DNA of 64,000 bases, taken from positions 124,001 through 188,000 of the forward strand of contig NZ_SORF01000004.1 of the NCBI RefSeq assembly GCF_004366795.1. Direction: 5' to 3'. A program made the translations under genes and the position numbers. The DNA comes from Alicyclobacillus sacchari. Its GTDB lineage: Bacteria; Bacillota; Bacilli; Alicyclobacillales; Alicyclobacillaceae. Shown here one piece after another: positions 1 to 64,000 of this stretch; position 1 is the stretch's first letter, and every line of letters starts with the position of its first letter. The notes below the pieces were generated by a model, which saw only the letters and a program-made list of their open reading frames with translations, ran no database searches and was not told the DNA's origin.

Positions 1-998
1 TCGCGCGCCGACATGCTGGTAACGGGCTTGCCAGAAAATCTCACGGTTCCCTGCGTTGGGCGCCGTAAGCCCGCCATCGTCTCGAGCAGCGAAGACTTGC
101 CCGCGCCATTCGGTCCGACGATCGCGATCCACTCGCCGCGGCCGACTTGCGCATCAATTCCTGCCCAGACCTTCGTACCGCCGTACGTTAGTGACAAATC
201 GCAGAGTTCCAACGCTGCCTCACCCGTCGGCGCGGCGGGTGCTGGCGGGATTTCTTGCTGCATCCGCACCTTGCGCTCATGCCGGGTGCGTCTGCACCAT
301 TCATCCGTGGAAAAAACGCCTTCCTGCTCCCCGTTTTGACCCAGTGCGATCACGCGATCGACAACGGGCAATAACGCTTCATACTTATGCTCAATAACGA
401 GAAGCGTCTTTCCTTGTTTGCGCAATTCGGAAATCATGGAGAAGACCATGCGAGTGGAAGCCGGATCGAGATTTGCCGTCGGTTCATCGAAGATGAACAA
501 TTCGCTCTCCATGGCAAGCGCACAAGCAATGGCAAGTTTTTGCTTCATGCCACCAGAAAATCGCGCATGCGCTGCGTGCGGATGGACGTCCAAATGCACG
601 GCGGCAAGCGCCTGGGCGATCCGTTCCGGCATTTCATCGCGCGAAACTTGCAAATTCTCGAGCCCAAACGCAATTTCGTCGTCGACATGGTGCATACAGA
701 ACTGAGCTTCCGGATCTTGAAAGACATAGCCGATTTTCCCCGGTTTCGCGACAGATGGGGCCAACCAACACTCGCCGCTCACCACGCCTTCGATAGAACG
801 GGGGATGATCCCGGCGAGAGCCATCGCAAGCGTGCTTTTACCGCTGCCGCTCGGCCCTGCGAGCAATACGCACTCGCCTCTGCGAACGGAAAACGTGCAC
901 CCGCGCACGCTCGGATTGGCTTCCCCATCGTATGTCACTGCGAGATCGCGCACCGATATGAGCGGCGATTCGCCTTGAACAGGCAGTGGCTGGCTCAT
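1..998 (-). CDS. ykoD: ECF transporter ATPase with two ABC domains, YkoD-like (3' end beyond window edge)
   Basis: Energises uptake of thiamine or its pyrimidine precursor HMP, together with the YkoE membrane component. The translation has a first ABC domain with a Walker A (GPSGSGKST), a Q-loop (VFQDPEAQF), a signature (FSGGMKQ) and a Walker B (LFIFDEPTANLDP). A second ABC domain starts near residue 250, with Walker A GPNGAGKSS, and runs off the window edge. The ATG overlaps the ykoE stop as ATGA, so the two are translationally coupled. Tandem fused ABC domains are typical of YkoD. A YkoC-type T component would be expected next, outside the window. Substrate is inferred from YkoE and the TPP riboswitch. 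Confidence 0.88.
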   Translation of the reverse strand, partial: MSQPLPVQGESPLISVRDLAVTYDGEANPSVRGCTFSVRRGECVLLAGPSGSGKSTLAMALAGIIPRSIEGVVSGECWLAPSVAKPGKIGYVFQDPEAQFCMHHVDDEIAFGLENLQVSRDEMPERIAQALAAVHLDVHPHAAHARFSGGMKQKLAIACALAMESELFIFDEPTANLDPASTRMVFSMISELRKQGKTLLVIEHKYEALLPVVDRVIALGQNGEQEGVFSTDEWCRRTRHERKVRMQQEIPPAPAAPTGEAALELCDLSLTYGGTKVWAGIDAQVGRGEWIAIVGPNGAGKSSLLETMAGLRRPTQGTVRFSGKPVTSMSAR

Positions 999-1579
999 TG
1001 TGGCATCGCCCGCCCGTCCTTGGCGATGGCGTAATTGCGGACAGCGCCCGTGCGCTTCAGGGCATCCCCCATCAACTTCGGCAACCAACCACCGAGAATC
1101 GCGCCGCTGACAAGAGAAATGATAATCGAAAGCAACATGGTGCCGGTATCCAGCGCCTTGCCCCCATATTGGAAGTACCACTGAAACAAGTAGGCCAACG
1201 AGGCGAGTGTTCCGGAAAGCATACAGGATGACAGGTTAAACACGCGATACGCAAAGATCAGGAACGCGATTTCTGAGCCAATCCCCTGAATCAAGCCGGA
1301 TTCCATGGTACCAAGGCCAAATTGTCCACCCAGCAACAATTCTACCGCCGCTGCGACCAACTCTGCGATCAAGGCGGCAACAGGTCGGCGGATAATGTAT
1401 GGAACGAGAACACCTGCAATCATCCAAAACCCCGTCATCGCCGCCTGCAACGCATAGGCAGTCGTCGGGACGAGTGCGTTGATCACGTCCCACACGCGAT
1501 ACAATCCTCCACAGACAATGGCGAGCACGACCATCAAGATGACCTCACGCAATTTCCATTTGGCAAGCAAAACTCGCAT
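995..1579 (-). CDS. ykoE: ECF transporter substrate-specific membrane component, YkoE family
   Basis: Integral membrane S component that should bind thiamine or hydroxymethylpyrimidine and pass it through the YkoEDC transporter. The 194-residue product is almost entirely hydrophobic with about five membrane segments. It resembles YkoE in the N-terminal region around GGLYRVWD and in the glycine-rich loop GQFGLGTMESGLIQG. It is the first gene after the TPP riboswitch, and its stop overlaps the ykoD start. The ATG at 1579 has GGAAG at a usable distance; a TTG at 1570 lies nine bases after AAGGGAG and is an alternative. Family membership is firm, the exact substrate is not. Confidence 0.88.
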   Translation of the reverse strand: MRVLLAKWKLREVILMVVLAIVCGGLYRVWDVINALVPTTAYALQAAMTGFWMIAGVLVPYIIRRPVAALIAELVAAAVELLLGGQFGLGTMESGLIQGIGSEIAFLIFAYRVFNLSSCMLSGTLASLAYLFQWYFQYGGKALDTGTMLLSIIISLVSGAILGGWLPKLMGDALKRTGAVRNYAIAKDGRAMPQ

Positions 1580-1628
1580 CTCCCTTCACTTCCGTGACAG
1601 GACGACCTTCGGGAGAACCTGTTCGCAC

Positions 1629-1666
1629 GCAAAACAACGCCCTTTCCACGGCAGGTGAAAAGGGCG
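1629..1666 (-). terminator. Attenuator terminator of the TPP riboswitch
   Basis: On the minus strand a 12-base-pair stem (left arm CGCCCTTTTCAC, loop of about five bases) is followed by TTGTTTTG. It lies between the TPP aptamer and ykoE, the position expected for ligand-controlled premature termination. Confidence 0.75.
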
Positions 1667-1683
1667 CTGACAGCGTATCGACG

Positions 1684-1780
1684 GCGGGCACTTCCTCACG
1701 CTGGTATTACCCAGGTCGAGTCCGAAAGGGTTGGTGACTCTGTCACCTCTCAGCCAATGTCGGCACCCCTAGTCCCCTAA
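1684..1780 (-). promoter_or_regulatory. TPP (THI-box) riboswitch aptamer
   Basis: Read on the minus strand the element has the hallmark THI-box blocks in order: GACTAGGGGTGC, then GGCTGAGAGGTGA, then GACCTGGGTAATACCAGC followed by GTGAGGAAGTG. It precedes ykoE by about 100 bases with a terminator between, so thiamine pyrophosphate should shut off the transporter genes by attenuation. Confidence 0.95.
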
Positions 1781-1925
1781 TCACGGTATTCATTTTGTCA
1801 TAGGCTAGTGTAACATGCACCTAATAAACCGACAAGCCAAGGACAAGCCTGTGCGTCGCCCGCCGTATGCAAAAGTCGTCGCCAAGGCGAACGGCCGTGC
1901 AACGGGCAAACGCCTGGTTCGACAT

Positions 1926-3857
1926 TCACTGCGACCAGTTCTCGATCACAACTGGCTCGATCGGATCTGCCGGCGTAAAGTGAAACATGGCACCGAAAAA
2001 GAACAACTGCGCTTCCAAGGCGCGCTTCGCATTCTCCGCCATGCGAAATCCATGCCCTTCACCAGGAAACAGTAAGTACGCAACCGGAACGCCTTTGTTC
2101 TTCAGGGCCTCCACCATCAACTCCGCTTGATTTGGCGGAACAACTTTGTCTTCTGCACCCTGAAAGAAAATCACCGGGCACGAGAACTGGTCCACGTGTT
2201 GCAAGGGCGATCGCGCCTGAAATATCGCCTCATCTTCTGGATAGCGGCCCACCAGTTGTTCGATGTACCGCGATTCAAACTTGTGTGTCTCCTGCGCGAG
2301 CAAAGCGAGATCGCTGATACCGTAGTGGCTCGCACCGGCGCGAAACACGTCGCGAAACGCGAGCACCGCCAGCGTCGTGTACCCACCTGCGCTGCCCCCC
2401 GTGATGCACAGTCGGTCGCCATCGACATCGCCACGTTCTGCTAGGTACAAGGCACCGTGGCAGCAATCGTCGAGATCGACGATGCCCCAACGACCATTCA
2501 GGCGTTCGCGATATTTGCGGCCATAGCCCGTGCTGCCGCCGTAGTTGACATCGAGCACCGCAAAGCCACGCGTCGTCCAGTACTGAATCTGCAGATTGTA
2601 AATGGGGCGCGCGGCGCTGGTCGGTCCGCCATGCGACATGACCAAAAGCGGCGGCCGCTCGCCAGCGGGTGCAGTGCACTCCGGATTGGTCGGCGGGTAA
2701 TAAAACCCGTACGCCTGCTCACCCCCCGTCGTGGGGAACGCAATCGCCTCCGGTTCTGCAATCCACCCATCGTCCAGAGCTGCAGCTTGCCCTGCCTTGA
2801 CAACCTCAACGCGTCCGCACTGCACCTTCGCAATCACGGCCGGACGCGTGGTTGATCTGACGACAGCGTACACGGCGCCCTGTCCGTCCGCAGACAAGTC
2901 GTCGAAAGCCGAGAAAGCCGTATCAAGGTTGCTCACGGCACCCGTATCCAGGTCGATTTCGCACAGTCGCCCATACCCGCTCTCGACATACGTGGCTAAG
3001 ATGTGCGAAGCGTCGATCAACGCATACGTCGAAGCCCCAAGCTGCCACAGTGGGCGCCCAAACTCTGCCTGTCTTGGCGCAACGGCACGTACGTCGCCAG
3101 CATTCCAAACGTACACATTCCACCAATTGGTCGTATCTGATACATAAAGCAGTTCGCCGCCAGGACTCCATTCGGGCTGAAAGATCGATTCGTCCCGCCC
3201 TCCGGCGATGCACTGCGCATTCGCAGCCTTGTCTCCGTCCCACTCAGCCACATACAAATATGTCCCGTTCCACGGCATATTCGGATGATCCCAGGCGATG
3301 TAAGACAACCTTGTACCATCCGGAGACAGCCGTGGATACGCGTAAAAGTCGTGTCCGGATGCGACCCCTAGCACGGTGCCATCGGTAAGGCGAACCGCCG
3401 CCAAACTGTTGGCTGGCTCACCCGCTGCCCCATGATCTTCCACGACGCAAAAGATATGGTCATCAGCAATCGATAAATCCCCATAACGTCGTGCAGACGG
3501 CTCCGTCAAAGGCTCTGGCGGCAATGGCGCGTCGTCGGCAAAGCGCACGCGATAAATACGTTGATCCGAAAAGTTCACAAAATAGATAATATGGTCCTTG
3601 ACGGCATAAGCACCGCCACCGTACTCGTGGACGCGAGACCGAGCGTTATATGGGACCGGCAGACAGTCTATTTCGCGACCATCCGGCAGCCGCTTTACAA
3701 TGGCCACGCGTCCCGCTTCATGTGGTCGGCTTTCGAGCCAATACAGATGTTCGCCATCCCATTTGGGACTACTCAATCCCGTCGCCGCCTGCACGACTTT
3801 GTCAGCTGTTAAAGGCGATATCCACGCCCCATAAGCCGCGATGCGCTGTTCTGCCAC
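1926..3857 (-). CDS. S9 family prolyl oligopeptidase-type serine peptidase
   Basis: Cytoplasmic peptidase of the acylaminoacyl/dipeptidyl peptidase group (643 residues, no signal peptide). An N-terminal beta-propeller of about 380 residues is followed by an alpha/beta-hydrolase domain. The nucleophile is Ser489 in GGSAGG, with Asp570 in GAEDKVVP and His602 in GEGHGF completing the triad. HGGPTSA near residue 409 fits the oxyanion region. The GTG start at 3857 lies ten bases after AGGAG. It begins only 21 bases after ribH with no terminator between, so it is probably read through from the riboflavin operon, although nothing links it functionally to riboflavin. Confidence 0.9.
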   Translation of the reverse strand: MAEQRIAAYGAWISPLTADKVVQAATGLSSPKWDGEHLYWLESRPHEAGRVAIVKRLPDGREIDCLPVPYNARSRVHEYGGGAYAVKDHIIYFVNFSDQRIYRVRFADDAPLPPEPLTEPSARRYGDLSIADDHIFCVVEDHGAAGEPANSLAAVRLTDGTVLGVASGHDFYAYPRLSPDGTRLSYIAWDHPNMPWNGTYLYVAEWDGDKAANAQCIAGGRDESIFQPEWSPGGELLYVSDTTNWWNVYVWNAGDVRAVAPRQAEFGRPLWQLGASTYALIDASHILATYVESGYGRLCEIDLDTGAVSNLDTAFSAFDDLSADGQGAVYAVVRSTTRPAVIAKVQCGRVEVVKAGQAAALDDGWIAEPEAIAFPTTGGEQAYGFYYPPTNPECTAPAGERPPLLVMSHGGPTSAARPIYNLQIQYWTTRGFAVLDVNYGGSTGYGRKYRERLNGRWGIVDLDDCCHGALYLAERGDVDGDRLCITGGSAGGYTTLAVLAFRDVFRAGASHYGISDLALLAQETHKFESRYIEQLVGRYPEDEAIFQARSPLQHVDQFSCPVIFFQGAEDKVVPPNQAELMVEALKNKGVPVAYLLFPGEGHGFRMAENAKRALEAQLFFFGAMFHFTPADPIEPVVIENWSQ

Positions 3858-3878
3858 GGCTGCTCATCTCCTGATCTG

Positions 3879-4346
3879 TCAGCCTTGTAACATGCCTCGC
3901 AAGTTTGCCATCTCGATGGCGCTGACTGCTGCATCCCAGCCTTTGTTGCCCGCTTTGGTACCAGCGCGCTCGATCGCTTGCTCGATGGTATCCGTCGTCA
4001 AAACCCCAAAAATCACCGGCGTATCAGTATTCATGGAAAGTTGAGCGACGCCCTTCGCCACCTCGGCCGCGACATAATCGAAGTGCGGCGTCGATCCACG
4101 GATCACCGCACCCAACGCGATCACGACATCAAAGCGGCCGCTTTTCGCCATCCACTTGGCCGCATAAGGGATCTCAAACGCTCCCGGCACCCAAGCGACC
4201 TCGACCTTGTCCTCCGGTAAACCATGGCGATTGAGCGCGTCAAGGGCACCCGCCAACAGCTTGCTTGTGATAAACTCGTTAAACCTTGAAACAACAATGC
4301 CCACACGTTGATTCGACGCCACCAATTGTGCTTCGTACGTACGCAA
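3879..4346 (-). CDS. ribH: 6,7-dimethyl-8-ribityllumazine synthase
   Basis: Joins 5-amino-6-ribitylaminouracil to 3,4-dihydroxybutanone phosphate, the penultimate step of riboflavin synthesis; family members form icosahedral shells. The sequence has the family blocks [31 protein letters not shown] with the catalytic His, and GTKAGNKG. I prefer the TTG at 4346, eight bases after AGGAG, because it gives 155 residues, close to the Bacillus enzyme. The GTG at 4355 would add three residues but sits on top of the ribosome site. Last biosynthetic gene of ribD-E-BA-H. Confidence 0.96.
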
Positions 4347-4411
4347 TTCGTCCACTCCTCGATTCGAATCCTTTTCGTAAATCAGTTGTCAACAACCCAA
4401 TTTGTCTACGA

Positions 4412-5605
4412 TCACGGCAGATCCAATAAATGCCCCAACTTGTCCCGCTTGGTTCGCAGGTACATCTCGTTGTGCGGGTTGCGATCCACCTGCAACGGCA
4501 CGCGCTCAACCACTTCAAGTCCGTGTCCGGCAATGCCCCGAAGTTTTCGCACGTTGTTCGTCAGCAACCGCATTTTGCGGACGCCGAGATCGCGCAAAAT
4601 TTGAGCACCAATGCCGTAATCGCGAAGATCGTCGGGAAAGCCAAGTCGGTGATTCGCTTCCACCGTGTCCGCACCCTCGTCTTGCAGTGCATAGGCACGG
4701 ATTTTGTTAAGCAAACCGATCCCGCGACCCTCCTGTCGCAGATACAACAACACACCCTTACCAGCTTCCGAGATTTGCCGCAATGCGGCGTGCAATTGGG
4801 GCCCACAGTCGCAACGAAGCGAGCCGAAGGCGTCCCCGGTCAAGCACTCCGAATGTACCCTGACCAGCGTAGGCTCGCCGTCCGTCACATCGCCGCAAAC
4901 AAGTGCGATATGCTCCTTATCGTCGACCTCATTGGTATACACCACCGCTTGGAAAACGCCGTACGCAGTCGGCAATTTCGCCTCCGCCTGGCGGCTCACC
5001 AGCTTCTCTGAGCGTTTGCGATACGCAATCAGGTCAGCGACGCTGATCAGCTTGAGACCAAATCGGCGCGCCACATCTTCAAGCTGTGGCAACCGCGCCA
5101 TGGTACCGTCTTCGTTCAAAATTTCACAGATGACACCAACCTCGGGTTCGCCTGCGAGGCGAGCGAGATCGACAGCAGCTTCCGTGTGTCCGGCGCGCCG
5201 CAGTACACCACCTGATTTCGCGACCAGCGGAAACATGTGACCCGGCCTGCGAAAGTGCTCCGGCGTAGACGACTCTGCGACGATAGCCGCAATGGTCTCC
5301 GCGCGCTCGTAGGCTGAAATGCCAGTGTGCGTGCTGGCCGCATCGACCGAGACCGTGAAGGCGGTGCCAAAGTGATCGGTATTGCGCTCAATCATCTGCG
5401 CAAAGCCCAGGCGCTTTGCTCGCTCAGATGTCACAGGCACGCAGAGCAATCCACGGCCGTGTGTGATCATAAAATTGACGACCTCCGGCGTGGCCTTGCT
5501 GCCGAGCGCGACAAAATCGCCCTCGTTTTCGCGATCTTCGTCATCGACGACGATCACGACCTTGCCCTCGCGCAAATCCGCAATAGCAGCTTCAATCGAA
5601 TCCAA
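4412..5605 (-). CDS. ribBA: Bifunctional 3,4-dihydroxy-2-butanone 4-phosphate synthase / GTP cyclohydrolase II
   Basis: The N-terminal RibB domain (about residues 1-200) makes dihydroxybutanone phosphate from ribulose 5-phosphate; it shows [13 protein letters not shown] and the [10 protein letters not shown] block. The C-terminal RibA domain opens GTP and carries the zinc-binding cysteine stretch [18 protein letters not shown] and RQEGRGIGL. Thus both branches that feed riboflavin synthesis are in one protein. The preferred start is the TTG at 5605, just after GGGGTGA, which matches the usual RibB N-terminus; upstream in-frame starts at 5614 (GTG) and 5635 (TTG, overlapping the ribE stop) cannot be excluded. 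Confidence 0.95.
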
Positions 5606-5631
5606 TGTGTTCACCCCGCTATGCTGTCTAA

Positions 5632-6297
5632 TCAAGCGAACCCATGCTTGGCAAGCATGTCCAAAGTAATTCCTCTGGACGTGCCAGATGGCTCAGTGCC
5701 CTCTGCAGCACCTTGCCCCAACAGGCGCTCGACATACTTTGCGACGATATCGCACTCGATGTTCACCATTTCGCCGGGGCGCAAACTGCCAAAACGGGTG
5801 ACACCGCGCGTATGTGGGATGATGGAAACCGAAAACGCGTTACCCGCGACGCGCATGATGGTAAGGCTCACGCCATCGACACAGACCGAACCCTTGTCGA
5901 CCATGTAGCGGATAAGCGAGGGATCGACCTCAATCGAAAATACCCGTGCAATGCCATCGTGACGAACCTCGCGCACGTGCCCAGTGCCATCGATGTGGCC
6001 TGAGACAATATGCCCACCAAAACGGCCATTCGCGGGCATCGCTCGTTCGACGTGGACCACATCTCCGGCTTGCAGATGACCTAGATTGGATCGGCGCAAA
6101 GTCTCGGGCACGGCCGAGACAAAGAAGTGCTGTCCATGCATCCGCTCAACTGTGAGGCAGACGCCGTTCACGGCAATGCTGTCGCCAAGCTGCATATCAC
6201 TCATAATTTTGTCGGCGGCAAGTTCAAACAGGGCTCCATGCGTATTCCCATCGACACGAACGACGCTTGCCAGTTCTTCGACCAACCCTGTGAACAT
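5632..6297 (-). CDS. ribE: Riboflavin synthase alpha chain
   Basis: Dismutates two molecules of dimethylribityllumazine to riboflavin. The 221-residue product shows the internal duplication of the family: MFTGLVEE at the start, NGVCLTV in the first lumazine-binding half, [10 protein letters not shown] at the junction, and DGVSLTI in the second half. The ATG at 6297 follows GAGGGGG at seven bases; a GTG two codons upstream is less well placed. It lies 12 bases after ribD. In Bacillus nomenclature this gene is ribE, in E. coli ribC. Confidence 0.95.
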
Positions 6298-6309
6298 GTT
6301 CACACCCCC

Positions 6310-7431
6310 TCACAGTCGATACTTCACACGGCCCGTGACACAGATGTCGTCGCCAACTTGCCGAATTGCCACGTCGTCAAGGGCAATTGCCTCAGCCATG
6401 GACTGCGTCTTGCCGCCGAGAAACGGCGGCAACCCATTCGTGAGCAGTTTCGGTGCAAGGTACAAACACACTTCATCGATCAGCCGCTCGCGCAACAGCG
6501 CTGCGGCGAGTGTCGGGCCACCTTCACAAAGCACCGAGTTGAGCCCAAGAGCCGCCAATTCTCGTAACGCGGCCACCAATGAAATGCGCCCCGCTTCCTC
6601 GCTGACAGGCAGCACCTCGACTTGCCCGGCCGCCTTCAGTTCGTCGACACGGGCTGACTGTGCAAATGCAGAATGGGTCGTCATGATCACCAATTTCCCA
6701 CGCTGTGAAAGCACGCGCGCCGACAAGGGCAATCGCAGTCGCGAGTCGAAAATCACGCGCAAAGGCTGCCAATCAGCGACTTGTCCCGTACCCAGGTCGC
6801 GGACGGTCAACTGCGGATCATCTGCCAACACGGTCCCGATGCCGACCGCAATCCCAGGGTGCTCCATGCGCAAGCGCTGGACATCCTCACGTGCAAGCGT
6901 ACCCGTGACATACTGGCTATGACCTGTGTTGGCGGCGACGTGACCGCTTAAGGTGAGCGCAGCCTTGTAGACGATCAACGGTCTGCCGAATCGCACGCGG
7001 TGAAAGAAAGCTCGATTGAGCGCGCGGGCCTCGTCCTCCAAGACGCCGACTGTCACGTCGATCCCGTTATCGCGAAGGCGGGCAACGCCGCCTCCAGCCG
7101 TCCGCGGATCCGTGTCGAGCACGGCGACAACGACACGCTGAATGCCACTAGCCAATATGGCCCCACTGCAGGGAGGCGTGCGACCGTGATGGTTACATGG
7201 TTCGAGCGTGACGTAGATCGTGGCACCTTGCGCTTTTTCGCCCGCCATCCGCAAAGCGTACACCTCTGCGTGCGGATCGCCCGGTTTCAAATGAGCTCCT
7301 TGTCCGACGATCTCGCCGTCTCGCACGACGACAGCCCCGACGCGAGGATTGGGCGACGTTTGCGCACCGCCAAGGTTGGCGACCGCAAGTGCGTATCGCA
7401 TAAAGCGCTCGTCCTCGTGCAGAGAAAACAC
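6310..7431 (-). CDS. ribD: Bifunctional diaminohydroxyphosphoribosylaminopyrimidine deaminase / reductase
   Basis: Carries out the second and third steps after GTP opening. The N-terminal zinc deaminase has PHAEVYAL with the catalytic Glu and the cysteine motif TLEPCNHHGRTPPCSGA. The C-terminal reductase domain includes LCEGGPTLAAALL. At 373 residues it is full length. First gene of the operon, directly downstream of the FMN riboswitch and its terminator. The GTG at 7431 overlaps a G-run, so the true start might be a few codons further in, for example the ATG of residue 11. Confidence 0.95.
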   Translation of the reverse strand: MFSLHEDERFMRYALAVANLGGAQTSPNPRVGAVVVRDGEIVGQGAHLKPGDPHAEVYALRMAGEKAQGATIYVTLEPCNHHGRTPPCSGAILASGIQRVVVAVLDTDPRTAGGGVARLRDNGIDVTVGVLEDEARALNRAFFHRVRFGRPLIVYKAALTLSGHVAANTGHSQYVTGTLAREDVQRLRMEHPGIAVGIGTVLADDPQLTVRDLGTGQVADWQPLRVIFDSRLRLPLSARVLSQRGKLVIMTTHSAFAQSARVDELKAAGQVEVLPVSEEAGRISLVAALRELAALGLNSVLCEGGPTLAAALLRERLIDEVCLYLAPKLLTNGLPPFLGGKTQSMAEAIALDDVAIRQVGDDICVTGRVKYRL

Positions 7432-7436
7432 CCCCT

Positions 7437-7476
7437 ACAAACAACAACAGCGCCCCCTCGCGACATAAGGGGCGCT
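7437..7476 (-). terminator. Attenuator terminator of the FMN riboswitch
   Basis: Minus-strand stem with left arm AGCGCCCC, a loop of about twelve bases, then a U-rich tail (GTTGTTGTTTGT). It lies between the FMN aptamer and ribD and is the expected expression platform. Confidence 0.8.
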
Positions 7477-7547
7477 TACAAACCATGATGAAATACGTAA
7501 CGAACCAAGCACAAGACGCAAGCATGCCAAGTCCACTTGGTTCCATT

Positions 7548-7687
7548 CCTTCTTTCATCCGGACTATACCGTCGGTACTGGATTCTCACCAGTTCGTGCC
7601 TAGATGGCTCGTGGACTTGCCGAAGCTCTGTCGGATCACCACCGATCGGGAATTGGCCTTGCGGCCTCACCCTGCCCCGAAGGAGAT
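7548..7687 (-). promoter_or_regulatory. FMN riboswitch (RFN element)
   Basis: Minus-strand blocks match the RFN element in order: CCTTCGGGGCAGGGTG, CGATCGGTGGTGATC, AAGTCCACGAGCC, ACTGGTGAGAATCCAGTACC and ACGGTATAGTCCGGATG. It precedes ribD and should reduce riboflavin gene expression when FMN is abundant. Confidence 0.96.
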
Positions 7688-7775
7688 ATGCAGTTTAACA
7701 TCCTTTATCATGACGAATTGCGGCAAGTTTCGCAAGCGTACTCCAAAGCCAGCAGACAGAGTATGCAAGCGGCAT

Positions 7776-8669
7776 CTAACCACGAGACGCATCCCGCGGC
7801 CTGTGCTGGCCGAGGAAAAGGGCAAGCAGAATCATCACACCGCCAGCGTAGAAATACACGGAGGGTCGCTCGTGTACGATCGCGATCGCCAGGAGAACGC
7901 CAAATACGGGCTGTAGGTAGAGCGTAATCGCCGCGCTGGCCACGTCGTGATCTTGCAGGACGACAATCCATACGAGATATGCGCCGGCGGTTGCGAATAC
8001 GGCCAAAAAGACGAGGCTCCAAAAGCTCGCAGGCGAAACGTGATGCGGCCATGGATGTCCGTTCAGCAGAAACAGCGGGACACATCCCACACCGCCCGCG
8101 AGAAGCATGATCGACGTCGCCCCTGTCGCGGGGACGTCAGCGGTCAAACGGCCCGATACCGCGTTGTAGACGGCGTAACATACGACAGCGCCAAGCATGA
8201 GTAAATCGCCTGCGAGATAACCGGATACCCCTGGACGCGGGCAACCCGCCACGATCCACGCACCGACGCCCGCAAGTGCCATGGCGAACCATCTGCGGAG
8301 ACCGAGGCGAGTGTGAAATACGATCGACGACACCAACAAGGTTAATAAAGGTTCGAGCGCGATTGAAACCGCTCCCAATGCCGGCGACGATATGTGAATC
8401 CCGATGGTTTCCATCGTCACAGGCAGTGTGAAACCGAGTAAGCCGAGAAGGGCAATGCGTACGGCCTTCAACAGATTCCATTCACTGCCATTCCGTGGAC
8501 GGATAAATAGGGCCGGCGAGAGCAGCATGCCACCGACAACCATGCGCGTCATCACGATGAGAGTTGGTGCAATCGACTCAGCTGCGATACTCGTTGCCGT
8601 AAAACTACCAGACCAAATGAAATTCGCAAGCACTAACAATGTAAACAAAAACCACTTAGGCATACGCAA
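7776..8669 (-). CDS. EamA/DMT family permease
   Basis: Inner-membrane transporter of the drug/metabolite superfamily; the substrate cannot be read from sequence. The 297-residue product has about ten hydrophobic segments in two EamA repeats, beginning MPKWFLFTLLVLANFIWSG. The start is either TTG at 8669, seven bases after GGAGG, or ATG at 8663. The ribosome site and start codon are enclosed in a long hairpin (8666-8722). Not linked to the riboflavin genes, which are transcribed from a separate leader downstream. Confidence 0.85.
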   Translation of the reverse strand: MRMPKWFLFTLLVLANFIWSGSFTATSIAAESIAPTLIVMTRMVVGGMLLSPALFIRPRNGSEWNLLKAVRIALLGLLGFTLPVTMETIGIHISSPALGAVSIALEPLLTLLVSSIVFHTRLGLRRWFAMALAGVGAWIVAGCPRPGVSGYLAGDLLMLGAVVCYAVYNAVSGRLTADVPATGATSIMLLAGGVGCVPLFLLNGHPWPHHVSPASFWSLVFLAVFATAGAYLVWIVVLQDHDVASAAITLYLQPVFGVLLAIAIVHERPSVYFYAGGVMILLALFLGQHRPRDASRG

Positions 8670-8722
8670 CGACCGGCCTCCATCTCTCCGTAGCCTATGC
8701 TACGACTTCGGCCGGTCGTTGC
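8666..8722 (-). promoter_or_regulatory. Long hairpin sequestering the start site of the EamA gene
   Basis: The outer stem is 13 perfect base pairs (GCAACGACCGGCC at 8666-8678 against 8710-8722) and an inner six-pair stem-loop (CGTAGC at 8689-8694 against 8699-8704) sits within it. In the minus-strand transcript the 3' arm contains part of the GGAGG ribosome site and the TTG start. No U-run follows, so it is not an obvious terminator. Confidence 0.6.
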
Positions 8723-8775
8723 CAACTGGAAATTTGCATAGAGATTTGAGGATAAGGTTGCATGCGGAAGTTGAT

Positions 8776-9039
8776 TCACGACATCGGGAACAGCGTCGGT
8801 TTCGCTTGACGTGCTCTTCTCTCGCGGCGGGCGTGCTTTTGCAACACGAGATAGTGTTCCGTCACAAACGCCAGCGCGTAGCCTTGGCGTTCCAGCTTGC
8901 GGATGACATCACCAACCGTCATGCCGAGAAAGTCCGCAATGACCACTTGGTCGTCAGAACTACTTCCAGCCGTAACGACGATTTCGGCACTCCCGGTTAC
9001 CATTTGGCGCAGGATGACAACCACGGCATACACCTCCAT
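8776..9039 (-). CDS. Small protein of unknown function
   Basis: An 87-residue product from the ATG at 9039. It has a hydrophobic N-terminal strand (YAVVVILRQMV), a middle rich in V and D, a helix around GDVIRKLERQGYALAFV, and a basic tail (HARRERRARQAK). The layout suggests a small soluble alpha/beta protein; I do not recognise a family. The frame extends upstream to 9132 but that part has no ribosome site. The next gene on the strand is the EamA permease, about 105 bases away with the hairpin between. Confidence 0.5.
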   Translation of the reverse strand: MEVYAVVVILRQMVTGSAEIVVTAGSSSDDQVVIADFLGMTVGDVIRKLERQGYALAFVTEHYLVLQKHARRERRARQAKPTLFPMS

Positions 9040-9218
9040 GAGACATCCAATGCACAAATGGAACGTCCAAGACAATGGCGATTGCCCTGATGTAGGAAGT
9101 GCATTACGTCCCAAGATATGAAGAATGTTCAAGCATTCTTTGCCTTTTGTCTTCGCGTATTTGATAATGGGCTCTGTGATCGCGATCCCTTCCTGGGATC
9201 GGCTAGGGAGGTCTTATC

Positions 9219-10205
9219 ATGCACATGCGCAAACTGGGCGCACAAGGGCTTACTGTTTCGGCCATCGGACTTGGCTGCATGGGTATGTCCGACTTTTACA
9301 GCAACCGGGATGATAATGAATCGATTCGCACCATCGAGCGCGCCATCGAACTCGGGATCAACTTTTTCGATACCGCTGATATGTATGGCGTCGGAGAAAA
9401 CGAGCGACTGGTCGGAAAAGCGCTTCGACCCTATCGGGATCAGGTCGTGATCGCGACGAAGTTCGGCAACGTGCGGGCAGCCGATGGCACATTTCTCGGC
9501 ATCAACGGGCGGCCGGAGTATGTCAAAGAAGCGTGCGACAAGAGTTTGCAACGCCTGGGGCTCGATTACATCGACCTGTACTACCAGCATCGCGTCGATC
9601 CCTCTGTCCCAATCGAAGAAACGGTCGGCGCAATGGCCGAACTCGTGAAAGCCGGGAAGGTTCGCTACCTCGGTTTGTCCGAGGCAGGGGCGCAGACCAT
9701 CCGTCGAGCACACAAAGTTCACCCGATCACGGCTCTGCAAACGGAGTATTCACTGTGGAGCCGAGATGTGGAAGACGACATCCTGCCTGCAGTACGCGAA
9801 CTCGGAATCGGATTTGTGGCCTATAGCCCGCTCGGACGCGGTTTCTTGACGGGCGAAATCAAGCGCTTTGAAGATCTGCCCGAAGACGACTACCGTCGCA
9901 ATTCGCCGCGCTTTCAAGGCGACAACTTCGAGAAAAATTTGCAACTCGTGGCGAAAATCCGCGATATGGCCAAAGAAAAGGGCTGCACGCCTGCCCAGTT
10001 GGCCATTGCGTGGTTACTGGCACAGGGAGAGGACATCATTCCGATTCCCGGAACCAAGCGCCGTAAATACCTGGAGGACAATATCGGAGCACTGCGCGTG
10101 GATCTGACCGCCGCCGATCTCGCTAGCATCGACGAGATCGCGCCGAAAGGGGCAGCTGCAGGGACTCGCTATCCGGAAGTCAACATGAAAACGCTCGGGC
10201 TCTAA
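9219..10205 (+). CDS. Aldo/keto reductase
   Basis: NADPH-dependent carbonyl reductase of the AKR superfamily, 328 residues, cytoplasmic. It has the family start ([15 protein letters not shown]), the active-site segment FFDTADMYG with Asp and Tyr, KFGN with the Lys, and YYQHRVDP with the His. The C-terminal NADPH-binding region [15 protein letters not shown] is typical. The ATG follows TAGGGAGGTC at good spacing. Closest in pattern to YajO/AKR13-type enzymes; the natural substrate is unknown. Its stop overlaps the convergent hisI stop by four bases. Confidence 0.92.
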
Positions 10206-10984
10206 GCCCGAGCGGACAAGACGGCCAACACATCAGCTGGTGAGAGTCCTGCATGGCGCCAGAGCACCATCAGATGATACAACAAGTCAGCCGATTCAGC
10301 CGCTAACTCTGCCCGATCACCGCGGCCGCTTTCGTGCGCGAGAGCCGCAAGCGCTGCCTCCGTCGCCTCTTCGCCCACTTTTTTTCCGATGCGCATCGCA
10401 CCGTGCTCGAACAGATAGGTCGTATAACTTCCCTGCGGACGCTCCTGGTAGCGTGCGTCAATCGTCCGCCAAAGGGCATCGAGTGCCGTCCAGTCGCTCC
10501 GCCCGATGCTCCCTTCCATGCCCGGATTCAACGGAGGCTGCGCCGTCACAGGATCTGCCCCATCCTTCACAACGGAAGCTGCATGGCGATCCCGCCCCGT
10601 ATCCCGCTGTCTAGCCTCACGATCCGCCATCTGGGCACCACCATGCGTCAATCGCCGATAAAAACACGTCTCTTCGCCCGTGTGGCAAGCTGGCCCAAGT
10701 GGATGAACGAGATACAACACGGTGTCACCATCGCAATCAAGGCGGAGTTCCACAACTTCTTGGAGATTTCCAGAGGACGCTCCCTTTCGCCAATATTCTT
10801 GGCGGGATCGGCTCCAAAACCACGCGTAGCCCGTGGCAATGGTTCGTTTGAGCGCCTCACGATTCGCGTATGCCAGCATGAGCACGTCGCGCGTCTCGGT
10901 GTCCTGCACCACGACTGGAACTAGCCCTGTCGCTGTGTCATAGCGAACCGCAGCTAAATCGATCTCGGACTTTATTCCACCCAT
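10202..10984 (-). CDS. hisI: Bifunctional phosphoribosyl-AMP cyclohydrolase / phosphoribosyl-ATP pyrophosphohydrolase
   Basis: Catalyses histidine steps 2 and 3. The HisI domain (about residues 1-110) has [20 protein letters not shown] and the metal-binding [12 protein letters not shown] and [11 protein letters not shown]. The HisE domain (about 165-260) has [14 protein letters not shown] and [14 protein letters not shown] linker of about 50 polar residues joins them, longer than usual. It is the last gene of the his operon and overlaps hisF by 13 bases. The ATG at 10984 has GGGGTG eight bases upstream. Confidence 0.95.
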
Positions 10985-11742
10985 CGTATAGGCACCCCTC
11001 TCTCGCGCAGATAGGACTTCACATCGCGAACGCTCGTCTCGGCAAAGTGGAACACGCTCGCCGCCAATGCCGCATCGGCCAGACCCTCGGTCAACACGTC
11101 GTAGAAGTGTTCCTTTGCCCCCGCGCCACCACTGGCGATGACCGGAATATGGATAGAGCCCGCAATGGCGCGCGTCAACTCCAGGTCATACCCTGCCCGT
11201 GTACCGTCCTGGCGAAAGCTTGTCAATAAGACCTCCCCCGCGCCAAGGCTGGCTGCACGTTTGGCCCACTCGACGGCGTCGGTGCCGGTGCCAACTTTGC
11301 CGCCTTGCAACATCACCTCATAGCGTCCGGTCTGTGCATTCAGGTTGGCGTCGATCGCGACGACGACACACTGTTCGCCGAAGCGATGCGCCGACTCTTC
11401 AATCAGATCAGGGTTGCGAAACGCGCCTGTGTTCATCGATACCTTGTCTGCACCCGATAAAAGCAGCGATCGCACATCGTCGACGGAAGAAACGCCACCG
11501 CCGACCGTCAATGGGATGTTGACTTTCGCAGCGACTTCTTCCACGACCTTGCGCGTCGCCAACCGGCCTTCGCTCGACGCCGAGATGTCGAGCAACACGA
11601 GCTCGTCCGCCCCGGCGGCACAGTAAATCTGCGCAAGCTCCACCGGATCGCCCGCGTCACGGCGATTGTTGAGGAAACCGACGTGTTTGACCACACGCCC
11701 ATCAAGCACGTCAAAGCACGGGATGATGCGTTTGGTCAACAT
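10972..11742 (-). CDS. hisF: Imidazole glycerol phosphate synthase, cyclase subunit
   Basis: TIM-barrel subunit that uses ammonia from HisH to form imidazole glycerol phosphate and AICAR. Seen in sequence: [17 protein letters not shown] with the first catalytic Asp, [19 protein letters not shown], and [12 protein letters not shown]. About 256 residues, normal length. The ATG at 11742 shares one base with the hisA stop (TGATG) and has AAGGAG ten bases upstream. Confidence 0.96.
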
Positions 11743-12497
11743 CAAACCCCATCTCCTTTCGCCGCGACTTGCACAAGAGCAAGACGCAAGTCGACCTTGC
11801 CGTCATATAGCGCCTTGCCGACGACGGCGCCAGCAAGCCCAGCCGACTTGGCCGCCAAGATGTCATCATGGCCGCTGATGCCGCCGCTGGCAAAAGTCCA
11901 GAGCCCAGCTTCTTGAACCGACTGTGCCAGTTGAAGATTGGCGCCCATTCCCGTTCCGTCCCGTTCAACATCGGTGACCAAGGCGTATACAACACCGACT
12001 TTGGCGAGATTGTGCGCGAGCTCGACAACCGAAGTATTGGTTTGCTCAAGCCAACCGGTCACGGCCAATTTGCCTCCCCGACCGTCAAGACCGGCGACAA
12101 TCCGCCGACCACCAAACTCGGAGGCGAACTGGGCCATCTGCTCAATGTCCCGCGACACAGTGCCGAGCACCACGCGCTCGACCCCCATGTCCAGCCAACG
12201 GGCAATGGCGTCGCGATTCCGGATGCCACCGCCAACCTGAACCGACGCACCATACGATCGCGCCGTCCGCACGACCTCTTCGACCGTCGCCGCATTGATA
12301 CTCTCGCCATCTTTGGCACCATCGAGATCGACAACGTGCAAACAGCGGGCTCCCGCTTCACACCACCGCTGTGCCATGGCAGCAGGATGGTCGCTGTACT
12401 CCGTGCGCTGGGCATAGTCGCCTTGATACAATCGGACACAGCGGCCCCCAAGTATGTCAATGGCCGGCAAGAGGACAAACTCGTGGCTTTGCATCAC
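11742..12497 (-). CDS. hisA: ProFAR isomerase (phosphoribosylformimino-AICAR-phosphate isomerase)
   Basis: Amadori rearrangement step of histidine synthesis, (beta/alpha)8 fold and paralogous to hisF. It has LLPAIDILGGRCVRLYQGD with the catalytic Asp, VQVGGGIRN, and FASGGISGHDD. Length 251. GTG at 12497 lies seven bases after GGGGG; an ATG follows immediately as codon two, so the start is uncertain by one codon. Overlaps hisH by four bases. Confidence 0.95.
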   Translation of the reverse strand: MMQSHEFVLLPAIDILGGRCVRLYQGDYAQRTEYSDHPAAMAQRWCEAGARCLHVVDLDGAKDGESINAATVEEVVRTARSYGASVQVGGGIRNRDAIARWLDMGVERVVLGTVSRDIEQMAQFASEFGGRRIVAGLDGRGGKLAVTGWLEQTNTSVVELAHNLAKVGVVYALVTDVERDGTGMGANLQLAQSVQEAGLWTFASGGISGHDDILAAKSAGLAGAVVGKALYDGKVDLRLALVQVAAKGDGV

Positions 12498-13153
12498 GAT
12501 GACACCCCCGTCTTCTTGGCTTCGGTCATACGGACAAAATTGCGCAGGATGGTTTCGCCGACCTCGCCACTCTTTTCCGGGTGAAACTGTGTACCGTAGA
12601 TGAGTTCTCGTCCGACCACAGCAGGCACCTGAACCCCACCGTAGGAGGCGGCTGCAATCACGTCCTTTGCCTCGTCAACCTGGACGTAATACGAGTGGAC
12701 AAAATAGACGAAATCCCCAACCGCAACGTCTTGCATCAGCGGGTCAGCGCTGCGCACACTCGTCAAGTCGTTCCAACCCATATGCGGCACTTTGGCCGTT
12801 TCAGGAAACCGGACAACCCGACCAGGCAGCAGGTCCAAACCTCGATGTTCGCCGTGTTCCGACGACACCGTGAACAAGAGTTGCATGCCGACACAAATGC
12901 CAAGCAAAGGAATGCGCAAAGCCACAACCTGCTCGACAACAGAGACCAATCCGGACGCGCGCAACTGTGCCATGGCATCGCCGAACGCACCGACTCCCGG
13001 CAGAATGACGCCCTGCACCGGCGAGTCCGCGTTTCCACACACATGATCCCACGCCTTGTCATCGGAGATCACGACACCCTCTCGTCCTACTCTCCGAAGC
13101 CCGCCAAGGACACTGTGCAAATTGCCAATGCCCGGATCGAGCACAACGATCAT
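12494..13153 (-). CDS. hisH: Imidazole glycerol phosphate synthase, glutaminase subunit
   Basis: Class I glutamine amidotransferase that supplies ammonia to HisF. It shows LDPGIGNLHSV at the N-terminus, LPGVGAFGDAM, the nucleophile elbow GICVGMQLLF with the catalytic Cys, and FHPEKSGEVG with the His-Glu pair. 219 residues. The ATG overlaps the hisB stop as ATGA. Confidence 0.96.
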   Translation of the reverse strand: MIVVLDPGIGNLHSVLGGLRRVGREGVVISDDKAWDHVCGNADSPVQGVILPGVGAFGDAMAQLRASGLVSVVEQVVALRIPLLGICVGMQLLFTVSSEHGEHRGLDLLPGRVVRFPETAKVPHMGWNDLTSVRSADPLMQDVAVGDFVYFVHSYYVQVDEAKDVIAAASYGGVQVPAVVGRELIYGTQFHPEKSGEVGETILRNFVRMTEAKKTGVSS

Positions 13154-13752
13154 TCGAGCACCCCCTTGGTGCTATTCACGCCTCCGCCTGTCAGCGAGAC
13201 AGCTTCGCGCAGCGCTGCACCAAATGCCTTAAACAATGCTTCCACCATGTGATGATTGTTTTCGCCATACAGAACCGCCAGATGCAGGGCCATGCGGCCC
13301 TCGTTGGCGACCGATTTGAAAAACTCGGCCACCAATTCGGTAGGAAATGTGCCGATGCGCGTGTCGGTGAATGCGGCCTGCAAGACGAACGCCGGTCGTC
13401 CCGACAGATCGATCACGGCCCGCGCCAACGTTTCATCCATGGGTGTATGCCGCTCTCCGTAGCGGCGAATGCCGCGCTTATCACCGAGTGCCATCGCGAT
13501 CGCGCGGCCGAGACAAAGGCCGATGTCCTCGACGAGATGATGGTCGTCGACGTCGACATCGCCATCGGCCGTGATGGCGAGATCGAACGAGCCGTGGGCG
13601 GCGAACAAGTGCAGCATATGGCGCAAAAAGGGCACTGGAAAAGCGAGCGCCACGCGACCTGTACCATGCAGATTGAGCGCAAGATCGATCTTGGTCTCGC
13701 CTGTCTCGCGCTCGACTTGCGCGCTGTATGTGCGGGCGGCTTCAGCGGCCAT
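13150..13752 (-). CDS. hisB: Imidazoleglycerol-phosphate dehydratase
   Basis: Manganese-dependent dehydratase of histidine synthesis, monofunctional as in Gram-positives (200 residues). Metal-binding blocks DVDDHHLVEDIGLCLG and YGENNHHMVEALFKAF are present. The ATG at 13752, nine bases after AGGAGG, is preferred to the longer frame. It overlaps the end of hisD by 11 bases and runs into hisH. Confidence 0.95.
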   Translation of the reverse strand: MAAEAARTYSAQVERETGETKIDLALNLHGTGRVALAFPVPFLRHMLHLFAAHGSFDLAITADGDVDVDDHHLVEDIGLCLGRAIAMALGDKRGIRRYGERHTPMDETLARAVIDLSGRPAFVLQAAFTDTRIGTFPTELVAEFFKSVANEGRMALHLAVLYGENNHHMVEALFKAFGAALREAVSLTGGGVNSTKGVLE

Positions 13753-15025
13753 GCGATTCAGCCTCCTGTCGGATGAGAATGGAGCGCGCATGAGCCGTTA
13801 AGCCTTCTGCTTCGGCCAGCGCGACGATGTGACCTGCGTGTTTGGCGAGCGTTTGCCTGCTATAGGCGACCACGCTCATGCGCCTCAGAAAATCATGCGT
13901 GCCCAATCCACTGGCATAGCGTGCGCTGCCGTGGGTCGGCAAGACGTGATTGCTGCCAGCAAAATAGTCGCCAACAGGCTCCGGTGTCGCTTCCCCAAGA
14001 AAGACAGCCCCCGCGAAATGAATGGAAGGCAGCAGTTCCTCAGGCTGCTCCACCAACAGTTCCACGTGCTCGGGCGCCAATTGGTTGCAAAGATCTGTCG
14101 CCTCACGCAGGGATTCGACGTGCACTAACGCTCCCCAACGTCGTAAGGCTTCTGTTGCGATCTCGGCGCGCGGCAGGTCGACCAGCTGTCGTTCAAGCTC
14201 GTCTGCCACGCGTTCAAGCAGCGCGATCGACGGGCTTAAGCACAGCGCTCCGGCCTCCGGATCATGTTCCGCTTGGGCCAACATGTCAGCCGCAATGTAG
14301 CGGGGATTCGCGCCGTCGTCGGCGATAATAAGCACCTCGCTGGGACCGGCGATGGAATCGATCCCGACGTCGCCCATGACCAAACGCTTGGCCAACGCAA
14401 CATAAAGATTGCCAGGACCCACAATTTTGTCTACGCGTGAAATGGTCTGAGTCCCGTACGCCAAAGCCGCCACCGCTTGTGCGCCACCTACTGCGTAAAC
14501 TTCGTCGACACCAAGCAGATGTGCCGCTGCCAACACCTGTGGATGTGGCAGACCAGACGGTCCAGGCGGCGATACAAGGGCAATTTCGGAGACGCCTGCA
14601 ACTTGTGCCGGAATGACGTCCATCAGCACGGTGGATGGATACGCCCCACGGCCGCCCGGCGCGTACACGCCGACACGTCGAAGCGGTCGCCAAACGAGGC
14701 CCAACTGCTCGCCATCGTCACCGTACAACGTGAAGTCCTCCGGCCACTGCGCCTCGTGATACCGTCGAATCCGATCCGCCGCCAACGCCAGCGCCTCCTG
14801 CAGACCTGGCGTCAACGCATCGAACGCAGCCTGCAGCGCTTCGCGCGGTACGCGCAACGATACCCCCGTCTGCTTGTCCAACTTGGCCGTCCACTCGGCC
14901 ACGGCAGCATCGCCGCGATCGCGCACGTCATGGACGATGATCGCCACCTGTCGCAAGGCCTCTTCGTTTTCTGAAGCCCGCCGCTGCCAGGAAAATTCGT
15001 TACGTTCAATCACGCCCAACCGCAT
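13742..15025 (-). CDS. hisD: Histidinol dehydrogenase
   Basis: Zinc- and NAD-dependent enzyme that oxidises histidinol to histidine in two steps. The sequence includes APGGRGAYPSTVLM, YAVGGAQAVAALAYGT, DSIAGPSEVLI, LAQAEHDPEAGA with zinc-ligand residues, and the C-terminal SARYASGLGTHDFL. 427 residues from the ATG at 15025, which follows GAGGGGG; an upstream TTG at 15049 is less likely. Overlaps the end of hisG by about 20 bases. Confidence 0.96.
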   Translation of the reverse strand: MRLGVIERNEFSWQRRASENEEALRQVAIIVHDVRDRGDAAVAEWTAKLDKQTGVSLRVPREALQAAFDALTPGLQEALALAADRIRRYHEAQWPEDFTLYGDDGEQLGLVWRPLRRVGVYAPGGRGAYPSTVLMDVIPAQVAGVSEIALVSPPGPSGLPHPQVLAAAHLLGVDEVYAVGGAQAVAALAYGTQTISRVDKIVGPGNLYVALAKRLVMGDVGIDSIAGPSEVLIIADDGANPRYIAADMLAQAEHDPEAGALCLSPSIALLERVADELERQLVDLPRAEIATEALRRWGALVHVESLREATDLCNQLAPEHVELLVEQPEELLPSIHFAGAVFLGEATPEPVGDYFAGSNHVLPTHGSARYASGLGTHDFLRRMSVVAYSRQTLAKHAGHIVALAEAEGLTAHARSILIRQEAESHGR

Positions 15026-15665
15026 TCGCCCGTCCCCCTCGCTGTTCAATCGCCACCTGCAGACGATTCACCATCGCCAACATATCGTCGTGCTTCATAC
15101 GGTAACTGGAGCGATTCGCCACCAACCGCGCCGAAATGTCCGAGACTTCATCAAACACCACCAAGCCGTTGGCGGCGAGCGTCGCGCCCGTCTGCACGAG
15201 ATCGAAGATGCGATCTGTCAAGCCAATCACGCTTGCCAGTTCGATGGAACCGGAAAGCGGTACGATCTCGACCGAATGCCCAAGCATACGGAAATATCGA
15301 TCCGCAAGTTTGGGATACTTGGTCGCCACCCGGCGCGGTTGGCTCGCGCGATCGCGCTCAAGCCCCGCGACGCACAGCCGGCAGCGGGCAACGCCGAGAT
15401 CGAGCAATTCGTACATTTCCTTATCCTGCTCAAGCAAGACGTCTTTGCCGACGATCCCGATGTCGGCGACGCCGTACGCCACGTATGTCGGCACATCGGC
15501 CGGCTTCGCGAGCAGATAGCGCAAGGGCGGATGTCCGTCCCAGGGCACTTCGAAGACGAGGGCACGGCTTTCGTCCATATCTTCCGGGAGTGGAACGCCA
15601 GCTTCACGCCACAATGGCAGAGCATCTTCCGCCGTTCTTCCTTTGGCCAATGCAACGGTGAGCAT
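15006..15665 (-). CDS. hisG: ATP phosphoribosyltransferase catalytic subunit, short form
   Basis: Committed step of histidine synthesis. At 219 residues it is the short HisG, which needs HisZ for activity and feedback control; hisZ is indeed the preceding gene. It shows LTVALAKGRTAEDAL at the N-terminus and YGVADIGIVGKD. The C-terminal regulatory domain of long HisG is absent, as expected. ATG at 15665 begins on the last base of the hisZ stop; a GTG lies one codon upstream. Confidence 0.95.
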   Translation of the reverse strand: MLTVALAKGRTAEDALPLWREAGVPLPEDMDESRALVFEVPWDGHPPLRYLLAKPADVPTYVAYGVADIGIVGKDVLLEQDKEMYELLDLGVARCRLCVAGLERDRASQPRRVATKYPKLADRYFRMLGHSVEIVPLSGSIELASVIGLTDRIFDLVQTGATLAANGLVVFDEVSDISARLVANRSSYRMKHDDMLAMVNRLQVAIEQRGGRANAVGRD

Positions 15666-16789
15666 CACGCACCCCTCCCACTTTTGGCTGTTGCCTCGAG
15701 CACAGCCAACACGCGTTCAACCTCGAACGTGAAGCCAATGGCCGCCGCTGGTGCACCAAACTGGGCAAGCAGTTCATCATAGCGCCCTCCAAGGGCAATC
15801 GGTGCACCAACGCCGTGTGCAAACGCCTCAAAGACAATGCCCGTGTAATAATCCATATCGCGGTGCAACGTGAGGTCGAATGTTGTACAGTGTTGCGCCA
15901 AGCCAGCGGCGGCAAGCGCGTCCGCGAGGTCACACAGGTCCTGCCACGCCTTCACAACTTCATCCGCCGCTTGACGATTCGGCGCCGCATTGAGCAAGTC
16001 GTTTAGCTCTGCCGCCGACTTATCGCGATCCAACACACCATTGCGCACGCCTGCGCGTTCTGGCGACCAACGCAACAGTCGTGACAGAATATCATCGCAA
16101 CCTGAACCAGCGCGATCGACCGTTTGTCGAAACAAGACATAGTCCCCTGTCGTCAAACACTGTAAGAGCTGTAGGCTGATGTCGTATGGGAAACCGAGTG
16201 CCTGCAACAGCTTTGGCACAAAATGCGCATGGCTTACGACAATTTTGTGCTCGCCGATGCCCGTGCGAATGGCGGCCTCGTGCAACCATTTCAGCAATGC
16301 CGCGTCGATCGCCACACTCGCAGGCTCGCCAATCCATTCGACGCCGACCTGTGTCGATTCGGCTGCTTTGCCACTCGCCCACGACAGTGAAGCGGGATCG
16401 CTCGTGCGGCGGTATACGCGCTCGCAGTAGCACCAGCGAATGGGGACGCGACCGCCTGCCACCCGTGGTGCCGCCATGCGCGCGATGGAAGGTGTCATTT
16501 CGGGACGCAAGGCGATGGCATTGCCTCCGCCGTCAAACAATTGAATCCAGTCGCGCGCAGCTTCACTCGATCTCGCTCGCAAAAGTGTATCGACATATTC
16601 AAATAAGCCGCTTGTGACCGGCTCGCAGCCTGCTTCCTCAAAAAAAGACAGGAGTCGGGACTCGACATCCCGCCTTCTCTTTGCAAAGTCGGGATAACCA
16701 TCCTGCATTCCCGGTGGCCGCTCAGCAAAACCTTGCACTGCCGACAAGGTTGCTGAACCTGTCCCACTGATGAACCAATCATTTGCCAC
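15665..16789 (-). CDS. hisZ: ATP phosphoribosyltransferase regulatory subunit
   Basis: Histidyl-tRNA synthetase-like protein without tRNA-charging function that activates short HisG. Class II synthetase motifs are recognisable: ERPPGMQDGYPDFAKRR, motif 2 around LRPEMTPSIARM and RWCYCERVYR, and motif 3-like ALGGRYDELLAQFG near the C-terminus. 374 residues. The GTG at 16789 is the only in-frame start with a plausible ribosome site (GGTGAG). First gene of the operon, about 100 bases from a promoter. Confidence 0.92.
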   Translation of the reverse strand: MANDWFISGTGSATLSAVQGFAERPPGMQDGYPDFAKRRRDVESRLLSFFEEAGCEPVTSGLFEYVDTLLRARSSEAARDWIQLFDGGGNAIALRPEMTPSIARMAAPRVAGGRVPIRWCYCERVYRRTSDPASLSWASGKAAESTQVGVEWIGEPASVAIDAALLKWLHEAAIRTGIGEHKIVVSHAHFVPKLLQALGFPYDISLQLLQCLTTGDYVLFRQTVDRAGSGCDDILSRLLRWSPERAGVRNGVLDRDKSAAELNDLLNAAPNRQAADEVVKAWQDLCDLADALAAAGLAQHCTTFDLTLHRDMDYYTGIVFEAFAHGVGAPIALGGRYDELLAQFGAPAAAIGFTFEVERVLAVLEATAKSGRGA

Positions 16790-16892
16790 TCTGACTCACC
16801 ACGCCATCTCCATCTGTCCTGCTGCACAGCCACGCATGCATCGTCACTCGCATGCCACGGCTGATGCTTTACTTCGCTAATGTGCTAAAGAA

Positions 16893-16921
16893 AGCATATA
16901 GGAGACGGTTGCGATTTGCAA
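16893..16921 (-). promoter_or_regulatory. Probable promoter of the his operon
   Basis: Minus-strand -35 TTGCAA and -10 TATGCT separated by exactly 17 bases, about 105 bases upstream of hisZ. The leader between shows no T-box features that I can recognise. Confidence 0.5.
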
Positions 16922-17008
16922 GCCATCAGCTTGGGCAAGCATCCGCTGCAGACGTGTCACAAGCCGCATAAGGTATCTCACCGGACGGTACAAGGAGGGA
17001 TTGGATCA

Positions 17009-17224
17009 GTGGTCAAATACATCGTGCAGCGCGGAGACACGCTTGGCAACATCGCCGTGAAATACGACACAACGGTTTCCGCCATCATCCGGGCCAACGG
17101 CATCAAGAACCCAAACATGATTTATCCGGGTCAGGTGCTGCGCATTCCATCGAAGCATTACGAGGATGCCAACGAGCATAAGCACATGATGCATCATCAC
17201 ACAGATAAGTCGAAGTACTGGTAA
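17009..17224 (+). CDS. Short LysM-domain protein with histidine-rich tail
   Basis: A 71-residue protein starting at GTG 17009, nine bases after AAGGAGG. Residues 3-47 form one complete LysM repeat (YIVQRGDTLGNIAVKYDTT ... NPNMIYPGQVLRIP), a fold that binds peptidoglycan or chitin. The last 24 residues are charged and rich in histidine (HEHKHMMHHHTDKSKYW). There is no signal peptide, so it may be spore-associated or act from inside the cell, as some single-LysM Bacillus proteins do; that role is inference. The ORF continues upstream to 16916 without a ribosome site. Confidence 0.8.
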   Translation: MVKYIVQRGDTLGNIAVKYDTTVSAIIRANGIKNPNMIYPGQVLRIPSKHYEDANEHKHMMHHHTDKSKYW

Positions 17225-17266
17225 TGGTGGAGAAGAGAATGGTTGCCGGCCATCGAGCTTAGGAAT

Positions 17267-17299
17267 GAGGCGGCCGCTTCAGCTACAAACGGCCGCCTC
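17267..17299 (+). terminator. GC-rich hairpin after the LysM gene
   Basis: Ten-base-pair perfect stem GAGGCGGCCG (17267-17276) against 17290-17299, 43 bases after the LysM stop. It lacks a U-run, so it may be a weak terminator or a transcript-end stabiliser. Confidence 0.45.
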
Positions 17300-17431
17300 C
17301 GGAACACCCATGTCAGTTGAGTCCGGACAATGGGCTTCAGCAATCAATGCAATGGGTCACAGCAATCGATTCCCTTTGAACCGTAAAAAACTGATTCTCC
17401 GAATCAGAAGCTGTGGACAAACCTTCTTTCT

Positions 17432-17483
17432 TCAAAAAATATAGCAATTGCCCTCCCAGTTCCGAATGCGTTGGGAGGGCAAT
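17432..17483 (-). terminator. Terminator after ispG
   Basis: Minus-strand stem of 12 pairs (ATTGCCCTCCCA) followed by TGCTATATTTTTTG, 30 bases beyond the ispG stop. Strong intrinsic terminator. Confidence 0.8.
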
Positions 17484-17512
17484 GGATGAACATGTTCGCG
17501 ACTCAAGCCGAA

Positions 17513-18598
17513 TCAATCAATCGAACCCGTCTCGGCGTACCGCTTGGCCATGATGTCAATTTCCTTCTTCAATTCCGCCACCAGTTCGGCTTCAGGAATT
17601 TTGCGCACCACTTCTCCTTTGCGGAACAACAACCCTTCTCCGCGTGCACCGGCGATGCCAATGTCCGCTTCGCGCGCCTCGCCCGGTCCATTGACAGCAC
17701 AGCCGAGCACCGAAACCTTTATGGGTGCGCGAATATTTTGCACGTAATCCTCAATCTCGTTTGCAATGCTGATGAGATCGATGTCAATCCGTCCACAGGT
17801 TGGGCACGACACGATGGTCACCGCGTCTGACACGATGTGGAACGTCTTGAGCAACTCGCGCGCCACCTTGATCTCTTCGACTGGATCGGCCGAGAGCGAT
17901 ACGCGCATCGTGTTGCCAATGCCCATACTCAACAACGTCCCAAGCCCCGCCGCACTCTTAATCGTACCGCCAAACAGCGTACCCGATTCCGTAATGCCCA
18001 GGTGCAAGGGGTAATGGAAGCGCTCGGCGGCCAGCCGATAAGCCTCAATCGCCATGGGAACATCAGAGGCTTTCATCGAGATGATGATGTCGTCAAAGTC
18101 CAGATCCTCGAGGATTTTCACATGATGCTCTGCACTTTCCAACATCCCCTGCGGCGTCGGATAACCGTACTTTTCGAGGATGTGCTTTTCGAGCGATCCG
18201 GCGTTTACACCGATCCGAATCGGAATCCCTCGCTCTTTGCAAGCTTTGACGACTTCTTCGACCTTCTCGCGCTTACCGATGTTCCCCGGATTGATCCGCA
18301 CCTTGTCGATGCCGTTGCGAATAGCTTCAAGGGCGAGACGGTGATCAAAATGGATATCGGCGACGAGCGGAATGTGAATCTGCCGCTTAATCTCTTGAAT
18401 GGCTTCCGCAGCATCGCGCGTGTTGACAGTGACCCTGACAACCTGGCAGCCGGCGTCCTCCAACCGATGAATTTGCTCCACCGTCGCTTTGACGTCGGCA
18501 GTTTTCGTCGTCGTCATGCTTTGAATGATGACTTGATGATTCCCGCCGATGACTACGTCGCCGACGCGCACCGGTTTCGTCTCTTCGCGACGATACAT
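17513..18598 (-). CDS. ispG: 4-hydroxy-3-methylbut-2-en-1-yl diphosphate synthase (flavodoxin)
   Basis: Iron-sulfur enzyme of the non-mevalonate isoprenoid pathway that converts MEcPP to HMBPP. It has [18 protein letters not shown] at the N-terminus, [17 protein letters not shown], and the C-terminal cluster ligands in SCPTCGR and [12 protein letters not shown]. 361 residues from the ATG at 18598 (GGGAG nine bases upstream), the usual Bacillus length. It stands alone between two terminator-like regions. Confidence 0.96.
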
Positions 18599-18733
18599 GT
18601 CTCTCGTCTCCCTGTCATTATCTAAACTCCCACTAGCGATCTTAACGAAATTCCGAACATCGTTCAACCGCGCGCAGGGGATCAGCAGACCCAAAAACCA
18701 TGGCTTACCGGGTGTGACGCATGTCAAGACCGT

Positions 18734-19858
18734 TTACAGTAAGATGACCAACCTTGCGGCATCGCCGCGGCTGAGTCGATCAAAACCCTCATTGATTTGA
18801 TGGAGCTTCATACGGTCTGTCAACAACTGATCCACCGGCAGCTTGCCTTGCTTAAAAAGCTCCAGGAACCGTGGTATGTCGCGAGCCGGAATGCAACTCC
18901 CCACGTAGGATCCCTTAATGGTGCGCTCTTCAGCGGTGAGCGTGACTTGCGGAAAGGCAAAAAGGTGACTCGGATCCGGAAGTCCTGTGGTCACCGTCGT
19001 ACCGCCCCGGCGAGTCACGGCGTACGCTGTCTGCATAGCAGGCACTGCCCCAGCCGTCTCAAATGCAAAGTCCACCCCACCATCCGTCGCAGCTTTGACA
19101 AGAGATACAACGTCGGGATCGCGCGCGTCGAAGATGTCGGTGGCCCCAAGCTTGGAAGCAAACTCCAATTTACTCGGATTGACATCGACTGCGACAACCC
19201 GTCGTGCCCCCGCGACAACCGCGCCTAGTAGCGCACTCAATCCAACGCCGCCGAGTCCAACCACGGCCACGCTGGAACCAACCGCAACGCGTGCCGTGTT
19301 GACGACGGCTCCCACCCCCGTCATGACTGCACATCCGAAAATAGCCACTTGTTCAAACGGTATATCCGGATCGACCTTTACAAGCGAATTGCGGGCGATC
19401 ACGGCGTATTCACTAAATCCGGAAACACCGAGATGATGGTGGATATCGCGATCTCCAAGATGTAGACGCCGTGCCCCGGACAGCAGCGTACCCGCTGCAT
19501 TCGCGGCTGCACCCGGTTCACATAAGGCCGGGCGTCCTTCCTGGCACGGAAGGCAGTGGCCACAACTTGGAACAAAAGCACACACGACATGATCTCCAGG
19601 AACCACATCGTGGACCCCTGGCCCTACCTCGACAATCTCACCAGCGGCCTCATGCCCAAGCGCCATCGGCAATGGACGCGGGCGAGAACCGTTGATTACG
19701 GACAGATCCGAATGGCATAGTCCGGCCGCGCGCACACGTACAAGCACTTCACCAGGGCCTGGGGCATCGAGATCGAGCGTTTCGATGCGCAGCGGCTGGC
19801 TTGTCGCATAAGGTGTCGGCAATCCCATCTCGTACAGTACAGCTGCATGCGTTTTCAC
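18734..19858 (-). CDS. Zinc-dependent alcohol dehydrogenase (class III-like MDR)
   Basis: Medium-chain dehydrogenase/reductase, 374 residues. The catalytic zinc site is visible in GLCHSDLSV and GHEAAGEIVEVG, the structural zinc cysteines in CGHCLPCQEGRPALC, and the NAD-binding Rossmann motif in VVGLGGVGLSALLG followed by AVDVNPSKLEFA. Overall it resembles the S-(hydroxymethyl)glutathione/AdhC-type and mycothiol-type enzymes. No cofactor-biosynthesis gene adjoins it, so the alcohol or aldehyde oxidised is unknown. Monocistronic by appearance. Confidence 0.9.
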   Translation of the reverse strand: MKTHAAVLYEMGLPTPYATSQPLRIETLDLDAPGPGEVLVRVRAAGLCHSDLSVINGSRPRPLPMALGHEAAGEIVEVGPGVHDVVPGDHVVCAFVPSCGHCLPCQEGRPALCEPGAAANAAGTLLSGARRLHLGDRDIHHHLGVSGFSEYAVIARNSLVKVDPDIPFEQVAIFGCAVMTGVGAVVNTARVAVGSSVAVVGLGGVGLSALLGAVVAGARRVVAVDVNPSKLEFASKLGATDIFDARDPDVVSLVKAATDGGVDFAFETAGAVPAMQTAYAVTRRGGTTVTTGLPDPSHLFAFPQVTLTAEERTIKGSYVGSCIPARDIPRFLELFKQGKLPVDQLLTDRMKLHQINEGFDRLSRGDAARLVILL

Positions 19859-19943
19859 TATACATGACCTCCATTGCGGCGCGGTCTCACGCCACCTGCT
19901 TTTGACGCACCCTTACGCTACCATCATGCACCTCTGCCTCATC

Positions 19944-19980
19944 AAAAAAAAGGCTACCCCGCGACATTGGGAGCAGCCTT
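19944..19980 (-). terminator. Terminator after ctaB
   Basis: Minus-strand hairpin (AAGGCTGCTCC against GGGGTAGCCTT) followed by eight U residues, 18 bases past the ctaB stop. Confidence 0.85.
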
Positions 19981-19998
19981 CGCACAAGCTTGTCTATT

Positions 19999-20925
19999 TT
20001 ACAAAATGGAGACCGATAGTACACATACGACACACAAGGCGGTCAAATAGATAAGTGAGAAGCGAAACACATGGTTTGCCCAATCGAGATCGCGTTCCGG
20101 TTTGATATACAAACCCTTTACCCCAAGGTACAAGAACCAGATTCCGAGTACGGCCATGACGACAAAATAAATCCAGCCTTCTGCACCGAGTGGTGTCATC
20201 ATCAGCGATACTGGAACCATAGCCGCGGTGTACAGTACAATCTGCCGCTTTGTTTCGCGAAACCCCCGAACGACCGGCAGCATCGGAATACCTGCAGCGC
20301 GATAGTCCTCTGTCTTCTTCATGGCCAACGGCAAAAAGTGCGGCGGCTGCCAGAGAAAGAACGTGAAGAACAAACACCAACCTGCCAAGGAGATCGATCC
20401 GCCGCTGCCTGCAGCCCAGCCAATCAGTGGAGGCATGGCGCCCGACACGCCGCCTAGCACCGTATTCAACGTGGTATGGCGCTTGAACCAAACGGTGTAA
20501 AGATACGAATACACAAAGAGTCCCACAAACGCACAAGCAGCCGATTGCCAATTGACGAATAAGAGCAGGATGGCGAGACCGACGATGCTCATCGACAAGC
20601 CAATGGCCAACGCGGCGCCTGGAGAGACCTTGCCTTGTGCCACGGCGCGATTCTTGGTGCGCATCATGTGTTGGTCGATGTCGCGATCGTAAAAGTTGTT
20701 TAGCGCGGCGCCGCCAGCGACGACGAGCGCGGTGCCCACAAGTGTTAAAAGCAACGGTGCGAGGCCTGGGTGGCCGCCGGATGCGACCCACATACCAGCG
20801 AATGTTGCCATCAAGTTCGCAATGGTGATGCCCCACTTCATAATGGAAATGTAATCGCGCAACGTCGCTTTCGCCGATTCCAGACCGTTTGACGGATCCT
20901 CGTACACGACCCCGTTGGCTTGCAT
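19999..20925 (-). CDS. ctaB: Protoheme IX farnesyltransferase (heme O synthase)
   Basis: UbiA-family membrane prenyltransferase that farnesylates heme b on the way to heme A for aa3 oxidases. It has the first Asp-rich motif NNFYDRDIDQHMMRT and a second conserved Asp-containing loop (FLWQPPHFLPLAMKKTEDY), and about nine membrane segments. 308 residues from the ATG at 20925, eight bases after AAGGAAG. It implies aerobic respiration. No ctaA or oxidase genes adjoin. Divergent from tagO. Confidence 0.94.
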   Translation of the reverse strand: MQANGVVYEDPSNGLESAKATLRDYISIMKWGITIANLMATFAGMWVASGGHPGLAPLLLTLVGTALVVAGGAALNNFYDRDIDQHMMRTKNRAVAQGKVSPGAALAIGLSMSIVGLAILLLFVNWQSAACAFVGLFVYSYLYTVWFKRHTTLNTVLGGVSGAMPPLIGWAAGSGGSISLAGWCLFFTFFLWQPPHFLPLAMKKTEDYRAAGIPMLPVVRGFRETKRQIVLYTAAMVPVSLMMTPLGAEGWIYFVVMAVLGIWFLYLGVKGLYIKPERDLDWANHVFRFSLIYLTALCVVCVLSVSIL

Positions 20926-21135
20926 CCACTTCACTTCCTTGTCGAAGCGGATCGAATGTCCGCCTAGTTCACACAACGATTATGTTTGCAGAGGTCGGGC
21001 AGAAATACAACGGCGATGGGCGAATTGTCATGCAACCGACATACTTCTAGCACAGACACACACTGACAGCAGTATAGCCGGATGGGCGATGGTTTAGTAT
21101 AATTGCCGTGAATGTCACTCGAAGGAGAGGACAGT

Positions 21136-22098
21136 ATGCCGCTTTGGCTTTCAGGCGTCACTGCGTTTCTCATCGCGTTTGCGTTGGCGCCACACATGCG
21201 AAAAGTTGCCATTCGGTTGAAATTTGTCGATTTGCCCAACGAGCGCAAGATTCACCGCGATCCGCTGCCACTGCTTGGCGGCGCCGCCCTTTTTGCCGGC
21301 GTTCTCGCCGCGTTCTTCTTAGGCTTCGCCTGGAAAGACTGGCTGCAAACACCTTACGTCGGCGTGGTCATCGGTGCGGCGATGCTATTTGGAATCGGCC
21401 TGTTGGACGACTATTTCAAAACCCGAGGCAAAGATTTTTCAGTCTCCATCCGATTCGTCATTCAGATTTTAGCCGCACTGCTGGTTCCACTGTTTGGCGG
21501 TGGCATTCAAGGTTTTACATCGCCGTTTGGCGGACACCATTTTGTCGGCATCCCCACTGTGCTGTCGGTATTGTTGACGGTGCTGTGGATTGTCGGTGTG
21601 ACCAATGTGTTCAACTTTCTCGACGGCGTCGATGGACTTGCCGCAGGCATTGCGGCGATTTCGGCGACGACGCTGTTTTTCATCGCGCTCATCAAGGGCG
21701 ATCACGCATCGGCTTGGTTTGCGATCGCGGTGGCAGGTGCAGCGGTCGGCTTCTTGCGCCATAACTTCTACCCTGCACGAATCATCATGGGTGACGCCGG
21801 ATCGACCGTGCTCGGATACCTGCTCGCAGCCATTGCATCGGTTGGCGCGTTTAAGTCGGCGACCGTCATTTCTATCGGCGTGCCGATTCTCGCGCTCGGC
21901 GTTCCCATCTTCGATGCTGTGCGCGTCGTATTGGTTCGGGCACGCGCTGGCAAGCCTGTATACAAGCCGGATCAAAATCACGTGCACCACTGGCTTCTCC
22001 GATCAGGTCTCTCACAGGTGCAGACGGTCACCGTCGTCTACCTCATCAGCGCGTGTTTTTCGCTGGCGTCGATGATTGTTCTGCTGCTCAACCGGTGA
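21136..22098 (+). CDS. tagO: Undecaprenyl-phosphate GlcNAc-1-phosphate transferase (TagO/WecA family)
   Basis: Membrane enzyme that starts wall teichoic acid or other wall glycan synthesis by moving GlcNAc-1-P to undecaprenyl phosphate. Motifs of the MraY/WecA family are seen: KFVDLPNERKIHRDPLPLLGG, GLLDDYFKTRGK with the Mg-binding Asp pair, NVFNFLDGVDGLAAG, MGDAGSTVLGY, and DQNHVHHWLLRSG with the HHxL histidines. 320 residues, about ten membrane segments. The ATG at 21136 follows AAGGAGAGG and is preferred to one eight codons upstream. Confidence 0.93.
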   Translation: MPLWLSGVTAFLIAFALAPHMRKVAIRLKFVDLPNERKIHRDPLPLLGGAALFAGVLAAFFLGFAWKDWLQTPYVGVVIGAAMLFGIGLLDDYFKTRGKDFSVSIRFVIQILAALLVPLFGGGIQGFTSPFGGHHFVGIPTVLSVLLTVLWIVGVTNVFNFLDGVDGLAAGIAAISATTLFFIALIKGDHASAWFAIAVAGAAVGFLRHNFYPARIIMGDAGSTVLGYLLAAIASVGAFKSATVISIGVPILALGVPIFDAVRVVLVRARAGKPVYKPDQNHVHHWLLRSGLSQVQTVTVVYLISACFSLASMIVLLLNR

Positions 22099-22123
22099 AG
22101 ACGAACCAATGTAGAATGTCAAT

Positions 22124-22244
22124 GAAGGTTACTGCCAAAGATATTTGAAGATCCCTTGGCAGCCTTCACAGGAGGCCTTTTTCCCGGCGCTCTGCTGGAC
22201 AGGCACTGGACCTGCCAGCGCAATCGGGGAAAAGGCCTTTTTCG
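22124..22244 (+). terminator. Two nested stem-loops with a U-run between tagO and the RNA methyltransferase gene
   Basis: First stem 22124-22167: GAAGG and CTGCCAA pair with TTGGCAG and CCTTC around a three-base bulge. Second stem 22171-22240: AGGCCTTTTTCCC pairs with the segment ending in AAAAGGCCT and encloses a further stem (GCTGG and CAGG against CCTG and CCAGC). TTTTTCG follows. It can end tagO transcripts or act as a structured leader for the next gene. Confidence 0.55.
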
Positions 22245-22296
22245 TGCGCTTCATGCATGCCTCGATTTGACATAGGGATAGGGAGTCGATTGGCGG

Positions 22297-23448
22297 ATGG
22301 AATTTGAACTCGTCGCAACCTGCGCATTTGGACTGGAGGCCTTAACGGCACGCGAACTTCAAAACTTGGGATACGAAACGCGAAGTGAAAACGGCCTAAT
22401 TCGCTTTCGCGGTGACGCGATGGCCGTGGCGCGGGCCAATCTCTGGCTGCGTACGGCCGAACGCGTGTTTATCGAGCTTGCATCGTTTCAGGCAGACACC
22501 TTTGAAGATCTGTACCAGGGCACCCGCGCCATCGATTGGCCTGAGTTACTCCCGGTTGACGCCAACATACCTGTCGTCGGGCGATCCGTCAAAAGCGCAT
22601 TACACAGCGTGCCCGCGTGTCAAAGTATCGTCAAACGGGCTATCGTGGACAGCTTGCAGAACAAGTACGGGCAGGCAACCTTACCCGAAACGGGCGTGCC
22701 GGTCCGGGTCGAAGTCTCGCTACTCAAGGACGTGGCAACGATCCGCCTCGACACCAGTGGCAGCGGCCTGCATCGGCGGGGCTACAGACTGCTCAACGCG
22801 ATCGCGCCGCTGCGCGAAACACTGGCGGCCGCAATGGTTCTCCTGAGCCGCTGGGATGCACATCGCCCGTTTCGCGATCCGCTGTGCGGATCGGGTACGA
22901 TTGCCATCGAGGCAGCGCTGTACGGGCGGCGGATTGCGCCAGGGCTGTTGCGTTCATTTGATGCCGAAGATTGGACGTTCGTCGGCGAAGAGGTCTTCGC
23001 GAAAGCCCGCGCCGAGGCAGAGGCTGCCCGCCGCAACGTCGATCTCGATATCGTCGCATCCGACAACGACCCCGAAGTCCTTGAACTGTGCCGACGCCAT
23101 CTTCGTTATGCAGAAGTGGACGACGTCGTCCGCGTCGAGCAAGCAGATGCCCGGCGCTTCAAGGTCGATCGCGATTACGGCGTGATCGTCAGCAATCCTC
23201 CCTATGGTGAGCGGCTCATGGAGGTGCAGGAGGCCGAATCGCTCTATCGCGATCTCGGTAAAGCATTTCGCAAGCTGGACACCTGGTCGATCTTTTTGCT
23301 GACATCGCATCCGCAATTTGAACGGTTGTACGGCAAGCAGGCGGACAAACGGCGCAAACTGTATAACGGGCGGATCGAGACACACCTGTATCAATACTTT
23401 GGCCCATTGCCGCCGCGCCATATGGAATATCATGCCTTGCAGCAGTGA
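22297..23448 (+). CDS. THUMP-domain class I RNA guanine-N2 methyltransferase, RlmL/YpsC-like
   Basis: Probable 23S rRNA m2G methyltransferase, 383 residues. An N-terminal ferredoxin-like and THUMP region (1-160) is followed by a Rossmann methyltransferase domain with DPLCGSGTIAIEAAL as SAM motif I, DNDPEVLELCRRH, and the catalytic SNPPYGERL. The pattern and length match Bacillus YpsC rather than the longer E. coli RlmKL fusion. The start is an ATG after GGCGG. In B. subtilis ypsC follows the RNase P RNA gene; here the upstream space is too short for that RNA and shows no such sequence. Confidence 0.9.
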   Translation: MEFELVATCAFGLEALTARELQNLGYETRSENGLIRFRGDAMAVARANLWLRTAERVFIELASFQADTFEDLYQGTRAIDWPELLPVDANIPVVGRSVKSALHSVPACQSIVKRAIVDSLQNKYGQATLPETGVPVRVEVSLLKDVATIRLDTSGSGLHRRGYRLLNAIAPLRETLAAAMVLLSRWDAHRPFRDPLCGSGTIAIEAALYGRRIAPGLLRSFDAEDWTFVGEEVFAKARAEAEAARRNVDLDIVASDNDPEVLELCRRHLRYAEVDDVVRVEQADARRFKVDRDYGVIVSNPPYGERLMEVQEAESLYRDLGKAFRKLDTWSIFLLTSHPQFERLYGKQADKRRKLYNGRIETHLYQYFGPLPPRHMEYHALQQ

Positions 23449-23486
23449 CCGAAGCCGTAACGTTTCCACGACTGGTTCCCACTGTC

Positions 23487-23515
23487 TTGCATGACATTCC
23501 AATTGGTAGTAGAGT
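23487..23515 (+). promoter_or_regulatory. Possible acnA promoter
   Basis: TTGCAT and TAGAGT separated by 17 bases, about 150 bases upstream of acnA. An inverted repeat (GTTCG, seven bases, CGAAC) follows at about 23523-23540 and could be a regulator site. Weak but best candidate in the gap. Confidence 0.35.
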
Positions 23516-23668
23516 GACAGAAGGTTCGTCTCATGCGAACGCTTGCAGCGATCCGACCTTGCCGGAATGATCTCGATATCCCTATCGGCAATTTGGATGA
23601 AGGTTCGACATCTGCACGCGCGCGCCGCACAATGGAGACAGAAGCAAGGTTGAAAAGGAGTGAGTCAA

Positions 23669-26389
23669 ATGGGAGCGAAGAATCTTTTCGATTCGAAGCA
23701 AACCCTGCAGGTCGGCGGAAAGTCGTACACCTATTACCGCCTGGGCGCACTTGCGGACCAGGGCGTTGCAGATATTTCCCGCCTACCTATCTCTATTAAA
23801 ATTTTGCTAGAAGCCGTACTGCGTCAATACGACGGCCGCGTGATCACGGAAGATCACGTTCGCCAGTTGGCCAATTGGAACGCCGAAAGCCCTGAGAAAA
23901 CAGACGTTCCATTTAAACCTGCGCGCATTTTGTTGCAGGACTTCACCGGTGTCCCTGTCGTCGTCGACCTCGCTGCCCTGCGTTCTGCTATGCATCGGCT
24001 CGGCGGCAATCCGGACCGTATCAATCCGTTGATCCCGGTCGATCTCGTGATCGACCACTCGGTGCAAGTCGATGCATTCGGCTCGCGCGAAGCTCTCGAA
24101 TTCAACATCAGCCGCGAGTTTGAGCGCAACGAAGAGCGCTACAAATTCCTTCGTTGGGCGCAAAAGGCGTTTGACAACTTCCGCGCCGTCCCGCCGGGAA
24201 TGGGCATTGTGCACCAGGTCAACCTCGAATACCTGGCCCGCGTCGTACAGGAGCGTACGGTCGACGGCGAGCAAGTTGTCTTCCCAGACAGCTTGGTTGG
24301 CACCGATTCGCACACGACGATGATCAACGGCATTGGCGTGCTTGGCTGGGGTGTTGGTGGCATCGAAGCGGAAGCTTGCATGCTCGGCCAGCCGCTGTAT
24401 CTGTTGCAGCCGGAAGTCATCGGCTTCAAGCTCACCGGTAAGTTGCCAGAAGGCGCAACAGCGACCGATCTCGCCCTCACAGTCGTCAACATGCTGCGCA
24501 AGAAGGGCGTCGTCGGTAAATTCGTCGAGTTCTACGGAGCTGGACTGTCGAATATCAGCTTGGCGGATCGCGCGACCATTGCCAACATGGGCCCAGAATA
24601 CGGCGCGACGATGGGCTTCTTCCCCATTGATCAGGAAACGCTCGAGTATATGCGCAGCACAGGCCGCGACGAGTCCCTCATCGCCCTTGTCGAGGCATAC
24701 GCCAAGGCGCAAGGCATGTTCCGCACGGACGATATGGTGGACCCCGTTTTCACGGATACCCTGCAGCTCGACTTGGGCGACGTTCAGCCTTCTTTGGCAG
24801 GTCCGAAGCGTCCGCAGGATAAAATCCTCTTGGCCGACATGAAGAAAACATTCGAAAACGGTCTGGTTAAGCCCGTGACTGAGGGCGGCTTTGGTGTTGC
24901 CGACGCGATCGATAAGACCGCCACGGTTCAGTATGAAGACGGCGCCAGCGCAGAATTGCACCAAGGCGCACTCGTCATTGCAGCCATCACCAGCTGTACC
25001 AACACCTCGAACCCATCTGTCATGATTGGCGCTGGCTTGGTCGCTAAGAAGGCCGCAGAGAAAGGCTTGACGACCCCTCGCTATGTCAAGACGTCGCTCG
25101 CACCTGGTTCACGCGTCGTCACGGACTATCTTGAGAAGGCCGGATTGCTCAAACCGCTTGCTGAACTCGGGTTTGATGTCGTCGGTTATGGATGCACGAC
25201 CTGTATCGGAAACAGCGGTCCGCTGCCCGATGAAGTCAGTAAGGCAATTCAGGAGAACGACTTGCTGGTCTCGGCCGTGCTTTCGGGCAACCGCAACTTT
25301 GAAGGGCGCATTCACTCGTTGGTGCGTGCGAACTACTTGGCCTCGCCGCCGTTGGTTGTCGCATATGCGCTCGCTGGTACAGTCGATATCGACTTGACCA
25401 AAGAGCCGCTTGGCAAGGACAAAGATGGCAACGATGTATATCTGAAGGACATCTGGCCGACCAACGAAGAGGTACAGGAGACCATTCGCAAGGTCATCAG
25501 CCCCGAGCTGTTCCGCAAGGAATACGAGAGTGTATTCACGAACAATGATCGCTGGAATGCTTTGGACACACCGGACGGAGACCTCTATGTGTGGGATGAG
25601 CAATCGACCTACATCCAAGAACCGCCGTTCTTTGTCGGGCTCACGCCGGATGTTCCAGACATCGAAGAGATTCGCGGAGCGCGTGTACTCGCCTACCTTG
25701 GCGATTCGGTCACAACCGACCACATCTCGCCGGCTGGCAGCATCGCGCAAAGCAGCCCTGCTGGACAATATCTGAAGAGTCACGGCGTCGAGCCGTACGA
25801 CTTCAACTCGTATGGGTCTCGCCGCGGCAACCATGAGGTTATGATGCGGGGTACGTTTGCCAACATCCGTATCCGCAACCGTGTGGCACCGGGCACGGAA
25901 GGCGGTTATACGACGTACTTCCCAACCAACGAAGTGATGCCGATTTACGATGCCGCCATGCAGTATCAGCAGAATGGCCAGTCGCTCGTCGTGATCGCAG
26001 GCAAAGAGTACGGTACGGGTTCGTCTCGTGACTGGGCGGCAAAAGGTACGTATCTGCTTGGCGTACGCGCCGTGATCGCGGAGAGCTTTGAACGTATTCA
26101 CCGCAGTAACTTGGTCGGCATGGGTGTTCTGCCGCTCGAGTTCCAAGCCGGTGAGAGCGCGGAGAGCCTAGGTCTAACGGGCCGCGAAACGTTTAGCATC
26201 CTTGGTCTCAGCAACGACCTGCAACCACGTTCGACGGTCGACGTCAAAGTAGAGCGCGAAGACGGTTCTTCCTTCACATTTAAGGCGAACGTCCGTCTCG
26301 ACAGCGATATCGAAGTCGAATACTACCGCAACGGCGGTATTTTGCAGACGGTTCTGCGCAACTTCGTTCGCGAAGAACAACAGGCGTAA
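23669..26389 (+). CDS. acnA: Aconitate hydratase
   Basis: TCA-cycle enzyme (citrate to isocitrate) of the AcnA/IRP type, about 906 residues. The three 4Fe-4S cysteines are seen in TSCTNTSNP (about residue 442) and [10 protein letters not shown] (about 508 and 511). Other family blocks are [47 protein letters not shown] and the swivel-domain [16 protein letters not shown]. The ATG at 23669 lies eight bases after AAGGAG; a GTG three codons upstream overlaps the ribosome site. AcnA proteins of this type can bind mRNA when iron is short (family knowledge). Confidence 0.97.
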
Positions 26390-26414
26390 AACCATACGTA
26401 CTACGTATAACCAG

Positions 26415-26442
26415 ACGGGGGACCCATACAAGGGTCCCCCGT
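26415..26442. terminator. Bidirectional terminator between acnA and the alpha-glucosidase gene
   Basis: Twelve-pair stem ACGGGGGACCC with loop ATACA, between two convergent genes and followed by moderately U-rich sequence on both sides. Confidence 0.75.
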
Positions 26443-26462
26443 TGATATATTGCATGAACAGC

Positions 26463-28109
26463 TTAACTCTGCACGTCACACAAAGCATACACGCGGGCCT
26501 CATATGGCCGCAAGCATGTGTCGGACAGCCCGTCGCGTGCAACGTCCGAATAGTTTGCGATGATGAGCCGAGCTGTTTGTCCCGCGAATAACTCCGGCAC
26601 GTGAAACGATGTCCGCGTCTGCGCATGATTCAGGATGATGAGCCACACTTCATCCTCCCATTTCCTCGTATATACGTAAAGCGCTTCGTCCCCATCGGAC
26701 AAGTCCACATAATCGCCGTAAATCATGATTGGATTTTGGCGTCTCAGTGAGATTAACTTCTGATAATAAGCAAAAATGGAATCCGGTCGTTCTCGATCGC
26801 GTTTCGTATTGATTTCCACGTAATTCGGATTGACCTTAATCCATGGCTCGCCTTTCGTAAAACCTGCATTCGGCGAATCGTCCCATTGCATGGGCGTGCG
26901 CGAGTTATCGCGTGCAAGCGGTGCAAGCTCAGCGAGAACTGCCTCTGGGCTACGCCCTTTTTTCACTTCCTCGCCGTATCGATTCATCAGCGCGATGTCC
27001 CGATAATCCTCGATGGACGGAAAGTGGACACCCGTCATCCCGATTTCTTCGCCTTGATACACATACGGAATGCCCGGTAAGGTGTGGATCATGGTTGCCA
27101 ACAACTTGGCGGATTCCACTCGGTATTCGTCATCATCACCATATCGTGTAACCTGGCGTGTATGATCATGATTGTTTAAAAATTGAGAGTTCCAACCCCG
27201 CCCGTAAAACACCTCATGCCAGCGTTTTTGAATGGACTTGAAGCGCAGCATGTCCCACCCTGGCATCTCGTCACAGACTTGAAAATGGAACAACGTATGC
27301 AGTTCGCCCCGATCCTGCCCGACGTACTTCAGCCCCTCCTCAGGCGTGACGAACGGGATTTCACCCACCGTCATGACGTCATAATGCTTCAGAACGCGAT
27401 CATGCATCTCCCGCAAATATTCGTGGATACCCGGATTGTTGGCGAGATAACTGATATCGGACGGGTTGTCTGCATCTGAGAACAGCGCAGGTTTGGCAAG
27501 AAGATTAATGGCATCCATCCGAAAACCGTCAATCCCTTTGTCTAACCAAAACTTCATCATGTCATATATCGCGTTGCGCACGTCCGTGTTTGCCCAGTTT
27601 AAATCGGGTTGCTCTGTTGCAAACGAGTGAAAATAATATTGACCGGTCACTTCGTCCCATTCCCAGGCCGATGGGGTAAAGTATGAACGCCAGTTATTTG
27701 GAGGCGCTCCATCCTTCCCATCGCGCCAAATATACCAGTCGCGCTTGGGATTGTGGCGCGAAGAACGGGACTCCAGAAACCACGGGTGAAGATTGGATGT
27801 ATGATTGACGACCAAATCCATGATGAGCTTCATCCCGCGAGAGTGAACTTCATGAAGCAGCCTTTCCCATTGTTCCATGCTCCCTGCCTTTGGCATGATT
27901 TTGTAGTAATCGGATATGTCGTATCCATTATCACGATCCGGCGAATCATACACTGGGTTTAGCCAGATGACACCAACGCCAAGATCGGCCAAATAATCGA
28001 GTTTTTCGATCACGCCGCCCAAATCTCCAATGCCGTCGCCGTTCGTGTCCTTGAAACTGCGCCAATAGACCTGATATACAACGACTTCTTTCCACCATTC
28101 ACGTTTCAT
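26463..28109 (-). CDS. GH13 alpha-glucosidase / oligo-1,6-glucosidase
   Basis: Cytoplasmic enzyme that releases glucose from short alpha-glucans. The 548-residue protein has the GH13 motifs: region I MDLVVNHTS, region II GFRMDAINLL with nucleophile Asp199, region III TVGEIP with acid Glu250, and region IV NNHDHTR with Asp315. The start WWKEVVVYQVYWRSFKDTN is typical of oligo-1,6-glucosidase and trehalose-6-phosphate hydrolase relatives (GH13_29/31). No phosphotransferase genes are near, which favours alpha-glucosidase. Last gene of the alpha-glucan operon, 46 bases after malG. Linkage preference (1,4 or 1,6) cannot be decided here. Confidence 0.92.
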   Translation of the reverse strand: MKREWWKEVVVYQVYWRSFKDTNGDGIGDLGGVIEKLDYLADLGVGVIWLNPVYDSPDRDNGYDISDYYKIMPKAGSMEQWERLLHEVHSRGMKLIMDLVVNHTSNLHPWFLESRSSRHNPKRDWYIWRDGKDGAPPNNWRSYFTPSAWEWDEVTGQYYFHSFATEQPDLNWANTDVRNAIYDMMKFWLDKGIDGFRMDAINLLAKPALFSDADNPSDISYLANNPGIHEYLREMHDRVLKHYDVMTVGEIPFVTPEEGLKYVGQDRGELHTLFHFQVCDEMPGWDMLRFKSIQKRWHEVFYGRGWNSQFLNNHDHTRQVTRYGDDDEYRVESAKLLATMIHTLPGIPYVYQGEEIGMTGVHFPSIEDYRDIALMNRYGEEVKKGRSPEAVLAELAPLARDNSRTPMQWDDSPNAGFTKGEPWIKVNPNYVEINTKRDRERPDSIFAYYQKLISLRRQNPIMIYGDYVDLSDGDEALYVYTRKWEDEVWLIILNHAQTRTSFHVPELFAGQTARLIIANYSDVARDGLSDTCLRPYEARVYALCDVQS

Positions 28110-28155
28110 GCTGTCCTCCGAGTATGCCGTTTCGTCATGTGCGATCGAGACAGGC

Positions 28156-28992
28156 TCATCCCTTCAACCCAGCGCTCGCGACCCCTTGAACGAACTGCCG
28201 CTGGAAGATGACAAAGATGATCATCATGGGCACTGTAAGCAATAGCATCCCCGCCATCACACTGTTCCAGTACGCGTTATACTGCCCATAGAACGAATTT
28301 AATCCTACCGGAAGTGTATACATGGAAGTCGTTTGTCCAATCAGCAAAGGCCACAAAAATGAGTTCCAGTTGCCCTGGAATGTCAAGATGGTTTGGGCCG
28401 CTAATAGTGGTTTTGACAAAGGCAGCATGATGCGAAAGAACATCCCCCAGTGACCTACGCCGTCGATCCGTGCAGCTTCTTCCAATTCCTTAGGTATTCC
28501 GAGGAAAAATTGACGCGAGAGAAATACCATTGTTGAACTGAGTAGAAACGGAATGGTCAATCCAGCATAGGAGTTGATCCACCCCAAGTTCACCAGGATG
28601 ATGTAGATGGGAACGAGTACAACTTGGCCGGGAATCATCATAATCCCAAGAAACAGGTAAAACAGAAAACCACGTAATGGAAACTTCAACCGCGCAAAGG
28701 CGTATCCGGCAAAGGTGTTGACCACGAGATTGCCCACCGTCACGATGACCGCGACAACCAGGCTGTTCACGAACCATCTTGCAAACGGAAAGTCGTGCAG
28801 GATCGAAGCATAGCTCGATACGGTAAGGGTATGCCACGGGACAAGCAACTGAAATACTTCCGAGGTTGGTTTGAGAGATGTATACAGGGACCAGATAAAC
28901 GGCAATAGGGAAACTAGCGCATAGGCAGTGGCCACCACGTACAGTCCAATACGCGCCCGTCTCCACTTTGTACCGCGCTCATGGATGGCCAT
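28156..28992 (-). CDS. Sugar ABC transporter permease, MalG/LacG type
   Basis: Membrane subunit of a CUT1-family importer; 278 residues with six predicted membrane segments. The EAA loop, which docks the ATPase, is at LEEAARIDGVGHWGMFFRIMLPLSKP. It starts two bases after malF ends, with GGAGG upstream of the ATG. Position between the binding protein, malF and an alpha-glucosidase suggests malto- or isomalto-oligosaccharides as cargo. Confidence 0.92.
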   Translation of the reverse strand: MAIHERGTKWRRARIGLYVVATAYALVSLLPFIWSLYTSLKPTSEVFQLLVPWHTLTVSSYASILHDFPFARWFVNSLVVAVIVTVGNLVVNTFAGYAFARLKFPLRGFLFYLFLGIMMIPGQVVLVPIYIILVNLGWINSYAGLTIPFLLSSTMVFLSRQFFLGIPKELEEAARIDGVGHWGMFFRIMLPLSKPLLAAQTILTFQGNWNSFLWPLLIGQTTSMYTLPVGLNSFYGQYNAYWNSVMAGMLLLTVPMMIIFVIFQRQFVQGVASAGLKG

Positions 28993-28994
28993 CG

Positions 28995-29918
28995 TTAGGA
29001 ATCCTCCCGTCCTAAGAACAGCTGTTGAATGAGTGTCAGCAACAAGATGATGGCGAACAACACGAATCCCATCGCCGATGCATAGCCCATTTGCATCGTG
29101 CGGAATCCCTTTTCAAACAAGTCGAGAACCACTGTCATTGTATCCTGCTGCGGCAGTGAACTATTGCCTGAGATGACATACACTAGGTCGAAGACCTGAA
29201 ATGCCCCAATCATCCCAAGAACCATGACGAGAAATGTAGTCCGCTTGAGCATGGGCACGGTTACACTCAGCAGTGTTTGCCAGCCTTGTGCGCCGTCGAT
29301 TGCGGCCGCTTCGTACAGCTCAGTCGGTATATCTTGCAATGCTGCTAGATAGATGATCATGAACTGTCCTGCTGTCGTCCAAATGGCTACGACCATGATG
29401 GCCGGAAGGGCGAACACCGGGCTGTTAAAGTAATCCGGCCCTTGAATATGCAACGTGAGAAACAACAGACGATTGAGCAATCCATTGGGTTGAAAGAGAA
29501 AACCGAAGATAACGGCGACCCCGACAGTCGACGTAATGGATGGCAGGTAGTAGATCACCCGAAACACGGTCTTGCCGCGAATGCGATTGACTACGACCGC
29601 AAGGAACAGGGCTAAAGCCGTCTGCACCGGAACTACAACCAACGCGTATACGGTTGTGTTCCAGAGCGCCCTTAGGAAGACAGGGTCTTGAAACAAGTGA
29701 ATGTAATTTGTCAATCCGATGAAATGTGCATCCAGCGGATCAAGGTAGGAAAAATGCTTGAAACTCACGACAAATGCATACACGATGGGCCCAAGTAAAA
29801 AAACAAACAGTTCGACAAGTGCAGGTAGAATGAATAGATATCCCGCCAAAGCCTGATCGACATCGCTCCTTCGCCAGCGATAACGCCATACGCGACTTGG
29901 CTGTACCGAAACGGCCAA
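28995..29918 (-). CDS. Sugar ABC transporter permease, MalF/LacF type
   Basis: Partner permease of the MalG-type protein, 307 residues, six membrane segments, with EAA loop YEAAAIDGAQGWQTLLSVTVP. The preferred start is the TTG at 29918, eight bases after AGGAGG; a GTG two codons upstream lies too close to the ribosome site. A stem-loop separates it from the binding-protein gene upstream. Confidence 0.92.
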   Translation of the reverse strand: MAVSVQPSRVWRYRWRRSDVDQALAGYLFILPALVELFVFLLGPIVYAFVVSFKHFSYLDPLDAHFIGLTNYIHLFQDPVFLRALWNTTVYALVVVPVQTALALFLAVVVNRIRGKTVFRVIYYLPSITSTVGVAVIFGFLFQPNGLLNRLLFLTLHIQGPDYFNSPVFALPAIMVVAIWTTAGQFMIIYLAALQDIPTELYEAAAIDGAQGWQTLLSVTVPMLKRTTFLVMVLGMIGAFQVFDLVYVISGNSSLPQQDTMTVVLDLFEKGFRTMQMGYASAMGFVLFAIILLLTLIQQLFLGREDS

Positions 29919-29961
29919 ATGCACTTCCTCCTTTGCTTAAGTTCATCTGCCAAGCCACCAA

Positions 29962-29985
29962 GGGTGCGCCAAGGAGCGCGCACCC
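29962..29985 (-). other. Intercistronic stem-loop between binding-protein and permease genes
   Basis: Eight perfect pairs (GGGTGCGC against GCGCACCC) with an eight-base loop, flanked by CCACC and GGGTGG, which can extend the stem. No U-run. Such hairpins often protect the upstream binding-protein message or reduce read-through. Confidence 0.6.
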
Positions 29986-30006
29986 GGGTGGAAATACAGC
30001 GGTGGA

Positions 30007-31263
30007 TCAATCGTTCATCTGCGAGTTGAGCGTTTGCTGGGCTTGGCTCAGGACCTGCGCCGCTGACTCCTTTTGGAGAATGCCTTGTTGTGTTGCATTG
30101 TTAATTGCGTCTAGGAAGTTCTGTCCAAGGGTGCCAAACTGGTAAGGAATAGCACCTTTGAGTCCATCGACGAATCCCTTGTATGAAGGATATTTTTTCA
30201 GGAATTCGCCCTGCTCGCTCGTTCGCGATGGGATGGCTAGTCCGGAGTCGGCTGTCATCTTCAGCGCTTGTTTGCCGGTCATAAAGAACAAGAGCTTGGC
30301 TGCTTCGGCCGGATGTTGTGTTGTGCGCGACATTTCGTACGCTACCGTAAAGAGCATGTTGGCGTCCTTCCCATTCAGAGACGGGAAATCTGCAATCCCG
30401 TACTTCAAATTCGGAGCGGTCTGTTGCATGGAGGGCACCAACCATGCCCCTTCCAAAGCCATCGCGGCCTTTCCTTGTGCAAACGGAATCCCGGCCCACG
30501 AACCGCCTTGATCCTGCGGAGTCACGAAGTTTTTCTCTTCCATCTCCTTCATGAACCATGTCAGTCCAGCATCATTGGCCTTATTCGTGAACGTAGCTTG
30601 ATCTTTGGCTTCATTGTAGTAGCTGCCACCCATATCAGCGATGAATGGATAGTAGCGAGCGACGTCGATCGGCATATCCAACGGGACAATGCCCTTGGCC
30701 TTCAATTTGATAGCGTCTTGGTCAAATTCACTCCATGTTTTTGGAGGAGACTTGATACCTGCCTTTGCAAGTAACGCCGGATTATACTCAAGGGCCATTG
30801 TGTTCATATCTTTTGGGATACCGTAAATGTGACCCTTCCACGTAAATGCCTTCAACAGGTTGGATCGAAAATCAGATAAGTCAACATGGTTCTGTTTCAC
30901 GTAACTGTCCAACGGCATGATAGCCCCCGACGCTTCGAGCGTTGGCGCATACGACGAATCGACATAGAAAATGTCCGGTGCGTTGTGTGCGGCGAGCATC
31001 GGCTGCAAGGCCTGTAGATAATTTCCGGTTATAACCTGAATACTCACCTTGATATTTGGATTCTGTTTCTCAAATGCTGCAACCTGGTTCTGTACCAGCG
31101 TCTTTTCCGCTGGGCTCGATGCCCACATGCCGAGAGTAAGATGGACAGGTGCCGAAGTTGAGGGGTTGCCGATATTACTGGATTGCGATGGAGCACCACA
31201 GCCGGTGACAGCGCCGATGCCGACCAGTGCCATGCAGGCCAAGCCAGCCACTTTTGTCTTCAT
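30007..31263 (-). CDS. Sugar-binding lipoprotein of ABC transporter (alpha-glucan locus)
   Basis: Extracellular solute-binding protein, family 1. The ATG at 31263 (GGAGGAATGGGAGT upstream) gives 418 residues beginning MKTKVAGLACMALVGIGAV, then the lipobox VTGC, so it is lipid-anchored on the outer face. The mature part has the type I fold pattern of maltodextrin-binding proteins, for example FYVDSSYAPTLEASG and WAGIPFAQGKAAMALEG. The longer reading frame upstream is not coding. Cargo is inferred from the neighbours. Confidence 0.93.
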   Translation of the reverse strand: MKTKVAGLACMALVGIGAVTGCGAPSQSSNIGNPSTSAPVHLTLGMWASSPAEKTLVQNQVAAFEKQNPNIKVSIQVITGNYLQALQPMLAAHNAPDIFYVDSSYAPTLEASGAIMPLDSYVKQNHVDLSDFRSNLLKAFTWKGHIYGIPKDMNTMALEYNPALLAKAGIKSPPKTWSEFDQDAIKLKAKGIVPLDMPIDVARYYPFIADMGGSYYNEAKDQATFTNKANDAGLTWFMKEMEEKNFVTPQDQGGSWAGIPFAQGKAAMALEGAWLVPSMQQTAPNLKYGIADFPSLNGKDANMLFTVAYEMSRTTQHPAEAAKLLFFMTGKQALKMTADSGLAIPSRTSEQGEFLKKYPSYKGFVDGLKGAIPYQFGTLGQNFLDAINNATQQGILQKESAAQVLSQAQQTLNSQMND

Positions 31264-31365
31264 ACTCCCATTCCTCCTAAACTTGGTTTTGACCCCACCG
31301 ATTGAAATCGCCCTTGCGTTTAGCATCAAACCAATCAAACATCCGTTTCTTGGCTGCCCATTGAT

Positions 31366-33531
31366 TCAGGCTTTTGACATCACTCCCTTCATGGAAGTGA
31401 GTACATCAATGGTCAGACCTGTGGTATTCGCCAGGACCGACGCTTGCACCTCATCATCTGCTCGATACAGGGTGACACTGAACTTGCCCTGACCCACGCA
31501 GATGTCTTCAATCGTCAAACGATCGATTTCCCTTGGCAGATGCGGATGAAGGGTCATCCGCCCCGATGGTGCATCCGGCTCCATCCCTAACATTTGCTCC
31601 AACACGAACACCGGAACCGCTGCAGCCCAGGCTTGCGGCGAGCACGACACGGGGTACGGCACCGGTTTCTCGACCTCGTCGATGGCAAACCCACAGAATA
31701 GTTCCGGCAAGCGACGCTGTGCAAAACCATCCTGCGCCATGAGAAGGCCGCTGACGATCGGTTCCGCGAGTGCCCAACCACCATACTTTTGCATACCAGC
31801 AAGGATCAGACTCGTATCATGCGGCCAAACAGAACCATTGTGGTAACTCAGCGGGTTGTAGCTGACTTCCTCGGCAGAAAGTGTTCTTATCCCATACCCG
31901 CTGAATAAATCAGGCTCCAACATGCGCTTTGCAATGGACATGCCGATCTCAAGCGGTAGGATATCGCTCCAAAGCACCTGCCCCATATTGGATGAAGCAA
32001 CGAGCAAAGGTTTCTTGCCGCCATCCAGCGCAAGCGCTAGCAAATTCTTCCCAGGGTCATAGAAGTGGTGGAGAAACGCCTGTTGCAATTCGTGAGCACG
32101 GTTGAAACAGCGGATCGACTCCGCGTCGTCGCCAAATAAGTCAAAAATCCGGGCCCAGTTGGTATACGCCTTATGAACGTAGGCTTGGACCTCGGCGAGC
32201 GCAATGGGTCCGGTGGCAAGCTGACCATGCACGTCCATCACAGAGTCTCCCGAGTCCTTCCAACCCTGATTGGCAATTCCTCCGTCAGATTCACACCAAT
32301 ATTCAACAAAGCCGTCACCATCGCGATCGCCATAGTGCTCGATCCACTCGAAGGCGCGCTTCACAGCAGGAAGCATCTCACGGACAAACGCGCGATCGCC
32401 CGACCACTGGAAATAATCGGCGAGCACCACGAGAAAAAGTGGTGTCGAGTCAATGCTCCCGAAGTAAGGGCTGAAGGGAAGCACATCCGTGCGACTCAAT
32501 TCTCCGTCGCGCAATTCGTGCAGGATTTTCCCGGGTTGTTCATCGCGCCTAGGATTAACCTCCTTGCCCTGAAAATGAGCCAGAGTAGCAAGCGTTCCAC
32601 GCGCGATATCCGGAGCTGCCATCATCATCTGGCGGGCCGCAATCAAACTGTCACGCCCGAACGGCACCGCATACCAAGGGACGCCTGCCACGAGGAATCG
32701 CCCATATCCGAAGTCGGTCAAGAGCATGCGAATGTCCTTAAGTCCCTGTGTATACCAGGCCGCGAACCTATCATCACCCGCTACGCGTGGCATTCGCGAG
32801 AACCATTCTTCGTACGAACGGTGCACATCGAGATGCACTCCTTTACTCCCGGAAACGTTTTCGGAGCTAAAGGACTGACTATTCGCCCGACTTGTATCGT
32901 CTATGGATGGCCGAGCCACAAGCGCCCATACCACGTGCCCATGAGCGGGTACGCATAGCGTAAACTCGCACTGCATGGCTGTATCGCGAAGAGGTGTCCA
33001 TGAACATACAAAATCCCCTGCGAGGATCTCTACATCCGTCTTCATCTTTCTGCCATCCCGTGCAGTATAACTGTAGCTGCAAACGTTCCCTTGCACATCG
33101 ACATGCACTTCCCGTTCAAACGGAGCTGCGAAGCCCCTGACTTCAAACATGTCGGCAAAATCGGCGTCGATCTCATACGATATCGCCATTTCGATGGGTG
33201 AACCCGAGTAATTGTGGATGATACCGCTTTCCTTGAAGACATGACCGTCCACAGTTTGTGAGCGCGTAACCAGGATACTCTCTCGCGGTATGTCGCCAGC
33301 CTGGACTGGAGGTCGATTGGTATACAAATAATGGTATTCATACCCTTCCTTCGACTCGCTCTCGAGCATCACGAGGGAATCCGGTTTGGTCACCCAGTTC
33401 AAGCGTGACAATAGACGCGTGTCACGCGTAAACAAACCGCTTCCCGAAACGTTTTCGGACTCACGCGCAGACATACCTTGTACATCTGATAGGTAAAATA
33501 GATCGTCTTCCTTAATGACATGAAAATTCAT
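31366..33531 (-). CDS. Amylo-alpha-1,6-glucosidase / glycogen-debranching-type enzyme
   Basis: A 721-residue cytoplasmic protein. The N-terminal GDE_N_bis domain (about 1-210) starts with DLFYLSDVQG and GLFTRDTRLLS. The C-terminal (alpha/alpha)6 domain has GVPWYAVPFGRDSLIAA, WIEHYGDRDGDGFVEYW, NQGWKDSGDSV, and YNPLSYHNGSVWPHDTSLI; this combination is seen in amylo-alpha-1,6-glucosidases that trim branched oligosaccharides. Second gene of the operon, 42 bases after lacI. The gene contains two operator-like sequences (32852-32862 and 33446-33456), both encoding SENVSGS. Confidence 0.9.
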   Translation of the reverse strand: MNFHVIKEDDLFYLSDVQGMSARESENVSGSGLFTRDTRLLSRLNWVTKPDSLVMLESESKEGYEYHYLYTNRPPVQAGDIPRESILVTRSQTVDGHVFKESGIIHNYSGSPIEMAISYEIDADFADMFEVRGFAAPFEREVHVDVQGNVCSYSYTARDGRKMKTDVEILAGDFVCSWTPLRDTAMQCEFTLCVPAHGHVVWALVARPSIDDTSRANSQSFSSENVSGSKGVHLDVHRSYEEWFSRMPRVAGDDRFAAWYTQGLKDIRMLLTDFGYGRFLVAGVPWYAVPFGRDSLIAARQMMMAAPDIARGTLATLAHFQGKEVNPRRDEQPGKILHELRDGELSRTDVLPFSPYFGSIDSTPLFLVVLADYFQWSGDRAFVREMLPAVKRAFEWIEHYGDRDGDGFVEYWCESDGGIANQGWKDSGDSVMDVHGQLATGPIALAEVQAYVHKAYTNWARIFDLFGDDAESIRCFNRAHELQQAFLHHFYDPGKNLLALALDGGKKPLLVASSNMGQVLWSDILPLEIGMSIAKRMLEPDLFSGYGIRTLSAEEVSYNPLSYHNGSVWPHDTSLILAGMQKYGGWALAEPIVSGLLMAQDGFAQRRLPELFCGFAIDEVEKPVPYPVSCSPQAWAAAVPVFVLEQMLGMEPDAPSGRMTLHPHLPREIDRLTIEDICVGQGKFSVTLYRADDEVQASVLANTTGLTIDVLTSMKGVMSKA
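32852..32862. promoter_or_regulatory. Operator-like site O4 inside the debranching-enzyme gene
   Basis: GAAAACGTTTC (minus strand), the same 11 bases as at the operon promoter. It falls in codons about 223-227 of the gene and, with the flanking TCC and CC, shares 14 identical bases with O3. Confidence 0.55.
33446..33456. promoter_or_regulatory. Operator-like site O3 inside the debranching-enzyme gene
   Basis: GAAAACGTTTC on the minus strand, within an almost perfect palindrome TCCGAAAACGTTTCGGG, 75 bases inside the gene. In a position where a bound repressor could block elongation or form a loop with the promoter operator. Confidence 0.6.
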
Positions 33532-33573
33532 GCTCTTTTTTCTCCTCTCCCAGTCAGCCAGCCTTGGGCTTGG

Positions 33574-34572
33574 CTATGCGCTCTCCCGAACAACCAGTTC
33601 CGGTGGCAACAAGATTCCGGAAGGCTGCTCATCGTCCTGAAGCATGCGCACCAGCATGTCAGCAGCATCAGCGCCCATCGCATAGCGCGGCTGAGCCACA
33701 GTCGTCAATGCTGGAGTTACGAATTTGCCCAATTCAATATTGTCGAAACCAATAATCGCAAGGTCATCTGGAATGCGAATTCCGCATGCCTTGCAGTGCT
33801 GAATGCCACCTATGGCCATCAAATCGCTGGCAAAAAACACCGCATCCGTTTCAGGACATCTCTCCAAAAGCTCAGCAAGCGCCTTGGCGCCACCTTCTAT
33901 CGTGAAATCGGCATGAAGGATGGAATCACGGCTATACGGCATGCCACAGCCCCGCATGGCGGTTTCAAATCCCCGTAACCGCTCAATGCTGACCGCCGCC
34001 TGGGAATACCCATTGATAAACCCAATGTGCTGACGCCCCGTATTCGCCAAATGCCGAATCGCGTAGCGCACACCGTTGACGTTGTCCGTCATCACATAGC
34101 CACAATGCCGGCTTAAGAGCGGCAGATCGATCACGACGCTCGGCAGTGTTGATTCGACAACCTCTTCGACGTACGGGTCATCCAAACGGATGCCCATAAC
34201 GACAACACCTTCCAAGCTGCGCTCGCGGCAAAAATCAACATAACTGATGAGTTGTTGGCGAGCGGTGTTGGTACTCACCAATGTCACGTCATAACCGTAC
34301 TCAGCGAGTTTGTCGTGGACACCCACCAGCACATCGTACATAAAGTGGTGACCACCGCGATTAAAATCTGACACGAGCAACCCGATGTTACGACTTTTTT
34401 GCAAGACCAGGCTGCGTGCGACATGACTTGGACGATAGTTCAGTTTTTTTGCGACCTCAAGCACACGCCGACGAGTCTCCTCCCCCACGTCATCGCCACC
34501 GTTCAATGCTCGGGAAACTGTCGTAATCGAAACACCGGCAGCCCTTGCCACGTCGCGAATGGTGACGGTCAT
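33574..34572 (-). CDS. LacI-family transcriptional regulator of the alpha-glucan operon
   Basis: A 332-residue repressor. The N-terminal HTH is TIRDVARAAGVSITTVSRALNG and the hinge helix region RPSHVARSLVLQKS; the rest is a periplasmic-binding-like sugar-sensing domain (VFFASDLMAIGGIQ, DDLAIIGFDNIE). The ATG at 34572 has GGGGA seven to eight bases upstream, better than a TTG at 34593. First gene of the operon it presumably controls. Operator candidates with a central CG lie at its own promoter and leader, so autoregulation is likely. Confidence 0.93.
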   Translation of the reverse strand: MTVTIRDVARAAGVSITTVSRALNGGDDVGEETRRRVLEVAKKLNYRPSHVARSLVLQKSRNIGLLVSDFNRGGHHFMYDVLVGVHDKLAEYGYDVTLVSTNTARQQLISYVDFCRERSLEGVVVMGIRLDDPYVEEVVESTLPSVVIDLPLLSRHCGYVMTDNVNGVRYAIRHLANTGRQHIGFINGYSQAAVSIERLRGFETAMRGCGMPYSRDSILHADFTIEGGAKALAELLERCPETDAVFFASDLMAIGGIQHCKACGIRIPDDLAIIGFDNIELGKFVTPALTTVAQPRYAMGADAADMLVRMLQDDEQPSGILLPPELVVRESA

Positions 34573-34599
34573 GGCGGATTCCCCTTTCCCCAATCAACT

Positions 34600-34610
34600 G
34601 AAACGTTTTC
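34600..34610. promoter_or_regulatory. Operator-like site O2 in the lacI leader
   Basis: GAAAACGTTTC within TGAAAACGTTTCA, a near-perfect 13-base palindrome, 28 bases upstream of the lacI start codon. About 80 bases from O1. Confidence 0.7.
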
Positions 34611-34669
34611 AATGATTCCACGAAATAGTTCAGGATGAAGTTCTCTCAATATCCCTTGCGATTGCCCAT

Positions 34670-34698
34670 ATCGTACCCGAAAACGTTTCGGATCGCAA
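34670..34698 (-). promoter_or_regulatory. Promoter of the alpha-glucan operon with operator O1 as spacer
   Basis: Minus-strand -35 TTGCGA (34693-34698), -10 TACGAT (34670-34675), spacer exactly 17 bases. The spacer is the palindromic operator, containing GAAACGTTTTC. A bound LacI-type repressor would exclude RNA polymerase. Confidence 0.7.
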
Positions 34699-34755
34699 GT
34701 GCCACGTCCAACGCTTACATCCTACAGACCACACTGGTGCCCATTGAACAAAGAC

Positions 34756-34780
34756 GGGCGCCCCCAAAAAGAAGGCGCCC
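34756..34780 (-). terminator. Terminator after the Fe-alcohol dehydrogenase gene
   Basis: Minus-strand stem GGGCGCC against GGCGCCC, followed by GTCTTTGTTC. It insulates the dehydrogenase from the operon promoter downstream. Confidence 0.7.
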
Positions 34781-34796
34781 ACATGTTGATTCCAGC

Positions 34797-35963
34797 TTAC
34801 AGGGCCGACTTCAAGATTTGATACACGTCATCCTTGCCAAGCTTCTTGAAGTTTCCGATCTCGCCAAAGCGAACCGCCTGGCTTGCCATCCGCTCCAACT
34901 GCTCATCGCCAATTTCGTAGTCGGCCAAGCGCTGCGGGGCGCCGATCGACTGATAGAACGCGCGGACCTGCGCGATCGCGATATCGGCTAGCTCCGCGTC
35001 CGTCTTGCCACCGCCATCAACGCCAAAGACATGTTTGGCCAGCGATGCAAAACGGCTTGGATTCGCGCTTTTCACGTGCTCCATCCAATGCGGGAAGACA
35101 ATCGCCAACCCACCGCCGTGCGGGATGTCATAAATGGCGCTGATCTCGTGTTCAATTGCGTGACATGCCCAGTCTCCTCTGATACCCATGGAGATCATTC
35201 CGTTCAGGGCCATTGTGCTGCAATACATCATCGTCTCACGAGCATCGTAGTCATTCGGATTTTCCACGGCCGTTTTTGCATGTTCGACAATGGTTCGCAT
35301 AACGGCTTCAATCAAGTGCTGCTGTAACGGCGTATGACGCGTTGGGTGGAAGTAATGTTCAAAGCAATGGGCGAGCATGTCGCAGATACCATAGACCGTC
35401 TGATCCCGAGGAACCGTGTATGTGTTCTCCGGATCGCAGAAGGAAAAGACCGGGAACGTGTACGGCGAACCGCCGCCCAGTTTTTCTTTCGTTTCCCAGT
35501 TGGTAATGACACCGCCAGAGTTCATTTCTGAACCAGTTGCGGCAAGCGTCAAAATGGTGCCGAGCGGCAGTGCGCCGGTGGCTTTCCCCTTGCGCTGATA
35601 AATGTCCCACACATCGCCATCATACTTGACGCCCATCGCGATGGCTTTGCCACAGTCGAGAACGGATCCTCCGCCAACCGCCAAAATCAGGTCGACGTTG
35701 TTCTCACGACAAATGTCTATGCCTTTATGTACAGTGGATAAGCGCGGATTGGGCTCAACCCCTGACAATTCAAAAAGACGTACACCCGCGTTTTGAAGGA
35801 TACTGACGACCTTATCGTAAAGACCATTGCGCTTAATGCTTCCACCGCCGTAAAGCAAAAGCACTCGTTTACCGATTTTTGTAACTTCATCCGCCAGGTG
35901 CTTCTCTATTTGACCCTTGCCGTAGTACAGCGTGGTCGGATTGTAAAAACGAAATGCGTCCAC
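34797..35963 (-). CDS. Iron-containing alcohol dehydrogenase, YqhD/BdhA type
   Basis: Group III dehydrogenase, 388 residues, reducing aldehydes or oxidising alcohols. N-terminal NAD(P)-binding domain with [13 protein letters not shown] and [17 protein letters not shown]-terminal metal-binding domain with ligands in [33 protein letters not shown] with Lys in the cofactor loop is typical of NADPH-using YqhD and butanol dehydrogenases. Not part of the sugar operon. Confidence 0.92.
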
Positions 35964-36131
35964 TTGTATGACTCCTTTCCCAAGTCAGGACTCCTGCAGC
36001 TTCACTAAACACTTGATAGCCGCTCTCACATTGTAACAAGGAGGCGAAGAATCGCCAAATGTGACTGATCTTCTACTTCACGCAAGTTTCGAATACACAT
36101 GGTTTGTCCAGAACGACGGAGGTGAGCGCGC

Positions 36132-37034
36132 ATGGGCTTCTTGGCCGCTCTTGGCAGCGCAATCTGCTACGCGTTATCTTACTGCTTTTTGCGCAAAGGT
36201 CAGGCTGAATCATCTCCTCCTGACTATGGGCTGCTTCCGATTCTCATCATGAGCTCTGTATCGCTCACCGGTGTCACAGCCGTGGAAGCCATGCTCGGCG
36301 GCAGCCTGTTTGAACCGAAATCCAACCAGCTTGTGTCCGTGCTGTGGGCAACTTGTTCCGGCATCCTTGGCACGTTTACAGGGCGCATGCTGCTTTATCG
36401 CGCTGTCCACCAACTTGGCGCCGTACGCGGCGTTGTGCTCAAGGGCATCAGTCCTGTGGCAACCATGTCCGTTGCGGCACTCGCGCTTGGCGAAGATCCG
36501 TCATTCGACGATGGTCTTGGACTTTGCGGTGTCTTTGGTTCCATTCTATTGCTCGTCATCGAAAGCCGAATGCGCAAACAGCGCACATCCCGGTTTGCGT
36601 TTCACAGTGCTGCCGCCATTGGCGTGGCAGCGGCATGTATTCAAGGTGTCGGCCACGTCTTTCGGCAATTGAGCGTGCAGACGGGTCTGTCACCGCTTCC
36701 CGCGGCTGCCATCGATCTGTGTGCAGCCACCTCGATGTACGCCATATGGCTGCTTTGCCGTGGTACTTTGTGGCCACTTTTACAATGGTACGGCCAACAC
36801 CTGAACATCTGGCTCGCTGTCGCCGGTTGGTGTTCCGCCACAGGTGTCTTTTTGTTCTTTTTGGCCGCCGATCACGCCTCCGTATCGACCGTTGCTATCC
36901 TTGCCGCATCCGAACCTGTCTTTGTCGCTTTATTCTCCGCTGCCTTTCTCGCCCGACTGGAACGTTTATCCTGGTGGAGTGGCGCCGCCGCGCTGCTCAT
37001 TGGCTTCAGTGCGATGATGCTCGTGATGGGTTAA
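36132..37034 (+). CDS. EamA/DMT family permease
   Basis: Ten-segment membrane protein (300 residues) with two EamA repeats; the second repeat ends in ATGVFLFFLAADHASVST and AILAASEPVFVALFSAAFL. The ATG has GGAGGTGAG upstream. Divergent from the Fe-alcohol dehydrogenase. Substrate unknown. Confidence 0.88.
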   Translation: MGFLAALGSAICYALSYCFLRKGQAESSPPDYGLLPILIMSSVSLTGVTAVEAMLGGSLFEPKSNQLVSVLWATCSGILGTFTGRMLLYRAVHQLGAVRGVVLKGISPVATMSVAALALGEDPSFDDGLGLCGVFGSILLLVIESRMRKQRTSRFAFHSAAAIGVAAACIQGVGHVFRQLSVQTGLSPLPAAAIDLCAATSMYAIWLLCRGTLWPLLQWYGQHLNIWLAVAGWCSATGVFLFFLAADHASVSTVAILAASEPVFVALFSAAFLARLERLSWWSGAAALLIGFSAMMLVMG

Positions 37035-37121
37035 ATCATCCACCTGCAAATGACACTAGGGCTTGCGGTCGGCATCATCATTCCCTACACTGGAATGACT
37101 CATGATACCGGAGGATTTCGC

Positions 37122-38429
37122 ATGTACGACGTCATCGTGATTGGCGGCGGCCCGGCAGGACTGATGGCCGCCATTTCAGCGCGCGAATATGGTGCCCGTG
37201 TCATGCTCATCGAAAAGGGGAATCGGCTCGGCCGCAAGCTCGCCATCTCTGGCGGCGGCCGCTGCAACGTCACCAATGCCAAACCATTGCCCGAATTGAT
37301 GGAAAACATACCAGGCAACGCGAAGTTTCTATACTCGGCACTAAGTCAGTTTTCCAATCAGGACATTATGCACTTTTTTGAACAACTTGGAATTGGGTTG
37401 AAAGAAGAAGATCGAGGCCGTGTCTTTCCCGTCTCAAACGACGCAAAAACTGTCGTGAAGGCGGTGGTGGATCGTATGTATTCCCTAGGGGTCGAAGTGC
37501 TTTTGGATACTCCCGTTTCCCGCATACTGGCCAAGGACGGGCAATTCTCAGGCATTCGTTTGGCTCGAGGGCAAACCCTCACTGCGTCGGCTGCCGTGAT
37601 CGCTACTGGCGGGTGCAGCGTGCCCCAAACGGGAAGCACCGGTGACGCCTACGCATGGGCAAAATCCGTTGGACATCACATCGTCGATCCCTATCCTACG
37701 GAAGTGCCCCTCCGCTCAGATGAGCCATGGATTGTCTCGCGAAAGCTGCAGGGGCTGTCCCTGTATGGAATTGAAATCAGCATCTGGACGGGCAAGGGCA
37801 AGCGCCTGACAACCGAGAGTGGGGATTTGTTGTTCACCCACTTCGGCCTGAGCGGTCCCGCGGCACTCCGTTGCAGTCACTACGTTTCAACCGCCAAAAG
37901 GCGCGATCCGAACATCGACCTGCAGGCAACCATCGACCTGTTGCCCACTACAACGCAAGATGAATGGTTGCAAAGCTTGCAGGACGATCGCGCCCGACAT
38001 CCGCGGCGAGCCATGGGAACAGAGCTCGAGCTCGCCTTTCCGGAACGATTGGCTGCTTATATCGCCGACGTTGCGCGCGTGCCACGCGACCTGCAGTTGG
38101 CTCACCTGACACGCGTGCAGATGAACAAACTTGGGCAGACTATCAAACGATGTCCGGTTCACGTGACAGGGACCTTGCCACTCGAGAAGGCCACCGTCAC
38201 GGGTGGCGGCGTAAGTGTAAAAGAGATCGATCCAAAGACCATGCAGTCAAAATTGTGTCGTGGCTTGTTTTTTGCCGGAGAAGTGATGGATGTACACGCA
38301 CATACAGGGGGATACAACATTACCGTGGCGTTTTCAACCGGGCGTCTGGCGGGAAAATCAGCCGCCTTTCAGGTGCGTTCCGCGCAGGCACCAGTCAGCG
38401 CCGACACGACCGCCGGCGCCGACTCATAG
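37122..38429 (+). CDS. HI0933/YhiN-family FAD-dependent oxidoreductase
   Basis: Flavoprotein of 435 residues. The ATG at 37122 has GGAGG seven bases upstream and opens directly into the FAD motif VIVIGGGPAGLMAA; it is preferred to the longer frame. Also seen are GRKLAISGGGRCNVTN, which is diagnostic of the HI0933 family, LFTHFGLSGPAAL, and the C-terminal LFFAGEVMDVHAHTGGYN. Members have been called aminoacetone oxidases, but the reaction of this branch is not settled. Confidence 0.9.
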   Translation: MYDVIVIGGGPAGLMAAISAREYGARVMLIEKGNRLGRKLAISGGGRCNVTNAKPLPELMENIPGNAKFLYSALSQFSNQDIMHFFEQLGIGLKEEDRGRVFPVSNDAKTVVKAVVDRMYSLGVEVLLDTPVSRILAKDGQFSGIRLARGQTLTASAAVIATGGCSVPQTGSTGDAYAWAKSVGHHIVDPYPTEVPLRSDEPWIVSRKLQGLSLYGIEISIWTGKGKRLTTESGDLLFTHFGLSGPAALRCSHYVSTAKRRDPNIDLQATIDLLPTTTQDEWLQSLQDDRARHPRRAMGTELELAFPERLAAYIADVARVPRDLQLAHLTRVQMNKLGQTIKRCPVHVTGTLPLEKATVTGGGVSVKEIDPKTMQSKLCRGLFFAGEVMDVHAHTGGYNITVAFSTGRLAGKSAAFQVRSAQAPVSADTTAGADS

Positions 38430-38466
38430 CCCAAGACACAATGGGGCGTTGTGCGAGTCAAAACCA

Positions 38467-38661
38467 CTAGATTTGCTCGTCCTGCACGGATGCTCCATAT
38501 TCACCGCCGAGCTTGCGCGCGTACTTGCCGTTCGCCGGGTTTCCGTATCGGTGCTCCTCGTCCAACCGGGCGCCACGGCGCATGGCCGCGCTCGCCTCGG
38601 CGCTCATGACTGGCCCAGACGCTTCATCGCCGCGCCCAATCGACTTTCGTCGCGATGGCAT
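38467..38661 (-). CDS. Small hydrophilic protein of unknown function
   Basis: Sixty-four residues, highly charged, rich in Ala, Gly, Arg and Glu, no membrane segment. It has an excellent ribosome site (AAAGGAGG eight bases before ATG) although it lies opposite in direction to both neighbours. The C-terminal part is rich in Gly and Tyr (HRYGNPANGKYARKLGGEYG). Composition recalls small acid-soluble spore proteins, but no SASP signature is present. Confidence 0.65.
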   Translation of the reverse strand: MPSRRKSIGRGDEASGPVMSAEASAAMRRGARLDEEHRYGNPANGKYARKLGGEYGASVQDEQI

Positions 38662-38756
38662 GAGTAACGCCTCCTTTGCAAGTCGATCGCGTTCTCAGGT
38701 TTCCCGAACTCGCGACCATAAAACACGGAAGGTTTTCGAAACGGAGGCATCATCTG

Positions 38757-39374
38757 ATGGCAGACACTCACCCGACCCTGATCCTGGCGTCTGGATCGCC
38801 CCGCCGCCGTCAATTGCTCGCCATGCTCGGCGTGGAGTTCGACGTGGTGGTCAGTCGAGTCGACGAGGCAATCGCACCAGGCACAGCGGCACCGGATGCG
38901 GTGAAACAGTTGGCCCGGCGCAAGGCAAACGCGGTTTGGCTGCAGAGACAGAAGGCCGACGAAGTCATCGTTGCGGCAGATACAGTCGTTGTAATGGATG
39001 GCCGCATCGTCGGCAAGCCTGCATCCAGACAGGAAGCCCTGCAAACGCTCCTCTCCCTCGCCGGCAAGACACACGACGTGTATACAGGCGTCTGTGTTCG
39101 TGCCGGTGAACGGTCGATGGTCGAGTTTGCACATACCACTGTCACCATGCGATCGCGCGATGAAAACTGGATGCAGTGGTACGTTGCGACCGGCGAACCG
39201 TTGGATAAGGCCGGATCGTACGCGATTCAGGGGTACGGAAGCCTGTTGGTGCAGGCGATAACAGGTGACTACTACAACGTGGTGGGACTGCCCTTGGGAT
39301 TGCTCGACGAATTGATGACCAACATCGGGCATCCGCTTCGAACCTTTATGCCTGCGAACCAAGGGCAATCCTAA
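38757..39374 (+). CDS. maf: Maf-family nucleoside triphosphate pyrophosphatase
   Basis: House-cleaning pyrophosphatase acting on non-canonical or modified nucleotides; historically a septum-formation inhibitor. 205 residues with the Maf start LILASGSPRRRQLLAMLG, VIVAADTVVVMDGRIVGKP and the EPLDKAGSYAIQGYGS block. ATG at 38757, nine bases after GGAGG. Usually adjoins mreBCD or radC; here it does not. Confidence 0.93.
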   Translation: MADTHPTLILASGSPRRRQLLAMLGVEFDVVVSRVDEAIAPGTAAPDAVKQLARRKANAVWLQRQKADEVIVAADTVVVMDGRIVGKPASRQEALQTLLSLAGKTHDVYTGVCVRAGERSMVEFAHTTVTMRSRDENWMQWYVATGEPLDKAGSYAIQGYGSLLVQAITGDYYNVVGLPLGLLDELMTNIGHPLRTFMPANQGQS

Positions 39375-39389
39375 AGCAAGTCACACGTG

Positions 39390-40478
39390 CTATCTCGCCC
39401 GCGCAATCACGCCGTTATGTGTCTTGATATAGCCGTGGCGAAGAATGTTGAATCCGTTTTCATACATGTACAAACCCATCTGTTGGACAGACATTAACTC
39501 GCGATACGTGTAGTTCATGGCCTCGCCCATGATGTGATAAAACAGCCTCGTCTTCCAACTATGGTGCGGCGTCGTGAGAATCGCGTAACCACCCGGTTTG
39601 AGAAACTTGCGATGCCATTCGAGACATTCGGGTTTGTATTCGTCTGGAAAGTGTTCAAGCAAACCCACACTGATGACGATGTCAAACTCATGGCGAAACG
39701 GTAATTGCCGAATATCCGACACCAGATACGCGAGGTTCATGTCTCCCTTATACCATGCACATGGACTGCCGGTCTTCGGATTGACGCCGAGAAACGGATA
39801 ATCCTCGGGAAACTCCCCAAACCGATGAGTTTGGCAGAACGCATCGTAGTCGACGAGTACAGCTTCGCCGCCGGGGTACATGGCGAATAGCTGCATGGCT
39901 TCATAACCTTCGGCAGCGCCCAAGAACAGAATCCGCGGTCGATTCACATCAAGTCCCCGAAACAGCGCACGCTTGCCGCGTGGATCCCAAATCGTATCCG
40001 TTAGGCGATGGGCTGTGTTCCACAAAGCGATTTGTTGCAGATCCCCCAGGAGACTTCCTATCTCTGCGCCCCGAAAGCCTAAGATGGCACGAGCAAATTG
40101 TCCAACCATTCGCCTTTGTTCATGCGGCACATCTTTGACGAACCAACTGTGAAAAGAACGGTTAAACATTTCCCAAGATGTCTGAATCGGCATTCGATCC
40201 CCATTCTGCTCCTCCCACACCCGCTTTCCGCTCGCATAATTCTCTACGCGAAAAGGCCGACCAACGTCCTTCCACGTGACCACCGACCAGTCGCGAATGG
40301 GATTCTCGACAATAAATCGATCCAACTTGGCCATGTCGGGTGAACGCAGGTCATAGCGGAACGAAGGGCCAAGGCGAGTTTGGCCGAGATCCATCCGATG
40401 TTGTGCAGCACCGTTTTGCTCGGTTTGGGCAGCTTCAGGTGGTTTCTCGAAGCCATTCTTCGTCGTTCCGGTGCTCAT
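39390..40478 (-). CDS. Class I SAM-dependent methyltransferase
   Basis: A 362-residue protein with a methyltransferase domain in residues about 180-320. It has a motif I variant ILFLGAAEGYEAM, acidic residue in VLVDYDAFC, motif IV FDIVISVGLLEHFPDE, and LKPGGYAILTTP. The N-terminal 170 residues are a charged domain I do not recognise. The target is unknown; the arrangement recalls small-molecule or glycan methyltransferases. It begins about 180 bases after the trans-sulfuration gene on the same strand with a terminator between, so it is probably separate. Confidence 0.75.
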   Translation of the reverse strand: MSTGTTKNGFEKPPEAAQTEQNGAAQHRMDLGQTRLGPSFRYDLRSPDMAKLDRFIVENPIRDWSVVTWKDVGRPFRVENYASGKRVWEEQNGDRMPIQTSWEMFNRSFHSWFVKDVPHEQRRMVGQFARAILGFRGAEIGSLLGDLQQIALWNTAHRLTDTIWDPRGKRALFRGLDVNRPRILFLGAAEGYEAMQLFAMYPGGEAVLVDYDAFCQTHRFGEFPEDYPFLGVNPKTGSPCAWYKGDMNLAYLVSDIRQLPFRHEFDIVISVGLLEHFPDEYKPECLEWHRKFLKPGGYAILTTPHHSWKTRLFYHIMGEAMNYTYRELMSVQQMGLYMYENGFNILRHGYIKTHNGVIARAR

Positions 40479-40645
40479 TCAATTCATCCCCTCTACAAGT
40501 GCAGATAAGATAGGGGTATCCCGCATGTTCGCCATTGCGATCCGTAACATACGGCGTTGCACTTCAATCCGTAGGCGAAATGACCGATATGGAGTCCTAT
40601 ACGTGTTTTGTAGAGCCTTTATGTCTGTCCGCATGAGAGTACATG

Positions 40646-40674
40646 AAAAAGCAGACGAGGTTATCCCCGCCTGC
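40646..40674 (-). terminator. Terminator overlapping the end of the trans-sulfuration gene
   Basis: Minus-strand stem with arms GCAGGCGGGG and CCTCGTCTGC (two G-U pairs), loop ATAA, then TTTTTC. The stop codon TAA lies within the loop, so the terminator reaches into the coding end. Confidence 0.7.
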
Positions 40675-41833
40675 CACGCGCAAATACTTGTTCCGTCGCC
40701 CACTCGAGCGCACCGCTCAAGTCGTCGATCAAATCCCCGATGTGTTCAATGCCCACAGACAGCCGCAGCAATTTATCGGTAACGCCCACAGCGTTGCGAA
40801 TCGCTTCCGGTATATCCGCATGTGTCTGCCGCGTCGGGTAGGTCATGAGCGACTCGACCCCGCCGAGGCTTTCGGCAAATGTGATGACTTTCAGATGTTC
40901 TAACACGTAAGGAACCATGCGCGCATCAACGACTTCGAATGAAACCATTCCCCCAAAACCGCTCGCCTGTTTCGCGCAGGTGGCCTTACCTGGGTGATGA
41001 TCGAGGCCTGGGAAATACACCCTCGCAATATCGTCGCGCGCGTCCAGCCAGGCCGCGATCGCGTTCGCATTCATGGCGGAACGCTCCATTCGCAAGGCCA
41101 AGGTCTTCATGCCGCGCACAAGCAGCCAGGAATCGTGTGGCGACAGTACAGCTCCGATAGAATTTTGGATAAAATATAGCCGCTCCGCCACGTCTTCGGA
41201 CTTTGCCACGACGAGACCAGCCAAGACGTCGTTATGCCCTCCCAGAAACTTCGTCGCCGAGTGGACGACGATGTCGGCTCCCCATTCAATCGGCCGTTGA
41301 AAATACGGCGTCATAAATGTATTGTCGACAATGCACAGCCAGCCACGGGCCTTCGCAAGGCTGCTACAAGCCGCAAGATCCGTGATTTGCATCGTTGGAT
41401 TGGTCGGCGTCTCGATAAAAATCGCTTTCGTGTTCGGCGTTGCAGCCGCCTCGACAGCAGCGAGATCGCCCGTGTGCACATACGTAGCCGTAATGCCGAT
41501 GGGCTTGAGAATCTGTTCAAGCACGCGGTACGTGCCGCCGTAGAGATCACTGGAGACAATGACGTGATCCGACGGAGTCAGCAGGGAAAACACGGCATGA
41601 ACAGCCGCCATTCCGGAAGCGAACGCAAACCCTCGGACGCCCGACTCCAGTTCCGCAATCGCATCCTCGACAATTTTACGCGTAGGGTTCAGGGTACGTG
41701 TATAGTCGAAACCGGTGCTTTGGCCGAGCGCCGGGTGAGCGTACGTCGTCGATTGGTGAATGGGCGGTGAAATCGCGCCTGTTACCGGATCCTTGCGATT
41801 GCCGATTTGCGCGAGCTTTGATTCAATTTTCAA
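40661..41833 (-). CDS. PLP-dependent trans-sulfuration enzyme (cystathionine gamma-synthase / lyase family)
   Basis: Cys/Met metabolism PLP enzyme of 390 residues. It has YTRTLNPTRKIVEDAIAELE, FASGMAAVHAVFSLL, IETPTNPTMQITDL, and the PLP lysine in VVHSATKFLGGHNDVLAG. C-terminal SLGGVESLMTYPTRQTH is typical of MetB/MetC and MccB. Whether it makes or splits cystathionine cannot be decided from sequence. The start is a TTG at 41833 with AAGGGAG about ten bases upstream; the ORF to 41908 lacks support. Confidence 0.9.
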   Translation of the reverse strand: MKIESKLAQIGNRKDPVTGAISPPIHQSTTYAHPALGQSTGFDYTRTLNPTRKIVEDAIAELESGVRGFAFASGMAAVHAVFSLLTPSDHVIVSSDLYGGTYRVLEQILKPIGITATYVHTGDLAAVEAAATPNTKAIFIETPTNPTMQITDLAACSSLAKARGWLCIVDNTFMTPYFQRPIEWGADIVVHSATKFLGGHNDVLAGLVVAKSEDVAERLYFIQNSIGAVLSPHDSWLLVRGMKTLALRMERSAMNANAIAAWLDARDDIARVYFPGLDHHPGKATCAKQASGFGGMVSFEVVDARMVPYVLEHLKVITFAESLGGVESLMTYPTRQTHADIPEAIRNAVGVTDKLLRLSVGIEHIGDLIDDLSGALEWATEQVFARGRRG

Positions 41834-41904
41834 TATGGAAGCACTCCCTTCTCGCCCAACGAGAACAAACGATAGACAAAATGTACAGAGTGCACGGACG
41901 GACG

Positions 41905-41918
41905 TCAAGAATTCTTGA
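41905..41918. promoter_or_regulatory. Perfect 14-base palindrome in a divergent intergenic region
   Basis: TCAAGAATTCTTGA lies between the trans-sulfuration gene and the divergent EamA gene. Perfect symmetry in a promoter region suggests a dimeric repressor site. No regulator is encoded next to it. Confidence 0.4.
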
Positions 41919-41980
41919 TCAAGGCCGTTGTATTAGATGCCCACAGCCGTCACACTCCATGAGAGGGGATCGAATCGATA

Positions 41981-42931
41981 GTGAAGTTCTGGACGTTGTC
42001 TATACTCGCCTGTGGCCTCATCGCCATTTCCCTCTCCGCCATCTTCATCGAGTGGTCCGACGCGCCAGCGAGCGTCATCGGCATGTACCGGCTGCTGATG
42101 GCGACGGTGGTCATCCTGCCACTTGCTTGGCGCGAACGCTCACAAGTCGTCCATCTATCGTGGCAATCAGCAGCTTGGCTCGCCGTAAGCGGCCTCTGCT
42201 TGGGCCTGCACTTTTTATTCTGGATTCAATCGCTCAAGGAGACGAGCGTCGCCTCGTCACTCATCATGCTTGCCCTCGAGCCACTGTTTGTCATGGTGGG
42301 CGAATGGATATGCTTGCGCTCCCGGATCGAACGAGCCGATGTCCTTGCGATGGCGATCGCGATAGTCGGCGCATGCATAGTCGCAGTCGCGGACGCCGGG
42401 CATCAAGGGAACAACATAGCCGGCGATAGCTTGTCCCTGCTCGGCACCATAGCCGTGTCGGCCTATGTGCTTGTCGGCAGCCGCGCGCGCAAAACCCTGT
42501 CGCCGTGGCTGTATAACAGCATCGTCTTTGCCATCGCAGGCGGCGTTCTGGCCTTGGTCAACACGGTCACGGGCGTTCGTTTTGCGCCCTACTCCCTGCA
42601 TAACTGGATCATGTTTGCGCTTTTGGCATGCGTCTCCACCGTTCTTGGCCATGGCCTGTTCAACCTGTTGCTCAACCGCCTGCCACCAACCACCATCGCC
42701 ATGACTGTCGTCGGTGAACCGATTGTCGCCACGCTGCTTGCAGCCAGTCTGCTTGGCCAACCTGTCGGCTTAACAACAGGACTTGGCGGTGCCATTTGCC
42801 TGACGGGAGTCGCCTGGCACCTTTGGCGATCAGCGCACAAATCCAACGATCATGCAAATCCAACCGGCAAGAAAACAGAGCCCGCCAATCGGCGTGATCG
42901 CGCCGAAAGCCTTGACGCCGCTGATACTTAA
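41981..42931 (+). CDS. EamA/DMT family permease
   Basis: Third EamA protein of the window (316 residues, about ten membrane segments). It starts at GTG 41981 after GAGAGGGG and shows the typical LQWAGAIAP-free EamA layout with GLCLGLHFLFWIQSLKETSV and TVVGEPIVATLLAASLL. Its last 30 residues are hydrophilic (SNDHANPTGKKTEPANRRD...) and are encoded antisense to the end of the DUF423 gene. Divergent from the trans-sulfuration enzyme, which hints at export of an amino acid or sulfur compound; this is inference. Confidence 0.87.
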   Translation: MKFWTLSILACGLIAISLSAIFIEWSDAPASVIGMYRLLMATVVILPLAWRERSQVVHLSWQSAAWLAVSGLCLGLHFLFWIQSLKETSVASSLIMLALEPLFVMVGEWICLRSRIERADVLAMAIAIVGACIVAVADAGHQGNNIAGDSLSLLGTIAVSAYVLVGSRARKTLSPWLYNSIVFAIAGGVLALVNTVTGVRFAPYSLHNWIMFALLACVSTVLGHGLFNLLLNRLPPTTIAMTVVGEPIVATLLAASLLGQPVGLTTGLGGAICLTGVAWHLWRSAHKSNDHANPTGKKTEPANRRDRAESLDAADT

Positions 42932-43192
42932 TACGTACAGGCTGCCGGAGAATAGAATGATGCCGATGGCGAACAGCCAGCCGGCCCAGTGCATGGCGCG
43001 GCCACCGATACCAAGGTGCAACAACACGCCAACGGCAAGCAATGCCAAGGCGTGATACATTTGATACTGATCTCCCGTATGATACACGTTCAGCATCTCC
43101 GCCGACATCCGATCCGCCATCACATGGGCGCCGAAGGCCCCGATGGCGACAGACAGAAATGCGAATACAGCTCCCGCGATCGCGAAACCCAT
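42830..43192 (-). CDS. DUF423 (YwdK-like) small membrane protein
   Basis: A 120-residue protein with four membrane segments. It matches DUF423 in GAFGAHVM, YHTGDQYQMYHALALL and FSGSLYVLSISGVKAFGAITPIGG. An excellent ribosome site (AAGGAGGAG) precedes the ATG. Function of the family is unknown. Its 3' end overlaps the convergent EamA gene by 102 bases. Confidence 0.92.
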   Translation of the reverse strand: MGFAIAGAVFAFLSVAIGAFGAHVMADRMSAEMLNVYHTGDQYQMYHALALLAVGVLLHLGIGGRAMHWAGWLFAIGIILFSGSLYVLSISGVKAFGAITPIGGLCFLAGWICMIVGFVR

Positions 43193-43204
43193 GCAAACTC
43201 CTCC

Positions 43205-44644
43205 TTATTCCGTAAAGACGGGCGGCCGCCGATGGGACGTGGCCTGCTCAAAATCGTAGGCAAGCTCGAAAAGTTTCCGCTCCGAGAATGCCCCTGACGT
43301 CAGCGTGAGGCCGACAGGTTTTCCGGCATTCGTATAACCTGCAGGTATCGTGATGGACGGATAGCCTGCTTTGGCAGCAATTGCAGCACCGAGGTTGTTC
43401 GCAAACGCAATGGCATCGAGCCCATGATCGGCGCATGCCTTGTCGATGCCGTTTGTCCTTGCCGTGTGGAGATCGGCCAAGCGCGCGCGAATGTACGAAC
43501 CATCGGCGAGCCTGTCCCCGGCACGGGCGGCTGCCATTTCAAAGATGGCTTGGCCATAGCGCAACGCCTTGTCCGCGTGGCGGGAGTTGAAGGCCATCAC
43601 ATCGGCCAGCGAATGAACCGGCAGCCACGGCTCCACGGAGGCTAGATACGCGTTGAGCGCGACCGGGAATTCCTCGATCAGCACGTCGATCCCGCCTGCA
43701 AACGCAGTCGGCAACGCACATTCGACAAGGGTTCCACCCAGCCGTTCGAGATCGGCCAAGGCCTTACGATACACGATCTGTTCATCGTCTTCTAACTCGT
43801 TGTCGTAATCGCGCGGCACGCCAATGCGCGCGCCCCGAAGCGCCCCCTGACTGAGGTTCGACCATTGGGCGTGCGAAGGGATATGGACGCCTAGTGTTGC
43901 AACATCCCTCGCGTCCGCTCCGGCCATGACAGCGAGCAAAAGCGCCGCGTCCGCCACGCTGCGCGTCATCGGCCCGGCTGTGTCTTGACTCATGGCAATG
44001 GGAATGATGCCACGGCGGCTAACCAGTCCAACCGTCGGCTTAACACCGACAAGGCTGTTACTGCTTGCCGGACTGAGAATCGAGCCACTGGTTTCCGTCC
44101 CAATCGCGGCTGGGGCAAACCCTGCCGCCACCCCAGCACCTGATCCCGCACTCGAGCCGCCGACATCGAACACTCCAGGTCCGTACGGATTTTGCGTCTG
44201 ACCCCCGCGCGAGGAATAACCATTGGGCATGCGATCACTCAGGAAGTTCGCCCACTCCGTCAGATTTGCCTTGCCGATGATGATGGCCCCTTGCTCACGC
44301 AATCTGCGCACAACCGTTGCATCCTCCTTGGCGCGATGGCCAGAAAGTGCAATTGACCCCGCGGTCGTTTGCATGGTGTCTGCCGTGTCGAGGTTGTCCT
44401 TGACGAGAATCGGGATTCCATGCAACGGTCCGCGCCAATATCCCTTGGCGGCCTCGCGATCGAGCGCCTCGGCCAGCAGCAGGGCTTCCGCGTTGACTTC
44501 GATCACGGCGCGAATGCCCTTTCCTTCCACGTTGTGTGCCGCAATTTGCTCCAGATGAGCCGTGACGATCTCAGCCGCAGACAATGCGCGAGATCGCAAC
44601 TTGCCCATCAGTTCGGTGATGGTCCATGTCAATACGCTTGGCAT
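43205..44644 (-). CDS. Amidase (amidase signature family)
   Basis: Serine hydrolase of 479 residues that cleaves amides. The Ser-Ser-Lys triad is visible: Lys in PILVKDNLDTADTM, and the Gly-Ser-rich signature GGSSAGSGAGVAAGFAPAAIGTETSGSI with the two serines. LVGVKPTVGLVSRRGIIP and PMTRSVADAALLL follow. It lacks gatCB neighbours, so it is probably not a Glu-tRNA amidotransferase subunit. ATG at 44644 has GGAGG at seven bases. Natural amide unknown. Confidence 0.93.
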   Translation of the reverse strand: MPSVLTWTITELMGKLRSRALSAAEIVTAHLEQIAAHNVEGKGIRAVIEVNAEALLLAEALDREAAKGYWRGPLHGIPILVKDNLDTADTMQTTAGSIALSGHRAKEDATVVRRLREQGAIIIGKANLTEWANFLSDRMPNGYSSRGGQTQNPYGPGVFDVGGSSAGSGAGVAAGFAPAAIGTETSGSILSPASSNSLVGVKPTVGLVSRRGIIPIAMSQDTAGPMTRSVADAALLLAVMAGADARDVATLGVHIPSHAQWSNLSQGALRGARIGVPRDYDNELEDDEQIVYRKALADLERLGGTLVECALPTAFAGGIDVLIEEFPVALNAYLASVEPWLPVHSLADVMAFNSRHADKALRYGQAIFEMAAARAGDRLADGSYIRARLADLHTARTNGIDKACADHGLDAIAFANNLGAAIAAKAGYPSITIPAGYTNAGKPVGLTLTSGAFSERKLFELAYDFEQATSHRRPPVFTE

Positions 44645-44728
44645 ATGCGCTCCTCCATCCGGCTGACCCATGCTGAGCAATGGCAATCAGTACGTCTCTG
44701 CGCTATTGTGCCATAACCGCGTCGCGTA

Positions 44729-44767
44729 AAAAAACTGGCCGCTCCACCTGAAAAGATGGAACGGCCA
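44729..44767 (-). terminator. Terminator after the five-repeat protein gene
   Basis: Minus-strand stem TGGCCGTTCCA against TGGAGCGGCCA, then GTTTTTTTACG. 35 bases after the stop. Confidence 0.85.
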
Positions 44768-44802
44768 CTGTTCACACTCTTGTAACCGATGTGGGGCTTG
44801 AA

Positions 44803-45474
44803 TTATTGATAGTAGCCAAGATCTTGCGCGATGTGCTGACGGACGACTTGCGGATTCGTGCCGAATTGTCCGAAAGTGCCCACAGCCCCCTGCGCAGCCG
44901 GATAGTTGGCACCGTGGAAGGCGCCTGCTTGTTGACTTGTCATGACACCGACTTGATTGTGCAAATCTTGTTGGATGTGCTGTTGAACCATCTGTGGGTT
45001 GGAGCCAAACTGGCCAAGTGTGCTATGCGCAGCCGGATGCTGAGCATAACCGTAGCCAAACGATTGGCTATGGATCTGTGCGGGAACACTTTGCATCACC
45101 TGATGCGTCACGCCCATAGGTTGCGCTTGATTCATGGTGCCGTAACCATAACCGTGCAAATCTTGTTGGATGTGCTGGCGGACCATCTGCGGGTTGCTGC
45201 CAAATTGGCTCAGTGTGCTGCCCGTCGGCGCTTGCGGAGCATATCCGTAAGACGGTTGTGCGTACCCGAGATCCTGCGCGATATGTTGTTGCACGATCTG
45301 CGGATTGGTAGCCCCGGCATGCATAGGCGAAGACGCGTAGGAATAGCCCGGATGCAAATCTTGTTGAATGTGGCTTTGCACCTCTTGCGGATGCGTGCCG
45401 AATTGGCGCAGTGTGTTAAACCCTTGCCCCATAACGTTGTTCTGGCCTGCGCCAAACGATTGGTTCATGTGCAT
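44803..45474 (-). CDS. Repeat protein with five NPQxVxxHIxQDL motifs, unknown function
   Basis: About 223 residues, rich in Gln, Gly, His, Tyr and Pro. Five copies of a unit of about 22 residues occur: LRQFGTHPQEVQSHIQQDL, GATNPQIVQQHIAQDL, LSQFGSNPQMVRQHIQQDL, LGQFGSNPQMVQQHIQQDL and FGQFGTNPQVVRQHIAQDL. Gly/Tyr-rich linkers of 15-45 residues lie between (GYGYGTMNQAQPMG and similar). No signal peptide or membrane segment. The pattern recalls spore-coat or self-assembling proteins, but this is only composition. Monocistronic with its own terminator. Start ATG 45474 or 45468. Confidence 0.75.
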   Translation of the reverse strand: MHMNQSFGAGQNNVMGQGFNTLRQFGTHPQEVQSHIQQDLHPGYSYASSPMHAGATNPQIVQQHIAQDLGYAQPSYGYAPQAPTGSTLSQFGSNPQMVRQHIQQDLHGYGYGTMNQAQPMGVTHQVMQSVPAQIHSQSFGYGYAQHPAAHSTLGQFGSNPQMVQQHIQQDLHNQVGVMTSQQAGAFHGANYPAAQGAVGTFGQFGTNPQVVRQHIAQDLGYYQ

Positions 45475-45567
45475 GCCAAACGTCAACTCCCTTTTTGGTT
45501 GATGGGTGCTTCGGGTAAAGTATGCGCGAGTGCCATTACAACCATGCAAACCTCACAGATCGCAGAA

Positions 45568-45595
45568 AAACAAAAAGCTCGCCCGAGGGCGAGCT
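45568..45595 (-). terminator. Terminator after trxB
   Basis: Minus-strand stem AGCTCGCCC against GGGCGAGCT with a two-base loop core, followed by TTTTTGTTTTTC. Strong intrinsic terminator. Confidence 0.85.
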
Positions 45596-45610
45596 CACAG
45601 GTCGTATGTG

Positions 45611-46570
45611 TTATACATTCAGTGTAACCGACCAGTCTTCCACAGCCTGGCCTTCCAAGAATTTTTCAGCGTCCATCGCTGCTTTACAGCCGGATCCAGC
45701 CGCCGTAATGGCTTGCCGATAACGAGAATCCATCACATCCCCGCACGCGAACACGCCGGCGACAGACGTTTCCGATGTATTCCCCTTCGTCACAACGTAA
45801 CCCACCGCATCCAGTTCCAACTGACCACCGAGAAACTCGGTATTCGGCCTGTGCCCAATGGCGACAAAAACGCCGTCGGCTTCAAGTTGTTTACGCTCTC
45901 CCGTCTCGTTGTCCACGACTTCTAAGCCGGTTACTTTGTTGCCGTCGGAGAGAACCTTGTCTGACGTCGCGTTCATCACAAAACGAATTTTTTTGTTCGC
46001 CCGAGCGCGTTCCTGCATCACTTTGGATGCCCGCAACTCATTGCGCCTGTGGACAATGGTAACCTCCGAAGCGAATTTCGTCAGGAACGTCGCCTCTTCC
46101 ATCGCTGAATCGCCGCCGCCCACGACGATCACGCGTTTGTTTCGGAAGAAGAATCCATCGCACGTCGCGCAAGTTGACACGCCACGGCCAATCAGCTCGC
46201 TCTCTCCCTCGATACCCAGCATCTTCGCCGACGCACCCGTGGCGATAATCAACGCGTCAGCCGTATAGACGCGCTCCTTATCAACGGTGATGGTAAAAGG
46301 CCGCTTCGACAAATCGACGGAGGTCGCTTTACCGCGCGCAAAGACAGCACCGAACTTTTCAGCCTGTTTCTTCATTGACTCCATCAATTCAGGTCCCATG
46401 ACGCCATCGGCGAACCCCGGGAAATTTTCCACTTCTGTCGTCAACGTCAACTGGCCACCCGGCTCTTCACCTTCAAAAACGAGCGGCTCCAAGTTCGCTC
46501 GTGCGGTATAAATCGCCGCAGTATACCCAGCCGGGCCCGTGCCCAGGATGATCAGTTTGCGATGTTCCAT
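45611..46570 (-). CDS. trxB: Thioredoxin-disulfide reductase
   Basis: NADPH-dependent flavoenzyme of 319 residues that reduces thioredoxin. FAD motif LIILGTGPAGYTAAIY, redox-active cysteines in STCATCDGFF, NADPH motif VVGGGDSAMEEA, and C-terminal VAGVFACGDVMDSRYRQAITAAGSG. ATG at 46570 eight bases after GGAGG. A thioredoxin-like protein is encoded about 2 kb upstream on the same strand. Confidence 0.96.
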   Translation of the reverse strand: MEHRKLIILGTGPAGYTAAIYTARANLEPLVFEGEEPGGQLTLTTEVENFPGFADGVMGPELMESMKKQAEKFGAVFARGKATSVDLSKRPFTITVDKERVYTADALIIATGASAKMLGIEGESELIGRGVSTCATCDGFFFRNKRVIVVGGGDSAMEEATFLTKFASEVTIVHRRNELRASKVMQERARANKKIRFVMNATSDKVLSDGNKVTGLEVVDNETGERKQLEADGVFVAIGHRPNTEFLGGQLELDAVGYVVTKGNTSETSVAGVFACGDVMDSRYRQAITAAGSGCKAAMDAEKFLEGQAVEDWSVTLNV

Positions 46571-46605
46571 ATACCACGCCTCCACTCGTTTTCTGTCATC
46601 CTATG

Positions 46606-48507
46606 TTACCCGTTCGGACGGGCAACTTCCACATGACCAGCGACACAGATCGCTTTGCCGCGGTCGACCGCGAAGTACAAATCCGCTCGTATGACTTCGG
46701 GTACTTCCTCGCCCCACTGCGACATGCGAAGCACCGCATCAAGAACCGTGTCGCGATGTGGCTCCATGCTTGCTGAACCACTGTTGACCTCGGCCTCGCT
46801 CCAGATCCCACGCGCATCCGCATCTGTGAGCGGGATCAGACGCACGGCGGGCAAGGTCTGCGTCACTGTTCGACGCAACACGGCGACACCCCGTTCCTCG
46901 GAAGACAAGTGTAAACGCAGGAGCGGACCAAAAAGCGGATCGGTCTCTATCGTCACATGAAACGCGGCATATTCTTCTGCCCGCTCGTCCGGCTCCGACG
47001 CAGCCTGCAGCCCAATCGCCGCCAGGGCATCAGACAATGCGGGCCATGCCAGCGCGAATGACGGCTCGTCTCCCATACCCATAGGTGTGCTTGCCAAAAT
47101 GACATCTCGTGACTTTTCGGTATGAATACGGTCAAGTTCTGGCACCACACCGGGGTCCTTGTCCCGGTATTCGTGATACGCAATGACCTTCGCCAACGCC
47201 CGTACCGCTTGCTCCGGAAATGGGTAAATCGGAATTTCGCGCTCAGGATCGACTTCGAGACAGCGTACTCGGTAGTCGCCCGTGGTCAAGAAGTTCGCAA
47301 CGACAGGTTTTTCATACGGGTGGCGCACACCTGGCGTCGGTGGATCGTTCGCGACTTCACAGAGTGCCGCCGAGATCGCAACTCGCACAGCCTCTTCGTT
47401 CGATGGTCCAACCGGCGTAAACAAAACGATGACCGCGTCGATCGCCGGATCGCGTAAAACTTGCGGCAACACAATTCGGTAGCTCTCCGCTAACGTTTCG
47501 AAGCCGATGTTAATCACCGGCCCGACAAACTCAAGTCCCTCGCGCACCAACCTATCCACAGTCATCACGGCACCGCCGGCAGTATTCGTCACGACCGCCA
47601 CTCGTCGGCCGGCGCGGATCGGACCCGCGCGCAGAAGCACCGCCACGTCGAATAGCTCTTGCAACGTATCGACGCGGATGACCCCTGCTTGCTGGAACAT
47701 CGCCTCCACCGTCGCATCTTCGGCTGCTACGGAAACCGTGCGCGAATTGGCGACGTCATGGCCGACTGGCGTGCGTGCGCTCTTGACCGCCAAAATTGGC
47801 TTCTGTCTCGTAATTCTGCGCGCAAGGCGCGAAAAATTACGCGGGTTTCCAAACGACTCGAGGTAGAGCAGAATCATGTCGATGGACGGATCGGCGCCCC
47901 AATACTGAAGGAGATCGTTGCCGGAGACATCGGCTCGGTTGCCTAGGCTGACAAAGCTCGATACGCCGACACCGATGTACGCGGCATAGTCGAGAATCGT
48001 GATACCCAGCGCGCCGGAGTGAGATGCGATCGCGACCCTGCCGTACTCCGGCACCTGTGGCGCAAAACTCGCGTTGAGCCGCGTCTCTTCATCCATCTGG
48101 ATCAGGCCAAGGCTGTTCGGCCCAATCAAGCGGCAGCCCGCATTGCGCAACTTTTCAAGCAATTCGCGCTCCAGTTCCAGTCCCGGTGGATCCATGTCCG
48201 AGAATCCGGACGATACAATCATCACATGTTTGATCCCTGCTGCGATCACGTCGTCCGCGACGGACAAAATCTGGCTCGCCGGCACCACAATGACGGCGAG
48301 ATCGACCTGCTCTGGTACGTCGCGCAAACTTGGATACGCTCTGACAGCGGCGACCGATTGCGCCGAGGGGTTCACCGGGTACACGGTGCCCCGGAAATCG
48401 CTGTTCAAGATATGACGAAAAATGACATGGCCGAGTCGATCCGCGCCTCGTGACGCGCCGACCACTGCCACGACCTTCGGATGAAAGAAATGATGAAGTG
48501 ATGTCAT
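46606..48507 (-). CDS. ADP-forming acyl-CoA synthetase-like protein with shortened ATP-grasp region
   Basis: A 633-residue relative of Acd/PatZ-type NDP-forming acyl-CoA ligases. The CoA-binding domain (about 1-130) begins FHPKVVAVVGASRGADRLG; the succinyl-CoA-ligase-like flavodoxin domains follow, with VAIASHSGALGITILDYA and VAVVTNTAGGAVMTVDRL. In full-length proteins a complete ATP-grasp domain comes next. Here only its C-terminal half is recognisable (TDPLFGPLLRLHLSSEERG, LIPLTDADARG), and the usual DINPL near the end reads RADLYFA. It may therefore be a degenerate or regulatory form. Start ATG 48507, with AGGAGG upstream. Confidence 0.78.
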   Translation of the reverse strand: MTSLHHFFHPKVVAVVGASRGADRLGHVIFRHILNSDFRGTVYPVNPSAQSVAAVRAYPSLRDVPEQVDLAVIVVPASQILSVADDVIAAGIKHVMIVSSGFSDMDPPGLELERELLEKLRNAGCRLIGPNSLGLIQMDEETRLNASFAPQVPEYGRVAIASHSGALGITILDYAAYIGVGVSSFVSLGNRADVSGNDLLQYWGADPSIDMILLYLESFGNPRNFSRLARRITRQKPILAVKSARTPVGHDVANSRTVSVAAEDATVEAMFQQAGVIRVDTLQELFDVAVLLRAGPIRAGRRVAVVTNTAGGAVMTVDRLVREGLEFVGPVINIGFETLAESYRIVLPQVLRDPAIDAVIVLFTPVGPSNEEAVRVAISAALCEVANDPPTPGVRHPYEKPVVANFLTTGDYRVRCLEVDPEREIPIYPFPEQAVRALAKVIAYHEYRDKDPGVVPELDRIHTEKSRDVILASTPMGMGDEPSFALAWPALSDALAAIGLQAASEPDERAEEYAAFHVTIETDPLFGPLLRLHLSSEERGVAVLRRTVTQTLPAVRLIPLTDADARGIWSEAEVNSGSASMEPHRDTVLDAVLRMSQWGEEVPEVIRADLYFAVDRGKAICVAGHVEVARPNG

Positions 48508-48532
48508 GCGGTACTCGTCCTCCTCTGTGGGG

Positions 48533-48571
48533 AACAAAACGGGCCGCAGCGCTCACAAACGCCGGCGGCCC
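48533..48571 (-). terminator. Terminator after the thioredoxin-like gene
   Basis: Minus-strand stem GGGCCGC against GCGGCCC enclosing a further GC-rich pair set, then GTTTTGTTCCCC. It lies between the thioredoxin-like gene and the CoA-ligase-like gene and overlaps the leader of the latter. Confidence 0.65.
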
Positions 48572-48582
48572 TGCAGGTTCCA

Positions 48583-48906
48583 TCACCCTTGGTACGCTTG
48601 GTCAAGGAACGCTTCGACTTGTTCCTTCGATTTTGCGTCACGGCTAAAGAGGCGCGTGACCTCTTGACCGTTTTCATAAGCAATGAACGTCGGGATCCCG
48701 AGGATTCCGAGTTCTTCTCCCAATTCGGGCAACTCGTCGCGATTGACACGTACCATGGAGAACGAATCTTTGTATTTGGCTTCCCATTCATCAAAATACG
48801 GCTCGATGCGGCGGCAATCCGGGCACCAGTTAGCGTAGAATTCTACCATCACTCGCCCATTTTGCGTCACTTCGCGATAACGATCGTTCGACGTGATCTG
48901 CTCCAT
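48583..48906 (-). CDS. Thioredoxin-family protein with WCPDC active site
   Basis: Cytoplasmic thiol-disulfide protein, 107 residues, single thioredoxin fold. It has VMVEFYANWCPDCRRIEP with redox cysteines four apart and the cis-proline segment GIPTFIAYENG. CPDC is an uncommon dipeptide between the cysteines compared with the CGPC of standard thioredoxin, which should raise its redox potential. ATG with AAGGGGAG seven bases upstream. Confidence 0.9.
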   Translation of the reverse strand: MEQITSNDRYREVTQNGRVMVEFYANWCPDCRRIEPYFDEWEAKYKDSFSMVRVNRDELPELGEELGILGIPTFIAYENGQEVTRLFSRDAKSKEQVEAFLDQAYQG

Positions 48907-49068
48907 CGTCGCTCTCCCCTTCCGCCGCTATTATACCGCGAACGCATTGGCCGACAAACTACGTTGACGGGCCGGAAAATAGGCTGTCGTGGAGCCTCTG
49001 AATCGAACATGCTGTCGAACGAAGCCATATGCTTGACATGAAGGCTAGTCTGCCAGGAGGTGTCGCGG

Positions 49069-49218
49069 ATGAAACTTGGCACGTTCATCAAATTGGGGAC
49101 GCTCGCGTTTGACGTCGCCCGCGACGAGCGCGTGCAGGAATTGATGCGCATGGCGCACAACGGAGCAAAACGCCGGGGACTCTTGCAATCCCCGCCAGGA
49201 TCCCGGCCGCAACGGTGA
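49069..49218 (+). CDS. Small basic protein of unknown function
   Basis: Forty-nine residues from ATG 49069, eight bases after a perfect AGGAGG. The N-terminal half is a probable amphipathic helix (MKLGTFIKLGTLAFDVARD), followed by ERVQELMRMAHNGAKRRG and a basic Pro-rich end. A hairpin terminator follows 80 bases downstream. It is too short for many gene finders but the ribosome site and terminator make it credible. I do not recognise a family. Confidence 0.6.
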   Translation: MKLGTFIKLGTLAFDVARDERVQELMRMAHNGAKRRGLLQSPPGSRPQR

Positions 49219-49588
49219 ATCTCAACTTGTATGGTGTAACCATCCTCATACGGAAGATGGTTGCGCCAAACCAAATCGCGTTCCCCCTTCGATGCAGTGC
49301 CCTGCCCTCACTGGCAGGGCCTTTCTATGATTGCTTCACGTTTGCCTCCCCTTGGCGCTATCCTCGACGCCATGGAACCGCCGCGCCCGTTCCGACCGGA
49401 CGTGGCAGCCACTTGACGGGCGAGCGGTGAGTAACCGCCAACCCCGAGGTGGCCCTCATCGCCTCGCTACCGCCATACCGGGAGCACAAGAAAATGAGGC
49501 GGATCAGATTCGATCCGCCCTCAAAAGGAGTGGCGTGGACAGCTGATACGACGACTGGTGGTGTGACCACCTTCGGCCCCCGTCCGTC
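49219..49588. other. Intergenic stretch without a confident gene
   Basis: Contains the terminator at 49299-49325, a perfect eight-pair hairpin (GGCGGATC at 49498-49505 against 49512-49519) followed on the minus strand by TCATTTTCTTG, and a short symmetric GGTGGT/ACCACC near 49558. I see no known riboswitch or tRNA. Reading frames here lack ribosome sites and family features. Confidence 0.5.
49299..49325 (+). terminator. Terminator after the small basic protein gene
   Basis: Perfect eight-pair stem GCCCTGCC against GGCAGGGC with loop CTCACT, followed by CTTTCT. Confidence 0.65.
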
Positions 49589-49756
49589 TCAGGACGAGAG
49601 CCGGCGAAACGTGACAATCAATTGATCCCGGTAGCGCCGGATATCGACGATACGAATTTGCTGATTTTCAACAGCGTCCTTTAATTCACGCATCATCAGG
49701 AGGTTTTTAGCCTCATCAGCCTGCGTGAAAATCACCGTTTCGAACGGAGGTTCCAT
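49589..49756 (-). CDS. Small protein of unknown function
   Basis: Fifty-five residues from the ATG at 49756, ten bases after GGGGG; the longer frame to 49822 has no ribosome site. Predicted beta-alpha-beta pattern: FETVIFTQ, a helix EAKNLLMMRELKDAVEN, then QIRIVDIRRYRDQLIVTFRRLS. A terminator-like hairpin (49498-49519) follows. No family recognised. Confidence 0.5.
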   Translation of the reverse strand: MEPPFETVIFTQADEAKNLLMMRELKDAVENQQIRIVDIRRYRDQLIVTFRRLSS

Positions 49757-49918
49757 CTCGATCGACCCCCATTTCATCCCCTGCATCTGGAAGAAACGGT
49801 ATCGTTGTGAATCATGATACATGCAAGGTCAGGTTGACGTCAATCTTATATGTAAAATTACATAACATATTCAACAGAATTTTTTCTTGTATGTTAGATT
49901 TTTTATCATGTGAATTCA

Positions 49919-49948
49919 TAAAAAAACCCCAGCACAGTTGTGCGGGGC
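49919..49948 (-). terminator. Terminator after the staygreen-family gene
   Basis: Minus-strand stem GCCCCGCACA against TGTGCTGGGG, then seven U residues. It lies in an unusually A+T-rich stretch (about 49850-49930). Confidence 0.85.
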
Positions 49949-49966
49949 TTCATCTTCGACTCTTCG

Positions 49967-50464
49967 TTAACGGCTCGCTCGGTGTCGCCAATTGGGTGCG
50001 ATCGCGTAATCTCGCCAGTGTCCCCAGGTTTCAGTTCGATCGTATTTACTCACATCGCTATGAAAACATATCACGACTTGCGCATCGTCGAGTTCTGGAT
50101 GAATCTTGACAAGGTATCCGTCGGCATACCGCATGGCCGCCAAGGCGAAGGGTAAGTCGCGCAGAAACCTGCGATTGCGCATGCCAGCTCGCCCGTGAAC
50201 TCCCGCGCCGCTGATGTGAACGTGGACCTGCAACTCAGACGGCGAATTCCACTCGGCTACAATCGACTCGCGAACCCATCGCCCGTAACGGCGCGACAAC
50301 TCAGCGTCGTGAAACTGTTTGCCAATGCTCACATACATGCGTCCGGTGCGCAAGGAGCGTATGCAAGTATATTTGCGGCCGACGACAGGATCGTCTGGGG
50401 TCACATCTTCGAGAAATACGGTATGAACGCGATGGGGCAACCACTTCAACTTGGCTTGATCCAT
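49967..50464 (-). CDS. Staygreen (SGR) family protein
   Basis: A 165-residue homologue of the staygreen family known in plants as Mg-dechelatase of chlorophyll and found scattered in bacteria. Diagnostic blocks are visible: DDPVVGRKYTCIRSLRTGRMYVSIG, VRESIVAEW, HVHISG, RNRRFLRDLPFALAAMRYADGY, and SDVSKYDRTETWGHWRDY, which follow the bacterial members in order. This organism shows no sign of photosynthesis, so the metal-tetrapyrrole or other substrate is unknown. ATG at 50464 after GGGGAAG is preferred to one 12 codons upstream. Confidence 0.8.
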   Translation of the reverse strand: MDQAKLKWLPHRVHTVFLEDVTPDDPVVGRKYTCIRSLRTGRMYVSIGKQFHDAELSRRYGRWVRESIVAEWNSPSELQVHVHISGAGVHGRAGMRNRRFLRDLPFALAAMRYADGYLVKIHPELDDAQVVICFHSDVSKYDRTETWGHWRDYAIAPNWRHRASR

Positions 50465-50554
50465 CCGCTTCCCCGCCTTCACAGAGTGACGTTCGCCCAT
50501 CTATATGACGCGATTCACGTATTGGTGCACGCAGATCCATGCGGCCATGCGGCG

Positions 50555-51697
50555 TTAAGGTATGTCGTTCGCCAGCGTTTCGATGAACGTGGTGGCATCG
50601 ACCGATCCGAACCCCGTCACTGCATCCCAGCCAGGTTTGGCCTCGTAGCCAATGACACCGTTATACGTGTTGTCCCCCACCACAATGTCACGGAACCCCA
50701 ATTGACTACTGTAGCTGTATAGAACTTGCGGTAGTGACGACAGCGGTTTCCGCCCCAGACTCGCCCGCCGTTCGTTGGCAAGCGCAATCATCGCCGCAAA
50801 CACCGGGCAGGCCACGGATGTTCCACCGACAATTGTGGGCTGTCCTTGAAACACCATTTGATACCCGCTGTCAGGGTCAGCATTCAATGCAAGATCGGGC
50901 ACACCTCGTGCATGGCCGGGAACCGCCGTCTGCCAAGATGGCTTGGGAAATATATCTGAAAACCCACCACCGCTGGCACCGCCATGTTGAGGACCCAGAT
51001 ACGTCCACGCGCACTCTCCGCCATGTGCATACAAATGCGTGCCACCCACGGCAACCGCATGAGGACTCGTCGCTGGCGCATCTGCATGGCGCGAATACGG
51101 TCCGTAGGGGTTGTGCAAGCCATAGGCACCTTGGTCGCCAGACGCAATACAGACCGTCACGCCGCGCTCATCCAACTTCTGAATGATGTCAGCCATCGAC
51201 TGCAGCGCCCCGGCATCGAACGAATCCTCGCCGTCACCGTAGGAGATCGACAGGACGCTTGGACGATACTGGTTATCGTTCAAAATGTAATTCAACGCAT
51301 GCAGCATCGCGGCTTCAAACTCGGCATAGGTCTCTCCCGCGTTCGCCTCGTAGATGACAAACTGTGCCCCTGGTGCAATCGCCCCAGCCCACTGCAAGTC
51401 AAGTGAGGCTTCCTCGTCATCCTCACGCATACCTCCGTCATTGCGAGTCCCATCGATCGAAACAAAGGCAACCTGCGGCGGCGTGATGCCATGCATCTTC
51501 CAGAACAGAGTCGCATCCTGAAGGCTGTAACCGCTCGAAAACTCGACAATACCAATCGTCTGGCCGGCCCCAGTCAGGTCGTTTGGGATGTTGTACAGAC
51601 GCCGAATGTCCGCTGGAAAATAGCCTTGACCACCATTCGCCAAAGCTTGCCCCGAGCGATTTGTATCGGCAAAGTGGATGTGTTTAAAAACATGCAT
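50555..51697 (-). CDS. S53 (sedolisin/kumamolisin) peptidase without prodomain
   Basis: Acid serine-carboxyl peptidase of 380 residues. By alignment with kumamolisin the catalytic residues are Glu96 and Asp100 (EEASLDLQWAG), Asp188 (SGDQGAYG) and Ser294 (GGTSVACP). The calcium loop is seen in FRDIVVGDN and PGWDAVTGFG. Only about 35 residues precede the catalytic domain, where secreted relatives have a signal peptide and a prodomain of about 180 residues. It starts at ATG 51697, eight bases after AAGGAGG, so no upstream part seems lost. It may act inside the cell or mature without a prodomain. Confidence 0.9.
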   Translation of the reverse strand: MHVFKHIHFADTNRSGQALANGGQGYFPADIRRLYNIPNDLTGAGQTIGIVEFSSGYSLQDATLFWKMHGITPPQVAFVSIDGTRNDGGMREDDEEASLDLQWAGAIAPGAQFVIYEANAGETYAEFEAAMLHALNYILNDNQYRPSVLSISYGDGEDSFDAGALQSMADIIQKLDERGVTVCIASGDQGAYGLHNPYGPYSRHADAPATSPHAVAVGGTHLYAHGGECAWTYLGPQHGGASGGGFSDIFPKPSWQTAVPGHARGVPDLALNADPDSGYQMVFQGQPTIVGGTSVACPVFAAMIALANERRASLGRKPLSSLPQVLYSYSSQLGFRDIVVGDNTYNGVIGYEAKPGWDAVTGFGSVDATTFIETLANDIP

Positions 51698-51777
51698 CCC
51701 ACATACCTCCTTGTGTGCTTGTATCATCCACACTTGAAAGGTATGTGGGAAGCCCTCAACCTGTCCGACACAAATAT

Positions 51778-52260
51778 CTATTTATTTGCTTCGCGCGCTG
51801 CAAGTTCACCTTGTATGCGCCGCAAAAGTGCCTTGCAACCGAGTTGCACCAATCTGTACACTTCGTCGAATCGGCCGTCGTAGTATGGATCAGGAACTTC
51901 ATCGAGCGGTTCATCAGGGACGAGATCCAACAAGCGAAAGACGCGATTCGAGCGAGATGCCCCAAGCCGTTCCAGCGCCTGCATGTTATCGTTGTCCATC
52001 GCCACGACATAATCCGCCTGTTGCAAATCGTCAGACGTCACCTGACGGCTGACCAGTCCTGTCCAGTCAATCCCGTTTTTCTCCAAAACGCGGCGCGTGC
52101 CAATGTGCGGCGGATCACCAGCATGCCAGTTGCCGATCCCGGCCGAATCGATGTCAATTTCGCCCGTGAGACCAGCTTCCTGGACCATGTTCCGAAAGAC
52201 CGCTTCCGCCATCGGCGAACGGCAAATGTTCCCTAAACAGATAAACAACACGCGTATCAC
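51778..52260 (-). CDS. Low-molecular-weight protein-tyrosine (arginine) phosphatase
   Basis: A 160-residue phosphatase with P-loop CLGNICRS (Cys8, Arg14) near the N-terminus and the general-acid loop VPDPYYDG near residue 128. Bacillus YwlE of this family removes phosphate from arginine. GTG start at 52260 with GAGGGA upstream. Same strand as bshB2, 21 bases downstream of it, so probably co-transcribed. Confidence 0.93.
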   Translation of the reverse strand: MIRVLFICLGNICRSPMAEAVFRNMVQEAGLTGEIDIDSAGIGNWHAGDPPHIGTRRVLEKNGIDWTGLVSRQVTSDDLQQADYVVAMDNDNMQALERLGASRSNRVFRLLDLVPDEPLDEVPDPYYDGRFDEVYRLVQLGCKALLRRIQGELAAREANK

Positions 52261-52281
52261 AGTCGTCCCTCACCAAATGAA

Positions 52282-52971
52282 TCAGTCTTGGATTCGGTAA
52301 ATCCAAAAGCGCTCCCGCGTCAGTTGCTGCACAACCTCATCACGGAGAGCCCCACCTTGCGCCAACGCTTCCTCCATGCGGGAAAACATGCCTTGATACT
52401 GCGATTTGTGAGCCCGCATGGCAGCCATCTTCTGTTCGAGGACGGATGAAACATCGAGCACGAAATCGGGCTCGCCAAGAATCGATTCCGCGTCGTTGAC
52501 GACAGCCGAACCCCAAATCACTGGCCTCTCCTCTTTCGGCAAGCGCTTCACGGCGATCACCGCGGCATGCGACATCGCGTCGTGATCGGGATGCACACCA
52601 TACTTGGGATAATAGGTCATCAAAATCGTCGGCTTTACCTCTCGAATGACGGCTTCAATCCGATCCGCCACCCGTTCCGGGTCCTCAAATTCAACCGTTT
52701 TATCCCGCAAACCAAGCAAACGCAGATCGTCCACACCAAGAGCCTGGCACGCATCCTCCAATTCACGGCGGCGGATGCTTGGCAACGTCTCGCGGTTTGC
52801 AAAAATCGGATTGCCCATGTTGCGTCCCATTTCGCCAAGGGTGCCGCAGATGAGCGTTGCAGGGGTGCCCGCCTTCGTAAATAGGATCACCGTGCCCGCC
52901 TTGCCAAACGACTCGTCGTCAGGGTGCGGAAACACGAGCAGCAGATGGCGCGTCTTTTCTATGTTCGCCAC
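52282..52971 (-). CDS. bshB2: Bacillithiol biosynthesis deacetylase
   Basis: Zinc deacetylase that converts GlcNAc-malate to GlcN-malate in bacillithiol synthesis. LmbE fold with VFPHPDDESFGKAG metal motif, MTYYPKYGVHPDHDAMSHA and KSQYQGM near the end. Adjoined by yojF exactly as in B. subtilis (yojF-yojG), which identifies it as the BshB2 type. The GTG at 52971 lies seven bases after AGGAGG; yojF ends three bases upstream. Confidence 0.92.
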   Translation of the reverse strand: MANIEKTRHLLLVFPHPDDESFGKAGTVILFTKAGTPATLICGTLGEMGRNMGNPIFANRETLPSIRRRELEDACQALGVDDLRLLGLRDKTVEFEDPERVADRIEAVIREVKPTILMTYYPKYGVHPDHDAMSHAAVIAVKRLPKEERPVIWGSAVVNDAESILGEPDFVLDVSSVLEQKMAAMRAHKSQYQGMFSRMEEALAQGGALRDEVVQQLTRERFWIYRIQD

Positions 52972-52973
52972 GA

Positions 52974-53351
52974 TCACTCCTCCTCCCACTCGTCCAGCAC
53001 GCCCATTGGCCAAGGCGTTCTCGACAATTGCAACGCGACGGCGAGCCGCCCTTCAGCATCGTGTCCAGCGAGCATCAATCGCCCCTCGCCGTCCACTTCA
53101 TAATCGGTTAACCCTTCGGCGTAAATCCACCCTGACGCCATTTTTAAGCCAACCCGATACGGACGGCTGCCCGCGATTTGCGCTCGTTCAAACTTCACCA
53201 ATCCATTGCGAATATAGGCACAAACGGCCATGGGTTGACCGAACCGGTGCGCGGCATATGCGCCATTGGTCGTCTCCAGGTGCACATACACATCGTCTCC
53301 GACAAATCTCTCCAGTGCTGCTTGAACCGACTGTACATCGATTGGCTGCAA
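52974..53351 (-). CDS. yojF: YojF family protein (DUF1806)
   Basis: A 125-residue protein with the YojF sequence IDVQSVQAALERF, DVYVHLETTNGAYAAH, YRVGLKMASGWIYAEGLTD and LMLAGHDAEGRLAVALQLS. Its role is unknown but it is constantly paired with bshB2. Start is a TTG at 53351, seven bases after AGGG, which matches the family N-terminus; the frame extends to 53528 without family similarity. Transcribed just before bshB2. Confidence 0.9.
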   Translation of the reverse strand: MQPIDVQSVQAALERFVGDDVYVHLETTNGAYAAHRFGQPMAVCAYIRNGLVKFERAQIAGSRPYRVGLKMASGWIYAEGLTDYEVDGEGRLMLAGHDAEGRLAVALQLSRTPWPMGVLDEWEEE

Positions 53352-53657
53352 TTCGTTTCCCTGCTTTCCTGCCGACCACAACGTCGGAGATTCAAACAAT
53401 TCGCCACCATCTTTGCCAAGACAAAAACAACAACAGCCTAGCTCGCCTGCCGATTGGGATCGAATGTTTGGGGCCCTCCCAAATCGTTGAACGCCGCCAA
53501 TGACACCGGCGCGATCGCGATACTCCATGACAAATCGCTCATTGGCATGACATTCCGCCTCGCGAATGTGCCATAATCAACAGGAGTGCCTACTCTATCG
53601 TGCCAAATTCGACTATCCCATTGCAAATGTGATCACATTCAACGAGGAGGCCGTCTC
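53352..53657. other. Divergent intergenic region between yojF and the cupin gene
   Basis: Holds a possible minus-strand mini-gene of 36 codons (53438-53548, AGGCGG seven bases before ATG, product MPMSDLSWSIAIAPVSLAA...), for which I find no further support, and the promoters of the divergent genes, which I cannot place. Confidence 0.35.
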
Positions 53658-54176
53658 GTGCACGCATCCGACTGGATTAAAGCCCTGCAACTCGAACCTC
53701 ACCCGGAAGGAGGCTTTTATCGCGAAACCTACCATTCTCCCGTATGGATGGAGGACGAGTCGACGTTGGCGCGCTACGGTTCGCCGCGTCGAAGCGCCAC
53801 ATCGATCTATTTTTTATTGCGTACGCAAGACGTGTCCCACTTCCATCGACTCAAGTCGGACGAACTCTGGTATTTTCACGCGGGCGATCCGCTCGTCGTC
53901 CACACCATCGATGCCTCAGGCACCTACCAAGCACATGCGCTCGGCGTGCGTATGCACCGCGGTGAACGACCACAACTGCTCGTCCCGAAAGGGGTCATCT
54001 TCGGTTCGTCCCCTGCGCCACACGAATCCAACGAACGTGTTTTCGGCTACTCGCTCGTCAGCTGCATGGTCACGCCAGGTTTCGATTTCCGCGACTTTGA
54101 GTTATGCAGACGGCACGAACTCGTCGCACAGTTCCCTCAACACGCAGCCATCATCTCGCGACTGGCGCTTGCCTGA
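53658..54176 (+). CDS. Cupin_5 (DUF985) family protein
   Basis: A 172-residue cupin barrel starting at GTG 53658, seven bases after GAGGAGG. Family sequence is clear: LQLEPHPEGGFYRETY, SIYFLLRTQDVSHFHRLKSDELWYFHAGDPL and VFGSSPAP-like FGSSPAPHESN, then VSCMVTPGFDFRDFEL. Members bind small sugars or nucleotides and have no settled reaction. Its end overlaps the convergent GNAT gene by 26 bases. Confidence 0.92.
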   Translation: MHASDWIKALQLEPHPEGGFYRETYHSPVWMEDESTLARYGSPRRSATSIYFLLRTQDVSHFHRLKSDELWYFHAGDPLVVHTIDASGTYQAHALGVRMHRGERPQLLVPKGVIFGSSPAPHESNERVFGYSLVSCMVTPGFDFRDFELCRRHELVAQFPQHAAIISRLALA

Positions 54177-54618
54177 GCGCTTTTTCCATGCGGACGTGCA
54201 AGATTCCCGCATCGTAAAATGGCTCATCACTGACCGTGCAGTAGCCAAGTTTGTGGTAAAACCCTTCTGCATGGCACTGTGCATCGAGGACGGCGCGGTT
54301 GAATCCATCCGCCAGCGCCAACGCCTCGATGGCCGCCATCACAGCCCGGCCATAGCCACCCTTCCGGTATGACCTCAACACTGCGACTCGCTGAATTTTG
54401 GCCGTTCCGCCATGCACGTCGCCATAAGGCTTGTATCGAGCCGTGGCGACGGGTCTCCCATTCTCGTCTTCTATATAGACATGATGGCCGACGCCGACAG
54501 CATCTTGGTCATCTATTTCTTCCTCGATAGGCACCTGTTGCTCTTCGACGAACACCCGGCGCCGAATATCCAGGCATACCTTCAATTCGTCTTCCGTTTG
54601 GACGATCACAACGCGCAC
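54151..54618 (-). CDS. GNAT acetyltransferase, YjcF-like
   Basis: A 155-residue N-acetyltransferase. RRRVFVEEQQVPIEEEID is typical of the YjcF/ElaA-like group, IQRVAVLRSYRKGGYGRAVM contains the acetyl-CoA pyrophosphate loop, and QCHAEGFYHKLGY closes the fold. The GTG at 54618 lies six bases after AGGAGG. The longer frame runs into the divergent MFS gene and is not used. Substrate unknown. Confidence 0.9.
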   Translation of the reverse strand: MRVVIVQTEDELKVCLDIRRRVFVEEQQVPIEEEIDDQDAVGVGHHVYIEDENGRPVATARYKPYGDVHGGTAKIQRVAVLRSYRKGGYGRAVMAAIEALALADGFNRAVLDAQCHAEGFYHKLGYCTVSDEPFYDAGILHVRMEKALRQAPVAR

Positions 54619-54691
54619 ATGCAGCCCTCCTGTCGCTTGGAAACACTCCTTCGCAAGGCGTATCATAATGCCAGTGTAAGGAGGAACCGGA

Positions 54692-56089
54692 ATGTCTAGT
54701 GTGCCAAATAACCTTGACGCCGCGCAACTGAACGGCCGCAAACGCGCTTTATTTCTCATGACCATTGCGCTTGGCGTGTTACTCAATCCGCTGAATTCAT
54801 CGATGATCTCGGTTGCGATGACGAAATTTCAGCACGTATTTCACGTCCATTTTACCACCGCGTCCTGGCTCATTTCGTCCTACTATCTCGCCAGCGCCGT
54901 CGCCCAACCCATCATGGGTAAACTGGCAGACCTCCTTGGGCGCAAACCCTTGTTTCTCGTCGGTTTATTGCTCGTCGCACTCTCGTGTTCACTGGCGCCT
55001 TTCGCCCCTAGCTTCGCGTGGCTGATCGTTTTGCGCTTAATCCAGTCCTTGGGGAGCGGTGCCGTTTATCCCGCAGGCATGGGCATCGTGCGCAATGTGA
55101 TCACCGAACGACAGTCGCAGGCGCTCGCGCTTCTCGCCGTGTTCTCATCAGGTGCAGCCGCATTTGGCCCTTCCATTGGTGGCATTATCATGCATTACGC
55201 CGATTGGGAAGGGGTTTTTTGGGTCAACTTCCCGTTCATCGTTGCAAGCTTTCTACTGGCCATCTGGGTGTTACCTCGAGGCCGCGCTACAAGCCAAACA
55301 GCGCCGCTCGGGCAGCGGTTGCGCGCGATTCTGTATGAACTCGACCTGCTGGGAATCTTTTTCTTTATTCTCGGCATCATCGGCGCCATCGTCTTTCTGC
55401 TGTCACTCACTGCCAGACCCTCGTGGTGGGGGCTTGCCCTTGGCGTCGTCGCCTTTGCCCTCTTCGGCTGGCGTGAGAGCAAGACGGAGCAACCGTTTCT
55501 AAGCCTCCGTTTCTTCCGACAAAACGCCGCCCTAACGTGGGTGCTCATCCAGTTCGCGACGGTCAACATCATCTTTTACTCGGTGTTCTTCGGTATGCCG
55601 ACATACCTCCAAGAGGTGCGACAGTTCGATACGCAGGAAACAGGACTGCTCATGCTCTGCGTGGCAGGGTTCAGCCTCATCACATCGCCCATCACAGGGC
55701 GTTGGGTGGCCAAAAGCGGATCGCGCCCGCCGCTTGTCCTGGCAGCCGTTTTCATGACCGTCGGCAGCATTCTCTACCTGACCTTACATAGCCAATCACC
55801 CGTGTGGTGGCTGGCCGTCGTCCTGTCTGTGCTCGGACTCTCGAACGGTTTTAACAACGTTGGGCTGCAAACAGCTTTGTTTCGCGCCAGTCCGCGCGAA
55901 GTCATCAGCACAGCTTCAGGTTTATTTCAAATGGCCCGATACATGGGAACGATCATCTCAACCGTCGTACTGGGGTTACTGTTCGGTACTCACCTCACGA
56001 CAGGGCAGTTGCACATTCTTGGCGTCGTCCTGGCCTGCCTCGGCATCGTCGTCTTGATCATGAGTTGGCGCATCCCTCGCGGCCGTTAA
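54692..56089 (+). CDS. MFS multidrug efflux transporter, DHA2-like
   Basis: Membrane exporter of 465 residues with 14 predicted segments. It has MGKLADLLGRKPLFLVG (motif A), GAVYPAGMGIVRNVI and the motif C-type AAFGPSIGGIIMHYADWEGVFWVNFP. The ATG follows AAGGAGG. Drug or metabolite specificity cannot be read. Ends four bases into the convergent lacI gene. Confidence 0.9.
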   Translation: MSSVPNNLDAAQLNGRKRALFLMTIALGVLLNPLNSSMISVAMTKFQHVFHVHFTTASWLISSYYLASAVAQPIMGKLADLLGRKPLFLVGLLLVALSCSLAPFAPSFAWLIVLRLIQSLGSGAVYPAGMGIVRNVITERQSQALALLAVFSSGAAAFGPSIGGIIMHYADWEGVFWVNFPFIVASFLLAIWVLPRGRATSQTAPLGQRLRAILYELDLLGIFFFILGIIGAIVFLLSLTARPSWWGLALGVVAFALFGWRESKTEQPFLSLRFFRQNAALTWVLIQFATVNIIFYSVFFGMPTYLQEVRQFDTQETGLLMLCVAGFSLITSPITGRWVAKSGSRPPLVLAAVFMTVGSILYLTLHSQSPVWWLAVVLSVLGLSNGFNNVGLQTALFRASPREVISTASGLFQMARYMGTIISTVVLGLLFGTHLTTGQLHILGVVLACLGIVVLIMSWRIPRGR

Positions 56090-57165
56090 GCCTCGCGATC
56101 CGTCTGATCCCAGCGCAGCGGCGGCGCCGCAGTCGAGTCTCGCAAAACAATGTCGCCGCAAATATGTAACTTTTCCCGCGGGGCATCCGGATGGTCGATC
56201 CGCTGTAACAGCAAATCGACCGCCCGCGCCCCCATCTGCTTTTTATCCACGTAGACCGTGGTCAAAGCGGGCTTCATCTCCGACGCGTCATCGATGTCGT
56301 CAAAGCCCGTCACAGAAACGTCAGCAGGTACATCGACATCAAATTGCCGGAGCATCGTCACGACACTGATGGCAAGTGAGTCGTTGGCACAAACGAATGC
56401 CGTGGGCATTTCGCCCCCACGTATCAGTTGACTGACGACCCGTGTTAAACAAGCCATGTGTTCATCTCTCGTTACACCCAAACTGCCCACCAATTCGTTG
56501 GACTGGCGCAACGGGATACCGTGCTCCTCGAGCGCCGTCCGAAAACCTAGCCAACGATGTCGAAAGCTTTGCGCAAAGCAAGGATCTCCGACAAACTGCA
56601 GATGGCGATGACCTTGGCCAAGCAAAAAGTGTGTCAATTGACGAGAAACATCAAAGTTATCCACAAATACCGTGTCGGACGGTACCGACTCGTCCTCGTG
56701 ATCGATAAGGACGAAGGGCAATCCCAGTTTGCGAATTTCTAGAAGCAGTGACGTAGCCACCAGTCCCACGCCGATCACGCCGAGAACGCCGGAAGGATTC
56801 AACACCTGCAGAAAGTTTTCCGGCGAGTGTTCCGTGACGAGTATGGTTCCATATCCCCTGTCGGTTACAGCCGTTGAAATCCCATCGACGATTCTTCCCC
56901 AAAACGACGATGCTCGGTTTTGCATGCGCACATTGGGCAACAGCACAACAATCGTATTCGCTTTACCTTTCTCTTTGGCAACGCCTGACTTCCAATGGTT
57001 ACCTCTATTCTCCTGGAGAAAATAGCCTAATTGGGTTGCAATTTTCACAATTCGTTCGCGCGTCTCGTCACTGACGCCCGACTGTCCCGAAAGAGCTTTG
57101 GAAACCGCATACTTCGACACACCAGCTTGCTCGGCAATTTGCTGCATCGTTACCTTTTTTGCCAT
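56086..57165 (-). CDS. LacI-family regulator of the mannooligosaccharide locus
   Basis: About 359 residues. HTH TMQQIAEQAGVSKYAVSKALSG with an unusual Lys-Tyr-Ala in the recognition helix where most LacI proteins have a Thr-Val pair preceded by small residues, followed by the sugar-sensing domain (AFVCANDSLAISVV, SVTGFDDIDDASEM). Divergent from the epimerase gene with a shared control region containing GTTAG/CTAAC repeats. Start ATG 57165 or GTG 57174. Confidence 0.92.
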   Translation of the reverse strand: MAKKVTMQQIAEQAGVSKYAVSKALSGQSGVSDETRERIVKIATQLGYFLQENRGNHWKSGVAKEKGKANTIVVLLPNVRMQNRASSFWGRIVDGISTAVTDRGYGTILVTEHSPENFLQVLNPSGVLGVIGVGLVATSLLLEIRKLGLPFVLIDHEDESVPSDTVFVDNFDVSRQLTHFLLGQGHRHLQFVGDPCFAQSFRHRWLGFRTALEEHGIPLRQSNELVGSLGVTRDEHMACLTRVVSQLIRGGEMPTAFVCANDSLAISVVTMLRQFDVDVPADVSVTGFDDIDDASEMKPALTTVYVDKKQMGARAVDLLLQRIDHPDAPREKLHICGDIVLRDSTAAPPLRWDQTDREA

Positions 57166-57200
57166 TTGACCCACGCCCTCTACTCCTATATCACCTTTTT

Positions 57201-57326
57201 GTTAGCCTAACTGATTCACGCGCATTCGTCTAGAGAGATCGCCATCATCAATGTCATAGCCACGCATGGAATCCACAGTTGCTACAGTACACATAGTTAG
57301 CTTAGTATAGTGTTTGTTATGCTAAC
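57201..57326. promoter_or_regulatory. Divergent control region with three GTTAGnnTAAC-type operators and a promoter
   Basis: Sites: GTTAGCCTAAC at 57201-57211, GTTAGCTTAGT at 57296-57306 and GTTATGCTAAC at 57316-57326. A plus-strand promoter, TTGCTA (57279-57284), 18-base spacer, TAGTAT (57303-57308), overlaps the second site; the third lies just downstream. Positions 95 and 20 bases apart centre to centre. A bound repressor would block the epimerase-phosphorylase operon and its own gene. Confidence 0.65.
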
Positions 57327-57339
57327 TATAGGTGGTGAG

Positions 57340-58542
57340 ATGATTCTGAACACGATGAATTTACGGCAACGAGTGGCAAACGAAGGAAGATCGATTCTCA
57401 CTTGGTGGCGAAAACATGCGCTACGAAACGACGGAACCTTTTACGGCAGGGTGACCACCGATTGTATTCCCGATCCGAACGCTGATCTGGGAGTCATTCT
57501 TGCTACCCGCATTCTGTGGACCTTTTCTCGTGCTATCCATACCGGTTTTGAAGCTAGTGCAGAAAACCGGCATATCATAGACAGCATGTGGAATATGTTC
57601 AAATCTGCATTCTGGGATCAAACCCACTTGGGCGTATTTTGGATGGTGGATGCAAACCAGCAACCGGTTCAGACGCGCAAACACATCTATGCGCAGTCGT
57701 TCGCCATGTACGCATGCGCAGAATACTACGCAGCGACAGGCAAGCAAGAAGCACTTTTGTATGCGCAACTGATTTACGAATGCATAGAACGCTACGCTCG
57801 CGACTCCGTGCATGGCGGATACTTCGAGTCGTTCTCAGTGGACTGGAGACCGATGCAGGATCAATTGGGCATCTCCGATCTCGCTGCGCCGAAGTCGATG
57901 AATACACATCTCCACCTGCTGGAAGCGTACACGCGTTTATATCAGGTATGGCCCAATCCCGAGTTGCGGGATCGTCTGCGTGATTTGCTCCAAGTCGTTG
58001 CTACGCGCATTGTCAATCCGCAGACCTCCCATTTCCAATTGTTCTTTGATGCTGATTGGCGACCACTTTCCGACGTCATCTCGTATGGCCATGATATCGA
58101 AGGTTCCTGGCTGCTATGCGAAGCGGCCGAAGCCTTGGGAGACGGTGCATGCATACAGGCAACACGACAACTGGCGGTACAAATGGTGGATGCCACCCTT
58201 GCCGAAGGCTTGGATGCGGACGGTGGTTTGTTCAATGAAGGGCATGCGGGACGCGTGATCGATGATGATAAACACTGGTGGCCACAGGCAGAAGCTGCAG
58301 TTGGACTGGTGAACGCCTATCAAATTACGGGCAATCCAGAGTATTTCAAGCAGAGTGAACGGGTCTGGGATTTTATTGAACAACACATGTCCGACCGTCA
58401 GTATGGTGAATGGTATTGGCTGGTGGATCGCTCGGGAAACCCAGACAAGACAAAATGGAAAGTAGAACCGTGGAAATGTCCGTATCACAACACGCGAGCG
58501 TGTCTGGAACTGTGGCAACGACTCGCGCCGGAAGGAGAGTAA
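57340..58542 (+). CDS. Cellobiose/mannobiose 2-epimerase (AGE superfamily)
   Basis: A 400-residue (alpha/alpha)6-barrel epimerase that inverts C2 of the reducing-end sugar of beta-1,4-disaccharides. Family blocks carrying the catalytic His residues are seen: KSMNTHLHLLEAYTRLY, SYGHDIEGSWLLCEAA, DKHWWPQAEAAVG and KCPYHNTRACLEL. Next to a GH130 phosphorylase it most likely converts mannobiose to mannosyl-glucose. The ATG at 57340 closely follows AGGTGG; the ATG at 57355 is an alternative. First gene of a two-gene operon. Confidence 0.9.
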   Translation: MILNTMNLRQRVANEGRSILTWWRKHALRNDGTFYGRVTTDCIPDPNADLGVILATRILWTFSRAIHTGFEASAENRHIIDSMWNMFKSAFWDQTHLGVFWMVDANQQPVQTRKHIYAQSFAMYACAEYYAATGKQEALLYAQLIYECIERYARDSVHGGYFESFSVDWRPMQDQLGISDLAAPKSMNTHLHLLEAYTRLYQVWPNPELRDRLRDLLQVVATRIVNPQTSHFQLFFDADWRPLSDVISYGHDIEGSWLLCEAAEALGDGACIQATRQLAVQMVDATLAEGLDADGGLFNEGHAGRVIDDDKHWWPQAEAAVGLVNAYQITGNPEYFKQSERVWDFIEQHMSDRQYGEWYWLVDRSGNPDKTKWKVEPWKCPYHNTRACLELWQRLAPEGE

Positions 58543-58545
58543 GCG

Positions 58546-59724
58546 ATGTCGGATTCATATAGTGAACGCCGCGCTTGGATTGAGCAACATTACATGGCGC
58601 TTGTATCGCGCCGCAACGAACCCATCGAGCAAACGCACGGGTGGTTTACCCGTTATCGAGACCCAGTGTTAACCGCCGATCACGTGCCAATCGCGTGGCG
58701 CTTTGATATGAACCCTGAAACCAATCCATTTTTTATGGAACGATTGGCGGTAAACGCGGTCTTCAACGCGGGAGCCATTCTTTGGAACGAACACATTCTT
58801 CTCGTCGCGCGGGTCGAAGGCGTGGATCGGAAATCGTTTTTTGGCATTGCAGAAAGTGAAAGCGGTATCGACCGGTTTCGCTTTTGGGATGAACCGATTG
58901 TCATCCCAGAAACAGACCTACCGGATACCAACGTCTACGACATGCGCCTTGTACAACATGAAGATGGATATATCTATGGATTGTTTTGCACGGAGCGCCG
59001 CGACCCGTCGGCACCCGCCAGCGATCAATCGTCAGCCATCGCGCAGTGCGGAATTGTGCGTACGAAGGACTTGCGTACGTGGGAACGCCTCCCCGACCTT
59101 GTCACACCCTCACCGCAGCAGCGCAATGTCGTATTGCATCCGACGTTCGTCGATGGGAAATATGCGTTCTATACACGCCCACAGGACGGGTTTATCGAGG
59201 CGGGTAGCGGCGGTGGTATCGGCTTTGGTCTGGCAGACACCATGGAAGGCGCAGTGGTTCACGTAGAACACATCGTCGATGATCGCATCTATCACACCAT
59301 AAAGGAAGCGAAGAATGGGCTTGGTCCCGCACCCATTCGCACATCCGAAGGATGGCTGCATTTAGCACATGGCGTTCGCAATACTGCTGCCGGGTTGCGC
59401 TATGTTCTTTATCTATTCCTCACTGACCTTCATGATCCGAAACGCGTGATCGCGCGACCAGGGGGCTATTTTCTCGCTCCCGTAGGCTCTGAGCGCGTTG
59501 GCGACGTATCCAATGTCGCATTTTGCAACGGTTGGGTGATGAAAGAAGACGGAACGGTTTTCATCTATTACGCATCATCCGATACACGCATGCACGTGGC
59601 TACGACTACAGTGAAGCAATTGCTCGATTATGTGAAAAACACGCCGGAAGACGGGTTGCGATCCGCAGAAAGCGTGAAGCAGCGCCTGACTTTGATTCAA
59701 AGTAATTCACGAATCGCCGAGTGA
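58546..59724 (+). CDS. GH130 beta-mannosyl-glucose phosphorylase
   Basis: A 392-residue five-bladed propeller enzyme that splits 4-O-beta-mannosyl-glucose with phosphate to mannose 1-phosphate and glucose. Typical GH130_1 stretches: [28 protein letters not shown] with the catalytic Asp, [30 protein letters not shown] and [24 protein letters not shown] precedes the ATG and overlaps the end of the epimerase gene, so the two are coupled. A strong terminator follows. Confidence 0.92.
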
Positions 59725-59735
59725 ATGCAAAAGAG

Positions 59736-59777
59736 AGCCCCCATCTTCATCGGTAACATGAAAACGGGGGCTTTTTT
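59736..59777 (+). terminator. Terminator after the GH130 gene
   Basis: Stem AGCCCCC against GGGGGCT with a long loop that itself partly pairs, then TTTTTTG. 12 bases after the stop. Confidence 0.85.
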
Positions 59778-59846
59778 GTACGGTAATCCTCTCCTTTAGA
59801 AAACGCCTGCAATCGCGAATCGATCTTACGTAAAACGTTGAGCTGG

Positions 59847-60797
59847 TCATATCGGGCTACCGTTGCGAACCTGTGGTTTTGCATAGTAGCGTCGAATCAC
59901 GTCTTCAGCTGGTTTCCGATAAAACCAATAATTTCGGTTATGCTTCGCCTCATCGTCGGCGTATAGTGTTGCCGGCCAGTCCCATAACATATAACCGTAG
60001 AACCACGGCTCATCATGTAAGAGCGAAAACAGTGTCTCATAAAACTTCACTTGTTCTTGCATGGACAAAGAACCCTGGTGCGACCAGTCATTCGGTCGCT
60101 CAGCTGCGCCATCGACGTTCATGCATCCCACTTCCATAAAAAAGAATGGCTTATTCACCTGCGTGGCAAACGTGCGTAATTCCTGTACGCGCTCAGCGAA
60201 GGACGATACAGGATAGTACCCACTCGACGAAACGACATCGACCGCGTCCCACCAACGGACGTGTTCCTCCTGATATTTGTCACAGTTGTATGTCACCGTT
60301 CCGCGATACACCTCTCGCACCTGAGCGATTAAAGAGCGCCATTCCAACTCTCGTTTATCAGCCTGCACCATTTCACAGCCCACACAGAACATTTCACAGC
60401 CTAGGCGTTCAGCCATTCTCGCGTAGTGCAAAATAAAAGTGCCGTAGCTTTGGAACCATTGTGCCCATGTCGGCTCACCGGGCACATCGCGATCAAAAAA
60501 GTTGATATGCGCTCTCCATGTACCATTTCGGCAGTTCACAACCGGCTTGAGACAAACTTTTAACCCTAAGCGGTGGGCCAACTCAACTGCAAACGCAACT
60601 TCTTCGTCCGTTACAACCGGCTCATCCCAATAGTTCACCACCACACTCTGTGGCGTGTCCTGTAATGCTTGGAAAGCAATTGTTATCCAATTTGCCCCTG
60701 TCTCCTTCAATTTGTTCATCGACAGTTTCGCCTCGTCCGTCGTCCACGTTCCTCGGACGCCGACCCAACCCCAAGTGATACCACGTATAAAATCCAA
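59847..60797 (-). CDS. GH113 beta-mannanase, intracellular type
   Basis: Retaining endo- or oligo-beta-1,4-mannanase of 316 residues without signal peptide. The (beta/alpha)8 fold has acid/base Glu142 in FCVGCEMVQ and nucleophile Glu222 in PFFFMEVGC. The 80-residue spacing equals that of AaManA from Alicyclobacillus acidocaldarius (Glu151, Glu231, from memory). IRGITWGWVGVRGTW near the start is typical. The preferred TTG at 60797 follows GGGGGAG at five bases; the TTG at 60815 would add six residues. Last gene of the ABC transporter operon; it should shorten imported mannooligosaccharides. Confidence 0.88.
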   Translation of the reverse strand: MDFIRGITWGWVGVRGTWTTDEAKLSMNKLKETGANWITIAFQALQDTPQSVVVNYWDEPVVTDEEVAFAVELAHRLGLKVCLKPVVNCRNGTWRAHINFFDRDVPGEPTWAQWFQSYGTFILHYARMAERLGCEMFCVGCEMVQADKRELEWRSLIAQVREVYRGTVTYNCDKYQEEHVRWWDAVDVVSSSGYYPVSSFAERVQELRTFATQVNKPFFFMEVGCMNVDGAAERPNDWSHQGSLSMQEQVKFYETLFSLLHDEPWFYGYMLWDWPATLYADDEAKHNRNYWFYRKPAEDVIRRYYAKPQVRNGSPI

Positions 60798-60827
60798 TTT
60801 GACTCCCCCATTCAATTGCTGTGCATT

Positions 60828-61664
60828 CTATTCGCGAACCGCTCCGTTTACAATGCCAGCAAAGATATAACGCTGCAAAAAGAGGTAAATCAGCAATAAG
60901 GGAATTGCGATAATGACCGATGCAGCCATAATCAGGTTCCACTGCGCCGAATACGGACCCTGGAAACGCAAGAGCGCTGTCGAGACCACTCCAAGATTGG
61001 TAGATGGCATATAGAGATATGGCGAATAAAGATCATTGTAGATAGCGATCGTCTGCAAAATGGCGACCGTTGCGCTAGCTGGAGCTAGTAACGGAAAAAT
61101 AATAGAGCGATAGATACGAAAATAGGATGCGCCGTCCAGCATTGCGCTTTCATCGAGCGATATAGGTATCCGTTTGATAAATTGCATGTAGATGTAAATC
61201 TGAACGACATTCGTACCTAAATATAGAAGAACCATCGCATACCGCGTGTCAAACAACCCGATGTTTTTAATGATCCCGAAAATCGCCACCTGTACCGTCA
61301 TGGTAGGAATAAACATGGCGACGAGATAAGCACCCATAATGACTTTTTTGAGCGGGAAGTTGAATCTGCCCAAAACATAAGCCACCATCGTCCCAAAAAA
61401 AATGTTGCCGATTACCGCTAGAACAATGATGATAAACGTATTGACGAATGCCGAACCGAGTGCACCGCCGGTCCACGCCGTGACGTAATTTTGCCAGTCA
61501 GGATGTAGCGGCAGCTGTAACGGACTAAGACGATTCATGTCGGCATTGCTTTTCAGCGAATTGACGACAGCAATATACAAAGGAAAGATGACGACCACAA
61601 CGCCTATGGTTAGAACCATATATTTCGCAATACTTCCCGTGAACTTCGTCATTTTGCCTGTCAT
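60828..61664 (-). CDS. Sugar ABC transporter permease, MalG type (mannan locus)
   Basis: CUT1-type permease of 278 residues, six membrane segments, EAA loop around LDESAMLDGASYFRIYRSIIFP. ATG at 61664, nine bases after GGAGGTGA, overlaps the end of the upstream permease gene by four bases. A basic tail follows the last segment. Confidence 0.92.
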   Translation of the reverse strand: MTGKMTKFTGSIAKYMVLTIGVVVVIFPLYIAVVNSLKSNADMNRLSPLQLPLHPDWQNYVTAWTGGALGSAFVNTFIIIVLAVIGNIFFGTMVAYVLGRFNFPLKKVIMGAYLVAMFIPTMTVQVAIFGIIKNIGLFDTRYAMVLLYLGTNVVQIYIYMQFIKRIPISLDESAMLDGASYFRIYRSIIFPLLAPASATVAILQTIAIYNDLYSPYLYMPSTNLGVVSTALLRFQGPYSAQWNLIMAASVIIAIPLLLIYLFLQRYIFAGIVNGAVRE

Positions 61665-62545
61665 ACGACATCATCACCTCCACCGACGATTTTGCGTTGA
61701 ATGCTGATGACCAATACAACAATGACCAACAACACAATTGCCATTGCGGATGCTAGACCGTAGTTGTTAAACACGAACGCAACATTCATTGTCTGGGTTA
61801 AAAACGTTGCTGCAGCCGGAGCTGAGTTTGTCATGATAAATGGGATATTAAACGCTTCGAGCGCTCCCGAGACGGTCAACAGCAAGTTAACCTGAATGAT
61901 GGCTCTCAGGTTGGGCAGTGTCACATACCACAGCGTCTGCCAGCCCGAGGCGCCGTCCAGCAGGGCAGCCTCATACATATCTTCGGGGATGGATTGAATA
62001 GCGGCCAAATAAATGACCATATTGAACGGAAAGTACTCCCATAAAGAGACAAATGCCAACGCCCAGTTGATAACATGGTTATTTCCAATCCAGTCGGCAG
62101 CCAATCCGCCAAGGCCAACCGCACGTAGAATCGTATTGAGTGCACCATTATCCTGGTACATAAATTGGAATATATATACAACTGCAACGGCGTTCAACAT
62201 GTATGGAATGAAGAGTACAGAACGAAATCCGTTGCGAACCTTTACCTTTTTACTCAGGAGCAACGCCAACCCTAAAGCAATTACGTTTTGCACCAGTCCG
62301 CCGACAAAGTAACTGAGGTTGTGAAGGAACACGCCAAACAACGCCGGATTCTTGAAAATTTCCATGTAATTATGCAGTCCAACCCAGGGATACGAGGTTG
62401 AGAGTCCATTCCAAGACGTGAAACTATACAGAATCAACTTAATGGCCGGATATAGTGAAAAGGTCACCAGTAGGACTAATGGGATGATCAAGAAGCCAAT
62501 AATCAGCAATCTGCGTTGGGCCTTGTAGCTGACGTGGAAGTTCAC
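61661..62545 (-). CDS. Sugar ABC transporter permease, MalF type (mannan locus)
   Basis: A 294-residue permease with six membrane segments and EAA loop YEAALLDGASGWQTLWYVTLPNL. GTG start at 62545 with GGAGAG nine bases upstream. It follows the binding-protein gene after an 83-base gap holding a strong stem-loop. Confidence 0.92.
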   Translation of the reverse strand: MNFHVSYKAQRRLLIIGFLIIPLVLLVTFSLYPAIKLILYSFTSWNGLSTSYPWVGLHNYMEIFKNPALFGVFLHNLSYFVGGLVQNVIALGLALLLSKKVKVRNGFRSVLFIPYMLNAVAVVYIFQFMYQDNGALNTILRAVGLGGLAADWIGNNHVINWALAFVSLWEYFPFNMVIYLAAIQSIPEDMYEAALLDGASGWQTLWYVTLPNLRAIIQVNLLLTVSGALEAFNIPFIMTNSAPAAATFLTQTMNVAFVFNNYGLASAMAIVLLVIVVLVISIQRKIVGGGDDVV

Positions 62546-62577
62546 AGCGATTCACTCTCCCCAGATCCATCCAGAAT

Positions 62578-62606
62578 CCAATCCCCCCAAGAGTTGGGGG
62601 GATTGG
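62578..62606 (-). other. Intercistronic stem-loop after the binding-protein gene
   Basis: Eleven perfect pairs (CCAATCCCCCC against GGGGGGATTGG) with a seven-base loop, no U-run. Placed as in the alpha-glucan operon, between binding-protein and first permease gene; it probably stabilises the upstream message. Confidence 0.7.
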
Positions 62607-62628
62607 GTGCAGCCCGTGAACGATCTCA

Positions 62629-63909
62629 TCATTGTCCTGACAGCGAAGCTGCGTTAGCCCATTGCTGGTTAAACTGTTGCAACGCCGTCGCGAAATCTTG
62701 CGCATTCAAGACCGTTTGCACGGCACCGCCACCATTGATATCGATCTGTGAGTTGTTTTCCAACTGTGTAAGTGCAGTCGTGCTTGGCACACCTTGAACA
62801 ACCTTGGCCTGCGAATACAACTGCTGGATTTGCGGTACGTTCGATTTCATACCTTTCACAGGTGGCAGACCACCAGCATAGTTTGGATACCCAGATTCAA
62901 GAACCATCCACTTAACAAATGCCTCAGCAGCCGGAATGTTTTTGCTGTGCTTGTTGACTGCCAACTCCCAATCCGGCGTCATAATCGCGATCGGCTTGCC
63001 ATGATTCGTCGCCGGGAACGGGAAAAAGCCCACATTAGAGCTACTCGTCCCAGCCGAGACGATTTGCGGGATAGCCCATTGCCCAAGGTACATCATCGCA
63101 ACTTTGCCTTGCGCTTCCATCGTCTTGGAGTTCGCCCAGTTTGTATTCTTCCAATCAGGCTCTGCCCATCCGTTTTTCACAATGGTATGGACGATGTTCA
63201 GCGCCTGCCCCATCGGCGCGCTCGATGAAAACGGAGCTTTGTTGTTGACGATGGTGTTGAGGTAATTGGGATTGCCCGCGATCACGTCAGGCAGTGTATC
63301 CGTCCAATTGGCAAGCGGCCATTTCGCCGTATAGTTGAGTGCAATAGGAATGATGCCCGCCTTCTTCAGTTTTGCACAATCCGCGTAGAATTCGTTTAAC
63401 GTGGTCGGTACGGAAGTAATACCTGCTTTTTTAAACGCCGTCTTGTTATAGACAATGCCATTCACATCACCAAACGTTGGAATGCCGTAAACATGTCCAT
63501 TATAGGATTGAAAATCCTTAAAGTAGATTTTGTTATCCAACCCCAAATTATCGAGGGGGACAAAAAACTGTGGTAATTCATTTGGAGTGATGTTGGGTAA
63601 GATCAACATCACGTCTGGATAGGTACCTCCGTTCATCTGCGCTTGAACCGTACTGTTATCGACAAACGTCTGCCATTTCACCGTAATCCCCGGATGTGTT
63701 TTCGCGAACTCCTCTGAATACTTCTGAAGCATGCCGTTAGCCTGCATATCTGTGCGATTCGTCAACACCGTAATGGTTTTGGCCGTTTGCGAAGCTGCAC
63801 CAGTTTGGTTTGCGTTAGTGTCTGGTTTGGAAACGGATTGTGTTCCACACCCCGCCAAAGCCAAAGCGCTTACACCCGTAATAGAGACCACTGCAACCCA
63901 TTTTTTCAA
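62629..63909 (-). CDS. Sugar-binding lipoprotein of ABC transporter (mannan locus)
   Basis: Solute-binding protein family 1, 426 residues. Signal peptide MKKWVAVVSITGVSALAL ends in lipobox LAGC, so it is lipid-anchored. A Thr/Asn/Gln-rich linker follows. The binding domain shows NGGTYPDVMLILPN, GKVAMMYLGQWAIP and the C-terminal ALTQLENNSQ. ATG with AAGGGGG at seven bases. First gene of binding protein-permease-permease-GH113. The cargo is inferred to be beta-mannooligosaccharides from the neighbouring enzymes. A half operator CCTAAC occurs upstream at about 63984. Confidence 0.93.
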   Translation of the reverse strand: MKKWVAVVSITGVSALALAGCGTQSVSKPDTNANQTGAASQTAKTITVLTNRTDMQANGMLQKYSEEFAKTHPGITVKWQTFVDNSTVQAQMNGGTYPDVMLILPNITPNELPQFFVPLDNLGLDNKIYFKDFQSYNGHVYGIPTFGDVNGIVYNKTAFKKAGITSVPTTLNEFYADCAKLKKAGIIPIALNYTAKWPLANWTDTLPDVIAGNPNYLNTIVNNKAPFSSSAPMGQALNIVHTIVKNGWAEPDWKNTNWANSKTMEAQGKVAMMYLGQWAIPQIVSAGTSSSNVGFFPFPATNHGKPIAIMTPDWELAVNKHSKNIPAAEAFVKWMVLESGYPNYAGGLPPVKGMKSNVPQIQQLYSQAKVVQGVPSTTALTQLENNSQIDINGGGAVQTVLNAQDFATALQQFNQQWANAASLSGQ

Positions 63910-64000
63910 GTTGAATCCCCCTTCTCATCTTATCAAGCAGATTCCATTCCTTCGGTATAACGTCAATGACAAAACACCAAGGACCTAACGATAGAATAAC

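Follow-up and report, generated by a model that had tools for sequence, protein, structure and literature searches.

In our judgement, the repeat gene analysed here encodes a divergent, expanded relative of the gamma-type SASP (SspE). Its promoter is of forespore type, and the lineage is one on record as having no sspE. Our best explanation, which we hold to be probable though far from secure, is that it specifies a forespore-expressed, mostly disordered storage repeat protein of the spore core that is evolutionarily related to SspE. Because the protease site of SspE is absent and the family cut-offs are missed, we treat the protein as a variant related to gamma-SASP, short of a proven member. 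An earlier note on this DNA could place the repeat in no known family. That view needs revision: the units are profile-similar to those of gamma-type SASP, and long-form proteins that share the unit core exist elsewhere in the class.

The gene lies on the minus strand of the window, by which we mean the whole stretch of 64,000 nucleotides that was analysed (Table 1). Five clear repeat units, as described in the earlier note, are present in its open reading frame, each spanning 25-28 residues by the unit profile. To these we add a degenerate sixth, seen by eye and missed by the profile, which by position matches fuller units in three relatives (L014, L017 and L060; also by eye). The unit core is F-G-T-N-P-Q-x-V-R-x-H-I-x-Q-D-L. 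The previously given FGxN/HPQ start needs a small correction, in that unit 2 reads HAGATNPQ. The protein is rich in Gln and Gly (Q18 G12 A9 H7 S7, with 5% Tyr) and contains no Lys, Cys or Trp. An AlphaFold model of it (seven-sequence alignment) has a mean pLDDT of 37 and places a helix inside each of the five units, which agrees, at very low confidence, with the short helix per unit predicted before. Low pLDDT is as expected for a chain that may be largely disordered, but alone proves nothing.

The gene's own ribosome site and terminator, both claimed previously, were recovered as a Shine-Dalgarno-like AAGGGAG that ends 12 nt ahead of the start codon and a terminator-like hairpin of 14 pairs with a T-rich tail after the gene. 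A second such hairpin follows the upstream gene, and the repeat gene sits between the two. Three terminator-like sites were found, versus a mean of 1.1 in shuffles. The upstream neighbour, presumably trxB (thioredoxin reductase), is the next gene upstream in each of the 15 searched genomes of the genus, as well as in two genomes of another genus (G025, G035). Ten relatives outside the genus have no neighbour gene common to all of them, as judged by eye; by eye, too, two of the family loci (L024 and L026) possibly share an upstream neighbour. A 278-aa open frame runs antisense across the entire repeat gene (window 44791-45627, plus strand); it shows no sign of use and is probably a by-product of codon bias.

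Table 1. The repeat gene, its units and signals in the window, and related loci in other genomes
Feature	Position	Strand	Basis or remark
CDS of the gamma-SASP-like repeat protein (223 aa)	44803..45474	-	ATG 45474, stop 44803-44805
Unit 1, residues 18-45, GFNTLRQFGTHPQEVQSHIQQDLHPGYS	45340..45423	-	unit profile
Unit 2, residues 48-74, SSPMHAGATNPQIVQQHIAQDLGYAQP	45253..45333	-	unit profile
Unit 3, residues 85-111, GSTLSQFGSNPQMVRQHIQQDLHGYGY	45142..45222	-	unit profile
Degenerate sixth unit, residues 121-137, GVTHQVMQSVPAQIHSQ	45064..45114	-	by eye; missed by unit profile
Unit 4, residues 150-176, HSTLGQFGSNPQMVQQHIQQDLHNQVG	44947..45027	-	unit profile
Unit 5, residues 199-223, GTFGQFGTNPQVVRQHIAQDLGYYQ	44806..44880	-	unit profile
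Candidate sigma-G-type promoter, GCATG (45547-45543), N18, CATACTT (45524-45518)	45518..45547	-	motif match
Shine-Dalgarno-like AAGGGAG, ending 12 nt 5' of ATG	45487..45493	-	sequence
Terminator-like hairpin 3' of repeat gene, 14 pairs, T-rich tail	44736..44767	-	
Terminator-like hairpin after upstream trxB-like gene	45575..45596	-	
Neighbour, trxB-like gene	45611..46585	-	immediately upstream of repeat gene
Long-form repeat proteins, units AGTNPQQVRQDIAQEGGF	L049, L052, L055, L057, L059, L062, L064, L066, L069-L071		
Paralogue pair	G016:C1:3109418-3110497 and C1:5742286-5742678		
Paralogue pair	G284:C1:994186-995157 and C1:3933823-3934194		

The repeat gene is real and constrained, and its units are under near-total constraint. 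The genome is that of an Alicyclobacillus, and the nearest named relatives, those of A. tengchongensis and A. hesperidum, share 94% of residues at the protein level. Against an orthologue of the same identity (L002; 94%), we count 87 synonymous and 14 nonsynonymous changes. This gives a dN/dS of 0.022 overall, 0.002 in the units (one nonsynonymous change in 115 codons) and 0.049 in the linkers (13 in 108). The gene is the sole copy in its own genome at E<=0.001. A protein search at the same threshold found relatives, with varying unit number, in 26 of 61 genomes, its own included. A relative is present in each of the 15 searched genomes of the genus, and the protein search matched none of the 18 genomes from the next family of the order. 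For profile searches, 129 units were reduced to 74 by removing near-identical and short ones, and divided into a profile of query-type units without intermediates (A1, 57 units) and a profile of intermediate units (A2, 17 units). Of the 41 genomes in the own family, profile A2 matches 32 at E<=0.1, with a weak match in G017, and leaves nine without a match at that threshold. By profile, the unit count runs from three (one of them weak; e.g. L008) up to eight (L041), and other genera have short forms of some 80-130 aa. In one genus, G016 and G284 each hold two family paralogues, one in a long frame of 394 or 353 aa, the other in a shorter frame of 180 or 197 aa. A search at E<=0.001 of 299 genomes from across the phylum, some of the same class, returned the own genome and one odd match, a 662-aa frame. 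Searching plasmids yielded one irrelevant Burkholderia match for the query and no match for the long forms.

It is possible, if on the whole unlikely, that the protein, while of the same superfamily and made in the forespore, is not a store. Its helical units would instead bind a partner, whether DNA or another SASP, or else the inner membrane or core matrix, and it would act as a core scaffold or protectant. Constraint that falls almost wholly on the units exceeds the apparent need of a pure store, and the variable unit number and the helix per unit in the low-confidence model speak for this as well. However, the query passes no curated cut-off for any domain in Pfam or NCBIfam, and the units of canonical gamma-SASP are conserved too, even though a role as an amino-acid reservoir is only hypothesised for that protein in PMC8452069.

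The case for kinship with SspE begins with the units. In profile-profile comparison, A1 scores 19.6 (E 3e-5) against canonical gamma-SASP units, and none of 200 column permutations scores as high (maximum 11.3); for A2 the score is 26.8, likewise reached by none of 200. The gamma-type unit T-N-A-Q-Q-V-R-x-Q-N-Q-Q-S aligns in register with the query unit as T-N-(P/A)-Q-x-V-R-x-x-(I/N)-Q-Q; the canonical and long-form units were chosen by core patterns, which fixed their register, and that of the query was free. The 56 canonical units in the comparison include two spurious pattern matches, one each from L084 and L098. Searched against 28 canonical proteins, A2 beats all 100 of the protein's own shuffles in 26 (median 10.4 bits, versus -2.6 for shuffles) and A1 in 17 (median 6.6). 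Two further loci with wrongly picked frames (L090, L097) are absent from this test and contributed no units to the profile-profile comparison.

Several proteins bridge the two groups. When PF04259 was run on the 61 genomes, it matched a member of the query family in G018 (E 2.7e-4), an intermediate that the query itself matches at E 8e-8. This relative passes the Pfam cut-off (32.5 bits vs 28.4) and stays below that of NCBIfam TIGR01442 (21.9 bits vs 30.65). PF04259 matches in G031, G016, G034 and G007 (E 0.0017 to 0.38) are non-significant or nearly so. Conversely, A2 picks up a canonical sspE locus in each of two genomes, G146 (E 0.0013) and G118 (E 0.0018). The query has no match to PF04259 or TIGR01442 at E<=10, and its own genome has none to PF04259 at E<=1. 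Thus the match to a known domain that the earlier note would have taken as contrary evidence is there for an intermediate and not for the query.

It could be argued that the resemblance is convergent, and that the query is an unrelated low-complexity, Gln-rich repeat protein that is SspE-like by composition. The unit is short and its composition biased, Gln-rich repeats raise the risk, single-unit scores against SspE are modest, and A1 fails the own-shuffle test in 11 of the 28 canonical proteins. But the 200 column permutations keep composition and never reach the observed score, median scores for shuffled and reversed sequences are negative, and the bridging proteins and a common promoter type speak against it as well. 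We consider convergence distinctly unlikely.

A relative of SspE it may be, but an unusual one. Gamma-type SASP are small and basic, and a TEFASE site for GPR before the core is a defining feature. SspE (L075) has 85 aa, three units and a pI of 9.4, whereas the query has 223 aa, five units and a pI of 6.6; two intermediates, of 85 and 117 aa, have a pI of about 10. Query and SspE share a Gln-rich composition, the unit T-N-x-Q-x-V-R-x-x-x-Q-Q in register and a promoter motif of sigma-G type. Unlike SspE, the query has Pro before Gln and His-Ile after Arg within the unit, a near-neutral pI, neither TEFASE nor Lys, and scores below the family cut-offs. Neither the query nor any intermediate that was read contains TEFASE, which is also missing before the first unit in many, though not all, canonical proteins. 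Peptides of B. subtilis gamma-SASP carry both TEFASE and AQQVR motifs, according to PMC3003637. The neighbourhoods differ too: a trxB-like gene stands at the query locus, whereas N-termini that we take to be FabL-like stand beside two canonical sspE loci. Synteny with sspE (fabL) was considered and none was seen.

On the best reading of the sequences, the closest kin outside the family would be the long-form proteins of other Bacilli, with units AGTNPQQVRQDIAQEGGF, and canonical SspE would branch off further away. Across 250 genomes of the class, presumably Bacilli, A2 also finds long arrays, with units of type FAGTNPQQVRQDIAQEGGF. A1 scores 43.5 against long-form units (0 of 100 permutations as high), so query-type units are nearer to these than to canonical gamma units (19.6). 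The query and the long forms have in common the unit core, long arrays and sigma-G-type promoters; they differ in the unit tail, which is D-I-A-Q-E-G-G-F in the long forms versus H-I-x-Q-D-L in the query. One genome of another family, G143, has an Alicyclobacillus-type array (L060). In some genomes, long forms stand beside a separate sspE: six carry an A2 match and, at a different place, a canonical sspE over the Pfam cut-off, the long form having been read in three (G177, G221, G244) and located by coordinates only in the others (G130, G135, G216). Since the two are separate in these six genomes, the query may descend from a long form rather than from sspE. Their coexistence, together with the closeness of the long forms, is also why we refrain from naming it an orthologue of sspE. 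The two long forms scanned against the domain models, L049 and L070, have no SASP_gamma match over cut-off (L049 reaches 17.7 of 30.65 bits for TIGR01442). L070 does exceed the cut-off of PF06971, which models a putative DNA-binding N-terminus (34.3 of 27 bits); none of its stretches is significant alone, and the score is probably summed over repeats. A repeat protein of 254-255 aa was also observed in another genus of the family (L037, G032:C22:10118-10333, and G230:C38:18257-18478). It is over the PF04259 cut-off in G032 and just under it in G230, and its units, read in L037 only, are like YASNTGVQQVLQADHQATDRR. This protein could be one more offshoot, or else the likeness could be due to chance.

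The second line of evidence is the promoter, which by its motif appears to be of forespore sigma-G type and is strongly kept; sigma-F would look the same. GCATG-N18-CATACTT is positioned 43 nt upstream of the ATG, and GCATG-N18-CATACT occurs once in the 2.9-Mb genome, as does a backward control pattern. We scored upstream regions against GHATR-N17/18-CATNHTA, which we take to be the sigma-G consensus of the B. subtilis literature. The set comprised 29 regions, from 28 loci of the family and from L060, with starts fixed by peptide. At least 10 of 11 positions are matched in 25 of them, compared with 55 of 2900 dinucleotide shuffles, many of the 29 being from close relatives and hence not independent. 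The regions below 10 are L004, L024 and L041 (score 9) and L040 (score 8), two of which belong to bridging intermediates. Among 48 genes of the window, the repeat gene alone scores at least 10. The motif is kept in genera with very different proteins (L014, L017, L018, L021, L025, L060), and B. subtilis-type sspE (L075) scores 11. Alpha/beta-SASP genes of the genus score at least 10 in 16 of 18 cases; 19 loci, part of the matches in the genus, were taken, and one (L108) had no usable start. Their -10 is mostly CACAATA- or CACACTA-like, not CATACT.

This promoter strengthens the sporulation link that the earlier note had drawn for a repeat protein with its own signals. A candidate sporulation promoter does lie upstream, though its motif is of sigma-G type and not SigK/SigE, and the self-assembling or spore-surface protein suggested at the time is not supported. 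It is the mother cell that makes coat proteins, with sigma-E or sigma-K in control. With a promoter motif of sigma-G type, like those of the alpha/beta-SASP genes of the genus, a coat or surface location becomes very unlikely. To be sure, a Gly/Tyr/Gln/His-rich, Lys-free composition with 5% Tyr recalls some coat proteins, and the window's CATACTTTA also fits a sigma-K -10. In a rougher scan of the family, in which some starts are wrong and L009, L081 and L096 are left out, sigma-E (z 6.6) and sigma-K (z 4.1) both exceed shuffles, below sigma-G (z 16.2). Yet the terminal TA of the sigma-K -10 is not kept in relatives (e.g. L005, L007, L012) while the sigma-G pattern is kept across genera, and for these reasons, and in view of the lower z values, control by sigma-E or sigma-K is unlikely. 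In the same scan, sigma-G is the one pattern that rises above shuffles in the long-form group and in the canonical group (z 11.2 for the long-form group of 15 regions, L060, L065, L067 and L072 included). The profile link of the units to core SASP likewise argues against the coat. Helical adaptor repeats, of the STI1/HOP DP-type or another, hardly merit consideration: PF17830 is the query's best sub-threshold Pfam match (21.3 bits vs a cut-off of 29.1) and recurs in L060 (22.0 bits), but it spans just 24 residues, and the best long forms and intermediates have no such match. DevC and most other Pfam and NCBIfam matches were judged to be low-complexity noise.

If the protein is indeed a storage protein of the core, its course is likely to be as follows. 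Sigma-G, whose motif is in place, would turn the gene on late in the forespore. The Gln/Gly/Ala-rich chain, with a short helix predicted in each unit, would then be packed into the core, and by analogy with gamma-SASP it would be degraded at germination, supplying amino acids. In the Alicyclobacillus lineage, the unit would have been multiplied and altered, from NxQxVRxxNQQS to NPQxVRxHIxQDL, and in the query lysine and the TEFASE protease site are missing.

Alicyclobacillus, which belongs to the acid-loving spore formers, is a spoiler of fruit juice with very resistant spores, and Vyas et al. in 2011 reportedly found no gamma-type SASP in spores of A. acidocaldarius. The literature counts gamma-type SASP among the three major SASPs in spores of B. 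subtilis (PMC3533761, PMC3003637). It describes SspE as present in most bacilli but in none of the clostridial genomes available at that time (PMC3533761), and, citing Vyas et al. 2011, sspE as missing in Alicyclobacillus and in Kyrpidia, where its absence serves as a taxonomic character (PMC3236038). Among the open-licence papers listed for gamma-type SASP with Alicyclobacillus or Paenibacillus, or for acid-soluble spore proteins of Alicyclobacillus (10 of 1,017 in one listing), titles and abstracts contain no description of the present family. If its members are real forespore proteins, the reported absence of sspE would partly be a detection limit, and the gamma-SASP family would exceed its models in size and variability. 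The genus Alicyclobacillus would then offer a natural test of what matters in a gamma-SASP: the unit, the protease site, charge or amino-acid mass.

We finally consider the alpha/beta-type SASP (PF00269), whose conserved EIA marks the GPR cut, as stated in PMC8452069. This GPR-cleaved segment is resembled by long-form units (score 19.2 against KYEIASEFGV, 0 of 100 permutations as high) and not by query-type units, for which 28 of 200 permutations score as high; for the intermediates, 14 of 200 do, and both results are non-significant. The query is not matched by PF00269 at E<=10. On the 28-of-200 result, a GPR-like reading of HIAQDLG, present in two of the five query units, was rejected. L065 scores above the threshold of PF00269 (30.4 of 22 bits), and none of its stretches is significant alone. 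This protein, L067 and L072 were seen to mix gamma-like and alpha/beta-like features: they begin like SspE, and their units read REEIAQESGF or REEIAEESGF. We offer as speculation, which we regard as unlikely, that the gamma-type SASP of Alicyclobacillus is not missing but has been replaced or masked by an expanded, Lys-free array without the usual protease site. A bolder version would have one ancestral short unit behind both major SASP classes, to which long-form units would point by their likeness to the gamma repeat as well as to the alpha/beta segment cut by GPR.

All 40 genomes of the 250 in the class with an A2 match at E<=0.001, a phylogenetically clustered set, also carry alpha/beta-SASP (compared by eye), as do 179 of the 250 overall. 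The own genome has five PF00269 matches and the germination protease GPR. One of its PF00269-matching genes, the small L108 (G000:C5:202039-202176), lies upstream of the gpr gene (L140, G000:C5:200764-201492) on the same strand, with about 550 bases between the matched parts.
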